The notes under the pieces: model-generated
What the model saw: only the letters and a program-made list of their open reading frames with translations
Databases searched by the model: none
Told to the model about the DNA's origin: nothing
Assembly (NCBI GenBank): GCA_002707495.1
Contig: PAMZ01000007.1
Location: forward strand, 1 to 64,000
Source: Halobacteriovoraceae bacterium
Lineage (GTDB): Bacteria > Bdellovibrionota > Bacteriovoracia > Bacteriovoracales > Bacteriovoracaceae
Length of the DNA: 64,000 bases
Direction of reading: 5' to 3'
Part shown: positions 1 to 64,000 of the stretch, piece by piece
Numbering within the stretch: position 1 is the stretch's first letter
Layout: the number at the start of each line of letters is the position of its first letter
Translations under genes and position numbers: made by a program

Positions 1-1429
1 AGTTCCACCTGGTCCTGCGTTATTATTAATAGAAAGTGTAACGTTGTCAGAGCTATTAACTAAGTTTCCAAAAGCATCTTGAATTTGAACTTCAATGTCT
101 GGAGAAATCACAGTGTCTTGATTTGCGTCCGTTGGTTCTACAGTGAAAGCCAATTGACTGGCTGCTGCAGGTGTAATGTCAAAAGTCGCTGAAGTCCCAT
201 CGGTTAAAACACCACTTGAAGCAGTAAGTGTATAGCCAGTATTGGCAAGGTCAATATTGATATCATTAAAAGTCGCTACTCCACCAACAGCTGCCACGGT
301 GACAGTTCCACCGAGAGTTGCAGCTCCTGCGGAAGGATCGGTTCCAAAGCTTAAAGTCACATTTGAAGTCTCATCCGTAACTAGATTGTTTGAGGCATCT
401 CTAAATTCTACTGTAATATCGGGATTGATATTTACACCGGCCACAGCATCGGTTGGATCTTGAGTAAAAACTAATTGGGTTGCAGTCGCAGGTAAAATAT
501 CAAAAGGTGTAGAAGTTGCACCAGAGAGCGAACCTGAATTAAAATTCAAAGTGTAGCCTGTATTGATAGTATCAATATTAAGGTCACTAAAGGTGGCCAC
601 TCCTGCTACCGCCGCTACGGATAAGGTACCACCTAGAGTGGCAGCTCCGGCTGAGGGGTCGGTTCCCAAAGATACTATTACCGTATCAGTTGCTGTTGAT
701 ACTAAATTATTAGAGGCATCGCGAATCTCTACTGTGATAGATGGAGTCATGTCTTGAGAATATTCAGTGTCTGTAGGCTCTTGGGAGATAACCAATTGAG
801 TAGCGACTAAATTTATATCAAAGGAATTTGAGGTGGCAGTACTTAGCACTCCTGAGTCAGCATCAAGTGTGTAGCCACTTCCTGCCACATCGATCTCGAT
901 ATCATTAAAACTTGCGATTCCAGCCACAGCAGCAACAGTTAAAGTTCCACCAAGAGTTCCACCTGGTCCTGCGTTATTATTAATAGAAAGTGTAACGTTG
1001 TCAGAGCTATTAACTAAGTTTCCAAAAGCATCTTGAATTTGAACTTCAATATCTGGTGAGATCACCGTATCAATATCTGTGTCTGTTGGCTCTACAGTGA
1101 AAGCTAATTGACTGGCAGCTGCGGGGGTAATATTAAAACTAGCAGAGTTACCGTCAGTTAAAACACCACTTGAAGCAGTAAGTGTATAGCCAGTATTGGC
1201 AAGGTCAATATTGATATCATTAAAAGTCGCTATTCCACCGACAGCTGCCACGGTGACAGTTCCACCGAGAGTTGCAGCTCCCGCGGAAGGATCGGTTCCA
1301 AAGCTTAAAGTCACATTTGAAGTTTCACTTGGGACGAGATTATTCGAAGCATCTCTAAATTCTACTGTAATATCGGGATTGATATTTACACCGGCCACAG
1401 CATCGGTTGGATCTTGAGTAAAAACTAAT
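1..1429. repeat. 954-bp higher-order repeat inside the surface lipoprotein gene
   Basis: Bases 1-475 reappear at 955-1429, an offset of 954 bases (318 codons, three Ig-like domains). The first 60 bases of the window are identical to 955-1014, and about 75 bases starting near 207 are also identical to their partner, with more diverged patches between. The third domain of each triad (about 480-790 and 1435-1750) is clearly less similar. A domain-sized period of about 318 bases is also visible, from the spacing of the recurring ...AATTG boundary motif. Confidence 0.85.
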
Positions 1430-3282
1430 TGAGTTGCAGGAGCCTCAGTTATATTAAAACTAGAGGAAGTTGCGCCGGTAAGTGATCCAGAAGTAAAATT
1501 AAAAGTATAGCCATTATTAATACTATCTATATTAAGGTCACTAAAAGTTGCCACACCCGCAACAGCCGCAACAGACAAAGTTCCCCCTAACGTTGCGGTT
1601 CCAGCACTTGGATCTGTTCCCAATGAAACGGTTATTGTATCGGTGGCAGCTGTGACTAAGTTATTACTCACATCTCTCAGCTCAACTGTAATTGAAGGTG
1701 AAATATTTTCGTTTGCGTATGAATCAGTTGGTTCTTGAGTGATTACTAATTGTATTGGTGTACTTTCGTTAACATTGATACCCGTCATCGTAGGTTCAAG
1801 CCCAGAAAATCCTAAGTCAGCATCATAACCCGTCGTTGTTGATACAACTGTTCCAGTCGTATTCAAGTCTAGTGTGGTACCAGCAAAGAGGATTCCATCA
1901 TTATCACTTTGTCCCGATTGAACCGTATAGCGTAGAGTAATAAGATTCGTTCCAGATCCCGCTTGATATTCTGCAAACACATTTCCTGTTGCAAGTTGAA
2001 TCTCAGCTCTCAAGGGAGCTGTCACAATAACATCCTCATTAAATTGGACAATAAAATCCACGTCTTGACCGGTCGTGTAGTCCCCGTCTGTGGGAGGAAC
2101 TATTGAAACGATGGAAGGAACAGTAGAGTCGACCAAAACATTTGGAAGAAGAGGTGGATTCAAGCTAAGAAGGGCATTTGTTCCCCCTGCATCTTGAATG
2201 GTCGCTCCGTTAAGACTTATGTTATTTTCAATTTCAATACCATCTTCATCGAGTAGTCCTTGGCCTACGATGTACTGAAAACTTAAAGTATCAGTACCAC
2301 TACCCGAAACTAATGAAGCTTGCACTGTAGTGCCACCGATATCTAGATCTACGGTGGGAGTTCCAGCTGCAATATTGACGACTTCATTAAAAACTAAATC
2401 AAAGCTAATAGTGCTTGCAAGACCATAGTTACCTGCAGCGGGACTTGTATAGCTAATAACTTTTGGACTGTCGCCATCTACATAAGTCGTTGTGGTTGGA
2501 ACAGGTGAAAAACTTAGACTTGCATCATTTCCATTCGCATCTTTTATACTTCCACCATTTAAATTTAAAGGGGAGGCGTAAGCAATACCATCAAGATCTA
2601 GATCAGTTGAAGTGACTTCATATCGAAAGATCAGTGCCGCACTTCCTGATCCGGAGGTGTAGGAGGCAAGGACATCTCCACTGCCAAGGTTGATTGAAAA
2701 TCTAGGGGTGCCTGTGACATAAACTGTATCGTCAAAGACTGCTATAAATTGCAAAGACTCCCCAATATAAAAAGTGGCCGGAGTTGGTGGGGTGACTGCG
2801 CTTAATATGGGGGCTAAGGTATCGACTTGGACACCTGAGGTATTAGGAGAGTTTAAAATTTCAGAACTCGCATCGGTTAAAGCTCCGGCATTTGAAAACT
2901 GAATGGTAGCACCATTAAAATCAAGAGTACCAGGCAGAACAATTCCATCACTATCGTTATCGCCTGCTTGAACGGTATATCGAAAGGTTAAGTTTTTCGT
3001 ACCAGAACCAGTAAGGTAATCAGCATCTTTTGATGAGCCACCAATATCGATGGCAAGTTTAGGACTTCCTGAGACAGTTAAGATAGAAGGATGAGCTAAA
3101 ACAAAATCAATATTATCGCCTTCGGCGAAAACTTGATTCGGTGGGGGAGTAATCACGAATCCATTATTAACTTCTTGGTGGTTAGCAAAGAGCCCACCTC
3201 CGCCACCTTCTTCACCACCGCCACTATCAAAGCAGCTTGTAAAAAGAAGTGTGAATATTAGAAACGAAAGATATCTATTTAT
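1..3282 (-). CDS. Large repeat-containing surface lipoprotein (5' part, runs off the left edge)
   Basis: The minus strand is open from the upstream stop at 3313-3315 to position 1, so about 1,094 residues are visible and the C-terminus is outside the window. The N-terminus reads MNRYLSFLIFTLLFTSC, a lipoprotein signal peptide with the lipidated Cys at residue 17, followed by a Gly/Glu-rich linker. Roughly residues 35-500 hold four domains of about 100-115 residues, each with a D-x-DGI...LNG-type motif, like bacterial Ig-like surface domains. From about residue 500 a second class of about 106-residue Ig-like domains begins, with the recurring pattern LGGT-x-TVAAV-x-GVATF. Such proteins usually sit on the cell surface and act in adhesion or as stalks; that role is inferred. 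No ATG, GTG or TTG lies in frame before the lipobox; ATA at 3280-3282 follows GGGAGA at a 5-base spacing. Confidence 0.85.
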   Translation of the reverse strand, partial: MNRYLSFLIFTLLFTSCFDSGGGEEGGGGGLFANHQEVNNGFVITPPPNQVFAEGDNIDFVLAHPSILTVSGSPKLAIDIGGSSKDADYLTGSGTKNLTFRYTVQAGDNDSDGIVLPGTLDFNGATIQFSNAGALTDASSEILNSPNTSGVQVDTLAPILSAVTPPTPATFYIGESLQFIAVFDDTVYVTGTPRFSINLGSGDVLASYTSGSGSAALIFRYEVTSTDLDLDGIAYASPLNLNGGSIKDANGNDASLSFSPVPTTTTYVDGDSPKVISYTSPAAGNYGLASTISFDLVFNEVVNIAAGTPTVDLDIGGTTVQASLVSGSGTDTLSFQYIVGQGLLDEDGIEIENNISLNGATIQDAGGTNALLSLNPPLLPNVLVDSTVPSIVSIVPPTDGDYTTGQDVDFIVQFNEDVIVTAPLRAEIQLATGNVFAEYQAGSGTNLITLRYTVQSGQSDNDGILFAGTTLDLNTTGTVVSTTTGYDADLGFSGLEPTMTGINVNESTPIQLVITQEPTDSYANENISPSITVELRDVSNNLVTAATDTITVSLGTDPSAGTATLGGTLSVAAVAGVATFSDLNIDSINNGYTFNFTSGSLTGATSSSFNITEAPATQLVFTQDPTDAVAGVNINPDITVEFRDASNNLVPSETSNVTLSFGTDPSAGAATLGGTVTVAAVGGIATFNDINIDLANTGYTLTASSGVLTDGNSASFNITPAAASQLAFTVEPTDTDIDTVISPDIEVQIQDAFGNLVNSSDNVTLSINNNAGPGGTLGGTLTVAAVAGIASFNDIEIDVAGSGYTLDADSGVLSTATSNSFDINLVATQLVISQEPTDTEYSQDMTPSITVEIRDASNNLVSTATDTVIVSLGTDPSAGAATLGGTLSVAAVAGVATFSDLNIDTINTGYTLNFNSGSLSGATSTPFDILPATATQLVFTQDPTDAVAGVNINPDITVEFRDASNNLVTDETSNVTLSFGTDPSAGAATLGGTVTVAAVGGVATFNDINIDLANTGYTLTASSGVLTDGTSATFDITPAAASQLAFTVEPTDANQDTVISPDIEVQIQDAFGNLVNSSDNVTLSINNNAGPGGT

Positions 3283-3474
3283 ATGTGTCTCCCAACTAAA
3301 TCTCTGTAAACCTTATCGACATAAATTATGGTATTTATTAGATTTTACCGGGAATCTGACTGGGGGAGTCTGATAAATTTATAAGAAAAATTTGTCAATA
3401 AATTCAATGGTTTATAGATAGGTGAAGGAGGTGAAATTTAAGAAGTTTTTTAGTTTAAAAATTTTTGCCTAGAT

Positions 3475-3894
3475 TTGATGGCAAATGGGATCTTAGACTT
3501 TCTGCATTTTGAGAGACATGATATTTTTAATTTCATGTTGGACTTTGTTCTTTATTGCTTCAGGAGCAAGATTTTTTGCGTAGTTTTTTTATTTAATCTT
3601 GGATTAAATTTTTACAGTGTTGAATTTGATTCCTCTGTTCAGCCTCCAGAAATCTGTGCTTCTTCCAGTATTAGTCTAGAATCTAAATCTTTTGTTTCTC
3701 AAAACCTAAATCTTTTTTTATTGCCAGGAGTAAGTTTCCAAAAGAACTTGAAACTTGGCATAAGTTTTTTAAAGAGCTTAGTTGAATTAAAATTAAAAAA
3801 TAAGATTTCTTATTATAGGAAATTGCTTTTAAGGTTAAATGAACTTTATTTTATATCCTTTCCTCGCGGACCACCGATACTTTCATTCAAATAA
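3475..3894 (+). CDS. Hypothetical small protein ahead of the Met-rich outer-membrane protein
   Basis: This 139-residue frame is not recognised. It can start at TTG 3475 or the adjacent ATG 3478; neither has a Shine-Dalgarno sequence at normal distance. A hydrophobic Phe/Leu/Cys-rich stretch around residues 18-45 could be a membrane segment or an internal signal. The middle is Ser/Leu-rich and the C-terminus ends in FPRGPP followed by six residues. Short proteins ending in an R-G/A-P-P tail are often found next to metal-handling genes, but I cannot assign this one to a named family. It lies 38 bases before the outer-membrane protein at 3933 on the same strand, suggesting co-transcription. It could be a spurious frame: codon use is strongly T-biased. 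Confidence 0.45.
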   Translation: MMANGILDFLHFERHDIFNFMLDFVLYCFRSKIFCVVFLFNLGLNFYSVEFDSSVQPPEICASSSISLESKSFVSQNLNLFLLPGVSFQKNLKLGISFLKSLVELKLKNKISYYRKLLLRLNELYFISFPRGPPILSFK

Positions 3895-3932
3895 ATTACC
3901 TCTTAAATTTAAATTCTAAATAAGGATATGGA

Positions 3933-4886
3933 ATGAAATATTTTTTTATATTAGGACTCGCTCTGTTGAGTCTTTCGAACTCTTATGCAATCTCGAGACC
4001 CGATGGTCATGCTCCGATAGGAATTATGGGCGATCATGGTCACTCAAAAGGAGATTGGATGCTTTCTGTGCGCCAAATGCAAATGCAGATGGAAAAACTT
4101 TTTGACGATTCTTCTGAAATAGATGTTTTTGATGAGACCAATTTTATGATGTCTCCAAAGTCTATGACGATGAATATGACCATGTTAGGTGTCATGTACG
4201 GAGTGTCTGATCAGTGGACTTTGATGCTGATGCTCAATTATGTTGATAATAAGATGGATGTTGAAAGAAAGTCGGGAGGCGAAGATATTGAGATGAGTTC
4301 ATTTGGTATAGGTGATTCAGCAATCGGAGGAATCTATACACTTTTTGAAAACGAAAGCAGTCGATTAGTGATGAACCTTGGGTTCTCTCTCCCAACAGGC
4401 TCAGTTTCGCGAGATCGAAGCGGTAGCCGTCTAGGCTATCCTATGCAATTAGGAGCTGGAAGCTCTGGAGTTTACTCTTCTTTAAATTACGCTGTTTTTA
4501 AAAATTGGGGCTCACTTGGGAGTGAGGTGAAACTTAAAACTTATCTCTCAGAAAATAATCAAGAATATCAGCGGGGTTCTGAATATAGTTTGAGTTTTTG
4601 GGGAAGTTATTTGTTAGCAGATCAATTGGCGGCTTCTATTCGATTAGAACATAAGGCTGTCGATCCTATAATGGGAGAGGATGAGAAAATGGGATCTATG
4701 TCCCCAGTTCTTCTGCCAAACCTTCAGCATGGCCAGCGTACTTTCGTTCACTTAGGTACGAATTATATAATGAATAGTGGAGACAGGTTAGCATTTGAGT
4801 ACGGTACTCCGCTAGCCTTTCAGGTGAGTGGCCCGCAAATGATACCAAACTCAATAGTGACGTTAGCTTGGCAAAAAGCATTCTAA
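3933..4886 (+). CDS. Met-rich outer-membrane transporter-like beta-barrel protein
   Basis: 317 residues. A signal peptide (about residues 1-19, ending SNSYA) precedes the mature start, which contains DGHAPIGIMGDHGH. The order of motifs (APIGIMGDH, then LSVRQMQMQM, then MSPKSMTMNMTMLGVMYG, then GIGDSAIGGIYTLF, then LPTGS) matches the conserved transporter family usually placed with the MetA-pathway/phenol-degradation type outer-membrane barrels. Alternating hydrophobic strands run to a terminal aromatic residue (WQKAF), as expected of an outer-membrane barrel. The clusters of Met and His in the first 110 residues could bind Cu(I) or another soft metal; this is inference. The start has a weak upstream AAGGA. 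It is followed after 64 bases by a lipoprotein gene on the same strand. Confidence 0.75.
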   Translation: MKYFFILGLALLSLSNSYAISRPDGHAPIGIMGDHGHSKGDWMLSVRQMQMQMEKLFDDSSEIDVFDETNFMMSPKSMTMNMTMLGVMYGVSDQWTLMLMLNYVDNKMDVERKSGGEDIEMSSFGIGDSAIGGIYTLFENESSRLVMNLGFSLPTGSVSRDRSGSRLGYPMQLGAGSSGVYSSLNYAVFKNWGSLGSEVKLKTYLSENNQEYQRGSEYSLSFWGSYLLADQLAASIRLEHKAVDPIMGEDEKMGSMSPVLLPNLQHGQRTFVHLGTNYIMNSGDRLAFEYGTPLAFQVSGPQMIPNSIVTLAWQKAF

Positions 4887-4950
4887 CTGATTGCCTAGAG
4901 GACAATTCTGCCTGCAAGTATTTAGAATTGCATAAAGTTATAATAGGAGG

Positions 4951-5673
4951 GTGAAAAATTTCGCTCTCCATTTTATGTTAGGGTTACTATTTTTGACAGC
5001 TGGCTGTTCCCAGCGAATCAAGGTCCCGATCAATCGAATGATGTCTCCTGAAGCTATTGGTAAAGGAGCCGAGGTAAGCTATCGAAACACAGGTTACTCA
5101 CAAGGGGTGTTGCAATTTACTAACAACGATACCAATAACCCTTTAATTTTGAGCACAGTTCAAAATAATGAATTTTATCTCGGTCTAGGGATTTCAGAAA
5201 ACGCAGATTTATTTGTGAGAGTTCCAGAAGAGTCTTCATCGCTTGTTGGATTAAAAGTTCAAGTCCTCGGTGCGCCCGCGAAGGCAGGTGCCAATGGACA
5301 TAATCTCGCTTTCACTCTTGCCATGGGAAGTGAGAGAGATGAGTTTAATGATGTTTTTACAATTGATCTAAAATCTGATGTGAGAGATTATTCTTTGATA
5401 CATGGGTATCGAACAAATCCTTTTGTTATGTATTATGATGGAGTCTCACTTACTAATTTTAGATTTCGTGGAAGTGTAAAAGGTGCCACAGGACTTAACT
5501 CCAATTCAATTGATTATGAAGCTCAAAATATTTTAGGTGCGTTTGCAGGTGTGATTCTTGGCAAACATGATTTACATTTAACGGTTGAGCTTGGAGGTCA
5601 GGTAATTCGCTGGACCAATACAGAACAGGGTAGTTTTCAACACTTTGGCCTTGCTGTTACTGGCGGATGGTAG
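4951..5673 (+). CDS. Predicted outer-membrane-associated lipoprotein
   Basis: 240 residues starting at GTG 4951. The N-terminus MKNFALHFMLGLLFLTAGC is a lipoprotein signal with the lipid-acceptor Cys at residue 19. The alternative ATG 24 bases downstream would remove the basic residues, so GTG is preferred, although the AGGAGG directly abuts it with no spacer. The remainder is rich in Gly and alternating hydrophobic residues (FYLGLGISENADLFVRV, HDLHLTVELGGQVIRW) and ends in a Trp, which suggests a small beta-barrel or beta-sandwich. No named family is recognised. It lies between two outer-membrane protein genes in the same orientation and may work with them. Confidence 0.7.
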   Translation: MKNFALHFMLGLLFLTAGCSQRIKVPINRMMSPEAIGKGAEVSYRNTGYSQGVLQFTNNDTNNPLILSTVQNNEFYLGLGISENADLFVRVPEESSSLVGLKVQVLGAPAKAGANGHNLAFTLAMGSERDEFNDVFTIDLKSDVRDYSLIHGYRTNPFVMYYDGVSLTNFRFRGSVKGATGLNSNSIDYEAQNILGAFAGVILGKHDLHLTVELGGQVIRWTNTEQGSFQHFGLAVTGGW

Positions 5674-5738
5674 GCTTTTCCCCCTTTAAAAGACTGGCTT
5701 TTTAAATTGATACAATAACAGTAGGGAATCTTAAGGTT

Positions 5739-6833
5739 ATGATGAAGTATTTATTCCTATTTTTATTATCCCTTCAAGCGAAGGCGATTCTTCCTTTTGA
5801 GGATGCTGTTAGTCCGGAATTTGTGACAAGTGCTCGTGCTCTTGCTATGGGAAATGCCTACGCTAGTAAAGTTGATGACGGCTGGGCTGCATTTTATAAT
5901 CCTGCAGGTTTGGGAACTGTTCGCGGTCTTCAATTCCATTTGACTAATATTCATTTAGAAATGAATGATGGATTTATGAACGTAGCGGGAAATGGACCGG
6001 TGACTGAGTCGCTGGAAAATTACCAAGATGCTTTTGATCCAGTGGCCCTACGAGGACTGCACGCTGCTAAGCCTGGTAATATTTCTCATGCTCGATTTCA
6101 AGCTTTTCCTAATTTGACCTATCGAGGAATCACTCTTGGCTATATGTACGCTCAACAAAATAGGGCGAGACTTCGAAGTTTATCTGATAATTTTGAAATT
6201 GCTGAAAGAATTGACTCTGGACCTGTCTTGGCCTTTAGTGCTTCTCTTTTTGGGGGAGTCATAAAATTTGGAGCCTCGGGTGTTTTACTGACGAGAAAGC
6301 AACTTCAAAAAGATTTTGCTCCAAGTGATTCAGTTACAGTGGATACTCAAGCAGATTATACTCAAGGAACGATGACTCATGTTACCGCTGGAACTCGTAT
6401 TACTCTGCCCATTGCATGGCTTCCTACTTTTTCATTGGTTCAAAGAAATACAGGAGATCAAGAATTTTATGGAGAGTCCTTTAGTGGACCCCCTCCAGCG
6501 ATTCCCACAACAACAGATGTTTCCTTTTCTATAACTCCAAATCTTGGGAGAACAATGCGTATGCATCTTGAGGTGGCCAGGAAGGATCTGGGTGATCAAT
6601 ATGAAGTTGTTCCCGCTCAAAGAAAACTAATGGGAGGAATCGAGTTCGATTATATGCGCCAGATGTTTGTTCGTTTTGGTTATGGAGATGGCTGGGGATC
6701 AGGCGGAATCGGAGTGAGAAATAAAGATTTCGCCTTTGATTTAACCACTTATGCAATTGAAGCCTCAGATGATGGAGTAAGAGAGGAAGAGGATAGAAGA
6801 ACCGTCCTCTCAATTTCCAGTAGTATTTACTAA
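5739..6833 (+). CDS. FadL/PorV-like outer-membrane protein
   Basis: 364 residues with two adjacent ATGs at 5739 and 5742. A signal peptide (about residues 1-16) is followed by SARALAMGNAYASKVDDGWAAFYNPAGLG (residues about 30-58, written here only as the hallmark), which is the N-terminal signature of PorV/UPF0164 and FadL-type barrels: a run of Ala/Met-Gly, two Asp, and NPAGL. The rest alternates as expected of transmembrane strands and ends in an aromatic residue. Related proteins transport hydrophobic substrates or help export surface proteins; which applies here cannot be read from the sequence. It is the third envelope protein of the cluster. Confidence 0.75.
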   Translation: MMKYLFLFLLSLQAKAILPFEDAVSPEFVTSARALAMGNAYASKVDDGWAAFYNPAGLGTVRGLQFHLTNIHLEMNDGFMNVAGNGPVTESLENYQDAFDPVALRGLHAAKPGNISHARFQAFPNLTYRGITLGYMYAQQNRARLRSLSDNFEIAERIDSGPVLAFSASLFGGVIKFGASGVLLTRKQLQKDFAPSDSVTVDTQADYTQGTMTHVTAGTRITLPIAWLPTFSLVQRNTGDQEFYGESFSGPPPAIPTTTDVSFSITPNLGRTMRMHLEVARKDLGDQYEVVPAQRKLMGGIEFDYMRQMFVRFGYGDGWGSGGIGVRNKDFAFDLTTYAIEASDDGVREEEDRRTVLSISSSIY

Positions 6834-6848
6834 TTAATTCAATATTGT

Positions 6849-6876
6849 TTGACATACCAAACATATTCCTGATACT
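6849..6876 (+). promoter_or_regulatory. Sigma-70-like promoter giving a near-leaderless transcript
   Basis: TTGACA (6849-6854), a 16-base spacer and GATACT (6871-6876) resemble a good housekeeping promoter. The ATG of the peroxidase gene is at 6885, only 8 bases past the -10 box, and no Shine-Dalgarno sequence precedes it. If this promoter is used, the mRNA would start at or within a few bases of the start codon. Confidence 0.45.
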
Positions 6877-6884
6877 CCGCTAAC

Positions 6885-8366
6885 ATGAAGTTTTTACTAG
6901 CTATTTTAATGGTGGGACCCGCCTATGCGGAATATGATGGATTGATAAATTTAGGTGAACGCTTGTTTAGCGATCCGCGTTTTTCTCAAGAATTTGCCAC
7001 TCAATCAGCAAGTATAAATGATCCAAACACCAAAGGAATTTCTTGTTTAGATTGCCATAAGGTTGATAGCGATTTTGATCCTACAACTGGCCTTGGTATG
7101 AGAACTTATTCAGACTCAGTAGCCAAAACTCCGGTTCCACTTAGGTTGGAAGATAAAATAGATCAAACTCTTAGAAATACACCTGCATTAGTGGGAATAG
7201 GTTCACCTTTTAGCGCAACTCGTTTTTCACACTGGGATGGTGAATTTGCAGATCATTCCGAAACTGTTTTAGGAAATTTTGCCGGTAGAAATATGGGCTG
7301 GCTTCAAAGTGAAAAAAATAGAGCGTTAGATCAAATCATTGCAGTCATATCTGGTGATGATGGAAGCTTAGAGCTTTCCCAAGAATTTGGTGGAAGTTAT
7401 GATCGAGTTTTATTGGGAGTTGACCCAAGTCTTAGTGATGAATTAAGACTTAATGAAAATGACAGGTTAGATGTAAAAACGGCTTCAAAGCAAGATATTA
7501 TTGATCTTGTTATTAAATCAGTTACTGCTTACTTAAATGATCTAAGTTTTGAACGTGACGAAAACGATCAATATATAGGCTCTCCTTACGATCAATTCTT
7601 ATTGGCCAATGGTTTTAAATCAGCTCCAAGCCCAGGACAAACGGTTAACCAATATATGGTTGAGCTACGTTCTGGACTAGCAAAATTGAATGAACCTAAA
7701 TTTATAGCAAAAAAATACTTTCCTACTCACGGTAGAGAATTTGGATTTGGTGAACAAGAATGGGCAGGACTCAAAGTATTTTTTAATTTACCTAAAGCAG
7801 ATGGATCACTCAATCAAGGGATGTGTCTCGTCTGTCACAAGCCACCGACATTTAGTGATGGGCTTTTTCATAATATTGGAACCACCCAGCTTGAGTATGA
7901 AAGAGTTCATGGTCAGGGAACATTCAAGCAACTTCAGATTCCAGAACTCGATCAAAGAGGGGAAACTTTCATGGCAGCCTCTTCTACTATCGAGGATCCT
8001 CAAGCAGTCGATCTTGGAGTGTGGAATTTTTTCGCCAGGGACGATAAGCCGGAGTTGACCCAATATATTCGAAAAACACATTGTAGAGATTTAAATAATT
8101 GTCCCAATGAAGCTTTGCTTCCCTTCATGGTAGCCAAGTTTAAAACTCCAGGGCTTCGAAATCTAAATCACTCCGCTCCGTATTTTCATAATGGTTCTTC
8201 TCCTCATTTGTACCATCTTTTGCACGAATACAAGAGAGCCTCTAACCTTATGCGAGCAGGAGAGTTAAGAAATGGAGATCCAAGGCTTCGTCCTATGAAA
8301 CTTTTTCATCATGAGATTCACTCTTTGGTACCATTTCTAGAAAGTTTAAACGAAAATTACGAGTAG
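6885..8366 (+). CDS. Di-heme cytochrome c peroxidase / MauG-like protein
   Basis: 493 residues with a signal peptide cleaved near residue 15 (PAYA). Two heme c attachment motifs are present: CLDCH at residues 54-58 and CLVCH at 314-318. Around them are family blocks: the N-terminal LGERLFSDPRFS, RFSHWDGEFADH and the C-terminal FKTPGLRNLNHSAPYFHNGS. The protein is longer than a standard bacterial peroxidase (about 320-350 residues), with extra sequence between the two hemes (about residues 190-290), closer to MauG-like oxidases. It should act in the periplasm, reducing peroxide or oxidising a partner protein. It is the last gene of the envelope cluster but has its own candidate promoter. Confidence 0.9.
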   Translation: MKFLLAILMVGPAYAEYDGLINLGERLFSDPRFSQEFATQSASINDPNTKGISCLDCHKVDSDFDPTTGLGMRTYSDSVAKTPVPLRLEDKIDQTLRNTPALVGIGSPFSATRFSHWDGEFADHSETVLGNFAGRNMGWLQSEKNRALDQIIAVISGDDGSLELSQEFGGSYDRVLLGVDPSLSDELRLNENDRLDVKTASKQDIIDLVIKSVTAYLNDLSFERDENDQYIGSPYDQFLLANGFKSAPSPGQTVNQYMVELRSGLAKLNEPKFIAKKYFPTHGREFGFGEQEWAGLKVFFNLPKADGSLNQGMCLVCHKPPTFSDGLFHNIGTTQLEYERVHGQGTFKQLQIPELDQRGETFMAASSTIEDPQAVDLGVWNFFARDDKPELTQYIRKTHCRDLNNCPNEALLPFMVAKFKTPGLRNLNHSAPYFHNGSSPHLYHLLHEYKRASNLMRAGELRNGDPRLRPMKLFHHEIHSLVPFLESLNENYE

Positions 8367-8369
8367 CGC

Positions 8370-8430
8370 TGGCCAAGCAGAGGCTATCCTGCTAATTTCT
8401 GGGAAAAAAGAGGGTTCAAATCCCTCCCAA
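8370..8430 (+). other. tRNA-like double hairpin in the leader of the radical SAM gene
   Basis: Two adjacent stem-loops lie in the 95-base gap before 8462. Hairpin 1 pairs AGCAG (8376-8380) with CTGCT (8389-8393) around an 8-base loop. Hairpin 2 pairs GAGGG (8410-8414) with CCCTC (8422-8426) around TTCAAAT. Hairpin 2 matches a tRNA T-arm (GGTTCAAATCC), and the upstream TGGCCAAGCAGAGGC resembles a D-arm. No 7-bp acceptor stem, anticodon stem or CCA end can be formed, so it is not a working tRNA. It may be a decayed tRNA or a structured leader. Confidence 0.5.
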
Positions 8431-8461
8431 TTGTATTGGACATAAACCTGGAGAAAACATC

Positions 8462-11194
8462 GTGAATACTACGGTAGAGACCACTACTATCAAAAATCCC
8501 TACGCAGCATTTTTAGACGAACTCGAAAAGCCTGCCCGCTATATTGGGGGAGAGCATTTTATCATCAAAAAAGATTGGGAGAGTCTTACTGGTAAAGTCG
8601 CTCTATGTTTTCCCGATGTTTACGAAATAGGAATGAGCCATCTTGGTTTCAAGATATTATACGAAGAACTGAATAAAGATCCTGAACTCTGTGCGGAAAG
8701 AGCTTTTTGTCCTTGGATTGATATGGAAGCTAAAATGCGCGAGCAGAAACTTCCTTTAGTCACACTTGAAAATTTCAAACCTTTGTCTGAATTCGATATT
8801 GTGGGTTTTTCTCTTCAGTATGAAATGAGTTACACGAATATTATTAATATGCTTGATCTAGGTGGAATAACCATTCACCAAAATGAACGACGTGAAGAAG
8901 AGCCTTTTGTTATTGTCGGTGGACCTTGCGCCACTCACCCAGAGCCACTAGCTCCTTTTGTCGATTTTGTTGTTGTAGGAGATGGTGAGCAAATTTTTGC
9001 AAAGATCGCGCGCTTTATTGGTCGTGCTAGATCCGAAGGTATGAAAAGAGATCAGATTCTTTTTGAACTAGCTAAGCAAAAAGGGATTTATGTTCCCGCA
9101 TTTTATGATACTGAAATTTGTGAATCCTCAGGGCTGCAATATGTAAGTGGGCCAAAGCCTGAATTTGATGGGCCTCTTGCTCCGAGAGTGCAGCGATTTT
9201 TTGTAGATAGCTTAAAAGATTATCCTTTCCCTACGCAATCTCCGATCCCCCATATGACCGCCATTTTTGATCGTTTTTCAGTTGAGTTAAGTCGTGGTTG
9301 TACGGAAGGCTGTCGTTTCTGTCAGGCAGGTATGATCTATAGACCTGTTAGAGAGAGAAAGCCAGATGACGTCGTTCAACTGGTAATGGATGGAATTAAA
9401 GCCGGTGGTTTTGATGAGGCTTCTTTAACTTGTCTTTCTACTGCAGATTATTCAGCCGTTACACCGCTTGTAATTGAGCTTTTAGACAAACTTTCCAAAG
9501 ATAAATCAACTCTAGGGATTTCAAGCCTTCGTGCCTATGGTCTAGATGAAAGAGTCTTGGATAAACTGGCTGAAGTAAAAAATTCTTCTCTTACTTTTGC
9601 TCCTGAAGCTGGTAGTGAAAGAATGAGAAAAGTTATTAATAAAAATGTCTCAGAGGAAGACATGCTTAAAACAGCTTATGATGTTTTCTCCCGTGGTTGG
9701 AAAAAAATGAAATTATATTTCATGATAGGTCTTCCCACTGAAACTGATGAAGATGTTATCGCTATTATGGAGACAGGTAAAAAAGCGAAACAAATTGGGC
9801 AAAAAAAATGTGGTGTCGGTAATCCAAATATTACCATAAGCGTCTCTAGTTATGTTCCAAAGCCTCATACGCCTTTTCAATGGGCACAGATGATTCCCCT
9901 TGAGGAAATTATTAGAAAACAAAATCTTCTTAAAGATCATGCGGTTAAATTTGGTTTAAGTTTCAGAAAACATTGGTCGAAGATTTCACATTTAGAGGGA
10001 ATTGTGAGTAGAGGCGATAGAAGAGTCGGCCGTGCTATCTATCTGGCTTGGGAAAAAGGCTGCCGTTTTGATGGATGGAATGAGACTTTTGATCATGATA
10101 AATGGATTGAAGCAGTAGAAGAATCTGGAATTAGTCCTGAAATTTACTTAAACACCATTCCCATGGATGCGAAACTTCCTTGGGATCATATCGATGTTGG
10201 TTTAGAGGAAAAATTTCTTAAAAGAGAATGGACGAAGGCTACCAAAAACAGACTGTCTCCTCCTTGTGGGAAAGTTGCAGGGATGATTGTTCATCATTCA
10301 AACCTTGAAGCTCTTGAGAAGACTTTTGATATAGATAAGAAACGTCTTGTTTGTTATCACTGTGGAGTTGAGTGCGATCTCAAGGAGATGGTCGACGAAA
10401 GAAGAGATTATCTCCAAAGAATGGATGCCGTAGAAGAAGTACCTTATGAGAGACCTACTGAGCGCAAGAAAATTGTTGATCTTCGAGAAAAACGTGGGCA
10501 ATTTGTTGGTTACAAATACCGAATTGAGTTCTCAAAGATAGGGCCTTTAAGTTTTATTTCTCACTTAGATCTTCAAAAGATTATGGTGAGAATTTTTAAG
10601 CGGGCGGAAATTGAAGTTCTTCATAGTGAAGGATTTAAACTCAGACCACTTATGTCTTTTGGTCCGGCCCTCTCGTTAGGTATCAGTTCATTATCTGAAT
10701 ATTTTGATATTAGAGTCCCTGAACAATGGGGAGACAAGGAAGAGGTTCTTGAAAAACTTCGGGCTCATAGTGAGAAAGGAATTCGCTTTAAATCTATTTT
10801 AGAGATTGAAAAGAAAGACAAGTCTATTCAAGAAGCAGTAAAAGAGTTTGCTTATTTTGTTCCTTTTAAACCAGAGCAAAATAAAATAGAGGCTCTTCAA
10901 GCCTTGGAAAGTGCTGATCAAATTGTGATAAAAAGTTTTGTGAAAAAATTAAAGGCTTATAAGGATAAAGATATAAAACCTAAGATAAATTCCTTTGATG
11001 TCGGAAAACTCGACTTCAGTGATGAAATTATTTCAGTGATAGACGAAGTTTCCCCCTGTAGAAACGAAGGGTTTATGATTCGAACTGATGTGGATTCTGG
11101 AACTTCCATCAGACCTAGTGATTTGAAATTAGGTCTAGAATCTTTAGGGATAAAAGTAGAGAAACCCATTAAGGTAGAAAGTGTGATTCGCTGA
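8462..11194 (+). CDS. TIGR03960-type radical SAM protein fused to a DUF2344 domain
   Basis: 910 residues from GTG 8462, with GGAG upstream at good spacing. Residues about 40-250 form a cobalamin-binding-like Rossmann region (VALCFPDVYEIGMSHLGF). The radical SAM core carries C280-x3-C284-x2-C287 for the [4Fe-4S] cluster, followed by GSERMRKVINKN and the SYVPKPHTPFQW block typical of this family. A small Cys motif (YHCGVEC) lies near residue 635. From about residue 690 a DUF2344/TIGR03936 domain begins (KIGPLSFISHLDLQKIMVR). This fusion is conserved in many bacteria. A role in RNA modification or processing has been suggested, but the reaction is unknown to me. It stands alone on its strand. 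Confidence 0.9.
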   Translation: MNTTVETTTIKNPYAAFLDELEKPARYIGGEHFIIKKDWESLTGKVALCFPDVYEIGMSHLGFKILYEELNKDPELCAERAFCPWIDMEAKMREQKLPLVTLENFKPLSEFDIVGFSLQYEMSYTNIINMLDLGGITIHQNERREEEPFVIVGGPCATHPEPLAPFVDFVVVGDGEQIFAKIARFIGRARSEGMKRDQILFELAKQKGIYVPAFYDTEICESSGLQYVSGPKPEFDGPLAPRVQRFFVDSLKDYPFPTQSPIPHMTAIFDRFSVELSRGCTEGCRFCQAGMIYRPVRERKPDDVVQLVMDGIKAGGFDEASLTCLSTADYSAVTPLVIELLDKLSKDKSTLGISSLRAYGLDERVLDKLAEVKNSSLTFAPEAGSERMRKVINKNVSEEDMLKTAYDVFSRGWKKMKLYFMIGLPTETDEDVIAIMETGKKAKQIGQKKCGVGNPNITISVSSYVPKPHTPFQWAQMIPLEEIIRKQNLLKDHAVKFGLSFRKHWSKISHLEGIVSRGDRRVGRAIYLAWEKGCRFDGWNETFDHDKWIEAVEESGISPEIYLNTIPMDAKLPWDHIDVGLEEKFLKREWTKATKNRLSPPCGKVAGMIVHHSNLEALEKTFDIDKKRLVCYHCGVECDLKEMVDERRDYLQRMDAVEEVPYERPTERKKIVDLREKRGQFVGYKYRIEFSKIGPLSFISHLDLQKIMVRIFKRAEIEVLHSEGFKLRPLMSFGPALSLGISSLSEYFDIRVPEQWGDKEEVLEKLRAHSEKGIRFKSILEIEKKDKSIQEAVKEFAYFVPFKPEQNKIEALQALESADQIVIKSFVKKLKAYKDKDIKPKINSFDVGKLDFSDEIISVIDEVSPCRNEGFMIRTDVDSGTSIRPSDLKLGLESLGIKVEKPIKVESVIR

Positions 11195-11243
11195 TTAATA
11201 TAGTCGGCTTATTATGTTTGAGAAAGAAACTCCTTTTAAGGTT

Positions 11244-11274
11244 TATAAGTACTTAATTTTTAGGATTACTTATA
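11244..11274. promoter_or_regulatory. Inverted repeat upstream of the metzincin gene
   Basis: TATAAGTA (11244-11251) and TACTTATA (11267-11274) form a perfect 8-bp inverted repeat with a 15-base spacer. AAGTACTT (11247-11254) inside the left arm is itself palindromic, and another AAGTACTC occurs near 11296. It lies about 100 bases before the start at 11372 and could be an operator; no T-tract follows, so it is a poor terminator. Confidence 0.35.
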
Positions 11275-11371
11275 GGTTTCAACTTTGTCTTTTCTAAGTA
11301 CTCGGATTTTCTTGCCGCTTAGAACCCAATAGCAGCATCGTCTATAATTAAGTGTGTTTAGAGGTAATGCT

Positions 11372-12898
11372 ATGAAATTGTTAGTGATGGTTTTTTTGGT
11401 TTATTCCCCATTAGTGTTCTCTTTTGGAGGAAGGTCTAGAAAGCAGGAGACTCCAGAAAGAAGCTTTGAAACTGAATCAAGAATCCAATGTGTAAATCCA
11501 ATTAGAGAACAATCTTCTCCTGCGATTTCAAGTCTAGCCAATAACTTACAGGAAGTTCAAAGTCATGAAGCGTGTCGTCCCTTAGAAATAGGAGAAACCC
11601 GCGTGACTGAAGGGCAGGCACTTAATGGAGTCGCACAAAACTACTCAATCACAAAAACCGGATCTAATAGATTTGAAGCCGGCTTCACGTTGAATTTCAT
11701 TCCCAACGAACAAAATCCACAGGCTAAACCGAATATGGAGAACAAGGTAAGAGAATGCTTCCAAGGAATGAGAAACGTGGGAGCTTCTGATGATATGGGG
11801 AGAATCGTAGACTTTAAAATGTATACTCCCGCTGAAGCTCGTTCATTACCTGAAAATATAAGGCCCCCAACAGTGGATATTACCTTAAATGACGATATGG
11901 AACCCAATGCTGGAAATTATAAGTCTAATTTTGACTGTGCGACGATCGTACATGAGGTTATGCACCTTATGGGACTTCACGATGAATATCACAATATGAG
12001 AAGAGCTGATTTGGTCAAAAGGGATCCTGTTACAAACCAAGAGCTTGAGAGAATAGATTATGTGACTGTTTCAAGGATGAATAATGAAGAGCGAACAGCT
12101 CTACTTGAAAACGATGATTACGAGCGTATTTATCATTATAATGATTGTCGCGCTATTATAGATGCTCAAACATTGATGAAAAATCATAGATCTTTTTTCC
12201 CGCAAACCATGCCTCAATTTTTTAGATGTAAGTGCGAAAACGAAGGATGTATAAGCAAGTTTATGAGTTTACCAGCAGAGAAAAGAAACCTGATTCAGAA
12301 ATCTCAGTTTCTTCTCACAAGTATCGATAATTTTAGAGAGTACTGCTCAGTCAGTGAGTCAAACATAACAAGTCGTTTTATAAGTATTAATGACGACTCA
12401 GTTAGAGATAATCAAACGATAACGAATTTGTCTTTTCAAGGGGATCAATTCTCTTTTACCAATACGGACTTTGGTTTCAGTGAACCTGATATAAGGTTCA
12501 AAAGAACGCGAAGGCAGTATCAATGTAGATGCACAGAGGGTGAGACAGACTGTGACGTTCTACGACAGACTTTGAGTCGTATTGCTGAAAGAGGAGTTTT
12601 TTCACAACAGGTTGCAACTTGTACCTATCCTTCAACGCATGTTGAAATGAATAATGTCTCTGCAGAATCCTTAGGTCAGCTAAATCCTCAAAACGAATTT
12701 ATTATCGTTAATGACTCGCCAGGAAGAATTCCTATGTTCAGAAATGCTTACGTTGAGAAAATGATCTATCCCCGCTGCCAATCTAGAGCACCAAAATATG
12801 AAGCCTGTACTCAGTATTCTTATTTGCGAGCGGGCGCTGATTGCTCGTCCAGGCCGTCTTATTGTGGAAACTCTAGTTGGATCGATGATATTCAATAA
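11372..12898 (+). CDS. Secreted metzincin-like zinc metalloprotease, Cys-rich
   Basis: 508 residues from ATG 11372, which has AGAGG upstream and begins directly with a signal peptide (MKLLVMVFLVYSPLVFS). The GTG 18 bases earlier would add six residues in front of the signal and is rejected. The motif HEVMHLMGLHDEYH gives HExxHxxGxxH at residues 194-204, the metzincin zinc site with catalytic Glu195; the following Asp-Glu-Tyr-His resembles astacin/reprolysin-like relatives. I do not see an obvious Met-turn. The C-terminal half has many Cys (CKCENEGC, CRCTEGETDC, ending in a CSSRPSYC-like tail), indicating disulfides and extracytoplasmic location. It may be a predatory or nutritional secreted protease. 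It is monocistronic, flanked by palindromes on both sides. Confidence 0.75.
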   Translation: MKLLVMVFLVYSPLVFSFGGRSRKQETPERSFETESRIQCVNPIREQSSPAISSLANNLQEVQSHEACRPLEIGETRVTEGQALNGVAQNYSITKTGSNRFEAGFTLNFIPNEQNPQAKPNMENKVRECFQGMRNVGASDDMGRIVDFKMYTPAEARSLPENIRPPTVDITLNDDMEPNAGNYKSNFDCATIVHEVMHLMGLHDEYHNMRRADLVKRDPVTNQELERIDYVTVSRMNNEERTALLENDDYERIYHYNDCRAIIDAQTLMKNHRSFFPQTMPQFFRCKCENEGCISKFMSLPAEKRNLIQKSQFLLTSIDNFREYCSVSESNITSRFISINDDSVRDNQTITNLSFQGDQFSFTNTDFGFSEPDIRFKRTRRQYQCRCTEGETDCDVLRQTLSRIAERGVFSQQVATCTYPSTHVEMNNVSAESLGQLNPQNEFIIVNDSPGRIPMFRNAYVEKMIYPRCQSRAPKYEACTQYSYLRAGADCSSRPSYCGNSSWIDDIQ

Positions 12899-12912
12899 TG
12901 TTTAAGCTCAGT

Positions 12913-12932
12913 TAAGTATTTTCAAATACTTA
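12913..12932. repeat. Perfect palindrome after the metzincin gene
   Basis: TAAGTATTT (12913-12921), a 2-base loop and AAATACTTA (12924-12932) form a perfect 9-bp inverted repeat between the metzincin gene and the E1 gene. The AAGTA/TACTT half-sites match those of the upstream inverted repeat at 11244-11274. The tight 2-base loop argues for a protein-binding site more than for a transcription terminator. Confidence 0.35.
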
Positions 12933-13019
12933 CAATAAGTAATTTTTTGCGACTCACCTAGGCAAATGTCCCTGATTTCGATAGATTGAATTCGAAAAAC
13001 AGCAAAAGGATACCTGCAA

Positions 13020-15191
13020 ATGGCAACTGAACAGACTCATGGTGTAACCAAGGCACAGAAGGCTTTCAAAGCAAAACTCGAGATGATTGAAAAGCATGAT
13101 CTCGATAAAGATACTCTCGTGGGAATGTATCGAAATTCCTATCTATCTAGAAAAGTAGACGACACAGAAATCACGATGAAAAAACAATCAAAAGCTTTTT
13201 TTCAAATTAGTGGGGCGGGACATGAAGGTATTTTATCTGCGGCAGCGCAAATATTAAAACCAAGTTATGATTATTTCTTAACCTATTACCGAGACCGCGC
13301 TCTTTGTTTAGGTCTTGGGGTTACTCCTTATGAAATGCTTTGCCAGGCGAATGGTAATATTGGAGATACAGCGACTCACGGTCGTCAAATGCCTTCCCAT
13401 TTTGCCAATAGAAAACTCAATATCGTGAGTCGTTCGAGTTGTACTGGGACTCAGTTTTTACAAGCGGTAGGAGTCGCAGAGGCTGGAAAGTTTTTCGATA
13501 AAATGAGTAAAGATGGTGTCGATCACGGACATCCTTATCATAAAGATGAAATTGTTTGGGTCTCAACCGGAGACGGAACAACTTCTCAAGGTGAGTTCTG
13601 GGAAGCGATGACAACTGCTTGTGTGAACAAGCTTCCTGTACTTTTTTGTGTGGAAGATAATGGTTTTGCGATTTCAGTTCCTACTTTTGTTCAGACGCCG
13701 GGGGGAAGTATTTCTAAGTGTCTTTCTGATATTCCTGGTCTGACTGTTTTAGAGTGTGATGGAACTTGTCCTATTGACTCCTTTGATACACTTAAAAAAG
13801 CGGAAGCTCATCTGCGTTCAGGAAAGGGGCCTGTACTTGTGCATGCTCATGTTACAAGACCTTATTCCCATTCTCTTTCAGATGATCATAAATTCTATCG
13901 CACCAAAGAAGAGCTCGAGATGGAAGCTAAGATAGATACTCTCAATACCTATCCCGATTTTCTAATGAAAGCAGGAATTCTTACCAAAGAGGAAAAAGCT
14001 GCGATTGAGTCAGAGGTGAATGCGGAAGTTAAGCAAGCCATGAAAGAGGCGATTGAGACGGAATGGCCAGATCCAGATTCATATATGGAGCATCTTTATT
14101 CGGAAGATGTTGATCCAACTTCAAGTGAGTTTGAAACACAAGCCGAGTTTTCAGGTAAAAATGATATTCCTATGGCTGGTGCTATAAACTCAGTTCTAAA
14201 AAGAGAAATCGCTCAAAATCCAATGATGCGAATTTTTGGAGAAGATGTTGCTGATTTTTCTGAATTGCATAAGTTAGATGACGAGACATTAGCTGGAAAA
14301 GGCGGAGTCTTTAAGGTAACAGCCGGAACTCAAAGAGTTAGTAAAGAAGGGCAAGTTTTCAACTCACCTTTAGCGGAAGCTAATATCATCGGACGTGCTA
14401 TTGGTATGGCGATGAGAGGAATCAAGCCCGTAGTTGAAATTCAGTTTTTTGACTATATTTGGACGGCTTATATGCAACTTAAAAATGAGATGGGTACGAC
14501 GAGATATAGATCAGGGGGAGATTATAAATGTCCTATGGTTGTTCGAGTTCCTATTGGAGGCTACTTAAAAGGTGGAGCGATGTACCACTCCCAATCAGGC
14601 GAATCGCTCTATACTCATTGTCCTGGGATAAGAGTTGTCTATCCTTCTAATGCCCAAGATGCAGCTGGGCTTCTTCGAACGGCAATTCGCTGTGATGATC
14701 CTGTTATGTTTTTAGAACACAAGCATCTTTATTACCAAGGATATAATAGAACTGCTGATCCAGGTGAAAATTATATGATTCCTTTTGGTAAGGCTCGAAT
14801 CGTAAAAGAGGGGAAAGATGCAACCATCGTAGCTTGGGGAGCACTCGTTCAAAAGTCTGTGGAAGCTGCAAAGAAAATTGAAGAAGAAACGGGCAAGACG
14901 ATTGAGATCATTGATCCAAGAACAATCGCTCCGTTTGACATGGAAGCAGTTAAAACCTCTTTAGCTAAAACTAATAGGCTTCTTATTTGTCATGAAGAGC
15001 ATAAGACTTCCGGATACGCCGGTGAAATAACCGCACGTGTAAATGAAGAATGCTTTGAAGAACTAGACGCGCCTATTTTGAGAGTAGCTTCGAAGGATAC
15101 TCATGTTGCTTATAACCCAGCCATGGAAGATAAAATTCTTCCTCAAATAGCTGATGTATACCAAGCTCTCAAAAAACTTATTGAGTACTAG
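13020..15191 (+). CDS. 2-oxo acid dehydrogenase E1 component, alpha-beta fusion
   Basis: 723 residues. The alpha half (about residues 1-350) contains the thiamine-diphosphate motif GDGTTSQGEFWEAM...EDNGFAIS and TYYRDRALCLGLG. The beta half (about 370-723) contains IFGEDVAD, GGVFKVT, FNSPLAEANIIG and IRVVYPS. These match branched-chain or acetoin/pyruvate type E1 enzymes that decarboxylate a 2-oxo acid and pass the acyl group to lipoamide on E2. Alpha and beta are usually separate genes; a single-chain fusion is known in Bacteroidetes and Bdellovibrio-type bacteria. No E2 or E3 gene is near. The start has AAAGGA upstream. It ends 19 bases before a convergent gene with no clear terminator. Confidence 0.92.
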   Translation: MATEQTHGVTKAQKAFKAKLEMIEKHDLDKDTLVGMYRNSYLSRKVDDTEITMKKQSKAFFQISGAGHEGILSAAAQILKPSYDYFLTYYRDRALCLGLGVTPYEMLCQANGNIGDTATHGRQMPSHFANRKLNIVSRSSCTGTQFLQAVGVAEAGKFFDKMSKDGVDHGHPYHKDEIVWVSTGDGTTSQGEFWEAMTTACVNKLPVLFCVEDNGFAISVPTFVQTPGGSISKCLSDIPGLTVLECDGTCPIDSFDTLKKAEAHLRSGKGPVLVHAHVTRPYSHSLSDDHKFYRTKEELEMEAKIDTLNTYPDFLMKAGILTKEEKAAIESEVNAEVKQAMKEAIETEWPDPDSYMEHLYSEDVDPTSSEFETQAEFSGKNDIPMAGAINSVLKREIAQNPMMRIFGEDVADFSELHKLDDETLAGKGGVFKVTAGTQRVSKEGQVFNSPLAEANIIGRAIGMAMRGIKPVVEIQFFDYIWTAYMQLKNEMGTTRYRSGGDYKCPMVVRVPIGGYLKGGAMYHSQSGESLYTHCPGIRVVYPSNAQDAAGLLRTAIRCDDPVMFLEHKHLYYQGYNRTADPGENYMIPFGKARIVKEGKDATIVAWGALVQKSVEAAKKIEEETGKTIEIIDPRTIAPFDMEAVKTSLAKTNRLLICHEEHKTSGYAGEITARVNEECFEELDAPILRVASKDTHVAYNPAMEDKILPQIADVYQALKKLIEY

Positions 15192-15210
15192 GTAGGAATA
15201 GGTAGATCTA

Positions 15211-15975
15211 TTAACGGATTTCAAGATCGCGTATATTAGGCATACGGCTTTCCGGAAGAGGATTAACTTCCTCTTTGACTCCAACACAACTGGAGACGTT
15301 CTTTGAAGTCTCCTGCGTGATGACTATTGTATTGTCCACCTTATTCCACTCGCTGTAGCGCTTTTTTGTTTCTGAATCGTAAAAAGCAAAGTCTACAAAA
15401 TATGTACCCACCATACTGACTCCTGCAGAGAAAATCATGGGATTTATATGTATTCTTGAAACCTTGGCAGGAATTCTATTATTCTCCCTCACAAACATAT
15501 CTTTCGCCTGGGCAAGAGGCCTGTCAGCTATCTTTATTTTTCCAATTACGGCTCGATGATTAAAAGCAGGACAATGAAATAGTCTAAAGCGCTTACTAAC
15601 AGCTGCTGCATGGTAATAGAGATTTAAAGTGTAGTTTTTAGTAGAGCCTGTCATGCTACTCAAGGGATAGTAGAAAAACCCTAAAATTCTCGTTTGTCCT
15701 CGATGTTCTCTTGAAATTCGATAGACCCAAGAATCAATACCATATTTCTTTTTAAGAAGAGTTCTTCCATGGTCATCAATTTTTGGAAGCGTGAAACTAA
15801 ACCTCATTCCTTTTGAAATTGTTTCCTCACGTTTTCTTCCAATTTTCCAATCAATATTTTTAGCGCTGTCAATCTCTGAGTAAACTTGTCTGACGAGATA
15901 AATTCCATTCTTTTTTTCTACTTCATAGAATTTTGTACAGCCGAGGAGAAAGAAAAATATTAAGAGTTTTGACAT
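15211..15975 (-). CDS. Hypothetical lipoprotein
   Basis: 254 residues. The very short signal MSKLLIFFFLLGC places the lipid-acceptor Cys at residue 13. The mature part is basic and mixed alpha/beta in appearance, with two later Cys (FHCPAF and SSCVGVKEE) that could form a disulfide. No domain is recognised. It is the last gene on the minus strand after the homogentisate operon, 37 bases beyond the flavin reductase stop, and could be read through from it. A structural role in the envelope is possible, but nothing in the sequence is diagnostic. Confidence 0.65.
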   Translation of the reverse strand: MSKLLIFFFLLGCTKFYEVEKKNGIYLVRQVYSEIDSAKNIDWKIGRKREETISKGMRFSFTLPKIDDHGRTLLKKKYGIDSWVYRISREHRGQTRILGFFYYPLSSMTGSTKNYTLNLYYHAAAVSKRFRLFHCPAFNHRAVIGKIKIADRPLAQAKDMFVRENNRIPAKVSRIHINPMIFSAGVSMVGTYFVDFAFYDSETKKRYSEWNKVDNTIVITQETSKNVSSCVGVKEEVNPLPESRMPNIRDLEIR

Positions 15976-16012
15976 ATAACTTCATTATAGAAGAGCGTTG
16001 TTTAAATTCAAA

Positions 16013-16639
16013 TTATTTCTGAATTTGAGCCTTGGTAAGTCTGGTCTTCTCGATAATAGAGTCAGTTTTAAACCAATCATTGCCGGCTCCACGGCCCATG
16101 GGATTCCATTTATTGGTAATAATACGACCCTCTTCAAAAACTTCTTCTGCCACGTGAACCTTAATGACCTCACCTGTGATTAACGTGCCAGCTCCTGGTG
16201 TATCGCCATAAGAGATGAGGTCTCTTAATTTGCATTCAAAGTGAATGGGACTCTCAACAAGCCTGACAGCTTTTATTTTTTCTGATTCTAAAAAGTTTAG
16301 CCCCGTAAATTGATACTCGCTCTCTCCATAGGGGAGTTCAGTCGCTGCTAAATTAATGAGATCGGCATTCTTTTCAGTGACAAAATTAATAACGAACTCT
16401 TTTTCTCGTTCAATATTAATCAATGTATCTTTTTTCTCGCCGGTATTTGGACGTCTTATTGGGGCAAAACCTACTATCATTGGCTTGGCAGAGAATCCAT
16501 TAAAAAAAGAAAAAGGCGCTAAATTATGGGTTCCATTCTCATTACGAGTTGAAACCACAGCAATGGGTCTAGGAAGAATAGAGCCAATCAAAAACTTATA
16601 ATTTTGAGAAAAATCTTCGTCGGTATTAAAACTTAACAT
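16013..16639 (-). CDS. Flavin reductase family (FMN-binding split barrel) protein
   Basis: 208 residues from ATG 16639, which overlaps the stop of the upstream dioxygenase in a TAATG junction; a GTG 12 bases upstream is the alternative. SILPRPIAVVSTRNENG, NLAPFSFFNGFSAKPMIV and the DTLINI...EFVINF blocks are the FMN-binding split-barrel signature. Members supply reduced flavin to oxygenases or act on flavin-like substrates. Its position as last gene of the homogentisate operon suggests a link to aromatic ring oxidation, although homogentisate dioxygenase itself needs iron and not flavin. The true partner is not in the window. Confidence 0.88.
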   Translation of the reverse strand: MLSFNTDEDFSQNYKFLIGSILPRPIAVVSTRNENGTHNLAPFSFFNGFSAKPMIVGFAPIRRPNTGEKKDTLINIEREKEFVINFVTEKNADLINLAATELPYGESEYQFTGLNFLESEKIKAVRLVESPIHFECKLRDLISYGDTPGAGTLITGEVIKVHVAEEVFEEGRIITNKWNPMGRGAGNDWFKTDSIIEKTRLTKAQIQK

Positions 16640-17730
16640 TACGCCATCCACGATTTCCAGTAGTCCTGGTTTTCAGATTGTTTAAAAAATTCAGTCATTT
16701 TAAGAGCATTTTTCGTATCTACCATCACTGCAAATTCATCAGTCCACTCTTTATTATCTGCTGATTGAAAAGCTTTTTGATGAGGACCATGATGTATCCC
16801 TTGGGGGTGGAAGGTAATCGCTCCTGCATCAATATTATCTCGGCTAAAGAAATTTCCAGCGTGATAAAAAAGAACTTCATCAAAGTCTATATTTGAATGA
16901 TAGAAAGGAACTTTTAAGACTCCTTCGCTACTATGCTCAAGTGGTCTAGCGACAAAAGAACAAACAACAAAATTCTTACAAACCAAAGTCGTATGCCCAC
17001 TAGGAGGAATATGGTAGCGATGAGAATTTATGGGACAATAATCATAAATACTAAGCTTCCAGGGATAAACTGAGCCCTTCCAACCTTTAACATCTAGTGG
17101 ATTGTAGGGATAAGTTACAGTTGTAATTTCGCCTTCTCGTTTGATTTCGATTTTATACTCAGTGAGATTTTGCTCACTCCCAAGAGCTGCTTCAGGAGTC
17201 TCTATCGCTGTTTGATCATAAAGAGCATTTGGTCCTAGTAATCCACGAGAAGGTTGTTCAAATTCACTTGCTGATTCTACCTTAAAAAATTGTGTCGGCT
17301 TATTGAGATAGAATTTATAGGTTGTTCCTCTAGGCATGATTATATAGTCACCCTTTTTATATTCTATATGCCCATAGGTCGATTCAACTTTTCCTGAACC
17401 AGAATGAATGAAAAAAAGCTCATCGAAATCTGCATTTCGATAAAAATTCTTAAAATCATCAGAGAATTGAGCAAGCGAGATGATACAGTCGTTATTATAA
17501 AGATAAGGAAGAAATCGGTTTTGCATAAGTGGCATATCAAAGCTAGGAGGAATGGCCCTAGGTTTTAAATTGCCTTCTATATTTGTCCAGCCGGTTAATT
17601 GATTCTCATGATAGAGATGACTGACTCGACCGAAAAAACCATTACGACCATGCTCTTCTTCATAGAGTCCCTCTGGGATTTTAACATGTGCCTGTTTGGT
17701 GTAAGTACCAGAAGCTTTAAAGTTTTCCAT
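16639..17730 (-). CDS. hmgA: Homogentisate 1,2-dioxygenase
   Basis: 363 residues, shorter than the human enzyme (445) and like the compact bacterial homologues. The cupin fold is recognised from FFIHSGSGKVESTYGHIEYKKGDYIIMPRGT and the C-terminal iron-site region with DFDEVLFYHAGNF and the HHGPH block near residue 315. The enzyme opens the ring of homogentisate to maleylacetoacetate in tyrosine and phenylalanine breakdown. It follows the fumarylacetoacetase gene by 19 bases and overlaps the flavin reductase start, so the operon is tightly coupled. The next pathway step, maleylacetoacetate isomerase, and the preceding 4-hydroxyphenylpyruvate dioxygenase are not in the window. Confidence 0.92.
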   Translation of the reverse strand: MENFKASGTYTKQAHVKIPEGLYEEEHGRNGFFGRVSHLYHENQLTGWTNIEGNLKPRAIPPSFDMPLMQNRFLPYLYNNDCIISLAQFSDDFKNFYRNADFDELFFIHSGSGKVESTYGHIEYKKGDYIIMPRGTTYKFYLNKPTQFFKVESASEFEQPSRGLLGPNALYDQTAIETPEAALGSEQNLTEYKIEIKREGEITTVTYPYNPLDVKGWKGSVYPWKLSIYDYCPINSHRYHIPPSGHTTLVCKNFVVCSFVARPLEHSSEGVLKVPFYHSNIDFDEVLFYHAGNFFSRDNIDAGAITFHPQGIHHGPHQKAFQSADNKEWTDEFAVMVDTKNALKMTEFFKQSENQDYWKSWMA

Positions 17731-17749
17731 ATATGTTACCTTTTTTAAT

Positions 17750-18760
17750 CTATCTTTGAGGAATACCGACGATATTTTTTAGTTTCCCAATACGATCAAT
17801 TTCGAGCTCTATAATATCACCTGGCTGAATCCATTTATCTATCTCAAGTCCACAGCCTGTTCCAACAGTTCCACTTCCCATAAAATCTGTAGTAAGTAAC
17901 CATTCTTCACGACTAGCGTGTTCAATCATTTCAGCCCACGAATAATGAGAGTCACCAGTATAGCCTTCGGACCAAAGCTCGCCATTTATTGTTGCTGTCA
18001 TTTTTAGATTTGGCTCAGTTTTATTAAACTCATCTGCGGTGATTATAACGGGACCAACGACAGAGCAAAAATCTTTTCCTTTAGCAGGACCAAGCCTAAC
18101 AGCCATTTCTTTTTTCTGAATGTCTCGAGCCGAGATATCATTAAAAATTGTGTAACCAAAAACATGATCCAGGGCATTTTCTGCTTTAATATTTTTTCCA
18201 TCACGTCCAATCACAAGACCAAACTCTAACTCGTAATCAAGTTTTTGAGTATAAGATGGCCATGGAATCGTTTCATCATTACCTATAAATCCAGAGGTTG
18301 CACCTTTGTAGTAAGCTGGTATTTCATACCAAGCATCTGGAATGGGCTCACCTCGTTTTTCAAATCCTTTAGCCACGTGTTTTTCATGAGCGTAGAAATC
18401 TCGATAACAATTTATTTTATCAATGGGGCAATTGAGCTTTGCAGATTTATCGTCACGAAGATCGAAAGCCAATTCACCTTCAAAGCTAGTTTTCAAAATC
18501 CCTTTGCTAGTAAGCCTGACATAATGTTCCATTGTTTCTTGAAGAAATTCTGTCGTATGCTCCTGATGGATTTTTAGAACCTGTGAAAGACTAGATGGGG
18601 CCTTATGACCTGCTAACTCGATAGCATTAAAACGACCTTGCTCTTCAAACACGGCAAGCCAAACAAATTTCACATCAATGATTGTCGTCTCATTAAAAAA
18701 GACTCCAAGTCTTGGAATATTTCCTAAAAAAGAGGAGCGTTGAAACATACATACTTTCAT
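17750..18760 (-). CDS. Fumarylacetoacetate hydrolase family protein
   Basis: 336 residues. The C-terminal two thirds show the FAH fold: DYELEFGLVIGRDGKNI with the metal-binding Glu residues, YTIFNDISARDIQ, LGPAKGKDFCSVVGP and TDFMGSGTVGTGCGLE. The family cleaves C-C bonds in 2,4-dioxo acids; placed next to homogentisate dioxygenase, the likely substrate is fumarylacetoacetate, giving fumarate and acetoacetate. The first 120 residues are a looser N-terminal domain. The start ATG is separated from the aminotransferase stop by only 3 bases. Gene name fahA is plausible, but the family contains many related hydrolases. Confidence 0.88.
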   Translation of the reverse strand: MKVCMFQRSSFLGNIPRLGVFFNETTIIDVKFVWLAVFEEQGRFNAIELAGHKAPSSLSQVLKIHQEHTTEFLQETMEHYVRLTSKGILKTSFEGELAFDLRDDKSAKLNCPIDKINCYRDFYAHEKHVAKGFEKRGEPIPDAWYEIPAYYKGATSGFIGNDETIPWPSYTQKLDYELEFGLVIGRDGKNIKAENALDHVFGYTIFNDISARDIQKKEMAVRLGPAKGKDFCSVVGPVIITADEFNKTEPNLKMTATINGELWSEGYTGDSHYSWAEMIEHASREEWLLTTDFMGSGTVGTGCGLEIDKWIQPGDIIELEIDRIGKLKNIVGIPQR

Positions 18761-18763
18761 AGA

Positions 18764-19897
18764 TTATCCTTGGCTGGGACGACCATATTGATTGTCATAA
18801 TTGGGAAGAATATCATCCATGGCGCTAAAAAAATGTTTCATCTCTTCTTTTAGTCCAATTGATACTCTCACCCAATCGGGAAGTTTATTAGCTTTAAGCG
18901 GTCTGATAATGACACCACGATTGAGAAGCTCGTTAAAGAGGTGATCGGATGCCGCTTCTGAGCCGGTTCTAAAACTAATAAAATTTGTAATCGATCGAAT
19001 AGGTCTAAAATTTCTTTGATCAAGAAATTTTAAAGTTTCATAATATCGTTTGGTATTATTTCTAATTGTTCTTTCCAAGTGAGGATAATCTTTTAAAGCT
19101 CCGACTGCTCCTTTTTGAGCAATAAGACTAGGCTCAAAGGGAAGTTTGACTTTATGAAGAGCTGCAATAAATTCTTCGTTTGCAAAACCATAGCCAACTC
19201 TGATGCCACCGAGGCCATAAGCTTTAGAAAAAGTTCTTAAAGTGATGACATTATCGTAGCGATATTTCATTGAGTCTGGATAGTCCCACGTACTTTGGGC
19301 GAATTCAAAATAAGCCTCATCTAAGATAACAATTGTATGCTTGGGTACAAATTGCATCAGATAATCAAATTCATGCTCAGTGATATAGGTTCCTGTTGGA
19401 TTATCAGGGTTCGCAATATAGAGAACTTTTGTGTTTTCGTTTACGGCTTTGGCCAGCTCCTTAACGTCATAGCGCATATCTGCCGTTCTTGGAACCGTGA
19501 CAACTTTTGCACCGGCAGCAGTTGCTAGGATATGGAAGCCAATAAAAGTTTTTTCTGCTGTAAGTACCTCTTCACCAGGTTGGATGAAAGCTCTCGCAAT
19601 ATAGCCCATGATACCTTCAGAGCCATTACCTAGAATAATATTTTCTTTCTTAACTTTATAAAGCTCCGCAAGCGCAGTTTTTAGATCAGTGGCATGCATA
19701 TCTGGATAGCGATGAACATCCCATAGAGCATTAGTCATTTCTCGAATGGCAAACGGACTAGGGCCTAAGGGGTTTTCATTAGAAGCTAGTTTGGAGATAT
19801 GGGTAAGCCCTTTTTCTCTGGCCACTTCATGAATTGGTTTTCCTGCCTGGTAGACTTGTAATTTTTCTAAATAGTCTGGAATCAGCTTTCTTTGCAT
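18764..19897 (-). CDS. hisC: HisC-type aminotransferase, probably aromatic-specific
   Basis: 377 residues of the class I/II fold with PLP. LASNENPLGPSP, GNGSEGIMGYIARAF, NPDNPTGT, ILDEAYFEF and the PLP-lysine block TFSKAYGLGGIRVGYG are those of histidinol-phosphate aminotransferases. HisC-like enzymes also use aromatic amino acids. As the first gene of an operon with fumarylacetoacetase and homogentisate dioxygenase, and with no other his biosynthesis gene nearby, it more likely removes the amino group of tyrosine or phenylalanine; this is inferred from context. AAAGGA lies 9 bases before the ATG. The 146-base gap to fabI would carry both divergent promoters. Confidence 0.88.
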   Translation of the reverse strand: MQRKLIPDYLEKLQVYQAGKPIHEVAREKGLTHISKLASNENPLGPSPFAIREMTNALWDVHRYPDMHATDLKTALAELYKVKKENIILGNGSEGIMGYIARAFIQPGEEVLTAEKTFIGFHILATAAGAKVVTVPRTADMRYDVKELAKAVNENTKVLYIANPDNPTGTYITEHEFDYLMQFVPKHTIVILDEAYFEFAQSTWDYPDSMKYRYDNVITLRTFSKAYGLGGIRVGYGFANEEFIAALHKVKLPFEPSLIAQKGAVGALKDYPHLERTIRNNTKRYYETLKFLDQRNFRPIRSITNFISFRTGSEAASDHLFNELLNRGVIIRPLKANKLPDWVRVSIGLKEEMKHFFSAMDDILPNYDNQYGRPSQG

Positions 19898-19988
19898 CGT
19901 GTAAAATCCTTTAATAATTCCCTATAACCTATGCTAAATAGGGTGACTTTATCAAGGTAATGCGCGCAGTGTTAAGCTAAAAAAAGAG

Positions 19989-20016
19989 TTGGCAATAGGG
20001 GGAGCTTTTTTAGAGA
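19989..20016 (+). promoter_or_regulatory. Candidate fabI promoter
   Basis: TTGGCA (19989-19994) and TAGAGA (20011-20016) are separated by 16 bases and sit 28 bases before the fabI start. The match to the sigma-70 consensus is moderate in the -35 and weak in the -10 box. Confidence 0.3.
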
Positions 20017-20043
20017 ATAGGGCCACAACAAAGAGAGCGTATT

Positions 20044-20814
20044 ATGAGTTTATTAGCTGGAAAAAAAGCCCTGATTTTTGGTGTCGCAAACGACAGATCT
20101 ATTGCCTGGGGTGTTGCCCAAGAATTTAAAAAGCAAGGGGCGCAGATTGCCTTGTCTTATGTTAACGATGCTTTGAAAAAAAGAGTCCTTCCGCTGGCAG
20201 AGTCAATTGGTGCAGATTTTACTTTCGAGATGGATGTTACCAATGATGAGCATTACGCTAGGCTCCCTGAAATTGTGAAAGAGCATTGGGGAGATTTTGA
20301 TATTTTAGTTCATTCGCTTGCATTTGCGGACAGAGCGGATCTTAAAGGAGGGTTTGTTGAAACTTCAAGAGAAGGCTTTAAAATGGCTTGTGATATTTCT
20401 GCTTTCTCGCTCGTTGGTTTATCTCAAAAGCTTCAACCTTTGATGAATAAAGAGGGATCCATTATGGCGATGACATATTATGGATCTCAAAAAGTTATTA
20501 CCAATTATAATGTGATGGGAGTTGCCAAGGCAGCTCTTGAAGCAAGCTCTCGATACTTGGCCAATGATCTAGGTCAGCATGGAATAAGAGTGAACTGTGT
20601 TTCTGCTGGACCTATAAAAACATTAGCTGCCTCAGGGATTTCTGGATTTAGAGAACTTCTCAGTAAAGTCGAAGAGATCGCACCCATGCGAGCGAACGTG
20701 ACTCCGGAAGACGTTGGTGGAACTGCTGTTTATCTAGCCAGTGATTTGAGTCGAGGAGTGACCGGACAAGTCCTTTATGTAGATAGTGGATTAAGTATTA
20801 TGGGAGGCTTTTAG
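20044..20814 (+). CDS. fabI: Enoyl-[acyl-carrier-protein] reductase (NADH)
   Basis: 256 residues, the usual length. The Rossmann start GKKALIFGVANDRSIAWGVAQ and the catalytic region NYNVMGVAK give Tyr155 and Lys162 (Y-x6-K, the FabI spacing, unlike the Y-x3-K of other SDR enzymes), with the second conserved Tyr at 145. AGPIKTLAASGI follows as in E. coli FabI. It catalyses the last reduction in each fatty-acid elongation cycle. The stop TAG shares its G with the GTG of the next gene, so the EI24 gene is translationally coupled. Confidence 0.96.
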   Translation: MSLLAGKKALIFGVANDRSIAWGVAQEFKKQGAQIALSYVNDALKKRVLPLAESIGADFTFEMDVTNDEHYARLPEIVKEHWGDFDILVHSLAFADRADLKGGFVETSREGFKMACDISAFSLVGLSQKLQPLMNKEGSIMAMTYYGSQKVITNYNVMGVAKAALEASSRYLANDLGQHGIRVNCVSAGPIKTLAASGISGFRELLSKVEEIAPMRANVTPEDVGGTAVYLASDLSRGVTGQVLYVDSGLSIMGGF

Positions 20815-21554
20815 TGCGCAATGCTCTTCAAGCGTTTAAACTTTCTTATCAAGTCATACTAAAAGATAAGATATCCTTACTTTTGGCAATGATTCCTATT
20901 CTGATTGGGTTAAGCTTATATATTTTTGCTGGAAAAGCTTTTTTCACCGGGACCACTGAGTATGGACAGCAACTTATACAGAGCTATATAGATAACGATT
21001 CAGCTGGGAAGGCAGTGGGCTATTTATTGTCTGCTCTGGTAGCTGTATTATTATATTTTATTGTGAATTGGACTTTTGTTTTAGTGGTTTCAATTCTTGC
21101 TAGTCCCTTTAATGACCTTCTCTCTTCCAGGATCGAGAGACATGCATTAGGCCAAAAGCCACAAGATATTGGAGAAGCTGTCTCAAACTCGCTAAAAAAA
21201 CTTCTGGGAACAGTCTTTAACGAGATCAAAAAAGTTTGTTTTATTTTAGGTCTTTCAATGCTGGCCTTTCTCATCGGACTTATACCTTTCTTGGCTCCCG
21301 TTAGCTTCTTGGTTGGAGCCCTGGTTATAGCTGCAGAGTTTTTAGATTTTTCTTGGTCTCGATTGGATCTTCCCCTAAAAGAATGTCGAGCAAGTTTAAA
21401 GCAGAACTGGTTTGGATACTCACTTGGTGGTGCCTTTTTTTTAGTATTGATTGCGATTCCTGTCTTAGGTATTTTAGTTCCCTCTTGGGGCACAAGCTTT
21501 TTTACGATTCTTTGGGTGAAAAATAATGAACATCGTTATCAAGTTACCCAATAA
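20814..21554 (+). CDS. EI24-domain (CysZ-like) inner-membrane protein
   Basis: 246 residues from GTG 20814, overlapping the fabI stop by one base. Four or more membrane segments are visible (about residues 20-40, 65-95, 145-175 and 205-230). The block EFLDFSWSRLDLPLKECRASL followed by GYSLGG is the conserved EI24/CysZ region. CysZ imports sulfate, but the wider family has other roles, so the substrate is open. It overlaps the next gene by 29 bases. Confidence 0.8.
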   Translation: MRNALQAFKLSYQVILKDKISLLLAMIPILIGLSLYIFAGKAFFTGTTEYGQQLIQSYIDNDSAGKAVGYLLSALVAVLLYFIVNWTFVLVVSILASPFNDLLSSRIERHALGQKPQDIGEAVSNSLKKLLGTVFNEIKKVCFILGLSMLAFLIGLIPFLAPVSFLVGALVIAAEFLDFSWSRLDLPLKECRASLKQNWFGYSLGGAFFLVLIAIPVLGILVPSWGTSFFTILWVKNNEHRYQVTQ

Positions 21555-22467
21555 ATTAGATGAGCGCATATTAAGCTTTCCTTTTTTACATACCCTTTTT
21601 CAAAACTGTGAACAAAAACTAGAGGAGGATGAAGTCCTCAATATGCATTTGCTCTCTAGTCGTGAGCATTTAGATTCACTGTATCTTCTGCCGTTTAATG
21701 CTTTTTACCATGAAATTGATCCAAGCGATTTAAAATCTGTGTTTACTATTCATAGAGGAGTCGCAGAGTTAAAGATTGAAAAGCCTGATGTTTTTGTCAC
21801 GACAACAGAGTCTTTCGTTGATGCGAGTATCGGAAAAAACTTAAGCGTACCCAGGCGTGCTGGATTCAATATCTCAAAGAATAAAATTTTTTTAACCGAC
21901 AAAATAGAAAGAAATGAAGAGGTTCATTTTTCTGATCAACTCTTTCCACTTATTAAAGTCATAGAACCCTATCCTAAGCCTATGCTCAATGCTTATTCCA
22001 GAACAGTTAAAGCTCCGTACGCAGATTGGTCCCCTGGAAGTTACTACTTTATCGATATGGATGCTCCGAAAGATAAGCTCGATACAGTTTGGGAAGATTT
22101 TTTTGAGCTCGCCTCAGCGACTAATTTTGTTTTAATGAGTTCAAAACTGAGTGTGATCGAACAGAAAGACCAGGTCAATGAGTTTATAAATAGGCTTCCT
22201 AAAAAACACCAGTATAAATTTTTTCTCTATCAGTCGAATATTGAGTTCGCTAGGGTCGCAGCTCATTCCAAAAATTTTGCGACGGGAAATAGAGCTTTAT
22301 CCCTTCTTGCCAGTTACGTAGGGGCAAATAATATTTTGTTTGGTCCTATAGATAAACAGCAAAGTCATGGTCCAAAGTACTTCAGAGGAGAAGTAGACTT
22401 TATTGTCGTGCAAAACTCATCTTCAGATCAATATTCTCAGGTTTTTGATAGGCTGCTAAACTCCTGA
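21526..22467 (+). CDS. Possible GT9/heptosyltransferase-like protein
   Basis: 313 residues starting at ATG 21526 inside the end of the EI24 gene. The N-terminus IVIKLPNKLDERILSFPFLHTL resembles the opening of glycosyltransferase family 9 proteins, in which a Lys/Gly-rich loop precedes a helix with PxL. Later features also fit two Rossmann-like halves (VPRRAGFNIS near residue 105; FATGNRALSLLASYVGANNILFG near 250, where GT9 enzymes recognise the sugar nucleotide). Key acidic and His residues of active heptosyltransferases are not obvious, so it may be inactive or divergent. Location should be cytoplasmic. Confidence 0.5.
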   Translation: MNIVIKLPNKLDERILSFPFLHTLFQNCEQKLEEDEVLNMHLLSSREHLDSLYLLPFNAFYHEIDPSDLKSVFTIHRGVAELKIEKPDVFVTTTESFVDASIGKNLSVPRRAGFNISKNKIFLTDKIERNEEVHFSDQLFPLIKVIEPYPKPMLNAYSRTVKAPYADWSPGSYYFIDMDAPKDKLDTVWEDFFELASATNFVLMSSKLSVIEQKDQVNEFINRLPKKHQYKFFLYQSNIEFARVAAHSKNFATGNRALSLLASYVGANNILFGPIDKQQSHGPKYFRGEVDFIVVQNSSSDQYSQVFDRLLNS

Positions 22468-22545
22468 TCGGCAGCTTTTGTCGGGTGCTTTTTTTCTTTT
22501 GTTAAATCCATAAAATAGAATCATACAGACTTAATTGGAGGATTT

Positions 22546-23253
22546 ATGAGGTACTTATTATTAATCTCAACTTTGGCATTAGCGCTGGGATGTGGAAAAT
22601 CAGGAACTCAATGGGTAACAGATTTTAACTATCAAACGGATGATCAGGACGATCAAAAATGGATTGTATCCGATATGAAGCTAAATATTGGAGACAATGA
22701 ACTTCCAGACTTAAATGTCCCTCTTCCTAGAGATTATGGATATTTTAGATCATGGAGATTAAATGGTGAAAATTACCTTGGTGTAGATGTGAACCTCTCA
22801 GAGGTATTGGGTCTACCTGGACAACTTGCTACATTACCTAATGGACAAGCTATTCCTGTTGATACAAACGGAGTAGGTGTGATCGAGGTCCCGATTGAGA
22901 ATATCAATGGGAAGATCTACGCTGCGGTGGCAAATGGGACAACTCTTCTCGGTGTTGCTGTTAGTATTAGCCAGCTTGATGATTTAAAAGTGGGAGAGAT
23001 TGGTGTGTTTCCAAGATTTAATATCAAAGGTGTCGATGTTATGGCCGGAGTTTTTGCTTCAGAGTCTACTGGTAAAACAGGTTTAGCTATCTTTGCAACC
23101 ATTGGTGGGATCTGGGAAGATACAGTTAAAATGGGTCCAGAGGTTTTTGAGTGGAGAACAGAGTACGTAACGAGATCAAAGAGAAGAAGACTTGCGAGAA
23201 AGCTAAGACGTCAAATGCGAAGACGTATGCAATTAGATTTTGTTGAAAGATAG
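22546..23253 (+). CDS. Lipoprotein with a highly basic C-terminal tail
   Basis: 235 residues. Signal MRYLLLISTLALALGC has the lipobox Cys at residue 16. The middle contains short repeats of beta-like sequence (NINGKIYAAVANGTTLLGVAVS, FNIKGVDVMAGVFASES). The last 30 residues are extremely Arg/Lys-rich (RSKRRRLARKLRRQMRRRMQ), unusual for a lipoprotein and suggestive of binding to nucleic acid, LPS or another polyanion; this is inference. GGAGG precedes the start. A strong terminator follows. Confidence 0.7.
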   Translation: MRYLLLISTLALALGCGKSGTQWVTDFNYQTDDQDDQKWIVSDMKLNIGDNELPDLNVPLPRDYGYFRSWRLNGENYLGVDVNLSEVLGLPGQLATLPNGQAIPVDTNGVGVIEVPIENINGKIYAAVANGTTLLGVAVSISQLDDLKVGEIGVFPRFNIKGVDVMAGVFASESTGKTGLAIFATIGGIWEDTVKMGPEVFEWRTEYVTRSKRRRLARKLRRQMRRRMQLDFVER

Positions 23254-23280
23254 AATTTGAGAAATTGAATGTATAAATGG

Positions 23281-23309
23281 GCCTCCCAATAGGGAGGCTT
23301 TTTTTATTT
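23281..23309 (+). terminator. Rho-independent terminator
   Basis: GCCTCCC (23281-23287), loop AATA, GGGAGGC (23292-23298), then a run of seven T and further T-rich sequence. It ends the lipoprotein transcript on the plus strand. The convergent DUF1304 gene stops inside the T-tract. Confidence 0.9.
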
Positions 23310-23660
23310 TTGAGAGAGAAAAACAAATATTAAAGCTATCAATGCTGGCAAAGCTTGAAGATAAAGAATATTGAAGCTTGCACTGTAGGCTCCGTAAAGT
23401 CCCGCAATTAAAACACAGCTTAGAAAGAAAATTTGATTAGCGCTGTTTCCTTGAAAAAGGGCCCAAAAAATTCCCGCTGCTAAGAATCCATTGTAGAGAC
23501 CTTGATTAGCCGCCAGAGTTGCAGTTTGTTCGGCAAACTCAGGCTTAAGTTTGAACACCTTATGTCCAGTTGGAGTGTTCCAAAGAAACATTTCAAGGAC
23601 TAAAAATCCAATATGCTCAAGGGCGACAAAGCCCGTTAGAATCAAAGCGATAGTTTTCAT
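23304..23660 (-). CDS. DUF1304 family small membrane protein
   Basis: 118 residues with four predicted membrane segments. ALEHIGFLVLEMFLW, ANQGLYNGFLAAGIFWAL and the closing IAGLYGAYSAS are characteristic of DUF1304. Function is unknown. Its start overlaps the valS stop in an ATGA junction, so it is translationally coupled to valS. Its stop codon lies in the T-tract of the opposing terminator. Confidence 0.85.
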   Translation of the reverse strand: MKTIALILTGFVALEHIGFLVLEMFLWNTPTGHKVFKLKPEFAEQTATLAANQGLYNGFLAAGIFWALFQGNSANQIFFLSCVLIAGLYGAYSASFNILYLQALPALIALIFVFLSQK

Positions 23661-26314
23661 TGAAAATTCTCCAAACTATGTTCAATAGATTTTAGCTTTT
23701 CTTCGAATTCATGAGCCTCAGCTTTGACCTTTTTGACAATATCCTCAGGTGCATTTTCCATAAACTTTGGATTTTTAAGTTTCTTTTCTACTTTTTGAAA
23801 ATCTTTTTCTGCTTTATCTTTGTCTTTTTTAAGTTTTTCAACAAAGTTGGCAATATCAATAACTCCATCGAGAGGAAGAAAAATTTCAGTATGAGCAGTG
23901 GCCTTCATAACGGATTTAGCGGGACGCTCAATAGACTTATCCTTGATTTTTCCGGCTTTAACTCTCGCCAACTCTTTAAGAAATCCTCTGGATTTATATA
24001 GGTAGCTAGCAAGTTTTTCATCATCAGTAAAAAGTCGAACTTCAATTTCTTCTTTAGGAGAGATATTAACAGTGTTTTTAAGATTTCTAATCGAGGTGAT
24101 GACTTCAATGAATTTCTCCATATTATCAACATCTTCAGTAAAAGTATGGTCTGGATTATATTCTGGATATTTTTGAATGACGATCAGATCTTCATCTTCA
24201 CGCTTTAAAAATTGCCAAAGTTCTTCGGTGATAAAAGGAGTCACCGGATGAAGTAATTTTACAATCTGCCTAAAACAAAATCTTAAAACGTTGGCTCGTT
24301 GAGCTTTAAGGCTTTCATTATTAGAATTTAGGACACCTTTAGAAAGCTCGATAAACCAAGAGCAATATTTCTCATAAACAAATTGATAGATAGTATTACA
24401 AGCTTCATCGAAACGGTAATCATCAAACTTTAAAGTTACTTCCTTGATAACTTCGTTAAGCTCACTTAAAATCCACTTCTCGTGGTGATGAAGGTCAGCT
24501 GTTTCAATAGCTTCATCCGTCGCGTTTTCCAAATGAGGGGCAATAAACCTAAAAGCATTCCAGATTTTATTGACGAAATTTCTATAACCTTCAATCTTTG
24601 CGGGGTCCAGGTTGATATTTCTGTTGTAGCCAGAACTTACCGCAAGAGTAAATCTCATGGCGTCACATCCTGTTTCTTGAATCAGCTCAAGAGGATCCAT
24701 GACATTACCCAGAGATTTTGACATTTTTTTTCCTTCTTTGTCTCTGACGATGGCATGGATATAGGTATCTGAGAAAGGAACTTTATTAGTAACTTTTGTT
24801 CCCATCATCATCATTCGTGCGACCCAAAAGAAGATAATATCAAATCCGGTCACAAGAACATTTGAAGGATAGAATCGGTCAAATCCCTTTTGTTTCATTT
24901 TTTCAGGGTTTGGCCATCCTAAAGTTGAAAGCGGAAAGAGACCTGAGGAAAACCATGTATCGAGAACATCTGGGTCTTGCGTGACTTCCGTGTGAGAACA
25001 TTTTGAACAATGGGGCTTCTGCTCTGTTGAAGCAAATTGATGACCACAGGAATTACAGGTGAAAACAGGAATTTGATGTCCCCACCATAATTGTCTCGAT
25101 ATACACCATGGCCTTGGATTTCTTTGATAAGAAAAATAGGTGTTTTCCCACCCCTTGGGAACGAATTTCATCGCTTCTGATTCAACATCAGTCACTGAGC
25201 GTTTCGCCATCTCTTCAGTGTTAATAAACCATTGTTTTGAAACCATAGGCTCAACCACAGCATCTGATCTTTGAGAGTGACCAACCTGATGAGTGTGATC
25301 CTCGACTTTGACCAATTGATTAGCCGTCTCCAAAAGTTCAACAGTCTTCTTTCGAGCTTCTTTAGTTGTAAGACCTTGAACCTGAGGAGCATTCTCGTTT
25401 AAGGTACCATCTTTATTGAGAATATTAAGGATTTCTAGGTCAGCTCTTTTTCCAATATCGTAATCATTGAAATCATGGCCGGGAGTTACTTTTAGGCAGC
25501 CGGTTCCCACTTCCATGTCCACATGTGGATCAGCAATGATAGGAACTTCACGTTCAACTAAAGGAATGATCGCCATCTTTCCAATTAAATGCTCGAAGCG
25601 ATCATCGTTAGGGTTGACAGCTACTGCTGTATCTCCAAAAAGAGTCTCTGGCCTTGTGGTTGCGATTTCTAAAACCTGATTGGATTCTTTAACTCGGTAG
25701 TGGATATGATAAAACTTGCCTTGGACTTCTTTATGATCCACTTCTGCATCTGAGATTGCAGATTGGAGTACAGGATCCCAATTGATAATATAATCTGACT
25801 GATAGATAAGACCTTCATCAAAAAGATCGACAAAGAATTTCTTTACGGCGTCACTTGGACCTTCATCCATTGTGAAGGTGAAATAGTCCCAATCGCAAGA
25901 GTCACCAATCTTTTTAAATTGATTCAGGATATGATCACCATATTCTTCTTTCCAGGCCCAAATATGTTCGAGAAATTTTTCTCTTCCTAAGTCATGCTTT
26001 GACAATCCCTGTTCTTTGAATAATTTTTGCTCTACTTTAGCTTGAGTCGCAATTCCTGCATGATCTTGTCCGGGAATCCAGAGAGTTTCATGCCCTTGCA
26101 TTCTTTTAAATCTAATTAGGATATCTTGGACCGTATGATCGAGCGCGTGCCCCATATGAAGTTTACCTGTTACATTTGGAGGTGGCATTAAGATTACGTA
26201 GGGAGGCTTGGTCTTGTCTCTGGCAACCGGTTTGAAACAACCTTGTTCCTCCCATGTCTTGTACCATTTGTCTTCAACTCCACTTGGATCGTAGGTCTTT
26301 GGAATCTCTTGCAT
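23657..26314 (-). CDS. valS: Valine--tRNA ligase
   Basis: 885 residues, the expected length. The class I HIGH motif appears as PPPNVTGKLHMGHAL (around residue 45-55) and the second signature as KKMSKSLGN near residue 530. The editing domain (GTGCLKVTPGHDFNDYDIG) lies between. The zinc-like region CNSCGHQFASTEQKPHCSKC is also present. A C-terminal Lys/Glu coiled coil (last 65 residues) is typical of ValRS. It charges tRNA-Val. It starts only 2 bases after hisS ends. Confidence 0.97.
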   Translation of the reverse strand: MQEIPKTYDPSGVEDKWYKTWEEQGCFKPVARDKTKPPYVILMPPPNVTGKLHMGHALDHTVQDILIRFKRMQGHETLWIPGQDHAGIATQAKVEQKLFKEQGLSKHDLGREKFLEHIWAWKEEYGDHILNQFKKIGDSCDWDYFTFTMDEGPSDAVKKFFVDLFDEGLIYQSDYIINWDPVLQSAISDAEVDHKEVQGKFYHIHYRVKESNQVLEIATTRPETLFGDTAVAVNPNDDRFEHLIGKMAIIPLVEREVPIIADPHVDMEVGTGCLKVTPGHDFNDYDIGKRADLEILNILNKDGTLNENAPQVQGLTTKEARKKTVELLETANQLVKVEDHTHQVGHSQRSDAVVEPMVSKQWFINTEEMAKRSVTDVESEAMKFVPKGWENTYFSYQRNPRPWCISRQLWWGHQIPVFTCNSCGHQFASTEQKPHCSKCSHTEVTQDPDVLDTWFSSGLFPLSTLGWPNPEKMKQKGFDRFYPSNVLVTGFDIIFFWVARMMMMGTKVTNKVPFSDTYIHAIVRDKEGKKMSKSLGNVMDPLELIQETGCDAMRFTLAVSSGYNRNINLDPAKIEGYRNFVNKIWNAFRFIAPHLENATDEAIETADLHHHEKWILSELNEVIKEVTLKFDDYRFDEACNTIYQFVYEKYCSWFIELSKGVLNSNNESLKAQRANVLRFCFRQIVKLLHPVTPFITEELWQFLKREDEDLIVIQKYPEYNPDHTFTEDVDNMEKFIEVITSIRNLKNTVNISPKEEIEVRLFTDDEKLASYLYKSRGFLKELARVKAGKIKDKSIERPAKSVMKATAHTEIFLPLDGVIDIANFVEKLKKDKDKAEKDFQKVEKKLKNPKFMENAPEDIVKKVKAEAHEFEEKLKSIEHSLENFQ

Positions 26315-26316
26315 GC

Positions 26317-27618
26317 TTATCCTTTTATCGCTTTTAAAATATCTTTTGCTTGCTCTAGGCTGAAGTATTGTATTTCTCTAGTTTTGAGGTCTCTAAGCTG
26401 AACTTGAGGAGAGTTGTCTTTGCTCTCTATCATGGCAACATGAGAAAAGCCTTTTTGCTCAGCGAGTTTAAATATTTTATTAAATTTTAATTTTTCTAGT
26501 TGGGCCTCAGTCTTACAACCAAGAGTTCTTAACTCATTAGCCAGTTTTATCACACTTAATTCATGTTCTTCTTCAGTGGTAACGACAAAGAGGTCGCAGT
26601 TCTTTTTTGAGAAATCTCCTAGAAGACCGTGAGATTCAAGAAAGTCTTTCAGTGTTACATCACCTAAGCCAAAACCTATACCACCGAGGGGCTCTTCATT
26701 GAAAATTTTTAAAAGATTTGCGTAGGCACCACCACCAGCTATCGCTCTTTTATTATCCGGGTGCTTGTCAAATATTTCAAAAACTAATCCGGTGTAATAA
26801 TCAAGGCCTCGCACTATGGCAGGATCGTATTCAAGGTAGTTTAATAATTCCAGCTCCTCTGCTCCTGAAACTATATTAAGAAAACTCTCAGCTGGTATAT
26901 TATTCTCTTTAATGAAAGTCTTTATCGCAGCAAAAGAATCAAGACCTAGATACTGATTTAAAATACTTTTAGCAGAAGAATCAGTGATAATCTCATCTAT
27001 CATCTGATTAAGTTTTTCAGTTGTTACTTTGGAGGCTCGGTCTATAATTTTGTAGAGCTTATAGGAGCTATCTTCGTCCAGTTTTAAAAGTTGATTCATT
27101 AAATGGTCAACAATCATACGATCATTGATCCTGATAGAAAACATGGAGTGATCCGCTCCGAAGGATTTAAGAAAATCCCTGATTAAGCTAAGAATTTCAA
27201 GTTCGCCTTTGCCCTCAGCTGCACCAAAAATATCGACATTAAATTGCCAGTGTTCTCTGACTCTTCCTCTTTGAGGCTTTTCATAGCGCATAAGGTTTGG
27301 AATTGAGTACCATCTTATTGGTTTACTCTCTTGTCGATGAATATTGGCCACCATTCTTGCAAGGGTCGGCGTCATCTCTGGCCTAATGGCAACAAACCTT
27401 TCGCCTCGATCTGTAAAAGAATAGATCTGATCGTTGATAAGCTCCTCACCAGACTTGGCTTTATAAAGTTCTACTTCCTCTAGAAGGGGACCATCATAAG
27501 GTTCATAACCAAATAAATGAGCAGAGTTCTTCATCTGATCAAAGAGATACTCACGAATACGCATATTTTCTGGATAGAAGTCTCGACAGCCTCGATAAGG
27601 TTTTTTATTTAGTGCCAT
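26317..27618 (-). CDS. hisS: Histidine--tRNA ligase
   Basis: 433 residues. Class II motifs: RGCRDFYPE near the start, motif 2 RYEKPQRGRVREHWQFNVDIFG and motif 3 GGIGFGLGD; the histidine-specific block RGLDYYTGLVFE is present. A C-terminal anticodon-binding domain follows (from about residue 335). It charges tRNA-His. It precedes valS by 2 bases in the same orientation and follows a 53-base gap after a secreted protein gene, in which a promoter could lie. Confidence 0.96.
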   Translation of the reverse strand: MALNKKPYRGCRDFYPENMRIREYLFDQMKNSAHLFGYEPYDGPLLEEVELYKAKSGEELINDQIYSFTDRGERFVAIRPEMTPTLARMVANIHRQESKPIRWYSIPNLMRYEKPQRGRVREHWQFNVDIFGAAEGKGELEILSLIRDFLKSFGADHSMFSIRINDRMIVDHLMNQLLKLDEDSSYKLYKIIDRASKVTTEKLNQMIDEIITDSSAKSILNQYLGLDSFAAIKTFIKENNIPAESFLNIVSGAEELELLNYLEYDPAIVRGLDYYTGLVFEIFDKHPDNKRAIAGGGAYANLLKIFNEEPLGGIGFGLGDVTLKDFLESHGLLGDFSKKNCDLFVVTTEEEHELSVIKLANELRTLGCKTEAQLEKLKFNKIFKLAEQKGFSHVAMIESKDNSPQVQLRDLKTREIQYFSLEQAKDILKAIKG

Positions 27619-27671
27619 GTGTTAATCCTTGGGGAAACTTCTTTAGGTTTTAGCAAAACAATAGCAAATTG

Positions 27672-28505
27672 TTAATTATTATTGGGGCTTACGTCATCAA
27701 TCAATTCATCCAGCTTAGGCGATGGGTCTTGATCTATTTTAAGTTTTTCTACAACTGCTTGGGGTGTAACCTGTGGCGTTGAGGAGGATTTCGAATTTAA
27801 TTGATCGATAAGTATTTTAGCTGAGTCTAAACCAGTGAAAATCGGTGAGCTGATAGACTGTCCTGGTCTATTGAATTTATAAGCATAGGAGGCGAGTTCT
27901 AGATTTTTCAATGCATAGAGACACAAGCGGCTTACATAACCTTGGACGAAAGATTTAGGAGCATCAGCAAAAAAATAAAGCTTCTCTCCAAGATACTTAT
28001 TCAAAAGATTTATTTTTCTTTTATCCTTTTCTGAAATTACGTCACGATATTTTGGGTTTTTAAGATTGAAGATGACTTTAGATTGGATAAAAGGCTCATA
28101 ATCAAGCAGCATACGAGAGAAGATGCTTTTAATAAATGGGCCAAATTCATCCCTATTATTTTCGAGCCTTTTTTTGGCAAGAATAATTTGTGCACCTGAA
28201 AGGTCTGATACTGTTTCATTGCTTCTATAATTCAAAATGGCTTTCGTCATTTCTGTATCGATCAATAAAAGATAGTTTTCCTGAGGAACCTGCGAGAGGT
28301 TCTTGTTGATGGAGTTAAGAATTTCTATTATTTCTTTTTGGACAAGTATGTCTTTTTGATTCGTTTTTAAGTGATCTAAGAGACCACCTAGGATATAGGA
28401 ATCTCTTGAACTTTGTAGAAAAATTGGTTCGAGTGCACTTTTGCTTTCCTGTGCAGAGGCTATGAAAGGAAAAATTGAAAGTAAAAGGAAAAGAAAGTGC
28501 TTCAT
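27672..28505 (-). CDS. Hypothetical secreted helical protein
   Basis: 277 residues with a signal peptide (MKHFLFLLLSIFPFIASAQE). The mature part appears almost wholly alpha-helical, with no Cys cluster and only one Cys late (RLCLYAL). The C-terminal 45 residues are Ser/Pro/Asp-rich and low complexity. No family is recognised. Its ATG overlaps the stop of the preceding secreted protein gene (ATGA), so the two are coupled. Confidence 0.65.
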   Translation of the reverse strand: MKHFLFLLLSIFPFIASAQESKSALEPIFLQSSRDSYILGGLLDHLKTNQKDILVQKEIIEILNSINKNLSQVPQENYLLLIDTEMTKAILNYRSNETVSDLSGAQIILAKKRLENNRDEFGPFIKSIFSRMLLDYEPFIQSKVIFNLKNPKYRDVISEKDKRKINLLNKYLGEKLYFFADAPKSFVQGYVSRLCLYALKNLELASYAYKFNRPGQSISSPIFTGLDSAKILIDQLNSKSSSTPQVTPQAVVEKLKIDQDPSPKLDELIDDVSPNNN

Positions 28506-29560
28506 AATTTTTGGCTTTCCTTATCAAGTTGTCCTTCAATAATATAATATTTTCCATTGACCGAAGTTAGGAGAAGGTTTCCAAGTTCAAAAAGACTTGT
28601 TGCTTTTTCGAATGTATAAACCTCTTGTGCTTGAGAAGGATTTTCATAATCAAGCTTTAATTTATAGATAGAATTCTTTTTTAGATTAAGATCGAAAATT
28701 AAATCTTTTGTCTTTAAAAAATATACCGAATCCCCACGACAAACCATATTGAGATTATCAGGAGTGGTACTGCTGTATAATTGTTTCCAGTTCTTGGCTA
28801 TGCCCCCTTTAAAGAGAGGAGTCATAAGTATATTTGTGCCAAATAGATGACCAGAGTCAGGTGATAGACTTGCCACCAGATAGTCTTCATAGCGACAAAT
28901 TTTCACATCCATACTCAGATATTTGGTTTTATAGAGCACTTCAAAATTCTGATCTAAAAGATTGTAGAGGATAATCGCATGAAACCCCTCTTTGTTTATA
29001 TCAGTATAAATAATATCGCTAGGTCCTATGGCTATGACTTGAGGGATAAAAAAAGGATTATTATCATTTACAATTTTGATTCGTTTTTCTGTTTCCCCTC
29101 TTTTGATAACGATAGCCCTAGTACTAGGTTTGAAGTAAGACACAACACCAGCATCCTGATGAAAGGTGATAGATGTCCCTTCACCAATTTTAGTCGGTTT
29201 CGATTTTTGCTTATATCCTACAAGATAGAGGTCATTATCTTTTTGCCACCGGTAGTTTTGATAGGGGTTTTCTATGAGTTCAATTCCCACCTGATTATGT
29301 GTTTCTGAAACAGTAAGTTGAAAATCGGTATTTTTAGGTGCGTCCATGACATTAACAAAATCAAAATTTGTTGAAAACTGGAGCTGACCCGAGCTCTTTT
29401 GATAATAGGTAACTTTTCCATCTTTAGATATGTAGCGAATGTTTTTTATAGATTGTTTTGTTTTAAGTTCGGGTAGTTTTTCATTTAACTTTTGTTCCTG
29501 AGCAAAAGAGAGGATGGGAATGAGTGTAAATAGTAAAATGGTTTTATTGATAGAGGGCAC
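28502..29560 (-). CDS. Hypothetical secreted beta-rich protein
   Basis: 352 residues; signal peptide MPSINKTILLFTLIPILSFAQE. The mature part has repeated short beta-like blades (VGIELIENPYQNYRWQKDN, DIIYTDINKEGFHAIILYNL, YYIIEGQL) that recall a WD/YWTD-type propeller, though no family motif is certain. It overlaps the upstream gene by 17 bases and the downstream gene by 4, forming a coupled trio of secreted proteins. Function unknown. Confidence 0.65.
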   Translation of the reverse strand: MPSINKTILLFTLIPILSFAQEQKLNEKLPELKTKQSIKNIRYISKDGKVTYYQKSSGQLQFSTNFDFVNVMDAPKNTDFQLTVSETHNQVGIELIENPYQNYRWQKDNDLYLVGYKQKSKPTKIGEGTSITFHQDAGVVSYFKPSTRAIVIKRGETEKRIKIVNDNNPFFIPQVIAIGPSDIIYTDINKEGFHAIILYNLLDQNFEVLYKTKYLSMDVKICRYEDYLVASLSPDSGHLFGTNILMTPLFKGGIAKNWKQLYSSTTPDNLNMVCRGDSVYFLKTKDLIFDLNLKKNSIYKLKLDYENPSQAQEVYTFEKATSLFELGNLLLTSVNGKYYIIEGQLDKESQKL

Positions 29561-31463
29561 GGAAACTCCAAAGATTAATAGGGTGGGCGAGTTGGTACTC
29601 CTTTAAACTACTAAAAACATAAAACCACGGGATTATTCTTGGTGCATGAACATGATCAAGAGCTGTTCTGATCTGCATGGCAAATGTCCCTTTTGCTTCG
29701 TAAATATAATCGACTATAAAACTAACCGGCCGACATTGATTGGCCCTCATACGTTTAAACTTAATGGGGTAAAGATCCTCAATGCACCCCTCCCCGACGA
29801 AAATAGCGTCTGGATGTGCTTCGAAGACACTCTTGAATCTCGTAACATTTGGAATTGAATCGACTTTAATCTTTTTGTTATTCTCCAAAAGCTTGATTAA
29901 TGACTCTTTTTCTTTGACATAATTATAGGGAAATAAGTTCAGTTTAAGATCATTTTTAACAGTATAGTTATCAAAAACACGCTCTGAGATAATAACTTTA
30001 AAGTTGCAATCGGTAGCTCGACAGTATCTTTTTTCTTTAATGATGAAGCATCCATTCTTAAATTTTAAAAGAGCTGGCTTGTAGTCTTCCTCAGCTACGA
30101 TCTCGCAGGGGGTCTCTTGATAATTATATCCTCGAAGCTTATTAGCGACTTTTCCAATGACATGACTTAAAGAATAATCTCTGTCACCTAATTCTCCGAA
30201 AATAACTGGCTGACAAACTTCTTTTCGATTGATCTTGTCATCATAGCAAATCTGTAAGTTCCACTGGTCAAGCTCGGTGAATTCTTTTAGAAAAGCTGCC
30301 GTAGGATCAATTCCATTCATACTACAGTCTTTAATCGTTTCATTTTGATAAAAGCCAAAATGTTTAAGTATTCTAGAAAAAGTGACAGCCGACTCTAAAC
30401 CTACTTTCCCTGGACAATCAGAATACTCCATTTTGAGCCTACTATTCTTGATCGTTTTTTGAAGTTCGTTACAAGCGGGAGCGGGGGTGAGTGCATTGGA
30501 TTTGTGAATCATCTCTGTGCAGTAGTAAGTCTCTTTACTTAAATTTGCTAAGCATTTGGCATTTATTTTATCTGCACAATAAGTTTTCATGATGGGAGAT
30601 GAAGATTTCTCCCGGTAAAGATAAGTCCAGTAGTTATCAAGAAAGATTTCACTACAGCCGATCTTAATATTATCTAGGTGGTTACAGGTTTTATTGATTT
30701 TTTCGAACGCCTCCGGCGTTAAAACTTCTTTATATTTTTGCGCTCTCGCAATCTTGGTTTGAAGTTCTCGTCTAAAAGCAATCTTGTTCTTATTATTTAT
30801 ACTTCTGGCTTGTGCCTCCCAGCGAGGAAGTTTTTCGATATTCTCAACTAAGTGGCAAAGATACGGTGAAGTGACGTCTTTTCTAAACTTTTCAAAGTAT
30901 TGCTCACATAAGGGTTTATTTTCAGGGAATTTCAAACTGAGGTTTTTTAGAGTCATCGAAAGATTTGCTGTATCAAAATTTCTACTTATCTTTATGACTC
31001 CAGGACATTTCTGGCTTACCAATTCCTTAAAAAATCTAGTTTTAGGAAGGGAAGTTGTTTTTACACTTCCTTTTTTATCCACGTAATCAAAAAATACGGT
31101 TGATCGATACCTTTCGGGGAGCTCTACTAAATCTGTGATCATAAGGTCATAGATGGAGCATTCGTCTCGGGTCAAAAAATGTTGATATCTTAGAGGTGTA
31201 TTTAACATGAGGAAATTGATGAAGGTTGTGTTGAGAGCGATATCTTCGAAGCTTTTAAGGTCTCCGATAGAAAAATTATTGTCCTCAGCCTCTGCTTCAA
31301 GTTTCGCAAATGCTTTGTCTTGAGATTGAATGATATCGTTGAAGCGCTCAAACAGCCCGACTTCTTCAGCATAGGTATTTGGAAGAGGTAATAAAAGAGC
31401 GGGGAGAAGAAGTCCTCCCCGAATATATTTATTCCACAGATTTTGAAAGAATACTTGCCACAT
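29544..31463 (-). CDS. Hypothetical secreted Cys-rich protein
   Basis: 639 residues from ATG 31463 (TTG 31469 is the alternative). The start lies inside the end of the Fe-S oxidoreductase gene (35-base overlap). A long signal region (WNKYIRGGLLLPALLLPLPNTYAEE) is followed by a mature protein with over 20 Cys, for example KCPG, DKINAKCLAN, CPGKVG and KRYCRATDC, implying many disulfides outside the cytoplasm. No catalytic signature is recognised. Because it is coupled to an oxidoreductase gene, an envelope complex is possible, but this is conjecture. Confidence 0.65.
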   Translation of the reverse strand: MWQVFFQNLWNKYIRGGLLLPALLLPLPNTYAEEVGLFERFNDIIQSQDKAFAKLEAEAEDNNFSIGDLKSFEDIALNTTFINFLMLNTPLRYQHFLTRDECSIYDLMITDLVELPERYRSTVFFDYVDKKGSVKTTSLPKTRFFKELVSQKCPGVIKISRNFDTANLSMTLKNLSLKFPENKPLCEQYFEKFRKDVTSPYLCHLVENIEKLPRWEAQARSINNKNKIAFRRELQTKIARAQKYKEVLTPEAFEKINKTCNHLDNIKIGCSEIFLDNYWTYLYREKSSSPIMKTYCADKINAKCLANLSKETYYCTEMIHKSNALTPAPACNELQKTIKNSRLKMEYSDCPGKVGLESAVTFSRILKHFGFYQNETIKDCSMNGIDPTAAFLKEFTELDQWNLQICYDDKINRKEVCQPVIFGELGDRDYSLSHVIGKVANKLRGYNYQETPCEIVAEEDYKPALLKFKNGCFIIKEKRYCRATDCNFKVIISERVFDNYTVKNDLKLNLFPYNYVKEKESLIKLLENNKKIKVDSIPNVTRFKSVFEAHPDAIFVGEGCIEDLYPIKFKRMRANQCRPVSFIVDYIYEAKGTFAMQIRTALDHVHAPRIIPWFYVFSSLKEYQLAHPINLWSFRALYQ

Positions 31464-33420
31464 CCTCAACTTGTAATTCCTCAGTTTCTTTGACTTTACC
31501 TTTACCTGAGTTAAAGTTTATCAAACAAAATGAACAAGATGTAGCTAGTTTATAGACTTTCTCGTCACCAACGTGTTTAAGGCGATTTTCAACGAGATCA
31601 TTGCCTTCATGGATCTCGTACCACATATTTCCGCCACCCATTCCACAGCAAAGGGCCTTATCTTTATTACGAACCATCTCCTTGAGCTCAACTCCAGGGA
31701 TTGACTCAAGGATGTTTCTGGGTGCGTCATACTCCCCATGGTGACGTCCTAGGTAGCAAGGATCGTGAAAAGTGAGTTCCTCTTTAACTTCTTTGGTGGG
31801 TTTGAGCTTTCCTTGTTTTACTAAGTCAGCTAGAAGCTCAGTGTGGTGAATAGTTTCAAATTCTCCATCTTCAAATTTTGCGTATTCTTTGCCTATAGTA
31901 TGAAGACAATGCGGACAGTGAGTGACAACTTTTCCGAAGTCATATTGATTCATATTAGCGATATTCTCAATGGCAACTTCATAAAAGGAATACTCATCTC
32001 CAAAACGACGAATCGGATCTCCGTTACATTTTTCAGTTTTTCCCATAACGGCAAAATCAACACCGGCTTTCTTTAAAAGTCCGATTGTATCTTGGACAAC
32101 TTTTTTATTTCCATCATCATAGGAACCTGCACAGCCGACATAATAGAGGTAATCAACTTTCTTACCTGCTTCAATAACGGGAACATCCATTCCTTCTGCC
32201 CAGTTAAATCTGTCATCCTGAGAAACACCCCAAGGGTTACCATTAACTCTGATATTATTGACTGACGTCGCTGCCTGGGGAGGAATATCACCAAGGGTGA
32301 GAGCTTTATATCGCTTTAAATCCATAATGGTTTGGACATGTTCGATATTTGCGGGGCATTCTTCCATACAAGCGCCACAGGTCGTACATGAGTCCAACTC
32401 AACTGTTCCATAGACGGGATTTTCTCCCCACAAGTCGGCATCTTCACCATGATTATTTGCCATGGTATCACGCATCTTGGTGATAATTGTTTTGGGATTA
32501 AGTGGTCGGTCGGAAAGATTTGCGGGACATACATTGGTACATCTGCCACACTCAACGCAAGTTAGGGTATCCCATTTTTGCTTTGAAGTGAGTTCACTTA
32601 TTTTTCCTAATCCAAATGTTTCAGCCGTCTCGTCAGTGAAATCCATAGGGTTCATGACACCTCCCCGTCTGGCAGGGGTAATAAGAGCTGAAAAAGGAAG
32701 CATAAACATATGTGAAAATTTAGAATGACCAATTGAGGCTATAAATACCATTGTGTTGAGCATGTGAATCATCCAAATGACTTTATAAGTAAGGACTAGA
32801 CTTCCATCATCCATTCCTAAAAAAGCTTTTGCCATTAACCAACCAATGGGGGACCAAATTGATTCGTTGATGGGCATTCCTGCACCTACAATTCGCATCC
32901 CTTCTAAAACATAACCCAATACTACGAGAGCGAAGAGCATGCCATACATAAAGAGCTCTTGCTTTGGTTTAGTCGCGCTTAAATGAGCCGGCTTATCTAG
33001 GTATCGCCTTTTAAAAGCAAGTCCAAGTCCAATTAAAATGGCCAGCCCAGCAAAGTCCGCTAGAAATGAAATAATAATATAGGTATTTCCTTGATAGACC
33101 TTAAAGGGGGAATCAGCATGTATGGCCACCAGTTCGGTTGCAATTAATAGAATGACAAAACCGTAATAGATAAGACTGTGAAAAATTCCAACTTTAGTGT
33201 CTCTTGCTACTTTTCCAGTGAAGAATATTGTTTGAATAAAGTTTTTCCAATTCAATTCGTTTGGAAGAAGCGATTTGATACCTCGTTCCCCTGTGGCAAA
33301 TTTGTATTTTTTAAAAAGGCCTTGTGCCATGATCCCCAATGCCGCAAAGAGCGCAATATACATTACTACCTTGTAATAAATTGGGATCTGCCAAAAGACT
33401 TCACGAGTTGCCAATTCCAT
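31429..33420 (-). CDS. Membrane-bound Fe-S oxidoreductase (HdrD/GlpC-like with NarI-like domain)
   Basis: 663 residues from ATG 33420, which has AAGGAGA at correct spacing; an upstream in-frame ATG adds ten residues without such a site. The first 270 residues hold about five to six membrane segments like a NarI/cytochrome b-type domain. Two 4Fe-4S motifs follow (CVECGRCTNVCP and CTTCGACMEECP), then two CCG domains (YYVGCAGSYDD...HCPHCLHT and HDPCYLGRHH...CCGMGGG). Such proteins pass electrons between the membrane quinone pool and a soluble dehydrogenase such as an acyl-CoA/ETF system. It starts a long minus-strand transcription unit. Confidence 0.9.
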   Translation of the reverse strand: MELATREVFWQIPIYYKVVMYIALFAALGIMAQGLFKKYKFATGERGIKSLLPNELNWKNFIQTIFFTGKVARDTKVGIFHSLIYYGFVILLIATELVAIHADSPFKVYQGNTYIIISFLADFAGLAILIGLGLAFKRRYLDKPAHLSATKPKQELFMYGMLFALVVLGYVLEGMRIVGAGMPINESIWSPIGWLMAKAFLGMDDGSLVLTYKVIWMIHMLNTMVFIASIGHSKFSHMFMLPFSALITPARRGGVMNPMDFTDETAETFGLGKISELTSKQKWDTLTCVECGRCTNVCPANLSDRPLNPKTIITKMRDTMANNHGEDADLWGENPVYGTVELDSCTTCGACMEECPANIEHVQTIMDLKRYKALTLGDIPPQAATSVNNIRVNGNPWGVSQDDRFNWAEGMDVPVIEAGKKVDYLYYVGCAGSYDDGNKKVVQDTIGLLKKAGVDFAVMGKTEKCNGDPIRRFGDEYSFYEVAIENIANMNQYDFGKVVTHCPHCLHTIGKEYAKFEDGEFETIHHTELLADLVKQGKLKPTKEVKEELTFHDPCYLGRHHGEYDAPRNILESIPGVELKEMVRNKDKALCCGMGGGNMWYEIHEGNDLVENRLKHVGDEKVYKLATSCSFCLINFNSGKGKVKETEELQVEDVASILSKSVE

Positions 33421-33498
33421 ATTTTCTCCTTGGACATTGTCAAAAACCAAATAACATTATAGTTTGCTCTAATACTACAATATTCAATGGTTTAAGTC

Positions 33499-34092
33499 AT
33501 GGACATAGATAAGATTAGTTTATTTGCTTTAATCTTTTTCAATATTATTTTAAGCGTAAAATTCTTAATGTCGCATAAAGAATGGACGGGCAAGACTTTG
33601 TCTATCCTTTGTGGGCACCTAGGTGTTTCGGGACTCATAATTAGTGAATCGCTTCTATTTTTAAACAAGATTAATTTAGTGCTTTTTGAAACGCTAAGCT
33701 GCTTTTTTCTTGGTTGGCTCTTTGGAATTTTTACTATGCAAGTTTCGATGCTCTCGATATCGGAAATGAATAAGAAGAAGATGACGACGCTCTGGAAGAC
33801 CCCTGTCGTGGCAGCTCTGGCAGGTATGCTGCTTAAGTCTGACTACATAGGTTTTCTTTTTCTCGGCTTTATTGGAATTTGTCTCTTTTTAATTTATCAA
33901 AATCGTCCAAGACTTAGGTATTTGCTTCCAAAAACCTTACTAGTTTTATCGGTCGCTCCTTTGTTTTTTAGTCTGAGTTTAAGTCAATTATGGATAATGA
34001 ATATTGCCGTCACAATTTTTATTGTCCTGACAAATGTATTTCATAATTTAGTCTTTGCCAGTAATCTATTAGCTGCACATGAAAAAAAATAG
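33499..34092 (+). CDS. Hypothetical polytopic membrane protein
   Basis: 197 residues with about six hydrophobic segments (for example residues 5-22, 36-55, 62-85, 98-130, 140-160 and 163-190) joined by short loops. No conserved family motif is seen. It is divergent from the Fe-S oxidoreductase (78-base shared upstream region) and overlaps the next lipoprotein gene by 14 bases, so the two products probably act together in the envelope. Confidence 0.6.
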   Translation: MDIDKISLFALIFFNIILSVKFLMSHKEWTGKTLSILCGHLGVSGLIISESLLFLNKINLVLFETLSCFFLGWLFGIFTMQVSMLSISEMNKKKMTTLWKTPVVAALAGMLLKSDYIGFLFLGFIGICLFLIYQNRPRLRYLLPKTLLVLSVAPLFFSLSLSQLWIMNIAVTIFIVLTNVFHNLVFASNLLAAHEKK

Positions 34093-35113
34093 ACTTATCA
34101 TTTATATGCTTCTTACGGCACTAGCTTTAATCGGCTGTGCACAGGTGACCAGTTTAAATTTAAGGAAGCATCAATTTGGAAGAATTCCAACTCAAATAGT
34201 ATGGATTCAAGTAGCGGGACTTGCTCCTGAGCATACTGTGCTTTTGAAATACTCCTATCCCTCTCGAGAAACTAAAACAGCCTTTGAAAATGCCTTATGT
34301 ATCGGAAATACTTGGGAATATGACCTTTATAACTTACGGCCCGAAGCACATAGTGGATTTCTAGGTCAGCTCACAGGAAAGAAAAATATTAAAAATACCT
34401 GTGAAGACTATCAGTTGAAACCGATTTGGTCGTATTTGAATAAACAAGGGTATGCTATTGGGATTTTTGAAGGAGAGACAACACCTCAGGAGAGTCTTCT
34501 GGCTTCAAAAGCTTGCTCTGAAGGTGAAGATTTTTTAAAGAGTACTGTTTATTGGAAAATGTCCAAACCTCAATCTGAAGAAACTTTTCATGCAAATGAG
34601 ACGAAAAAATATCGAGAAGACACAGTCTATTATGATAAGTCTTGCGCAAATAAAGAATGCTTTTCAACTCTATCGAGAAATATAGAAGAGACTTTCAAGT
34701 CATTTAGTCGAAGTTCTAAAAACTTTTTGTATCTCATCAGAAATTTTCAATATGCTAAATATTTAAAACAAAATGATATTGCTAAGGCCAAGGCTGAGCT
34801 TGGAGAAATCAACAATGTCTTATCTTTTTTTCAAAAAGAAGCGGAAAAAAATATTGATATGTTGATTATTGTTTCTTCAGCGGAATCTATCGCACTTGAT
34901 TTCCCTCGTAGTGGATCTGAGTGGCAAAAATATGAAAAAAAATCTCGTCTTAAAATTACTCAGAAAACGAAATTACTCTCAACTCTTTATGCTTCTGGAG
35001 CCCGTGCGGAAAATTTCTGTGGGGTCTTTGATCAAAGTGAAATATTAAGTCGTATTTTTAGTGGGGCAAAACAGCAGGGACTAGAGTTTTCTATTATTAA
35101 TCCGTTTGATTAG
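34079..35113 (+). CDS. Hypothetical lipoprotein, possibly a degenerate alkaline-phosphatase-superfamily fold
   Basis: 344 residues; signal MKKNRLIIYMLLTALALIGC with lipobox Cys at residue 20. The segment IPTQIVWIQVAGLAPEHTVLL resembles the first strand and loop of alkaline-phosphatase-superfamily enzymes (V-x-I-x-V-x-GL), yet the metal-binding Asp that normally follows the strand is absent. Several Cys are scattered (CIGNTW, NTCEDY, KACSEG, SCANKEC), suggesting disulfides. The family assignment is weak. A strong inverted repeat follows the stop. Confidence 0.55.
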   Translation: MKKNRLIIYMLLTALALIGCAQVTSLNLRKHQFGRIPTQIVWIQVAGLAPEHTVLLKYSYPSRETKTAFENALCIGNTWEYDLYNLRPEAHSGFLGQLTGKKNIKNTCEDYQLKPIWSYLNKQGYAIGIFEGETTPQESLLASKACSEGEDFLKSTVYWKMSKPQSEETFHANETKKYREDTVYYDKSCANKECFSTLSRNIEETFKSFSRSSKNFLYLIRNFQYAKYLKQNDIAKAKAELGEINNVLSFFQKEAEKNIDMLIIVSSAESIALDFPRSGSEWQKYEKKSRLKITQKTKLLSTLYASGARAENFCGVFDQSEILSRIFSGAKQQGLEFSIINPFD

Positions 35114-35136
35114 ACCTGAGCCTGAGCCCAGGTCTA
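35111..35136. terminator. Stem-loop between convergent genes
   Basis: TAGACCTG (35111-35118) pairs perfectly with CAGGTCTA (35129-35136) around a 10-base loop. It overlaps the plus-strand stop codon and lies 12 bases from the end of the opposing gene. No T-tract follows on either strand, so it may stop transcription only partly or act in mRNA stability. Confidence 0.45.
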
Positions 35137-35147
35137 GAGTTACAAAA

Positions 35148-35546
35148 TTAGTAGTACAAGGTTCCCGTAACAGTACACTCAAACGTGTCGGTTTGGCTGA
35201 AGCTGAACACGATGTCTGATTCAGTCACACCACTTCTACAACCTCTAGTTCCTCTACATTGGGCAGTGATATTTGATACGACTTGAGACATTGCGTCTTT
35301 TGTGAAGTTGTTTCCGTTATTCTGGCTACATTGAACATTTATAACTGGGTTTGCTACTGCAGTGGCAGAGATAGTTCTTGGATCTGATGATTCCAAAGCG
35401 GCTTCAATGTCAGCCCTTGCTTCATCTAAAAGAATCTGGGCGCGGTTCATTTTAATTAAAGCGCTTTCCAATACTGCCGTATCGGCAAAGGCAATTGTCG
35501 TAAAAGAACTTGTTAGTAAAGTGATTAAGATAAGTAGTTTGCTCAT
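35148..35546 (-). CDS. Small secreted protein
   Basis: 132 residues; signal MSKLLILITLLTSSFTTIAFA. The mature part starts with a helical Ala/Glu-rich stretch (about residues 25-55) and continues with a Cys-containing region (VQCSQNN, AQCRGTRGCRSG, TFECTV). The alternating C-terminus (SDIVFSFSQTDTFECTVTGTLYY) is beta-like. No family is recognised. AGGAGA precedes the ATG. It lies next to an insertion-sequence remnant. Confidence 0.65.
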   Translation of the reverse strand: MSKLLILITLLTSSFTTIAFADTAVLESALIKMNRAQILLDEARADIEAALESSDPRTISATAVANPVINVQCSQNNGNNFTKDAMSQVVSNITAQCRGTRGCRSGVTESDIVFSFSQTDTFECTVTGTLYY

Positions 35547-35622
35547 GTTGGATATCTCCTGGTTAAAAAAAGTGATACGAACACTGTATCTCGATCTTGT
35601 ATTGCCAGGGAGTGTTGAGGTC

Positions 35623-35645
35623 CAATTTACAGAGGGTGTATAGTT
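35623..35645. repeat. 23-bp direct repeat, left copy
   Basis: CAATTTACAGAGGGTGTATAG plus TT occurs here and, without a mismatch, at 36834-36856, enclosing the transposase remnant. Nineteen bases separate this copy from the best-matching left inverted-repeat end at 35665. Confidence 0.85.
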
Positions 35646-35664
35646 TCTAGACGATTCTGTCCTA

Positions 35665-36833
35665 TGCTTATTTCCAAGCGAAAATGTCCTACTTAACGCA
35701 TTAATATTATTATTCTCAGGTATTCAAAAGTACTGGAGAATGAAATGGGAAAAGTAAGCATGGACGCTAAACAGTTAAAAACCTACAGACTTGCCTGTGA
35801 AGTTCTCGCAGGAAAACTCACCATCAAAGAATTTGCTGAGCTTATTGGAAAGAGCTATCGACAAGCTCAAAGAATCATTAAACGAGTGGAGTCAGAGGAT
35901 TTTTACGGAGTCTTTCACAAAAATCTTGGAAGAACTCCTTACAATAAAACCCCTGAGATCGTGGAAGCTCAGATCAAAGACTGGTTTGGGTATCAATACA
36001 ATGGATTTAATATCACTCACTTTATTGAGATGGTTAAAGAGAAGGAGCAATATCCCTACCTTCCCAAAAAAAGCACGGTTCACAATATTGCCAGCAAGCA
36101 CAACCTTGTTAAATCTCCTAGAAGGGCCAAGAGAAGATCCTTTAAACCTAGAGCAAGACTCCCCAGAGAGGGAATGTTGATTCAGTTTGATGGAAGTGAG
36201 CACGTCTCTTCACGCGATGAAGGTTGTAAAGAGAGTGGTGGATGATAATGGAATCCCTGAAGCGTTTTACATGGATCAAGCGATCATTTATGGAAAGGTC
36301 GATCGAGACTGGGAATCACAGATTGCGAGAGCTTTTGAACAGCTCAATATCCAGTTAATCGCAAGCTCACCTCAAGCGAAGGGACGCGTGGAGAGGCTTT
36401 TTAGAACGCTTCAGGATCGCCTCATAGCTGAGCTTGGCTTTTATAATCTCACCACAATTGAAGAGGCGAACAAGTTTTTACCAGGCTTTATTGAGAGGTT
36501 TAATAAGCAGTTTGGAGTGGAAGCTGAGGAGTCTGAGAAGGCTTATAGAAGAAACGTTTTTGGAAAGACGGATCTCATTCTTTGCAAAAAAGAGAGAAGG
36601 AAAATAGGTGTTGGAAACGTCTTCTCGTATGAGTCAGTGATCTGGCTTATAGATCAAAAGAAGTGCTATCGAGGACGTGAGGTAAACATAAATACCCATG
36701 TTGATGGTAGGCAGAGTTTTGATATTATGGGAAGAGAAGTTCATCCTAAGCCTATCAAGACCAGTCGAAAGTACGACTATAAGAAGCGAGCGGTATGACA
36801 CAGTCGGTAGGACATAATCGCTCGGAAACAACA
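35665..36833 (+). mobile_element. Decayed ISNCY (IS1202-like) insertion sequence
   Basis: The left end (TGCTTATTTCCAAGCG, continuing to TGTCCTAC at 35692) and the reverse complement of the right end (TGTTGTTTCCGAGCG, continuing to TGTCCTAC) align with 22 matches, 5 mismatches and one gap over 28 columns. The right end is directly followed by the 23-bp direct repeat. IS1202-group elements are known for unusually long target duplications, which agrees with the repeat length, though the left copy is not flush with the element end. The single gene inside is disrupted. Confidence 0.65.
35745..36798 (+). pseudogene. ISNCY-family transposase, internally deleted and frameshifted
   Basis: The first frame (from ATG 35745) gives a helix-turn-helix region (LTIKEFAELIGKSYRQAQRIIKR) and reaches the DDE core at LIQFDGS before ending at 36245. 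The second frame (entered near 36200) continues with SLHAMKVVKRVVDDNGIPEAFYMDQ, ASSPQAKGRVERLF and IERFNKQFGVEAEE, the C-terminal half of the same family. The stretch that normally joins FDGS to the helix before KVVKRV, including the second catalytic-region Asp block, is missing. Both a deletion of tens of codons and a frame change are therefore implied, and the transposase is inactive. Confidence 0.85.
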
Positions 36834-36856
36834 CAATTTACAGAGGGTGTATAGTT
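36834..36856. repeat. 23-bp direct repeat, right copy
   Basis: Exact copy of 35623-35645, beginning at the base after the right inverted repeat of the element. Its last 11 bases form part of the left arm of the palindrome at 36846-36893. Confidence 0.85.
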
Positions 36857-36893
36857 ATTAGACAGTTTTCTGATTGTCTAAATCCAATACACC
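36846..36893. repeat. 48-bp nested perfect palindrome
   Basis: Two inverted pairs are nested with equal 5-base spacers: GGTGTAT (36846-36852) with ATACACC (36887-36893), and TTAGACA (36858-36864) with TGTCTAA (36875-36881), around a 10-base centre. The left copy of the direct repeat at 35635 carries only the start of the same pattern (GGTGTAT, then CTAGACG). It could be the original insertion target, a miniature element formed from two transposon ends, or an operator for the gene at 36985. Confidence 0.75.
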
Positions 36894-36984
36894 ATAGCGA
36901 AAAATTACAAGAGATATATCTCAATTTTGTAGAGCTGCTAGTATTTTCTCAAGATAAAATTTATTTCAAACCAGGAGAAAATCA

Positions 36985-37899
36985 ATGAAAAATTTTGTAT
37001 TAGCTGCCATGATAGGGTTATCGGCCACAGCGATGGCATCAGAATGTGATATCACGCGAAGCTACAGTAAGTATTATGTAACAATTAACGGTAATTATAT
37101 GTCCGACGCGGCAACATCATTTTCAACAGCGGTAAGAGATATGTATGAGTTGAATAGATATGGGATGTGTTCTCTACCTGTGCCAAGCAATGAGTGTAAA
37201 GTTGAAAGAAGCTATAGCAAGTATTACGTCACCCTCAATGGTAATTATATTTCAGGATCGATTGATAGTCTAAGATCAGTTCGAAGTGTTCTAAACGAAA
37301 GAGTTGAAGCTGGGCTTTGTTTTTACCCTCAAGCAAGAGACGCTTGTGAAGTTCAACGTTCTTATGGAAAATTCTACGTTATCGCGAATGGTTCATATGT
37401 GACCGCAGGGCATGATAATATCGGTAGAGCATTCGATGATATTTCAAGACTCGAGTCACTCGGTGTTTGTTATAATGGAAGTGCTCCTGCTCCGAGGCAA
37501 CCAGATATTACTCCTATCCCTAGAAGAGATGGTGGATATGGTTTAGGGTTTAATTTTAGAAGCCGAGCCCTTTTTATCGCGACGACAGTTGTAAATGTTT
37601 CTAGAGCAATGGAAGGTTTTGTCAATAATGATCAAGAAAGAGAGATTGATGAAATTAAAATCAAGGCGATTCGATTAAGATCAAAAATCAATGCAGGAGC
37701 TTCACTTCAAGAAGTTCGAAATGCAATGTACTACCTATGGTATGACCTAAACAATGCAAGTGGATATATTGAAAGCGCTCTAGAGACAGATCGATTAGAT
37801 TCTTTAGGAGAAGATTATTTAACTTCGCTAGATTCACTCACGGTAATGATAAACTTTCTTGATAATACCTTCACCGGTCAAAGACAAGAGCTTTACTAA
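36985..37899 (+). CDS. Secreted repeat protein A with shared C-terminal helical domain
   Basis: 304 residues; signal peptide MKNFVLAAMIGLSATAMA. Three tandem repeats of about 46 residues follow (about 20-65, 66-113, 114-160), each opening with Cys-x-x-x-RSYSKYYV-x-x-NGNY and closing near a second Cys. After a Pro-rich linker the last 110 residues form a helical domain with the run KAIRLRSKIN and the ending TGQRQELY. The same domain ends the next gene. The repeats look like small disulfide-bounded beta units. No named family is recognised. AGGAG precedes the ATG. Confidence 0.8.
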   Translation: MKNFVLAAMIGLSATAMASECDITRSYSKYYVTINGNYMSDAATSFSTAVRDMYELNRYGMCSLPVPSNECKVERSYSKYYVTLNGNYISGSIDSLRSVRSVLNERVEAGLCFYPQARDACEVQRSYGKFYVIANGSYVTAGHDNIGRAFDDISRLESLGVCYNGSAPAPRQPDITPIPRRDGGYGLGFNFRSRALFIATTVVNVSRAMEGFVNNDQEREIDEIKIKAIRLRSKINAGASLQEVRNAMYYLWYDLNNASGYIESALETDRLDSLGEDYLTSLDSLTVMINFLDNTFTGQRQELY

Positions 37900-37909
37900 T
37901 AGTAACTCT

Positions 37910-37934
37910 CTCCCCCATTAGGTTAGTGGGGGAG
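37910..37934 (+). terminator. Stem-loop between the two paralogues
   Basis: CTCCCCCA (37910-37917) and TGGGGGAG (37927-37934) form a perfect 8-bp GC-rich stem with a 9-base loop, followed by TATTTAGGATTTT. It is a moderate terminator or attenuator between two genes that may otherwise be co-transcribed. Confidence 0.6.
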
Positions 37935-37951
37935 TATTTAGGATTTTAAAT

Positions 37952-39043
37952 ATGAAAAATTTGTTCGCACTAATGATGACTCTGTTGGCACTAGATTCCT
38001 ACGCTTGCTTGATTCAAAACGGACTGAGGTATTGTAGACAAGACAGAGTTATCTATAATTCAAGTGAGGTCACTCTGTTCGCCACTTTGCCAAACGGAAC
38101 GGCAAAAGTAAAATATCAAAATAACAGCGATTTCTATGATAGGTCCATAGAAGACCTCGCCGTAACCTCAGGGTGTACTCGCAATGGCTATTGCGTCGGT
38201 CAAGAAGTTATTTATTCTTCAAGTTTAGTGACCATTACTGGAATAATGCAAAATGGAGATGTAAAAGTTCAGTACCGAAATAATAGTGATCATTACACGA
38301 GAAAAACTGAAGACCTGGCTGTCCTTTTTGGCTGTGTTGATGAAGGTTTTTGCGTTGGTGATCGAGCGATCTATTCATCAAGTTTAATAACTATTCATGG
38401 GATACATCCAAATGGAAACGTTAAAGTAAGGTACAGAAATAATAGTGACTATTATGATAGAGACCCCCGCGAGTTAGCTTACACTACTGGTTGTAACGAT
38501 TTTGACTATTGCGTGGGAGATGAGGCTATTTATGGTAGCAGTTTAGTCACCATCGCTGGAATTCAGCAGGATAATAATGTTAAAGTAAGATATAGAAACA
38601 ACTCCGATTATTATACTCGAGATGCAATGGAGTTGGCGATTCTAGATACTTCAGGACGTCAAAGTGATTTTCGTCGCTATCCAGAATTAGGTTATAGCTT
38701 CAAAGCAAGAGCTTTAAACCTAGCTGAATCACTTATTCAGCATACTAGAAGTATCGAAGGATATCTAACTAACTCAGAAGAAGTTGATATCGACGCGATT
38801 AAATCAAAGGCGATTCGATTGAGATCAAAGATAAATTCTCAAGCTTCAATTTCTGAGGTGAGAACGGCCATGTTTGAACTTTGGCAACAATTACAACTCG
38901 CAAATTATTATTTTGATGAAGCGATGGAAACTGATAATCTTGACTGGTTTGCTGAGAGCTTTTTAACTTCTCAATACAGTCTCAATGAGATGATCCGATT
39001 CCTAGATCAGGATTTTTCTGGTCATCAAAGTCAACTTTATTAA
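37952..39043 (+). CDS. Secreted repeat protein B with shared C-terminal helical domain
   Basis: 363 residues; signal peptide about residues 1-18 (ending DSYA). Four tandem repeats of about 52 residues follow, each of the form YCVGDEAIYSSSLVTI-x-G-I followed by an NG-x-VKVRYRNNSDYY block and a Glu-Leu-Ala segment before the next Cys. They resemble a small SH3/KOW-like beta unit and differ from the repeats of the preceding gene. The last 112 residues are homologous to the C-terminus of that gene, including KAIRLRSKIN and the final GHQSQLY. The domain is therefore combined with two different repeat arrays. Confidence 0.8.
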   Translation: MKNLFALMMTLLALDSYACLIQNGLRYCRQDRVIYNSSEVTLFATLPNGTAKVKYQNNSDFYDRSIEDLAVTSGCTRNGYCVGQEVIYSSSLVTITGIMQNGDVKVQYRNNSDHYTRKTEDLAVLFGCVDEGFCVGDRAIYSSSLITIHGIHPNGNVKVRYRNNSDYYDRDPRELAYTTGCNDFDYCVGDEAIYGSSLVTIAGIQQDNNVKVRYRNNSDYYTRDAMELAILDTSGRQSDFRRYPELGYSFKARALNLAESLIQHTRSIEGYLTNSEEVDIDAIKSKAIRLRSKINSQASISEVRTAMFELWQQLQLANYYFDEAMETDNLDWFAESFLTSQYSLNEMIRFLDQDFSGHQSQLY

Positions 39044-39176
39044 TTATCAAATAATAGGCTTTATAAATATTAAATAATTGGTATTTATAAAGCCTTCTTA
39101 AGTTCCAATTCAGTCCATATTTAGCTTAGGAAAAAAGCAAAATCTTCCGATAGGTTCTCGTCAGGAGATCTTACCC

Positions 39177-41480
39177 ATGCAAGATGATGATGAATTCAAA
39201 GAAGACGGCAGTGTCTGGACTTCTTACTCAGATTTATTTACTACCGTAGCTGTTATTTTTCTCGTTATGTTTGTTTTTGCTCTCATAAAGGCTGGAGTTT
39301 CAAAAATGAGCTCTATGGTTGAAGCAAAACAACATGAACAAGAATTGAGAGCAAAAGTTAGCGATAAGGTAAAAAAAGAAACTCAAAAGAAAGTCAATGT
39401 CGTAGAAGACACATTACATGAGATGGAGAATTACGAAGATCTCGTTAATCAGAAGGTCAAAGAACTGAACTCTTTCGTGAAAGATCTTAAAAAGAATGAA
39501 AAAGTCATGAAAGACTTAATTAAAGATCAAGAACGAAAAGAGGCGATGTTAACTGTTGCCAGTACAAAAATAGATTCGCTAGAAGAATCAGTTAAGGAAT
39601 CTCAACAGGTTAATTCAAAGCTCGATCAAACACTAAAAGAAAAGCTTGAGCAAATCTCTAAACTTCACAATCTTCAGGAGCAATTACAAAAGCAGCTCAA
39701 AGAGCTTAATCAGCAAGTGAAGAATCAAGATCAAGCTCTTAAAGATGTCGAAAGCCAACGAGTAAAAGTTCAAAAAGAATTACTCGAAACTCAAAAGGTA
39801 AAACTAAAACAGGAAGAATTATTGGCGGTTAAAGAGAGTAAAATAGAAGAACTCTCTCAAAACCTCAATCAATCTCAAAAAACATTAGCTCAAACGGACT
39901 CTCAATTAAAAGCCAAAGAGCAGCAACTCAAAACCCAAACAAAAAACTTTGAGGTAGAAATTCAAAAAAGGGATGATGAAATAGTCAAAAGAGAAGAGAC
40001 GGTAAAGAAAAAAGACCAAGAGCTTTCTGACTTGAATAAATTAAAAGAAATTCAAATTCAAAAGATCCAAAAACAAAGCGAGAAGTTAAATACACAAGAC
40101 AGAGAGATAACGGCTCTAACAAAAAACCAAAACGAATTGGAGAGAAGTCTTTCTCAAGAAAGACAGCAAAAAGAGCTGAAAATTTCTGAAAATCAGAATC
40201 TCAAAAATCAATTACAAAAAACATTTAATGACCTCAATCGAACCAAGCAGAATTTAGCTCTTAAAAATTCTGAGTTAAACCAGTCAAACGAGAGAGTAGA
40301 GAATTTTAAAGCTCAATTAGAACAAACGGGGAAAAAATTGGCGACGACCAGTGCAGAGTTGACGAAAGCTCAAGCATTGAGTGCTTCTCAGGCCAGTGAA
40401 ATAAAATCATCAAAAGCTGAGTTGGCTAAACTCACTCAGGCCAAAGGGCAGCTCGAAAATAAACTAGCTGGTGTTCAGGCAAAACTGGGAAGTTTAGAAA
40501 ATTCGCTCAAAGACTCAACAGATCGAAATAAGGAGCTTAGTCAAAAAATTGCCTCGTTAGAAGGTTCCAATAGGCAATTGAAAGCGAGTTATAATCAGCT
40601 TGCGCAAATGAATAAAAATTTCGATGGAGAGAGAAGAAATTTAATCGATCAAATCAAAGGCTATCAAGGGGATCTTAAAAGGCAGCAGCAAAACAATCTT
40701 CTAGCTCAAGCGAAAGTTAATACCTGTCAGGATAATAAGAAAAAGATGCAAGAAAGGGTTGCTCAGCTAGAGAGAAATTTAGTTGATAAGACTGCGAGAG
40801 AATCAGAGCTTCAGGATTCGCTAAATAACTTTGCGAAGAAAGTGGCTAATATCAAAGGTAAACTTAGGTCAAATATTGCAGCTGAGCTCGCTAGAGAATT
40901 CCAAAAAGCAAATCTCAATGTTTTTGTAGACAATAAAACAGGTAACGTAGTTCTTCTCATGGATGAAAATTTTCGATTCAAAAAAGATAGTTATCATCTC
41001 AATAAAAAAGCGAGATCAACTCTTCAAAAAATTGTTCCGATTTATGCAAAAGTACTTTTTGGAAACGATAAGATAAAGGATAAAATCCAATCATTTAATG
41101 TTGTTGGGCACGCTTCTCCGTCATGGGGAGGGAATTATGTGGAACCCCTAAACTCAGGCAGTAAAGCTTATTCTTATAATATGAGATTAAGTGCTCAAAG
41201 AGCGGCTAGTATCACGAACTACATTTTTGGAAACTCAGTAGGAGATTACGATCATAAGAATACTCTCAAAGGGTTTACAAAAGCCATAGGTCAAGGGTTC
41301 ACAAAGCCAGTTCTAAAAGAAATCAATGTGGGCAGATCTCTAGCCTCTGTAGATAGTAAAGGTGGATGTGGTCCTTATGATTGTTATGGATCTCAAAGAG
41401 TTGAATTAAGTTTTTCACTAAAAAATGACGGAAAGTCTTTAAAAAATATCATTAACATGGCCCGCGAGGTCCAAAAATAG
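39177..41480 (+). CDS. MotB/OmpA-like stator protein with a giant coiled coil
   Basis: 767 residues. A short N-terminus leads into WTSYSDLFTTVAVIFLVMFVFAL (residues about 14-36), one membrane segment with an Asp at position 19 where MotB/ZorB-type proteins keep their proton-carrying Asp. Residues about 45-560 are a nearly unbroken coiled coil rich in Lys, Glu, Gln and Leu. The C-terminal 190 residues are OmpA/MotB-like: NFRFKKDSYHLNKKARSTLQKI, VVGHASP, RLSAQRAASITNYIFG and QRVELSF. In known families the OmpA domain holds peptidoglycan. AGGAGA precedes the start. The MotA-like gene follows after 9 bases. Confidence 0.85.
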   Translation: MQDDDEFKEDGSVWTSYSDLFTTVAVIFLVMFVFALIKAGVSKMSSMVEAKQHEQELRAKVSDKVKKETQKKVNVVEDTLHEMENYEDLVNQKVKELNSFVKDLKKNEKVMKDLIKDQERKEAMLTVASTKIDSLEESVKESQQVNSKLDQTLKEKLEQISKLHNLQEQLQKQLKELNQQVKNQDQALKDVESQRVKVQKELLETQKVKLKQEELLAVKESKIEELSQNLNQSQKTLAQTDSQLKAKEQQLKTQTKNFEVEIQKRDDEIVKREETVKKKDQELSDLNKLKEIQIQKIQKQSEKLNTQDREITALTKNQNELERSLSQERQQKELKISENQNLKNQLQKTFNDLNRTKQNLALKNSELNQSNERVENFKAQLEQTGKKLATTSAELTKAQALSASQASEIKSSKAELAKLTQAKGQLENKLAGVQAKLGSLENSLKDSTDRNKELSQKIASLEGSNRQLKASYNQLAQMNKNFDGERRNLIDQIKGYQGDLKRQQQNNLLAQAKVNTCQDNKKKMQERVAQLERNLVDKTARESELQDSLNNFAKKVANIKGKLRSNIAAELAREFQKANLNVFVDNKTGNVVLLMDENFRFKKDSYHLNKKARSTLQKIVPIYAKVLFGNDKIKDKIQSFNVVGHASPSWGGNYVEPLNSGSKAYSYNMRLSAQRAASITNYIFGNSVGDYDHKNTLKGFTKAIGQGFTKPVLKEINVGRSLASVDSKGGCGPYDCYGSQRVELSFSLKNDGKSLKNIINMAREVQK

Positions 41481-41489
41481 GAGTCGTTC

Positions 41490-42401
41490 ATGCTAGAACT
41501 TGTTCTTAGCTTTTTTTCGGATTATCTCATTGAATTTATGGGCTCGTGTATGGCCATAGGTTTAGTCTTTAGATTTGCTGCATTTAAAGCGGCTAAAAAT
41601 GATAATAATTACTACTCCTCATTTACACGTGAGTTGGAACTCAATGTTGAAAGAGATAAAGAAGAGAATGTTTCTATTGATGATGTTGATAGATATCTTT
41701 CTGAAACGCTTGGAAAGGTAGGTAAAAAACTGCCTCAAAGATCAGTTCGGTTCGGAAATAAAAAATCTCCAGCGGAGACCTCAACTGAAGATGGCCATAA
41801 AAAATCTCTTTCTTTGCGTGATTACGTAGCAGGAAGACAGGGGCTGACTTCGAATATTCTCTCTGAGAGTTCGGTCTTTCACAATCAAACACCTCCGAAT
41901 TTCACCGAGCTTACTCATAGAATCATGTCTCAAGATCCACACTGGACTAAAGTCATGAAGCATTTCCCTATTGATAGTGTTTCTAGAATGCTGGATATGC
42001 TTCCGGGACTTTTTATTGTTCTCGGTGTTTTTGGAACCTTCATTGGAATTTCTATGGCCCTTCCTGAGATTGCGAAAATAGATTTTGATGATCTTGCCGC
42101 CTCTGAACAAACGATCAATGCCTTCGTTTTAAATGTTACCTATGCGATGAAGACCTCGATTGCAGGTATTTTTCTTTCGATGATTCTAACGGTTATGAAT
42201 ACGCTTTCACCTATCCGACAAACTCGTGCTAGAGTTTTTAAAAAGGTGGAGTCTGCACTGCAAATGCTTTGGTATCATGTTCAACAAGAGACAAACAAAG
42301 ACAAGTCTTCTGAATTCGTTAATACGAAGCTTTTAAAAGTTCTAGAGAAGCTTGAAGCAAGGCTTGATAAAGAATCAAAACATAATGATGAGGCTGCTTA
42401 A
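41490..42401 (+). CDS. MotA/TolQ/ExbB-like proton channel protein
   Basis: 303 residues. One N-terminal membrane segment (about 5-30), a cytoplasmic stretch of some 130 residues, then two membrane segments in MLDMLPGLFIVLGVFGTFIGISMALPEI and NVTYAMKTSIAGIFLSMILTVMN. The GTFIG and TSIAGIFLS blocks are hallmarks of MotA/TolQ/ExbB and ZorA proteins. The C-terminus is a helical tail of about 60 residues. It should assemble around the MotB-like protein in the upstream gene as an ion channel. Its stop TAA overlaps the ATG of the cyclic-nucleotide-binding gene (TAATG). Confidence 0.88.
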   Translation: MLELVLSFFSDYLIEFMGSCMAIGLVFRFAAFKAAKNDNNYYSSFTRELELNVERDKEENVSIDDVDRYLSETLGKVGKKLPQRSVRFGNKKSPAETSTEDGHKKSLSLRDYVAGRQGLTSNILSESSVFHNQTPPNFTELTHRIMSQDPHWTKVMKHFPIDSVSRMLDMLPGLFIVLGVFGTFIGISMALPEIAKIDFDDLAASEQTINAFVLNVTYAMKTSIAGIFLSMILTVMNTLSPIRQTRARVFKKVESALQMLWYHVQQETNKDKSSEFVNTKLLKVLEKLEARLDKESKHNDEAA

Positions 42402-42868
42402 TGAGTATTATTAATACCATTAAAGGAAGTCCTCTTTTTTATGAACTATTTGATGAAGAAATAGAGACTATTATAGAGGACTGCCATGTTTTGAATCTCG
42501 AAGCAGGAGATTATATTTTCCATGAAGGTGATCATGGAGACGAAATTTTCCTTATTTTAACGGGGGCTGCGGCTGTTAAAAAAGGAGAAGTCACTTTAGT
42601 TGAGCTTCGAAAAGGTGATCTCTTTGGAGAAATGGTCCTTTTAGATGAAAGAACAAGAACGGCAGATATTGTCTCTAGTACGTATACAGATGTTTTAGTT
42701 TTAAGTTACGAAGTTATATTTGGTGTTTTTAAAAAGAATCCGAAAATATTTTCTCTCTTGATGCTTAATTTATGTAGACTCTTGGCCAAACGCCTCAAGG
42801 GGTCAAGCGATCAAATTAAAAAATTGAATTCCATGATTGCCGAATTTGAGAATAAAAAAGCGGCTTAA
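42401..42868 (+). CDS. Cyclic-nucleotide-binding domain protein
   Basis: 155 residues, essentially one cNMP-binding domain: EAGDYIFHEGDHGDEIFLILTG, the beta roll, and the phosphate-binding cassette KGDLFGEMVLLDERTRTADIVS. The RTA of the cassette fits cAMP or a related nucleotide. A helical C-terminus (about 120-155) follows, with no DNA-binding domain, so it is not a Crp-type regulator. Its start overlaps the stop of the channel gene, strongly suggesting it is part of the same complex or regulates it. It ends 2 bases before the convergent hslO gene. Confidence 0.9.
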   Translation: MSIINTIKGSPLFYELFDEEIETIIEDCHVLNLEAGDYIFHEGDHGDEIFLILTGAAAVKKGEVTLVELRKGDLFGEMVLLDERTRTADIVSSTYTDVLVLSYEVIFGVFKKNPKIFSLLMLNLCRLLAKRLKGSSDQIKKLNSMIAEFENKKAA

Positions 42869-42869
42869 A

Positions 42870-43703
42870 TTAATGAACAGGTTTGGTAAACTCTTCTGAT
42901 CCTATGTAGTAAAGGGTATTACAATAATCACAGCGAATTTCTACGGGGTCATTTTCAGCGAAGACATGGTCTCTGTCATCTTCGGTCAAAGTAAATAGAT
43001 TTTCAATCATTCGCTCCTTAGAACAAGGACAGTGAAAATTCATTTCTTTAGAACCCAAATAAACACAGCCCTGAGATTCAGTTAATTCTTCTAACTGTTT
43101 TTGTGTGTAATCATGATTGAGAATCTCTTTAAAGAGGTCTTGATATTTTTCTAGTATCTTATCCATTGTTAGAGGATCAAGTTCTTCAAATTTAGAATCA
43201 ATATTGGTGGGTGGAAGCAGGGTTACCATGAGCGAGTTCTCTTTGTCTTCAGACATGAGTATTTTGGAATTGGTTTGGTAAGATTGCTTCATAACCTGAT
43301 TGATAATTTCATCCAGATCTAATTTCTCAAACTCTAAAACAGAGGTATAGGGAGATCCACCTATGATTGACTTGTATATCCTGCATTTGCCAGTAAATAG
43401 CTTGGGAAAATCGCTAAACTCCTCTGGAAGCAGTAAAGTTCTCATCATTCCCTCTGAGGACATTTCAACCTTGAAGCGATAATAAGGCTCTTCGGAATCA
43501 ATATAAAAGCCAAGGGACTCTCGAGGTTTTAGAAAATTTACCATCTGCATTGAAGATAAAACGGTTCGATTATAGAAGTCTTTTGCATGCGGACCGATAT
43601 TGTGGATAGCGTCGATTTGTGCGATGAGCGGTGCGCCTTTAATTAAGCTAAAGCTAAATCCATTGATATTATTAAGAAAATGATATTGATGACATTTTTC
43701 CAT
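42870..43703 (-). CDS. hslO: Hsp33-type redox-regulated chaperone
   Basis: 277 residues. The C-terminal zinc-binding switch is C225-x-C227 and C258-x2-C261 (FHCPCSKERM and RCDYCNTLY), the Hsp33 pattern that releases zinc on oxidation and activates holdase activity. The N-terminal substrate-binding domain is divergent (LIAQIDAIHNIGPHA, then GKCRIYKSIIGGSPYTSVLEF), lower in similarity than E. coli Hsp33. Cytoplasmic. It converges with the cNMP protein gene and has its own upstream region of 67 bases shared divergently with addB. Confidence 0.85.
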   Translation of the reverse strand: MEKCHQYHFLNNINGFSFSLIKGAPLIAQIDAIHNIGPHAKDFYNRTVLSSMQMVNFLKPRESLGFYIDSEEPYYRFKVEMSSEGMMRTLLLPEEFSDFPKLFTGKCRIYKSIIGGSPYTSVLEFEKLDLDEIINQVMKQSYQTNSKILMSEDKENSLMVTLLPPTNIDSKFEELDPLTMDKILEKYQDLFKEILNHDYTQKQLEELTESQGCVYLGSKEMNFHCPCSKERMIENLFTLTEDDRDHVFAENDPVEIRCDYCNTLYYIGSEEFTKPVH

Positions 43704-43770
43704 AAGTCCGTTCTTTTTCCATCTTTGATAGAGTAGACTTGTCTTACAACTTTTTTCCTGTTTTTAAAAG

Positions 43771-46107
43771 ATGCTTAAATATATTCAATACCAGACATCC
43801 GAAGATTTTTTTGAACAATATTCACATTTTGTGAGTAGTCCACTGGTTATTTGTCCAAATCCCCAAAAAGCTGATGAGGCCCGCTCTAGATTTGAACGTG
43901 TGGGAGCAAGCTTAGACTGTCTAACGATATCGAAGTTTATGCAGGACCAAATAGGTGAGCTTTTAGATGAAGAAACTTTAGGGTTGAGAAAGAATAAGTC
44001 TGCTTTGACGCTTTTTTTAGGGGCCATTTGGAAAAAGCTCAAAGGCGAAACAAACTATATGGAGTTCGTGCAAGCTTTTAATATTTTTACCGAACTTCGA
44101 AGTTATAGTGTGGAGACTTCAGTCATAGAAGGTGTTCTTGAGCTTTACGATGACAGTCTTGCAGAAATTATCATTGTTTTTCAAAAAGTGATGACAGACT
44201 TGGATATTATTGATGAGCATGGCGCTTATAATCTTCTTACTCAAAGAATCAGAGAGGGAGATCTTCCTGTCGATCATAATTTGCCAGAAGAAGTTTTGCT
44301 CTACGGGTTTGAGACTATGACAGCCTCTCAACTGGATCTTCTGAAAATCTTATCGACAAGAACGAAAATCGGACTATTGATTCATGAGCATCTCCTAGAA
44401 ACCTCGACTACGATGGATTGGGTTGGTTGGTTGAAAACAGATTTAGTTGAAAGTGTTCCTGCTCTCAAACGAGAGCCCTCACCGGTGAAGGCTTTTGAGT
44501 ACTCACCAGGCTTTCTTGCGCACTCTCTTCCTAGAGAACATGATGTTGTCATTTTAGGAGCCAAAAAAAATCAATACCACTATATTCAAGAAATACCTTA
44601 CGCATTCCAATATAAACAGTCAGTGGATCTTTTCTCTCATGCTTTTAAAACGGTGTGGAGAGAGCTTGAGGAGTATACGGGACCTATTGAGAGACTTAAA
44701 AATTATTTAATTGAGAAAATCTCAGAATTCAGTACTTCTCAGAAGTATTTTGAAATTAAAGTCTGTTTGGTTATTTTGAATAAACTAAGCGAGTGGGAAG
44801 AAATCTCAGACGAAAACCAATCACTGGGTCATTTCGATTTGAAAATCATAAGAGATGCAAGTGAACTAGACTTACCAAGACTAAATAAATTTGACCCAAA
44901 TGGTGAGGGAGTGATCCGAGACCTCTCTCAAACTGAAGGCTTGACGCAAAAAAAAGTAGCCTTGGTTATTGGTTCTCAATATCAGAGACTAAAATTTTCC
45001 GATCATAATTATACGGATTCAATTGAAGCTTACTTAGCAGCTATTGGGCCTTTACGAAGGTCAGACTTTGAGTTTAATTTGTATCTTGCCAAGCTAAAAG
45101 AATTAATAACACTTAATCAGGTTGATTTATTTATCGAGCAGGGTCTATTAAAGTCTGAAAAACAATGGAAGAGGCTCTTGGATCACTTTGATTTTGATGC
45201 AAAGCCAGTGACATTAAATCTTAAAAGTAAGACCAGCTATTACGAGCCTGAAGTTAGAGTCACTCCATTGGAAAGAGTTTCTTCTTCCAGACTGCAGGTT
45301 TATACAGATTGCCCTAAAAAATATTATTTTTCATATATCGAAAAGCTTGAGCCGAGAATTCATTTAAAAGAGCATCTTGACTCTATGGAATTAGGACAAA
45401 TTCAGCACAAAATTATTGAAGTGTATCTTTCAAATTATAAAGAATTTGACGAAGCAGCCTATTTAAAAACTCTCAATGAAACCTTAGAGTCTTTCTTAGA
45501 AAAAAAGAATCAAGTTCAAATAGAGGGTATCATGGTCGAAACGAGGGCTTATACCCAAAAGATTATTTCTGCTTTGCTCGAAATCTCTAAGGATCTTCAA
45601 CTTAAAATTGAATTTGAAAGGGACTTTAATTTTCAAGGCGAAAAGCTGCAATATATTGGAAGTGTGGACTGTTTTGGCACTGGTACATTATTGGATTTAG
45701 TCCTGGATTTTAAAAGAAGTGGATTTAGTTTTTCTAGTCAAACAAATATTTTAGAGTTTGAAAAAAACCAATTATGGTTCTATCTCTCAAGACTTAAAGA
45801 TTTAGGGCTAATCGTAGGTGAAAAGCCGATTGTATTTGGCTATATAGATCTTTCTGATCTTTCGAATTCCCTATTGTTTTCAAACGATAAAGAAGTCTTA
45901 TCTCTTGTGACAGGGCATCTTGGAGGCTCTAGAACAAAGGTTATCGAAGATCTCGCCAGTTATTTAAATGATTATAGAGAACTTGAAGATAATCTTCTAG
46001 ATGAGTTAATAGCACAAAAAGCCTTTCCCCCCTCTCCTCGTGATACAAAGGTATGTGATTTTTGTTTTCTCAACGCCACTTGCTCAAGAGGGGGGTTAAA
46101 TGGTTAG
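43771..46107 (+). CDS. addB: AddB-like PD-(D/E)XK nuclease with Fe-S cluster
   Basis: 778 residues. The N-terminal half is a UvrD-like but degenerate helicase region without a clear Walker A. The nuclease begins at SSRLQVYTDCPKKYYFSYI (Cys514) and ends with C762-x2-C765-x5-C771; these four Cys form the [4Fe-4S] cluster known from AddB and Cas4. Active-site residues are likely in ELGQIQHKIIE and DLVLDFKRSG. With AddA it would resect double-strand breaks for recombination. It is shorter than typical AddB (about 1,100-1,200 residues). It overlaps addA by 8 bases. Confidence 0.75.
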   Translation: MLKYIQYQTSEDFFEQYSHFVSSPLVICPNPQKADEARSRFERVGASLDCLTISKFMQDQIGELLDEETLGLRKNKSALTLFLGAIWKKLKGETNYMEFVQAFNIFTELRSYSVETSVIEGVLELYDDSLAEIIIVFQKVMTDLDIIDEHGAYNLLTQRIREGDLPVDHNLPEEVLLYGFETMTASQLDLLKILSTRTKIGLLIHEHLLETSTTMDWVGWLKTDLVESVPALKREPSPVKAFEYSPGFLAHSLPREHDVVILGAKKNQYHYIQEIPYAFQYKQSVDLFSHAFKTVWRELEEYTGPIERLKNYLIEKISEFSTSQKYFEIKVCLVILNKLSEWEEISDENQSLGHFDLKIIRDASELDLPRLNKFDPNGEGVIRDLSQTEGLTQKKVALVIGSQYQRLKFSDHNYTDSIEAYLAAIGPLRRSDFEFNLYLAKLKELITLNQVDLFIEQGLLKSEKQWKRLLDHFDFDAKPVTLNLKSKTSYYEPEVRVTPLERVSSSRLQVYTDCPKKYYFSYIEKLEPRIHLKEHLDSMELGQIQHKIIEVYLSNYKEFDEAAYLKTLNETLESFLEKKNQVQIEGIMVETRAYTQKIISALLEISKDLQLKIEFERDFNFQGEKLQYIGSVDCFGTGTLLDLVLDFKRSGFSFSSQTNILEFEKNQLWFYLSRLKDLGLIVGEKPIVFGYIDLSDLSNSLLFSNDKEVLSLVTGHLGGSRTKVIEDLASYLNDYRELEDNLLDELIAQKAFPPSPRDTKVCDFCFLNATCSRGGLNG

Positions 46108-49100
46108 TCCTAATCTTGAACAGAAAAAAGCGATTGAACATCAAGGTGGAGTGCTCTTGAGTGCTGGTGCTGGTTCAGGAAAGACTTTCGTTTTAGAAAA
46201 CCATGTTATTTATTTGACTGAACAGTGGATAGAAGAGTTTCAAAAAAAACCTCAAGTAGTAGATCTTAGATCTTATCTTAGACAGAAATTCAAATCAGTT
46301 GTCCTTATGACTTTTACTCGCAAAGCTGCGGGAGAACTAGAGTTGAGGATTCAAAAGTCTTTTGAAAGAAAAGCCTCTGAGAATGAAATCTGGCAGGTGG
46401 CACTTAAAGAATTACCTTCTCTAACCGTTGGAACCATACATAGCTTTTGTTTAAAACTTATCTCTCAAGGTTTTTTTCCGAGTCTTCCTAGCGCCCAGAG
46501 AATGCTATCAGATAGCGAATTTCATGCCTTAATTGAAAATTACCTAGAAAATTGGTTGGATGAAAATAAATCTTTTGAACTAACAGAGCTCTTTCATAAA
46601 CAACAGAAAAGCTTAACTGAGTCCATTCAGGCCATTATGATGGATCCGTCTTTAAGAGTAGCTTGGGATGAATCGAATCTTGAAGAATTGGAAGATTCGC
46701 GAGTCAATGAAATTATAAAGGATCTCTATCAAGAATTTGGCTTAATGAATTGCAGTCAGGACTTTCCTCTTGATTCCTATTCCGAATTTAAGTCCAAGCC
46801 TTGGTTTAAAACGTTTGAAGACTATTTGAAGGAGAACTCTTATTTTAGTGTAGATATACCAGGCTTTTTAAAGGCGATGAGTTTTTTTAAACAAAGAGAC
46901 TTTAAAATTCCTCGGACCCCCACTGGAAAGACTTTGCCACAAGACATTCCTGAATTCTGGGAGAATATAAAAGGGCTTAAAGACTTTTGTAAGAATTACG
47001 GCCAAGACATCCAAGCTTTTTTAGATTTTAGACAGTCTCATGTCATACCTTGGTTCAGTCAAATAAAGAATTTAGTTAGTTTTGTAGAGTCAGAATATCA
47101 GAAACAGGAAGGACTCACTTTTTCAGATCTTGAATTTTATGTTTTTAAGGGTTTGATGAGGAAAAATTCAGTAGAGCGAATTAGAGAGCAGTATAAATAC
47201 TTTATCGTGGATGAATTCCAAGACACATCTTATATACAATTCGAAATCTTGAGAAGGTTGATAAATAACGACTTTAATCACCTTTTTTGTGTTGGTGACG
47301 TCAAACAGGCTATCTATGGTTTTAGAGGGGGAGAGCTGGGTGTCTTCATGGAGTGCTCTAAAAAAATGGGGCAAAGACTTTCTCTAAAGAACAATTATCG
47401 TTCCGCGAAAAATATTATTGAATTTAATAATGTTTTTTTTGAAAAACTTTTTCAAAAGGGTAAAGGTTTCCAAGGACTAGAAATAAATCAAATTCCCTAT
47501 GAATCCCAAGCCGTACCAGAAACAACAAATTTAGAGGGTTCAATTAGAAAAATTTCTAAAAAGATTTTCCCAGATGACACCAAGGTCTCAAATTTTGAAA
47601 TTAATTACTTAGAAGCTCAATCTCTTTTAGAGCAAATTAAAAATGCACCGCTAGATGAAGAGGTGGCCATACTGTACAGAAAATTAGCGCCCAGTCGTCA
47701 ACTTATAAAATTATTAATGGAAGAAGAAATAGGATTCAGTGCTCAGGTAAAAGTACCTTACGGTGAAGATCCAATTGTAGGATTGTTTTTTACCTTGATT
47801 CAAAGAGATCTTAATCAAGAAGACGAAAACAGAGATGGGTCGGCGCTTTTATTGATAAAGCAGTATATATCTTTGATTAATGGAGATCCTCAGAATGTTT
47901 GTTCATCCTTGCTGATGGAGTTTGATAGAAATCACCAATTTTTTGATCTCAGTTATGCTTTTGAAAAATTTATAGAAAGCCTGGATATAGCTAATACAAA
48001 GTTTGGGCTTAATTTCGCTTATATTCAAGATATTATTAATATTGAGCTTGATACCGAACGAATTTATTTACGCTTAAAACGCGAGTCAGGGGAGGCAAAC
48101 TCGGTAGAATTTAAATACGGAGAAAACCCTGATCGTATAAAAATCATGACTGCTCATGCTTCAAAAGGGTTAGAGTTTGATCATGTATTTCTTGGGGGAA
48201 TCTATACTAATGATTCTCGTTTTCCTGATAGTAGTCTTATTGGTAAAGTCCCTTCTAGTTTTAAATGGTCTGAAACGATATTTGGAAAGAACAAATACAA
48301 AACTCCTCATTTAATTTTAGAAGAAATCCAAACTAAGAATAAAGAATTTTCAGAAAACAAACGTCTTTTCTATGTAGCGAATACGCGAGCTGTAAAAACA
48401 TTATCTTGGGTCGAATTAGATTTTTCTGAAAGAAAGAGAGAGCGAGATCAGAGTTCCCATTGGTTTAAGGGGATTGAATCTGTCATGAGTGAGCTAGATT
48501 TCAAGACAGAAACTATTGAAAGCTTAAATTCAAAAATTAACACAGATATATCTCAATTAAAAAATTCCCCTCCACTATTTCATATTAGTAAGGGGGGACT
48601 TCTTTTGAAAAAAGAAAAGAGCTCCTCAATGCTCCTTCCCGAGTTATCAGTTACTCGATTGTCTCAAGTTGAAGTTTGTCCTAGAAAATTCTATTTGGGT
48701 AATATTTGTAAGATCTCAGAGGATGATTTAGGTATTTTAGAGGGGAGAAGATCTTCGTCAAATAATGACTTTGAAGTGGACGAGAGAGCACCCTCCTCTG
48801 CAGAAAGAGGAACTAAAATTCACGAGTTAATATCTCAATTAATTAAGGCTGACTATCTTCCTGATGAAATTGATCTGAATAAAGGAGATCGAACTAAAGC
48901 AGAGTGGGCTGTGGAAAATATCAAAAGCCTTGGGGAAAACTTTGATTATTATTCCGAAAACCAAATTAAGTTTGAAATTTTTAACTATATGGTTTCAGGA
49001 ATTCCCGATTTATATGCTCTAAATTCAAATGAGAATAGGGCCGAGATTTGGGATTTTAAAACAGGGAAATATGCTGAAGATAAGCTTCCCCCATATTGGT

Positions 49101-49333
49101 TTCAGCTTTATGCTTACGCTTATGCGCTTTTTTCTCTCAATCTAGTGAGAAAAGAGACTCCGATAAAATTAGTCTTGTGTTTTGTAGATGAAGAGAAAAA
49201 TGTTGAGAAAACTGTTCAGTTAAACGATGTTGAAAGATTTTTAAACTTGGCCCTAGAAAAAACCCAAACCCCTTGGGTTGTCGATACTTCTCATTGCCAA
49301 TATTGTCAGTTTCAAAAGATTTGTAAGCAATAG
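46100..49333 (+). CDS. addA: AddA-like helicase-nuclease with an Fe-S-type C-terminus
   Basis: 1,077 residues. UvrD-type helicase motifs: Walker A GAGSGKT (near residue 26), FTRKAAGEL, VDEFQDTSYIQFE, GDVKQAIYGFRGG, MTAHASKGLEFDHVFLGG and NKRLFYVANTRA. The C-terminal nuclease shows EIWDFKTGKYAEDKLPPYWFQL, with the DFKTG active-site strand and QLYAYAYAL. Cys860 (EVCPRKFYL) and C1066-x2-C1069-x5-C1075 would make a second Fe-S nuclease of Cas4/AddB type, which standard AddA lacks. The pair should process DNA ends. The start is internal to addB. Confidence 0.85.
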   Translation: MVSPNLEQKKAIEHQGGVLLSAGAGSGKTFVLENHVIYLTEQWIEEFQKKPQVVDLRSYLRQKFKSVVLMTFTRKAAGELELRIQKSFERKASENEIWQVALKELPSLTVGTIHSFCLKLISQGFFPSLPSAQRMLSDSEFHALIENYLENWLDENKSFELTELFHKQQKSLTESIQAIMMDPSLRVAWDESNLEELEDSRVNEIIKDLYQEFGLMNCSQDFPLDSYSEFKSKPWFKTFEDYLKENSYFSVDIPGFLKAMSFFKQRDFKIPRTPTGKTLPQDIPEFWENIKGLKDFCKNYGQDIQAFLDFRQSHVIPWFSQIKNLVSFVESEYQKQEGLTFSDLEFYVFKGLMRKNSVERIREQYKYFIVDEFQDTSYIQFEILRRLINNDFNHLFCVGDVKQAIYGFRGGELGVFMECSKKMGQRLSLKNNYRSAKNIIEFNNVFFEKLFQKGKGFQGLEINQIPYESQAVPETTNLEGSIRKISKKIFPDDTKVSNFEINYLEAQSLLEQIKNAPLDEEVAILYRKLAPSRQLIKLLMEEEIGFSAQVKVPYGEDPIVGLFFTLIQRDLNQEDENRDGSALLLIKQYISLINGDPQNVCSSLLMEFDRNHQFFDLSYAFEKFIESLDIANTKFGLNFAYIQDIINIELDTERIYLRLKRESGEANSVEFKYGENPDRIKIMTAHASKGLEFDHVFLGGIYTNDSRFPDSSLIGKVPSSFKWSETIFGKNKYKTPHLILEEIQTKNKEFSENKRLFYVANTRAVKTLSWVELDFSERKRERDQSSHWFKGIESVMSELDFKTETIESLNSKINTDISQLKNSPPLFHISKGGLLLKKEKSSSMLLPELSVTRLSQVEVCPRKFYLGNICKISEDDLGILEGRRSSSNNDFEVDERAPSSAERGTKIHELISQLIKADYLPDEIDLNKGDRTKAEWAVENIKSLGENFDYYSENQIKFEIFNYMVSGIPDLYALNSNENRAEIWDFKTGKYAEDKLPPYWFQLYAYAYALFSLNLVRKETPIKLVLCFVDEEKNVEKTVQLNDVERFLNLALEKTQTPWVVDTSHCQYCQFQKICKQ

Positions 49334-49401
49334 CGATCCTATATTGCGCCAAACCCAAAAACTGTTAAAATTTAAGTAGTTAGTCTTAAACAAGGATGTT
49401 T

Positions 49402-50124
49402 ATGAAACGAATTATATCGCTTATTGGAATCGGCATTTTTTCTGCGATTTCTTCAACTTTTTCTCCAACAAATTCTTTTGCTGCTGAAAACAACGTTTAT
49501 GATTTTTCTTGGCTAGATAAAGAAAAAGAAGTTTACGTTTTACAAAATAGAAAGTTTAGAAAAAAAGGTGCCTTCTATGTGGGTGGCACTTATGGTCTTT
49601 CGGTTAACGGTGCTTATATTGATAGCACTGAGATAAATTTAATGGCTGGCTTCTTTTTCTCTGAAGACTGGGGTCTTGAATTTAGTTATAAGACTGCTGA
49701 AGGTGAAGAGAATAAGACGTATGAGGGTATTACAGCTCAGAACGCTGTAGCCTTTTTTAGACAAATAGAAACTGCGACAACAGCGATGATTGTTTGGTCC
49801 CCTTTTTATTCAAAGATAAATACTTTCAATAAAATATTTTACTATGATTGGATGTTTGGATTGGGATTAGCAAATGTCTCTACCACTGACAATCGTAAGG
49901 AATTTACGGCAGGATCAGATTCCAACCAGTTAACAGAAGAGGACTTATCTGGAGTCTCCTGGATGACGGCTTTGCGATTTTATATTACTGAGGATTGGAG
50001 TACCCGAATTGATTTTCGAGGTATGCATGTAAATGCTGATTCAGCAATCAGTGGAGAAACAGATACAGAGAAGCGTTGGAATAATTATTACACTTTTAAT
50101 TTTGGAATAAACTACGCTTTCTAA
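49402..50124 (+). CDS. Outer-membrane beta-barrel protein of the gliding-type cluster
   Basis: 240 residues from ATG 49402, preferred because AAGGA then lies at normal distance; ATG 49396 would nearly touch it. Signal peptide to about residue 28 (NSFA). VYVLQNRKFRKKGAFYVGG opens an eight-strand-like barrel that ends in FNFGINYAF, like the delta-proteobacterial outer-membrane barrel domain family (TIGR04565) found in adventurous gliding loci. It is the first gene of a seven-gene operon and 16 bases from the next gene. It probably forms the outer-membrane part of the complex. Confidence 0.78.
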   Translation: MKRIISLIGIGIFSAISSTFSPTNSFAAENNVYDFSWLDKEKEVYVLQNRKFRKKGAFYVGGTYGLSVNGAYIDSTEINLMAGFFFSEDWGLEFSYKTAEGEENKTYEGITAQNAVAFFRQIETATTAMIVWSPFYSKINTFNKIFYYDWMFGLGLANVSTTDNRKEFTAGSDSNQLTEEDLSGVSWMTALRFYITEDWSTRIDFRGMHVNADSAISGETDTEKRWNNYYTFNFGINYAF

Positions 50125-50140
50125 ACTGGAGGAGAACAGG

Positions 50141-51541
50141 ATGTTCCCAAAAAGATTATTAATTTTAAGCTTGATGAGTGCTTTTATATCGACAACTGGA
50201 GTTGCAGGTTGGAATCAGGCTAATCAGGCTTTCCAGTCAAACGCTGGTAATAAAGAGAAGAGAATTCTACTTGAGCTTGTTGATGAGGGGTATTATTTTA
50301 GTGCACTTCCCTTGATGAAAGAACATCTCACTACCAGTTCAAGAGATCTTGATTTAGCCATGGAGAGAGCTCTTTCCAAAATTATTGCAACTGTCGGAGT
50401 CAAACAGTTTGAGACCTTGCCAAGTCGTTATTTAGCCAGATCTAGCTCTCAGAATATGAGATATATTAATGCAAAAAAATTAATGCGTGAGCAAAAATAT
50501 GCAGATGCAATCAGACTTCTTAAAGGAATAAGAAAAAATCATCCCATCTCTCCGTATGCCTATAATATGTTGGGTTCTATTTATTCAATTGAAAAAAGTT
50601 ATGCTAACGCAAGTGTAGCCTTTAGAGATTGTATTGGGGTTAGTAACGCAAGAATAAATGTTAATCGCAGTGACAGGCTAAAACTAAACAGGGACTACTG
50701 TCTAGCTGGCCTAGCTCGAAATAAGTTTGGAGCTGCAGATTATAATGACAGTGACCTATTATATTTAGATATTCCAAAATCATCACCTGTGTGGCCTGAG
50801 ATCCTATTTGAAGAAGCTTGGAATAGTTATTATCAAAAAAACTACAATAGATCATTGGGGAAACTAGTCACTTATAAAGCACCTGTATTTGAACACGTTT
50901 TTAACCCAGAAATTGAAGTTTTAAATGCTTTGACCTATCTCAGATTATGTCTTTATCAGGATGCGAGAAATATTTCAGATGACTTTTATGCCAAATACAT
51001 CGACGATGCTAAAAAATTAAGAGCTTACTTGCGTAAGTATAGAACGAATTATGATTTCTATTATGATCTCGTTTCTAGATACGAGCAGTCACGTTATGCC
51101 CCCTCTGAGTTGATGGCAACACTCTTTAAAAGCATTTCAAGAGAGCAAGTATATGAAGATATGAAGTCTCAATTAAAAGGTGCGATTTATGAGTACCGAA
51201 GAATAAAAGGGCAAAGAGATAATAGGTTTAAAAGATATGTCATTCAAAACTTACAAGAGGCCATCGGAGCTCAAAAAACAATCCTAGGTTCATTTATCCG
51301 TTCAAAATTGACTTCTCATTATGCTCAACTCTTTAGAGCTTTTGAAGGTATGAGCTATATTAAATTAGAGGTTTTGGCACAGAAAAAAGCCAAACTCTAT
51401 TCCTTCGAAAAAGACAATAGGTCTAGAGGGGATATTAAATATATCCAAAGAAATGAAAAACAATATTTCTGGGATTTTAACGGAGAATTTTGGGCAGATG
51501 AGTTAGGTGACTATGTCTTTGCCTTGAAGTCGGAGTGCTAA
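50141..51541 (+). CDS. Secreted TPR protein, gliding-cluster type
   Basis: 466 residues; signal peptide about 1-23 (ISTTGVA). TPR-like helical repeats run through residues 50-260 (YADAIRLLKGIRKNHPISPYAYNMLGSIYS, then YANASVAFRDCIGVS). The C-terminal part is helical without clear TPR consensus. GGAGG precedes the start. Periplasmic TPR scaffolds of this size are part of Myxococcus Glt complexes; exact equivalence (for example to GltC) is not provable from sequence alone. It overlaps the next gene at a TAATG junction. Confidence 0.78.
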   Translation: MFPKRLLILSLMSAFISTTGVAGWNQANQAFQSNAGNKEKRILLELVDEGYYFSALPLMKEHLTTSSRDLDLAMERALSKIIATVGVKQFETLPSRYLARSSSQNMRYINAKKLMREQKYADAIRLLKGIRKNHPISPYAYNMLGSIYSIEKSYANASVAFRDCIGVSNARINVNRSDRLKLNRDYCLAGLARNKFGAADYNDSDLLYLDIPKSSPVWPEILFEEAWNSYYQKNYNRSLGKLVTYKAPVFEHVFNPEIEVLNALTYLRLCLYQDARNISDDFYAKYIDDAKKLRAYLRKYRTNYDFYYDLVSRYEQSRYAPSELMATLFKSISREQVYEDMKSQLKGAIYEYRRIKGQRDNRFKRYVIQNLQEAIGAQKTILGSFIRSKLTSHYAQLFRAFEGMSYIKLEVLAQKKAKLYSFEKDNRSRGDIKYIQRNEKQYFWDFNGEFWADELGDYVFALKSEC

Positions 51542-54396
51542 TGTTGAGATATTTATCGCTGCTACTTTTACTTGTTATTTCGTTTAGCCTTGCGGCAAAT
51601 GAAGTTGAACAGAGAAGACAGAAAATTATTGATATCATTAATGAAGAACTTAGTGAGGTTCAAAGGCTAAATTCTCAAACGGGATCTCGTAATCCAGACC
51701 TTTTACTTAGGATGGCGGAGTTAAATCTTGAAAAAGCTAGATTATATAGAGAGAAAGAGAATAAAGAGTTCTTAGAAATTCCTCCTGAGAAAAGAAGAAA
51801 AATTAGTACTCGAAAATATTTTTCAAGATCAACCTCTTACTTTCAAGAGGCTAATAAACTAGCTCTAACTATTGCTAAGCGATTCAAAAATTATAGTAGA
51901 CTAGGCGAGGCTTACTATATTTTAGGCTTTAATGCCAAAGAAGCTGATAAACCTAAAACGGCTAGTAAATATTTGTCTTTAGCGACCCGGAAATCTCGCA
52001 ACTCTACAGTGAAAACAAAGACACAGATTTCTTTAGCAGAAGTCTATTACAATCAAAAAAATTATAAAAAAGCGATACCACTTTACGAAGACGCGTTAAA
52101 AAATGTTACTGATAAATGGTGGACTAAGGATACGTTTAATTTAGCCTGGTGTTATTTTAGAATTAACTCCTACTCTAAAGCGATTTCTACGATGGAGTTA
52201 GTCTACCAGCGCTCGAAAAGCTCCAAATATATAGATATGCGGACTCAAATTGAAAGGGATATAGGACTTTTTTACGCTACCGCAGATCGAATTGACGACG
52301 GAATAAGATTCTATAAGAAATTAGGCCTGAATTTTACCTCTCAACTTTTAACCATCGCCGTAAGTTTAAAAGATCAAGGTAAGTACACATTTGCGGAGAA
52401 AGTGCTTAATCAAGCTGAAAAGTACGAAAAAAGAGATGAAGAACTAGTTTCAATCTACATCGAAAAATTAGTTCTTTACGAAAAATATGCCAAGTATGCG
52501 GAACATCTTTTTACTTCAAAAAAACTATTTCAATTAGCGAAAAAGAAGAAGCTTAATGACACTCAAATGGGACAATTTAAATTTCAAATGGCAAAGGTCT
52601 CAGCACTCATTCAAAGGCAAGTGGTTGGAAAAACTTATCGAAGAGTCAGAAAAGTTCGCAATCAACTGGCTGATCAAGCGATGGACTATTTTGGAATGCT
52701 GGCCCAGCTCGATAAAGATAAAGCAGACGAGTACAAATTTCTTCAAGCTGAAACAGCCTACTCGGTAAAGAGGTTTTCGAGAGCATACGATCATTATAAG
52801 GACACTTACCAGTACACATCCAAAGAAAAGCCGAATTCCAAATTTAGACTGCAAGCTTTGGATGCTATGATTTTAACTTTGGGAAATTTTAGAACACCCA
52901 ATATTAATCAGAATATCTATGTTTTAGAAGAGTATTTAAAAATTTATCCAAAAGGGAAAAAATCAAAAGACGCTTATATTAGACTCTTCAATAATTATAA
53001 AGCTAAAAAAGACTATAGAAGTGCAAGCCTAGTTCTCGATCGATTTGTAAAATATTATCCAGATGATCCAACCCAAGAAAATATGATTGCTGAGTTAATG
53101 GAAGTTAGCAGGAAAGAAAAAGATTATATCACAATAAGAAATTGGATTAATGATATCGAGGCTGGCAAATATAAGGTAAGCCCTGATTACCGCCAAAAGC
53201 TTCAAGAGCTTCTTACCGCTATTCAAATTGATGATGTACAAGGTCAATTGGCAAAAGGAAATAAAAAAACCGCCTTGGTGGGATATTTAAAAATCCTGGA
53301 TGACCCTTACGCTACAAAGAAGAGTAAGGTTAATGCGAAATATAATTTAGCCGCACTCTATTTTGAACTTGGAGATATTGAGAACACTCATAAATGGGCA
53401 AAATCAGCTCTAGAGGAAATGGGAGGCTCAGATGTCTATAAGTTCTCTACTTCTTTTGTAACTATGGCAAATTTTTTATTTAGCGCTCTTGATTTCAAAA
53501 AGTCCTCTGAAATTTCAGAATTATTAGTGGCAAAATTATGTAAGAGAAAGACTAGGAGAAAAAATACTGCCTTTAAAAATGCTGCTTTTATATATCTTGC
53601 AGATGGGCATATCCAAGAGACTGAAAAACTTATAAACACAGCGAAGAGTTGCGGAGTTCCAAGTGCTTATATCTCAGAGGTCGAATATGAAGTCATGCGA
53701 GAATACTTCGAACAAAGAAATTGGAATCGTTATGAGTATTACGTTTTAAAGCTCAAAAATCAAAAAGAGGTCTACTATAAAGTCATTGATGATCTCCTTA
53801 ATTTGATTTCAGTACACTTGCGATTTAATAACCAAGATAAAGTATCTCTCTTTAATAAGTATCTTTGGGAAGCTTATTACAGGGCAAAGAAATCCAAAGA
53901 TTCCATCTCGATGAGAGGTCTTGATTATTTTGCAAGCTTAAAGTTAAAGACTATGGAGACCACGTACAATCAAATGCAATTGATTAAATTCGAGTTCCCG
54001 GAAGAAAGGTTTGCTTCAATCCAAAAAAAGAAATTAGGTCTTTTAACTAAGCTGACTGAGCAAGCCAATGAAGTTCAGGCGGTTGGTTCAGGTGTAGGTA
54101 TCATCAATTCATTTAAATTGCTTTACCAAGCTTATACAGGAGTTGCAAAGGAAGTCTATGAGTTTACTCCGAATGGCAAATCTCCCGAGTATGTAAAGCA
54201 ATTTAAGGCAGATTTCGATCAAGTAGGAAAGCAGCTAGAAGCAGCAGCGAATCAATATATGGTTGAAGCCAAGAGAGCTATCTCCAATAATAGTATTCTT
54301 AATAAGAATAATTTCTTTTTTCAAGATGGGAAATTACCAGTGGAGTTTCATGGTGAAAATTCGGCGGTGCTAATGGATAGGGGAGGCAAGCAATGA
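51541..54396 (+). CDS. Large periplasmic TPR protein (GltD/PglI-like)
   Basis: 951 residues from ATG 51541; GTG 51535 is the alternative but the ATG has GGAG at good spacing and a TAATG junction. Signal peptide MLRYLSLLLLLVISFSLAAN. Many TPR-like units are visible, for example GEAYYILGFNAKEADKPKTASKYLSLA and LAEVYYNQKNYKKAIPLYEDAL, and a low-complexity helical C-terminus. The organisation (large TPR protein followed by a TPR lipoprotein) matches the PglI/AglT pair in the Myxococcus adventurous-gliding locus; the name is inferred from arrangement. Confidence 0.75.
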   Translation: MLRYLSLLLLLVISFSLAANEVEQRRQKIIDIINEELSEVQRLNSQTGSRNPDLLLRMAELNLEKARLYREKENKEFLEIPPEKRRKISTRKYFSRSTSYFQEANKLALTIAKRFKNYSRLGEAYYILGFNAKEADKPKTASKYLSLATRKSRNSTVKTKTQISLAEVYYNQKNYKKAIPLYEDALKNVTDKWWTKDTFNLAWCYFRINSYSKAISTMELVYQRSKSSKYIDMRTQIERDIGLFYATADRIDDGIRFYKKLGLNFTSQLLTIAVSLKDQGKYTFAEKVLNQAEKYEKRDEELVSIYIEKLVLYEKYAKYAEHLFTSKKLFQLAKKKKLNDTQMGQFKFQMAKVSALIQRQVVGKTYRRVRKVRNQLADQAMDYFGMLAQLDKDKADEYKFLQAETAYSVKRFSRAYDHYKDTYQYTSKEKPNSKFRLQALDAMILTLGNFRTPNINQNIYVLEEYLKIYPKGKKSKDAYIRLFNNYKAKKDYRSASLVLDRFVKYYPDDPTQENMIAELMEVSRKEKDYITIRNWINDIEAGKYKVSPDYRQKLQELLTAIQIDDVQGQLAKGNKKTALVGYLKILDDPYATKKSKVNAKYNLAALYFELGDIENTHKWAKSALEEMGGSDVYKFSTSFVTMANFLFSALDFKKSSEISELLVAKLCKRKTRRKNTAFKNAAFIYLADGHIQETEKLINTAKSCGVPSAYISEVEYEVMREYFEQRNWNRYEYYVLKLKNQKEVYYKVIDDLLNLISVHLRFNNQDKVSLFNKYLWEAYYRAKKSKDSISMRGLDYFASLKLKTMETTYNQMQLIKFEFPEERFASIQKKKLGLLTKLTEQANEVQAVGSGVGIINSFKLLYQAYTGVAKEVYEFTPNGKSPEYVKQFKADFDQVGKQLEAAANQYMVEAKRAISNNSILNKNNFFFQDGKLPVEFHGENSAVLMDRGGKQ

Positions 54397-55277
54397 GATA
54401 TCTTGTTCTACTAATTCTTGTTGTCAGTTGTGCAGGAACTTCAAAAAAGAAGTCTGTCGATGTGGAAGATATAAAAGAAGAAGATTTTAAGCCTGTAAAT
54501 AAGGTTAAGTACTCTCGCTCGGATGACTCATTTATTGAAGTTGAGAGTAAGTATTCTGACGCTCTAAACGAAGAAAGTCTTCAAAGAGTTTTTACCTATG
54601 GAGGATCTGTTGAGATCAAAGGAGTCATGGGGAAAATAGGAAAGCTCTGTTATCAAAAGAAATTCTCTGATGCTTATGAGCTCGTTCGCATCAATAACAA
54701 GGCTTATAATGACAACCCTATTTTTTGGACTCAGGTAGGGACTTGTTTTCTTTTGGAGGGAAAAAATAGGAAGGCCCTTCTTTTTTACAATCGTGCCCTA
54801 GGCCTTAAGGGAGATTATGCTCCGGCTTTAAATAATTTGGGTGTGATGTATATGAGAGATAAAGATTTTTCTAGAGCTCTTGTCGCTTTTGAAAGAGCTA
54901 AAAAGAATACAGCCTTTGGTAAAACGCCTCGATATAACTTAGCCAATTTGTACTTAAGTTTTGGACTCTACGAGCAGGCTGAAAGTCACCTTTTAACTTT
55001 AAGTCAGGTTTCAAAAAAGGATATAGACGTTTTTAATATGTTGGGAACTTCTTATCTCATGCAAGGAAAGACAGATCAGGCCCTTCAAAGCTTTGAAAGC
55101 ATCAACGACGATTATTGGGAAGATCCTAAAATAGGAATAAATTACGCACTAGCTCTTCATCTCGCTGGTAAAAAATCAAAAGCCGAGGATGTTCTTGAAG
55201 ATATTGACTCTAAGGATTTAGGTCTTTGGAAGAGCTATTATAAAAGTGTCGCAAAATTTATCGGAGTGAAAAAATGA
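54393..55277 (+). CDS. TPR lipoprotein (AglT/GltE-like)
   Basis: 294 residues; signal MRYLVLLILVVSC with the lipobox Cys at residue 13. Tandem TPRs lie at about residues 100-260 (PIFWTQVGTCFLLEGKNRKALLFYNRALGLKGDYAPALNNLGVMY, cited only as the clearest unit). AglT/GltE of Myxococcus is an outer-membrane TPR lipoprotein in the same position of the cluster. Its start overlaps the preceding stop (ATGA) and its stop overlaps the next start (ATGA), so the three are co-translated. Confidence 0.78.
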   Translation: MRYLVLLILVVSCAGTSKKKSVDVEDIKEEDFKPVNKVKYSRSDDSFIEVESKYSDALNEESLQRVFTYGGSVEIKGVMGKIGKLCYQKKFSDAYELVRINNKAYNDNPIFWTQVGTCFLLEGKNRKALLFYNRALGLKGDYAPALNNLGVMYMRDKDFSRALVAFERAKKNTAFGKTPRYNLANLYLSFGLYEQAESHLLTLSQVSKKDIDVFNMLGTSYLMQGKTDQALQSFESINDDYWEDPKIGINYALALHLAGKKSKAEDVLEDIDSKDLGLWKSYYKSVAKFIGVKK

Positions 55278-55528
55278 AAATAATACTTTTAGCTATCTGT
55301 CTGGCTTTTTCTTTAAGTTTCGCTTTTGCCAAGGGTAAGAGAAGAGTGACCTATAAATACAAAAAATATGAACGATTTGATTTTGAGGCATTAGATGTTG
55401 AAGGCGAGAGAAGTTCTCCAGGTGATCTATCTATAGATAATCGTTTTAAAACGGAATTTAAAAATAAAATTCCTGAGAGAAAAAACTTTAACCGCCAAAT
55501 GAAAAAAGCAGTGGATTCAATTTTATAA
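55274..55528 (+). CDS. Small basic secreted protein of the gliding-type cluster
   Basis: 84 residues; signal peptide MKIILLAICLAFSLSFAFA. The mature 65 residues are highly basic and contain YKKYERFDFEALDVEGERSSPGDL and a helical KNFNRQMKKAVDSIL end. A similar F-D-F-x-L-x-V-x-G motif followed by S-P-G-x-L occurs in proteins beside AgmX/PglI genes, but I cannot name a family with certainty. It is coupled to the upstream TPR lipoprotein by ATGA and precedes the FHA gene by 12 bases. Confidence 0.7.
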   Translation: MKIILLAICLAFSLSFAFAKGKRRVTYKYKKYERFDFEALDVEGERSSPGDLSIDNRFKTEFKNKIPERKNFNRQMKKAVDSIL

Positions 55529-55540
55529 AGGATTATAAGC

Positions 55541-57550
55541 GTGAACGTTACAACTCAAACTGAAAACAAACTTTTTCAACTCGTTCCGAGTAAGCAGGGT
55601 TCAACCATTTCCACAACAGTACTGTCTGTTGGACGCTATTTGGTGGGAAGGGCAGAGAGTTGTGATGTGATTATTCCATCGAATATCGTTTCATCAGTTC
55701 ATGCCGTTTTGGAGGTAACCCCTACAAGTGTAAAAATTTATGATATGAATTCCAGAAATGGAACCTATGTTAATGGAAATAGATCCATTACCCATGATAT
55801 TAAGGCTGGTGATATTCTCGCCTTTGGAAATATCGAATTTACTTTAAGAATTTATACCAGTACACCAGATCTTCCTCCTGTTTTATCTACGCTAGATCCC
55901 TTAAAAGGAGATTCAAGTCTTCATAAAAAGGAACTTCCTAAGAAGTCTCCTGTAGAACTACCACCTGAGAATATGGACTTTGATAAAGATGACGATATTC
56001 CTTATATTGTTTATCCGCTTTCAAGAGATCCAAAGTCTGATTTTTCAGAGTATATCTTTGAGGATGCGGACGAGCTCTATCCTATCTTTAAGTATGAACT
56101 TAATAAACAATCTCTTGAAGTCATTATTTTACACGGGGATAAAGTCTATTCAGTAGATTATCTTCCCGCCAGTGATGCGACCTATCAGATTTCAGGAAAG
56201 CTTAAAGGTAAAAAAGAAATTGAATTTCCTTATTTGGCAAAAGAAGAGAAGGTCGACTTTATTGAAGTCCATAAAGGAAATTATCTCATTCATAAACTAC
56301 ATAATTATGATCTTCTTCATCTATCAGATAATGAAGTGACTGAAGAAAAAACTGATCGTGTAAATCTGAATGATAATGATATCGTTAAACTTCGAAATGG
56401 AGATTTGGAGATTTATGTCAGAAAAGTGGCCTCTCCTCCAAAAGTGAAGACACCTCCATTTTTTAGACGAGATAAAGATCTTAGAAAGTATATTCTTTTG
56501 ATGTTACTTATCGTGATCTTGCCAGTGGTGGCGCTTAATTTCTTAGAGATTGATGAAAAATTAGAAGATGAAAAAGATCCTGAAAGGATCGCCACGATTC
56601 TTTATCAACAAAAATTAACTATCAATACTAATCGAGCAGTCGAAAAGACCAAAACTGAAAAAGAAAAGCCTGTTAAGCAGAAAACAGACAAGGCAAAAAC
56701 TCCTAAGAATACTAAAGAGAAAAAGGATCCGGCTCAAAAAAATAATGAGAAAAAAGATACAACTAAGACAGCTGGGCAAAAAGCGAAACAACCCGCAAAA
56801 AATCCTACTAAAGAAAAATCTCGAGGGAAAAAAGCACCAAGAAAAAGTGGAAGGCCATCAAAAAGTTTAGTGAAAAAAGCAGCAAAAGTTAAAAACTTTA
56901 ATAATACAGCAAGCAATAGAAGAAGAGCTAATCTTCCTTCCACTAATAAAGGTCGCGTGGATACTTATAAATCTTTTGATTTTAAAAGCTCCATTAGTAC
57001 TTTAATGGCGAAAGGTGGAACCCTTAAGGGAGTTAAGACAGCAAAAACGGGATCACAAACTGTGACAGGAACAACAGTGACAGGAACCAATGGGCAAAAT
57101 GGGAAGATTCAAACGGCTACTGTTTCGGGAGATTCAGGAAGCTTGAACACCACTGCTAATACTGGAAGTCAGGTAGGAACCAAAGGTTTCTCAACAAAAA
57201 CTGGAACCTATACGGCGGGAATCCCTTCCGATACGGTTGTCTTGGGTTCAATGGACCCAGATGTTATTCGAAGAATTTTAAGACAAAATATTCCGCGATT
57301 TAGAAGTTGCTATCAACGCGAACTTGATAGAAGTGCTAGTAATGATGTTTCTGGAATCATTCGGATGGTATTTACCATTGGAGCTTCAGGAAGTGTGACG
57401 ACAGCAGGAATTGATGGAAATTCAGCTCTACCAAACTCTGTAAAAAGATGTGTGGTTGGAGTTTTGAGAGGTATCGGTTTCCCAAGACCATTAGGGGGAG
57501 GAACAGTTGACGTTAAACAACCATTTAGTTTTTACCCTAAGCGTTTGTAG
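55541..57550 (+). CDS. FHA-TM-AgmX/PglI C-terminal domain protein (GltG-like)
   Basis: 669 residues from GTG 55541. Residues about 25-110 form an FHA domain (VGRAESCDVIIP, then SSVHAVLEV and MNSRNGTYVNG) that would bind phosphothreonine in the cytoplasm. A membrane segment lies near residues 313-332 (ILLMLLIVILPVVALNFL), then a Lys/Thr/Pro-rich linker (about 350-460) able to cross the periplasm. The last 95 residues (RILRQNIPRFRSCYQREL...GSVTTAGIDGNS...FPRPLGGG) are the AgmX/PglI C-terminal domain, TonB-like in logic. It should connect inner-membrane motor and outer-membrane parts. GltG of Myxococcus is the closest counterpart I know. Confidence 0.85.
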   Translation: MNVTTQTENKLFQLVPSKQGSTISTTVLSVGRYLVGRAESCDVIIPSNIVSSVHAVLEVTPTSVKIYDMNSRNGTYVNGNRSITHDIKAGDILAFGNIEFTLRIYTSTPDLPPVLSTLDPLKGDSSLHKKELPKKSPVELPPENMDFDKDDDIPYIVYPLSRDPKSDFSEYIFEDADELYPIFKYELNKQSLEVIILHGDKVYSVDYLPASDATYQISGKLKGKKEIEFPYLAKEEKVDFIEVHKGNYLIHKLHNYDLLHLSDNEVTEEKTDRVNLNDNDIVKLRNGDLEIYVRKVASPPKVKTPPFFRRDKDLRKYILLMLLIVILPVVALNFLEIDEKLEDEKDPERIATILYQQKLTINTNRAVEKTKTEKEKPVKQKTDKAKTPKNTKEKKDPAQKNNEKKDTTKTAGQKAKQPAKNPTKEKSRGKKAPRKSGRPSKSLVKKAAKVKNFNNTASNRRRANLPSTNKGRVDTYKSFDFKSSISTLMAKGGTLKGVKTAKTGSQTVTGTTVTGTNGQNGKIQTATVSGDSGSLNTTANTGSQVGTKGFSTKTGTYTAGIPSDTVVLGSMDPDVIRRILRQNIPRFRSCYQRELDRSASNDVSGIIRMVFTIGASGSVTTAGIDGNSALPNSVKRCVVGVLRGIGFPRPLGGGTVDVKQPFSFYPKRL

Positions 57551-57947
57551 TTTTCTGATAGCTTGCGCACCTAAGACTAAGCAGCCTTTGGCAAAGGTCT
57601 CAATGAGTCAGGAGTGCAAAGAAACTAATGTTATAGTTCGGGAGAGGCATTTAGTTATTTCAGCTAAGTCTCAAAAACAAGATAATCTTATCTCTTGTTT
57701 TAAACATTATTTAAAGTTTCAAGACAATAAGGAGCAACTCTTACAAACTTGTACTGAACTCGTGATAAAAAGTTCTGGTAGAGTCGCTAGTGTTCAAACC
57801 ATTAGTCGAACAGACTCTGTAATTCCTAAAGACTTTAAGTGGTGTTTGGAGCAAGAGTTTTGGAAAATGGACTTTTCTGCTCTACAACTTGACCATGATT
57901 ATCAAATCGTTTTTCCTTTAAATTTTAATTCAATCTCTAAAAACTAA
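57507..57947 (+). CDS. Lipoprotein, short AgmX/PglI-like domain, overlapping the FHA gene
   Basis: 146 residues from TTG 57507, which has GGAGGA at proper spacing and lies 44 bases inside the FHA gene in another frame. The signal MTLNNHLVFTLSVCSFLIAC ends in a lipobox Cys at residue 20. The mature region contains ELVIKSSGRVASVQTI, then WCLEQEFWKMDFS, which resembles a reduced AgmX/PglI C-terminal domain as found at the end of the overlapping gene. It is the last gene of the operon, and may help the FHA protein at the outer membrane. Confidence 0.6.
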   Translation: MTLNNHLVFTLSVCSFLIACAPKTKQPLAKVSMSQECKETNVIVRERHLVISAKSQKQDNLISCFKHYLKFQDNKEQLLQTCTELVIKSSGRVASVQTISRTDSVIPKDFKWCLEQEFWKMDFSALQLDHDYQIVFPLNFNSISKN

Positions 57948-58014
57948 GTTTTTGAAGTGATTGTTTTTTCGATCTTTCTTACACGCCAAACGGCCTAGGT
58001 GCCAAAATGCACTT

Positions 58015-58043
58015 TTGACCCCATTTTTTGACCATGATACAAA
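58015..58043 (+). promoter_or_regulatory. Candidate promoter of the small membrane peptide
   Basis: TTGACC (58015-58020), 17 bases and TACAAA (58038-58043) form a reasonable sigma-70-type promoter 30 bases before a 25-codon reading frame. Confidence 0.35.
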
Positions 58044-58072
58044 TATAACTTGGGGAGAATAAAGGGCAATCG

Positions 58073-58150
58073 ATGAAAAAGCTTATTGTTTTTTATTCAT
58101 TTGTGATTATAGTGATGGTAACGGTTAAGTTTGTCTTACAAACTTATTAG
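58073..58150 (+). CDS. Possible 25-residue single-pass membrane peptide
   Basis: ATG 58073 opens MKKLIVFYSFVIIVMVTVKF followed by five more residues and TAG at 58148. Two Lys precede a hydrophobic stretch of about 16 residues, the profile of a small membrane protein. A GGGGAGA is present but 12 bases away, so the ribosome site is weak; a candidate promoter lies upstream. It fills the gap between two convergent motor-cluster operons. It could be an untranslated 3' region; the reading frame is below the usual detection length. Confidence 0.35.
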   Translation: MKKLIVFYSFVIIVMVTVKFVLQTY

Positions 58151-58152
58151 AA

Positions 58153-58704
58153 CTATTGGTCTTCGCCTAAAACAATAAACTTATACTCTTTAAATCCAGC
58201 CGCAGCACACGTATACATCACTTTTTTTACATAAGAATATTTTATCGTTTTATCGATGATGAGATTAGCTATTCCGGTAAATTTCTTTTTATTTTCATCA
58301 TCCTCAGAAACTCCAGCCACCATATTGACTTGCTTACTGAGGGTTTTAATCTCTTCTTTCTTTTTAACTAGGGTATCGTACAAAGGAACTAGCATTCTTC
58401 CTTTTTCACCAAAGATATTTTTATTTTGCTTGAGATCCTCTTCAACATCGAGAATAAGCTCGTCATCCACATAGATTCGCTCTTTTGCCACTTGAATCAT
58501 AACCCCTGGATTATTAGCCGTCTCTGATCTTGAGTCGGGTAGAGTAATACCTTTTGGTACATTGAGAACAACACCTGAAGAATTATAGGATTTTAAAAGA
58601 AAGACCAGTAGAATAACCAGAATGTCTAATAGGGAAGTGATATCGATATTTTCAACTTTCCTTCTCGCCTTCTTTTTATTTCTTATTGATCTATTTCTCG
58701 CCAT
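58153..58704 (-). CDS. ExbD/TolR-like protein 2 (AglS/AglQ-like)
   Basis: 183 residues. A basic N-terminus leads to NIDITSLLDILVILLVFLLK, one membrane segment with the proton-channel Asp at residue 27 (TolR pattern). The periplasmic part includes VPKGITLPDSRSE and a C-terminal TolR-like domain with a single Cys (MYTCAAAGF). It is 2 bases downstream of the other TolR-like gene. In Myxococcus, AglQ and AglS are TolR homologues that work with AglR. Confidence 0.88.
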   Translation of the reverse strand: MARNRSIRNKKKARRKVENIDITSLLDILVILLVFLLKSYNSSGVVLNVPKGITLPDSRSETANNPGVMIQVAKERIYVDDELILDVEEDLKQNKNIFGEKGRMLVPLYDTLVKKKEEIKTLSKQVNMVAGVSEDDENKKKFTGIANLIIDKTIKYSYVKKVMYTCAAAGFKEYKFIVLGEDQ

Positions 58705-58706
58705 AA

Positions 58707-59237
58707 TTAACTCATTAAGTTTCCAAAAACAATTTTGTTAAATAACTCTTTAACAACCTCATCGATACCCGTTTTTTTATTTTTTCGAGTCAGGAGGTCA
58801 TCAGAGTTTCTCATTGTCCGCATTGCATCCATCATATTTATAATCTGTTGGTATTCCACATCGACTTGTGGTTCGAAAATCACCTGATTCTCATAGATAT
58901 TCGCTTTTTTTATTCCCACTAATTTACTATGAAGAGTTTCAAGATCGTATTCTCCACCAGCCTTAGGAACAATAAAATTTATATTGCCTCTTGAGGTAGA
59001 AACCTCAAACCCTTTTGTCGTCACTTCTACTGTCAAACCAAGTGGTTTCTCCTTTGACGGAGGTGGGTTAGCTGCAGAGAGAATTGGTATGTCAGAACCA
59101 ATTTCGTAGATCTTCAAAAACTGTGAAGACATAAGAAGAAAGAAGAGAAATATAAACACTGAATCTAATATAGGAATCAGATTCAGTGTTTCTCTATCTC
59201 TTTGATTTTTTCTTCTTGTTGGTTGTTTATAAGCCAT
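58707..59237 (-). CDS. ExbD/TolR-like protein 1 (AglQ/AglS-like)
   Basis: 176 residues. LNLIPILDSVFIFLFFLLMSSQFL is the membrane segment, with the TolR-type Asp at residue 25. The periplasmic portion (DIPILSAANPPPSKEKPLGLTVEV, VIFEPQVDVEYQQIINMMDAM) has the usual ExbD/TolR fold. It starts 3 bases after the TolQ-like gene ends, and is followed after 2 bases by the second TolR-like gene, so the three are one transcription unit. Confidence 0.9.
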   Translation of the reverse strand: MAYKQPTRRKNQRDRETLNLIPILDSVFIFLFFLLMSSQFLKIYEIGSDIPILSAANPPPSKEKPLGLTVEVTTKGFEVSTSRGNINFIVPKAGGEYDLETLHSKLVGIKKANIYENQVIFEPQVDVEYQQIINMMDAMRTMRNSDDLLTRKNKKTGIDEVVKELFNKIVFGNLMS

Positions 59238-59240
59238 TTT

Positions 59241-59897
59241 TTACTCTTCCGATTTCTCTTTAGTTCCAAGAAGGTCGAGAAGTTTTACACTAAATTCATC
59301 AATTTCATTTATGATTTTATCAGCCTTGGAAGTTAAAAAAGCATGAATGACCATAATTGAGATAGCTGTTAATAAACCTAAAAAGGTTGTATTCATCGCA
59401 GTTGAAATACCTTTAGATAGAAACTCTGCCTTTTGAGAGGCATCGATACTGTCAAGAGCACCAAATGATGTCATAAGACCTTGGATAGTTCCTAGGAGTC
59501 CAAAAAGTGTGAGAATATTAGCAATCAATTGAAGATAACCAAGTCGTCTTTCAACTTTAGGAACAACTTCTAATGCTGTGGCATCAAGAGCGTTTTGAAT
59601 TTGCTCAGTTCCTTGATTCGCCCTTTTAAGTCCATTTTTTAAAACTTTTGGAAGAGCTGCACTAGTTCCTGAACAAACTCTAATGGCCCCTTGAATATCG
59701 TTGGAAAGAACATAACGTTGTATTTCATTCATAAAAGAGGCACCATCAACATCGAAACCTTTGGAGAGTCTTCTAAATCTCTCAAGCGCAATAGCGATCC
59801 CGATTCCCCAAACGGCAAAGATGATTCCCATAAAAATCCCACCATTTTGGATGAAACCTGCAATCTGGTCGATCATCGTGATTTCGTTACCTTCCAT
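59241..59897 (-). CDS. TolQ/ExbB/MotA-like channel protein (AglR-like)
   Basis: 218 residues. Three membrane segments: about 14-38 (GGIFMGIIFAVWGIGIAIA), 127-150 (IANILTLFGLLGTIQGL) and 168-190 (AMNTTFLGLLTAISIMVIHAFL). The GTIQG and TTFLGLLTAI blocks are TolQ/ExbB hallmarks. The start at 59897 has GAGGAG at good spacing. With two TolR-like partners it reproduces the composition of the AglRQS gliding motor, powered by proton flow. It lies convergent to the operon of Glt-like structural proteins. Confidence 0.9.
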   Translation of the reverse strand: MEGNEITMIDQIAGFIQNGGIFMGIIFAVWGIGIAIALERFRRLSKGFDVDGASFMNEIQRYVLSNDIQGAIRVCSGTSAALPKVLKNGLKRANQGTEQIQNALDATALEVVPKVERRLGYLQLIANILTLFGLLGTIQGLMTSFGALDSIDASQKAEFLSKGISTAMNTTFLGLLTAISIMVIHAFLTSKADKIINEIDEFSVKLLDLLGTKEKSEE

Positions 59898-60008
59898 GTA
59901 AACTCCTCATTAAGATTTGGTATATATTCTATTGTAAGCTATTATTATTCCGGACGGTACAGTTAATTTCTGCCTACTTACAGTACATGATTAATTTAGT
60001 AGGAGAAC

Positions 60009-60599
60009 CTAAGCCTGGTAATGCTCTGGGTAAAGAGTGCGCTCGATTCCTTCAATGAAAATATGAATAAGCTTTATATGTATTTCTTGAATGCGATCAG
60101 TGATGGGGCAATCAACTACAATGGGTACATCTACCATATCCTTTAGTTTTCCGCCGTCTTTACCCAATAGACCCACAACTTTCATGCCTTTAGAATGCGC
60201 CATCTCTACCGCCCTAATGACATTTTCAGAGTTCCCGCTGGTTGATATCGCGAGAAGTGCGTCTCCTTTGCGTCCCCAGGCTTGAACATTACGAGAAAAA
60301 ATATATTCAAATCCATAATCATTGGCGACACAAGTAAGGTGGCCTGCATCTCCCATAGGAATGGCACTGATAGGATCACGATCTTTTCGATAACGACCTG
60401 TTAGTTCTTCAATAAAATGCATTGAATCACACATAGAGCCACCATTGCCACAGGCCATGATCCTCCCATCACCTTTAAGGGCGGTTAAAAAAGTATCAAT
60501 CGCTTTTTCTATCAAGACTGTGTTCTGATCATCGGCGATGAATTTTTCTAGAGTAGATTGGGCTGATTTTAATGCGTCTGAAATAAATTGATGGCTCAT
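60009..60599 (-). CDS. gmhA: Phosphoheptose isomerase
   Basis: 196 residues from ATG 60599; an in-frame upstream extension (12 codons) is unlike the family and rejected. SIS-domain motifs: CGNGGSMCDSMHFIEELTGRY, and SNSENVIRA-type STSGNSENV; the His-x-x-x-Glu-Glu zinc-site region is present. It converts sedoheptulose 7-phosphate to D-glycero-D-manno-heptose 7-phosphate, the first step of ADP-heptose synthesis for lipopolysaccharide inner core. It follows trxA in the same orientation by 59 bases. Confidence 0.94.
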   Translation of the reverse strand: MSHQFISDALKSAQSTLEKFIADDQNTVLIEKAIDTFLTALKGDGRIMACGNGGSMCDSMHFIEELTGRYRKDRDPISAIPMGDAGHLTCVANDYGFEYIFSRNVQAWGRKGDALLAISTSGNSENVIRAVEMAHSKGMKVVGLLGKDGGKLKDMVDVPIVVDCPITDRIQEIHIKLIHIFIEGIERTLYPEHYQA

Positions 60600-60658
60600 G
60601 CTAAAATAATAAAGCCATGCAAGATGCATGGCCATGAAATATTAAAATTTATTAAGTT

Positions 60659-60979
60659 TTAAACGAGATCGTTAATATTGCGAAGGATTTCGGCTTTCGG
60701 TTGATTACCTACTAGAGTGCTTTTTACTTCTCCACCTTTAAAAAAGATAAGAGTAGGAATTCCACGAATCCCATATTGTTGAGCAAGTTCCCCTGCTTCA
60801 TCTACATTTACTTTTACAATTTTTGCGCCATTAACCTCTGTTGCGATTTCATCGAGGATAGGAGCTAATGCTTTACAAGGTCCACACCACTCTGCCCAAA
60901 AATCTACAATCACTGGTTTGTCTGACTTTAATACTTCACTTTCAAAATTTGCTTTATCTACATTTACAGCGTTACCCAT
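60659..60979 (-). CDS. trxA: Thioredoxin
   Basis: 106 residues from ATG 60979, where AAGGGG sits at correct spacing; the 16-codon upstream extension lacks similarity. The active site is WCGPC with Cys32 and Cys35, preceded by PVIVDFWAE and followed by the cis-Pro motif [14 protein letters not shown]. It is a general cytoplasmic disulfide reductant. It is divergent from the RDD gene (138-base gap) and transcribed toward gmhA. Confidence 0.97.
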
Positions 60980-61077
60980 AAACAACCCCTTTTTATAGTC
61001 TTTTAATTTAACATATCTGACTTCCAAGGGCTAACTTTTTTAGGTACAACACTTTGGGTCGATGACTGTTTTTACCT

Positions 61078-61087
61078 ACTTATAAGT
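61078..61087. promoter_or_regulatory. Perfect 10-bp palindrome in the trxA/RDD divergent region
   Basis: ACTTATAAGT lies 30 bases before the RDD gene. Its AAGT/ACTT half-sites are similar to those around the metzincin gene. TAGAAT near 61103 may be the -10 box of the RDD gene. Evidence is only the symmetry. Confidence 0.2.
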
Positions 61088-61117
61088 GTTTAAAAATATT
61101 GTAGAATAGATGTACAT

Positions 61118-61645
61118 ATGAAAATGAGAAAATACCTTCTTAATTCAAGCAAGAAAACGGCTAATATTACTAGGCTCATAGCTAAGTCTGTGGACCTTTT
61201 AATTGTCTTGATTTTAGCGATGCTTTTTTATCCTTTTGGATTAATCTTGGCCCTTGTTTATATCTCCTTAGCCGATTCCCTTTATGGCGGACAATCTGTA
61301 GGAAAGCGCCTGATGGGCTTTTCCGTCATTTCTTTAGAGGATGGACAGCCTTGTTCAGTGAGACAATCTGTTATAAGAAACTTACCCATAATTGTACCGC
61401 TAGCTTGCGCGATCATCCCGCTTTGGGGCTTTATCATGGCCACATTATTAATTATTCCTCTCTTACTTTTTGAAACCTATCTTCTCTTTAAGCTTGATTC
61501 TGGGCATAGACTTGGTGATGTTATGGCAGACACAACTGTTATTGGAAATGATCCTAATCGCGTCGATATCCGAAAAAATCGTGAGTCCTGGTTTCCGTCC
61601 ACCCAGCCAGGTGTGGCACCTTGCAATAGCTCTATTTTAAATTAA
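61118..61645 (+). CDS. RDD family membrane protein
   Basis: 175 residues. RLIAKSVDLLIVLILAMLF contains the Arg and Asp-Asp-type signature of RDD proteins, GGQSVGKRLMGFSVISLEDG the second conserved block, and GHRLGDVMADTTVI the third. Three or four membrane segments. Some RDD proteins act as Na+ or substrate transporters, but the function here is unknown. It ends 18 bases before polA in the same orientation, so both may be co-transcribed. The start has no clear Shine-Dalgarno sequence. Confidence 0.85.
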   Translation: MKMRKYLLNSSKKTANITRLIAKSVDLLIVLILAMLFYPFGLILALVYISLADSLYGGQSVGKRLMGFSVISLEDGQPCSVRQSVIRNLPIIVPLACAIIPLWGFIMATLLIIPLLLFETYLLFKLDSGHRLGDVMADTTVIGNDPNRVDIRKNRESWFPSTQPGVAPCNSSILN

Positions 61646-61663
61646 CTGCTACAATCGATCTCC

Positions 61664-64000
61664 ATGAAAAGATTAATTGTCGTAGATATTAGTAGTTTTA
61701 TTTTTAGAGCGTTTTTTGCCATTCGTCCCATGACGGCACCTGATGGAACTCCTGTTAATGCCGTCTACGGTGTTCTCACCATGATGATGAAATTATTACA
61801 AAATTATAATCCCACTCACGTGGTATTAGCTCGTGATACCTCTGGCGGATCATTTCGAAATGAAATTTATCCGGAGTACAAAGCCAATAGAGGAGCGCCA
61901 CCTGAAGAACTTGTTCCACAATTTGCACTGATAAATAAACTTATTGAAGTTATGGAGATTCCCAACCTCGCAGACCAACGTCACGAAGCGGACGATATTA
62001 TTGGTTCTGTTGTGGTTCAATTTAAAAAAGATTTTGATGAAGTTTTAATTGCATCTGGTGATAAAGATCTTATGCAATTTGTTGGTGATAACGTAAAAAT
62101 GGTCGATACCATGAAGGATAAAACCTACGATCGTCAGGGTGTTTATGAAAAAATGGGAGTCTATCCTGAACAAGTAATGGATTACCTCTCTCTTCTTGGT
62201 GACAGCTCTGATAATATTCCTGGTGTAAAAGGAATTGGAGCTAAAGGTGCTTCTAAACTTTTAGAGGAGTATCAAACACTAGATAAAATTCTTGAAAATA
62301 TTGGAAGTATTTCAAATAAACGCGCTAACACTGCTCTTGAAAAGGGTGTGGAGAGTGCGGAACTTTCAAGGTCTTTAGTTCGAATTGTGACTGATATGGA
62401 CTTAGGTGTGAAGGCTGAGGACTTTCTTTATTCTATGGAAGGACATGAAGGTTTTGTTGATTATCTCGATGAGCTAAACTTTAAATCTATCAAAAATAAA
62501 ATCAGCGCAGGTGCCGGAAACGCAGCCGCCATAGCACGACCAAAATCTTTTATTGATTATAGTGTATTGAAAAAGACTGAAGTGACAGATTTTCTTGAAA
62601 AGCTCGCTGGTGAAGACCAGGTTTTTATTGAAGCTTATTTTGACGACGACGAATACCATACCCTAAATCCAGTCTGCTATGCTATTGCCACAGGAACTAA
62701 GAATACAATTATCTACCAATCTGAATTTGATTTAGCGGAATTTGTTTTGAAATTGTCTTCAATTGAAGATCTTTTAATCGCGACACCTAACTCTAAATTG
62801 ATTTATTTCTGCCATTTTAAATATGCCTCAGAGAAATATCCAAAAGTTATTGATACAACTCAGGCGCATTTTGTTCTAGATCCAGAAAAAAAACACTCTT
62901 TGCAATCGATGGCGCTTGAATTTATTTCTGAAAACGTTCCGCTAGTTAAGGAACTTAAAAAAGAAAATAGAGAAGACATAGCCTCTCAGAAGAATTTTGA
63001 ATTTGGTATGGCAAAGCGTGCTTTCAGTGGAGTTCGCGTTTATCCCTGGCTTTCGAAGAAACTTGAAAAAAGTGGCCATGGCGATATTTATTTTGATCTG
63101 GATCATAAGCTTCAATTGATTCTTGCTCGTATGGAGTGGGAAGGAGTCAGTCTTGATGTGGACTTCTATAAAAAACTTGAAGATGAATTCACCAAGAAAA
63201 CGGATGATATTTTAAAAGAAGTAAAAAAGGTGGCAGGAGAAGAAGTTAATCTAAAATCCCCAAAACAAGTTGGAAAACTGCTTTTTGAAGATTTAGAATT
63301 ACCCGTCATCAAAAAAACTAAAACAGGATTCTCGACTGACTCAAGTGTTCTTGAAACTCTTGACCGGATGGGGGAGAGCGATATTCCAGGGTTGATTTTA
63401 AAATACCGCGAGATTGAGAAGCTTAACTCTACTTATGTAAAAGCGCTTCCTCAATTAGTCCATACAGATGGTAAGCTTCGCACTCACTTTAACCAGCATG
63501 TGGCCCAGACCGGAAGGCTTTCATCTGATAAACCTAATTTACAGAATATTCCTATAAGAACTGAAAATGGTCGACTGCTCAGAAAAGGTTTTGAAGCCGC
63601 TGAAGGTTTCGAGCTTATTGGTGCAGATTATTCACAAGTAGAATTGAGATTATTGGCGCATTTCTCTGAAGATTCTGTGATGGTAGAAGCCTTTAATAAT
63701 GATCAGGATATTCATGCGCAGACTGCTAGTGAAATTTTTGGGATGAAACTTAAAGATGTTACCAGTGAGAAAAGAAGTTATGCTAAAGCGATCAACTTTG
63801 GACTTATGTATGGTCAGTCTTCTTATGGTCTCTCTCAAATGTTGAATATCTCCCCTGGTGAGGCTAAGAGCTATATCAATGAATATTTCACACGTTTTCA
63901 TAGTGTGAAGGCTTACCTTGATAGTCTCATCGAAAAATGTGAAGAAATAGGCTACGCAGAAACTCTTTATGGAAGACGCAGATATATCAAAGATATTAAC
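61664..64000 (+). CDS. polA: DNA polymerase I (5' part, runs off the right edge)
   Basis: About 779 residues visible. Residues 1-300 are the 5'-3' nuclease (DISSFIFRAFFAI, YKANR, EADDIIGS, ASGDKDLMQFV, GDSSDNIPGVKGIGAKGA). Residues about 300-480 occupy the position of the 3'-5' exonuclease, but the DxE and later NxxxD residues are not recognisable (FIEAYFDDDE, CHFKYASEK). The polymerase follows with QTGRLSS, NLQNIPIR, motif A ADYSQVELRLLAHFS, DIHAQTASEIFG and the O-helix region RSYAKAINFGLMYG, with Phe at the dNTP-discriminating position. It should process Okazaki fragments and repair gaps; proofreading is probably absent. Confidence 0.96.
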   Translation, partial: MKRLIVVDISSFIFRAFFAIRPMTAPDGTPVNAVYGVLTMMMKLLQNYNPTHVVLARDTSGGSFRNEIYPEYKANRGAPPEELVPQFALINKLIEVMEIPNLADQRHEADDIIGSVVVQFKKDFDEVLIASGDKDLMQFVGDNVKMVDTMKDKTYDRQGVYEKMGVYPEQVMDYLSLLGDSSDNIPGVKGIGAKGASKLLEEYQTLDKILENIGSISNKRANTALEKGVESAELSRSLVRIVTDMDLGVKAEDFLYSMEGHEGFVDYLDELNFKSIKNKISAGAGNAAAIARPKSFIDYSVLKKTEVTDFLEKLAGEDQVFIEAYFDDDEYHTLNPVCYAIATGTKNTIIYQSEFDLAEFVLKLSSIEDLLIATPNSKLIYFCHFKYASEKYPKVIDTTQAHFVLDPEKKHSLQSMALEFISENVPLVKELKKENREDIASQKNFEFGMAKRAFSGVRVYPWLSKKLEKSGHGDIYFDLDHKLQLILARMEWEGVSLDVDFYKKLEDEFTKKTDDILKEVKKVAGEEVNLKSPKQVGKLLFEDLELPVIKKTKTGFSTDSSVLETLDRMGESDIPGLILKYREIEKLNSTYVKALPQLVHTDGKLRTHFNQHVAQTGRLSSDKPNLQNIPIRTENGRLLRKGFEAAEGFELIGADYSQVELRLLAHFSEDSVMVEAFNNDQDIHAQTASEIFGMKLKDVTSEKRSYAKAINFGLMYGQSSYGLSQMLNISPGEAKSYINEYFTRFHSVKAYLDSLIEKCEEIGYAETLYGRRRYIKDIN

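Follow-up and report, generated by a model that had tools for sequence, protein, structure and literature searches.

Three consecutive genes on the forward strand of a contig from a Halobacteriovoraceae bacterium, which belongs to a group of predators, appear, on balance, to form a single unit, namely, a ZorAB-like ion-driven rotary motor combined with a soluble ligand-binding regulator. Within the window (the whole stretch of 64,000 nucleotides that was analysed), open reading frames place these genes at positions 39177-42868, with the following features:

39177..41480, + strand: B subunit, LONGB, 767 aa, with a short acidic N-terminus, one transmembrane (TM) helix with Asp19, a coil at residues ~86-577 and an OmpA-like peptidoglycan-binding domain at ~578-767
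39231..39233, + strand: codon of Asp19, the expected ion-carrying TM residue, read directly and invariant in the alignment
39432..40907, + strand: coiled-coil region of LONGB, residues 86-577, free of proline, with a period of 3.5 and a heptad phase without a sharp break
40908..41477, + strand: OmpA-like domain of LONGB, with GHASP instead of the GHTD motif, LSxxRA kept and two invariant cysteines (C731/C736)
41490..42401, + strand: A subunit (channel), 303 aa, with TM1 near 3-28, TM2 (GTFIG, T183), TM3 (TSIAGI, T222) and a C-terminal helix at 242-298
42401..42868, + strand: single-domain cyclic-nucleotide-binding (CNB) protein P0003, 155 aa, with a C-terminal helix and invariant E77, R86, R126 and R131

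The spacing claimed in a sequence-only reading of this DNA is correct: 9 bases (41481-41489) separate the first two genes, and TAATG, with one shared base, joins the second to the third. Scans of the locus for promoters and terminators gave nothing better than shuffled sequence. That reading would have been undermined had the three genes not been conserved together; a search for the ordered triplet in Bdellovibrionota found that they are. Among 45 distinct related channel genes of this phylum, mainly from Bacteriovoracaceae/Halobacteriovoraceae, 42 are adjoined by a CNB gene (inverted in one of the 42), and the triplet is present in dozens of species. With 12 CNB domains in all in this genome, such adjacency is far above chance. 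As to the other three channels, one lies at a contig end and two are true absences of CNB; L096 and L137 carry the pair of channel and B subunit without it, and L070, where the contig stops inside the channel gene, was not counted against the triplet. The surroundings of the related loci are mostly different and, since each flanking gene family is limited to 12 of the 45 loci at most, the adjacency of the CNB gene is not mere shared synteny. The upstream two-component, exonuclease-like and 571-aa genes, whose recurrence is limited to sub-clades (9 and 3 of the 45 loci), were rejected as parts of the system, as were AddA/AddB and Hsp33, neighbours in the closest relatives only. A phage or mobile origin was likewise rejected, given that a search of viral contigs yielded no match. 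Evolutionary distances of the channel correlate with those of the CNB protein (r 0.85) and of the OmpA domain (r 0.87), a correlation that is also expected from common descent by itself.

The channel had been described as MotA-like, which does not hold: it is ZorA/TolQ-like, with the three TM helices of TolQ, ExbB and ZorA rather than the four of MotA, and with a cytoplasmic loop of ~130 residues. Profile searches match it to ZorA (padloc, 3.6e-11; NCBIfam, 7.6e-10), the best NCBIfam ZorA model scoring 38.4 bits, below its cut-off of 100, and the match to Pfam MotA_ExbB (PF01618) is weak and also below the cut-off (E 0.21, 11.8 bits vs 22.9). The AlphaFold model, of moderate confidence (pLDDT 77), finds ZorA as the best fold (E 2e-3), followed by TolQ/ExbB. 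These folds, together with the polar residues T183, which is invariant, and T222, found in 34 of 35 sequences, place the channel in the 5:2 motor superfamily. The channel stops ~60 residues after TM3; the related channels have a median length of 305 aa and a maximum of 372.

The first gene was correctly recognised as MotB/OmpA-like with a membrane Asp19: the motif W-x-S-Y-S-D19 is invariant at the start of the TM helix and the C-terminus is OmpA-like. Among 12 aligned rows, the invariant positions of LONGB are W14, S16-Y17-S18-D19, G644-H645-A646-S647-P648, L671-S672-x-x-R675-A676, C731, C736 and R741. Asp19 corresponds in position to Asp32 of MotB; in the family, Pfam MotB_plug gives a marginal match at most. 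The ZorB profile matches LONGB at 2.4e-27, and the closest fold to its AlphaFold model, a model of low confidence (pLDDT 66.7), is ZorB (8vvn, E 6e-7); a sequence search of the PDB with the OmpA domain alone returned nothing significant (best E 0.035). In ZorB, the positional equivalent of Asp19, D24, is required for defence, and peptidoglycan binding by ZorB II needs H141/S143/R215/R230 (PMC11890865); H645-x-S647 and R741 of LONGB are invariant, and one type II ZorB has a GHTS motif at the aligned place. The proposed coiled coil is present, with a hydrophobic period of 3.51 residues (power 5.97 vs a maximum of 2.4 in 200 shuffles), albeit its length is 492 residues, a helix at 86-577 in the model, and not ~515. 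A hairpin, in which the coil would fold back on itself, was considered and judged less probable: the break at 364-372 in the AlphaFold model has low confidence, and the heptad phase, staying within a limited range across it, favours a single continuous coil. Provided that they form one uninterrupted helix, coils of the LONGB type would extend to ~42-220 nm.

The nearest relatives of both subunits, by sequence and by fold, are those of ZorAB (Zorya types I and II), which share the three-TM channel and, in ZorB, the TM Asp followed by an OmpA-like peptidoglycan-binding domain with the HxS motif. However, the long tail of Zorya is carried by ZorA (PMC11890865), whereas here, as had been pointed out, the coil is on the peptidoglycan-binding subunit, and the C-terminal helix of the channel, at only ~57 residues, lacks anything like the ZorA tail. 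The scores lie below the curated NCBIfam cut-offs, the third gene is CNB or FHA, and the flanks vary, with no ZorC/ZorD/ZorE-like, nuclease or helicase gene recurring beside the triplet among the 45 loci. Membership in Zorya was rejected on the missing tail, the missing effector genes and the sub-cut-off scores. The flagellar stators MotAB/PomAB, of the 5:2 motor superfamily, also combine a TM Asp motif with an OmpA domain anchoring to peptidoglycan (PMC9389320, PMC12505986). In contrast to the triplet, MotA spans the membrane with four TM helices and bears a torque interface, and the plug and linker of MotB are short. Since motB-type genes of the conventional kind are located elsewhere in this genome, the triplet should not by default be taken for its flagellar stator; this assignment was rejected on those genes and on the MotA score falling short of its cut-off. 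TolQR, ExbBD, AglRS and GldLM resemble the triplet as ion-driven 5:2 motors working on the envelope, TolQ/ExbB being the next-best channel folds. TolR/ExbD have neither an OmpA domain nor a long coil (TolA being a distinct protein), and the shaft of GldM is not a coiled coil; none of these four systems is known to be accompanied by a partner gene of the CNB or FHA kind. Family models gave no name for the triplet and literature searches, which covered journals outside subscription, found no description, in agreement with the initial impression that no named system has this composition. Nevertheless, the suggestion of a new motor can be retained only in part: with a core recognisably related to ZorAB, this is a new variant within the 5:2 motor family and not a new class.

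The third gene does encode a single-domain cyclic-nucleotide-binding protein (Pfam cNMP_binding, PF00027, 1.6e-18, 66.9 bits vs a cut-off of 27.5), in which Pfam profiles detect no DNA-binding domain. CNB proteins of the triplets group together in a single clade, which excludes 10 other CNB proteins from the same genome (split support 0.976). The phosphate-binding cassette FGEMVLLDERTRTA matches FGEMALIDNQNRSA of Bdellovibrio Bd1971, the pattern FGEMxLxDxxxR[ST]A being common to P0003 and Bd1971. The latter, a c-di-GMP phosphodiesterase of B. bacteriovorus that senses cAMP, has a solved structure in which cAMP is bound (PMC6717892); unlike P0003, which is a CNB domain alone, it carries an EAL enzyme domain. 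By sequence, the ligand-binding pocket of P0003 is intact, with cAMP/cGMP as the putative ligand, and the genome encodes two class III nucleotide cyclases. Across the phylum, B. bacteriovorus included, there is a sister set of loci in which an FHA-domain coiled-coil protein takes the CNB position. The FHA gene fills the third slot at 28 of 35 FHA-type loci and is, across the phylum, commoner there than CNB; L056 and L061, two lower-score loci, have the motor pair without FHA, and at L052 and L102 the third gene is coiled-coil, with no FHA match in Pfam. On the channel tree, a single change of state accounts for CNB versus FHA, and the occupation of one slot by either protein suggests that the putative regulator can be exchanged while the motor core stays the same.

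The proposal that the CNB protein is a part or controller of the motor is borne out as far as a lasting gene partnership with intact ligand residues. Translation coupled through the overlap is not obligatory, as the inverted gene in one genome shows. Partnership, as seen in adjacency and co-inheritance, is not regulation, and a less probable but serious alternative is that the pair forms a motor tethered to peptidoglycan, or an envelope anchor, with the CNB or FHA protein as an operon-mate or structural adaptor free of ligand control. The loci that keep the pair without CNB or FHA, and those with a coiled-coil third gene, would fit this possibility; yet E77, R86 and R131, invariant in 35 of 35 CNB sequences, would be superfluous in an adaptor with a purely structural role, and the slot is held by two unrelated sensor-type domains.

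It is rather unlikely that the topology of LONGB is reversed or unusual, such that the coil is a cytoplasmic rod like the ZorA tail and not a periplasmic shaft. In most homologues the TM helix is preceded by net negative and trailed by neutral-to-positive residues, a charge pattern at odds with the positive-inside rule if the topology is N-in, and a coil of 42-220 nm would outreach the usual depth of the periplasm. On the other hand, the TM motif WxSYSDxFTxxxxxFLVMF runs in the same direction as in MotB/ZorB, and the OmpA domain retains peptidoglycan-binding residues and two invariant cysteines, which fit an oxidising periplasm. Still more improbable is a divergent Zorya-like phage defence, with CNB sensing, in the manner of Pycsar effectors, cyclic nucleotides induced by infection: the closest relatives are ZorA/ZorB, P0003 scores on Pycsar effector profiles (though via the common CNB domain) and the window contains AddA/AddB-like nuclease-helicase genes downstream of the triplet, but Zorya effector genes are not recurrent neighbours, AddAB and Hsp33 adjoin the triplet in the closest relatives only, the system is largely limited to one bacterial family with inheritance congruent with the tree, viral contigs gave no match, and the CNB protein has no attached toxin or membrane-pore effector.

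The favoured reading, a ZorAB-like motor with a regulator, can be envisaged as follows. By homology, five channel subunits would surround two B subunits, and ions would pass by way of the conserved TM Asp19 of LONGB and T183 and T222 of the channel. The B dimer would be held to peptidoglycan via the OmpA domains at the tip of the long periplasmic coiled coil, so that ion flow could turn the channel ring relative to the LONGB shaft. In the cytoplasm, the CNB protein may bind cAMP or cGMP, dock on the channel ring and switch or brake the motor. Such control would resemble that by YcgR, a soluble second-messenger protein that acts directly on the stator channel MotA (PMC10140304); YcgR, however, is a PilZ c-di-GMP protein of the flagellar motor, whereas the CNB protein is encoded in the motor operon itself. 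In the FHA type, a phosphothreonine input would presumably replace the cyclic nucleotide on the same core. In its fullest form, which we put forward tentatively, the scenario is one of a new cell-envelope motor class, largely confined to Bdellovibrionota, where cAMP/cGMP would directly gate an ion-driven ZorAB-like ring (phosphothreonine, acting through FHA, would do so in the sister type). The ring would drive a periplasmic shaft, a coiled coil of ~40-220 nm reaching far beyond the periplasm depth, or would be tethered by it. The output at the level of the cell could, as a guess, be envelope- or surface-related mechanical work.

If this is true, the triplet would enlarge the short list of ion-driven 5:2 motors by one type, in which the long element sits on the other subunit than in Zorya and the sensor gene is swappable. 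Three questions become open to direct testing: can a rotary motor be gated by a cyclic mononucleotide, how does the cell house a coil that exceeds the depth of the periplasm, and which machine do the Bdellovibrionota, among them B. bacteriovorus, a model predator with the FHA type, have besides the flagellar and Tol/Agl motors?

Three open reading frames, separated by a 9-base gap and then a TAATG overlap, make up the triplet, in agreement with the coordinates and spacing of the sequence-only reading. Their layout, with the next gene downstream, is as follows.

39177-41480, + strand: LONGB gene (B subunit), 767 aa, by ORF reading
41490-42401, + strand: channel gene (A subunit), 303 aa, by ORF reading
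42401-42868, + strand: gene of the cyclic-nucleotide-binding (CNB) protein, 155 aa, by ORF reading
42870-43703, opposite strand: Hsp33-like gene

The spacing and common strand are compatible with one operon, and a consensus promoter scan of the triplet spoke neither for nor against it; the cluster ends with the CNB gene, since the Hsp33-like gene lies on the opposite strand. Directly upstream of the triplet, window positions 36985-39043 hold tandem paralogues of 304 and 363 aa with signal-peptide-like starts, internal repeats, of which one matches the SH3_15 repeat family, and a common C-terminal domain, which are not beside the triplet in relatives. A transposase-like pair at 35745-36798 (35745-36245 and 36187-36798, overlapping out of frame) sits between the triplet and a gene at 34079-35113; since the counterpart of this gene directly adjoins LONGB in the homologous loci L037, L062 and L070, the intervening stretch looks inserted. 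Window positions 55541-59897 are a Tol/Agl-like motor cluster separate from the triplet, with an FHA-domain protein (55541-57550, +) and, on the opposite strand, a TolQ/ExbB-type channel (59241-59897) with two ExbD/TolR genes (58153-59237).

The transmembrane segment of LONGB carries the MotB/ZorB signature W-x-S-Y-S-D19-x-F-T, and the charge pattern around this helix is unusual for an N-in topology. The coil (residues 86-577, ~492 residues) contains no proline and has a hydrophobic period of 3.51 residues (power 5.97 versus a shuffled maximum of 2.4); its heptad phase runs without a sharp break, as in L062 and L077, and the middle part of the 1758-aa homologue in L040 is weakly periodic. Among apparently complete same-type homologues, LONGB spans 556-1758 aa against a nearly constant channel length of about 305 aa, and the coil estimate has a median of 517 residues (range 281-1484, or 42-220 nm as computed at 0.1485 nm per residue). 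In the OmpA-like domain, GHASP (GHSSP in 4 of 35) replaces the usual GHTD, and all 35 sequences keep LSxxRA, R741 and two cysteines. A type II ZorB chain carries GHTS in the corresponding alignment columns, and peptidoglycan binding by ZorB II requires H141, S143, R215 and R230 (PMC11890865); because of their spacing, we infer that the aligned H and S of LONGB are the same pair as H141/S143. The channel consists of TM1, a cytoplasmic loop of ~130 residues, TM2 (GTFIG), TM3 (TSIAGI) and a short C-terminal helix, the layout of TolQ, ExbB and ZorA. Its nearest profiles are those of ZorA; the nearest solved folds to its predicted model (pLDDT 77) are ZorA, then TolQ and ExbB (best E 2e-3), and that to the LONGB model (pLDDT 66.7) is ZorB (E 6e-7).

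The triplet is related to, and probably works like, the 5:2 motors ZorAB, MotAB and TolQR, in which five channel subunits surround two B subunits. A flagellar motor was considered and rejected, the triplet failing the defining test. Zorya differs by its tail on the A subunit and its effector genes, both lacking in the triplet, the scores of which also fall short of the Zorya model cut-offs. A recent phylogenetic study that covers MotAB together with its non-flagellar homologues regards ZorAB as only remotely homologous and, in the parts consulted, describes neither a CNB or FHA partner nor a coil as large as that of LONGB (PMC12505986).

The arrangement was followed through a survey of 59 relatives, a named genome-contig scan and 369 genomes of the phylum, where the channels fall by profile score into two well-separated grades (~276-500 versus 110-147 bits). 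In 42 of the 45 first-grade loci counted after removal of duplicates, the CNB gene is immediately beside the channel, so that the triplet proposed from the sequence recurs in relatives; L070 ends inside the channel, and L096 and L137 have no CNB gene. The commonest flanking family, a mixed response-regulator cluster, occurs at 12/45 loci and the next commonest at 9/45. Named hosts are mainly Bacteriovoracaceae/Halobacteriovoraceae, including Bacteriovorax sp. DB6_IX and Halobacteriovorax marinus; among the 369 genomes, three first-grade matches belong to two further families of the same phylum. The distance matrices of channel, CNB protein and OmpA domain correlate at 0.81-0.87, with 0 of 2000 permutations as high, which shows co-inheritance, not contact.

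Several loci depart from this layout. In L037:7467-7961 and L063, both of the metagenome-assembled genome G009, the CNB gene adjoins the channel convergently on the opposite strand, either a real inversion or an assembly artefact. In L087 / L049:6081-7919 (second copy in genome G020), LONGB is split into two ORFs of 412 and 162 aa before intact channel and CNB genes, by frameshift, decay or assembly error. In the L067-L069 sub-clade (LONGB 556-559 aa), a conserved gene of 567-571 aa with the same orientation lies directly upstream and may encode a fourth component there.

The third product is a CNB domain with a C-terminal helix, and no DNA-binding domain was found in it. Its cassette F75GEMVLLDERTRTA88 matches F56GEMALIDNQNRSA69 of Bd1971, the cAMP-sensing c-di-GMP phosphodiesterase of B. 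bacteriovorus, the structure of which holds cAMP via Glu58, Arg67, Ser68 and Arg108 (PMC6717892); E77, R86, R126 and R131 of the CNB protein are invariant (35/35). Besides two class III nucleotide cyclases, the genome encodes 12 CNB domains, and the triplet CNB proteins form one clade apart from ten further CNB proteins of this genome (support 0.976).

The second-grade channels occur across the phylum, Bdellovibrio bacteriovorus among them (strain kdesi, L101:6273-11210), in the order LONGB, channel and FHA-domain coiled-coil protein. The LONGB coil is here estimated at 252-580 residues; the third protein, of several hundred to ~1300 aa, has an N-terminal FHA domain (Pfam match 5e-17 in L101) and a long coiled coil and, by direct reading of L101, a hydrophobic segment near the C-terminus that looks like a membrane anchor. 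A recognisable FHA gene fills the third slot in 28 of 35 second-grade loci; in L052 and L102 the slot holds a coiled-coil protein that gave no FHA match, and the others have no third-slot gene or an unreadable one. This sister system, also seen in L139-L158, is apparently undescribed as a unit. More divergent pairs of a long-coil B subunit and a channel, with no adjacent sensor gene, lie at L056:7893-11391 and L061:6112-8975.

Because the CNB and FHA types are separated by one change of state among the labelled rows of the channel tree (81 rows, a quick method, several long branches), the third gene is, as judged from this tree, an exchangeable module of a common motor core. This exchange is the strongest hint that the third gene product may regulate the motor or serve as its adaptor.

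Alongside the observed sequence features, conservation and co-inheritance of the triplet, a mechanism can be envisaged by homology to ZorAB/MotAB: five channel subunits would surround a LONGB dimer anchored to peptidoglycan, with ions flowing past Asp19. By analogy with YcgR, which, according to the portion of the source consulted, acts on MotA (PMC10140304), the CNB protein could be a ligand-controlled switch or brake. For such a putative motor, the conserved arrangement and the swap of its sensor would be surprising to a specialist and are open to clear tests.
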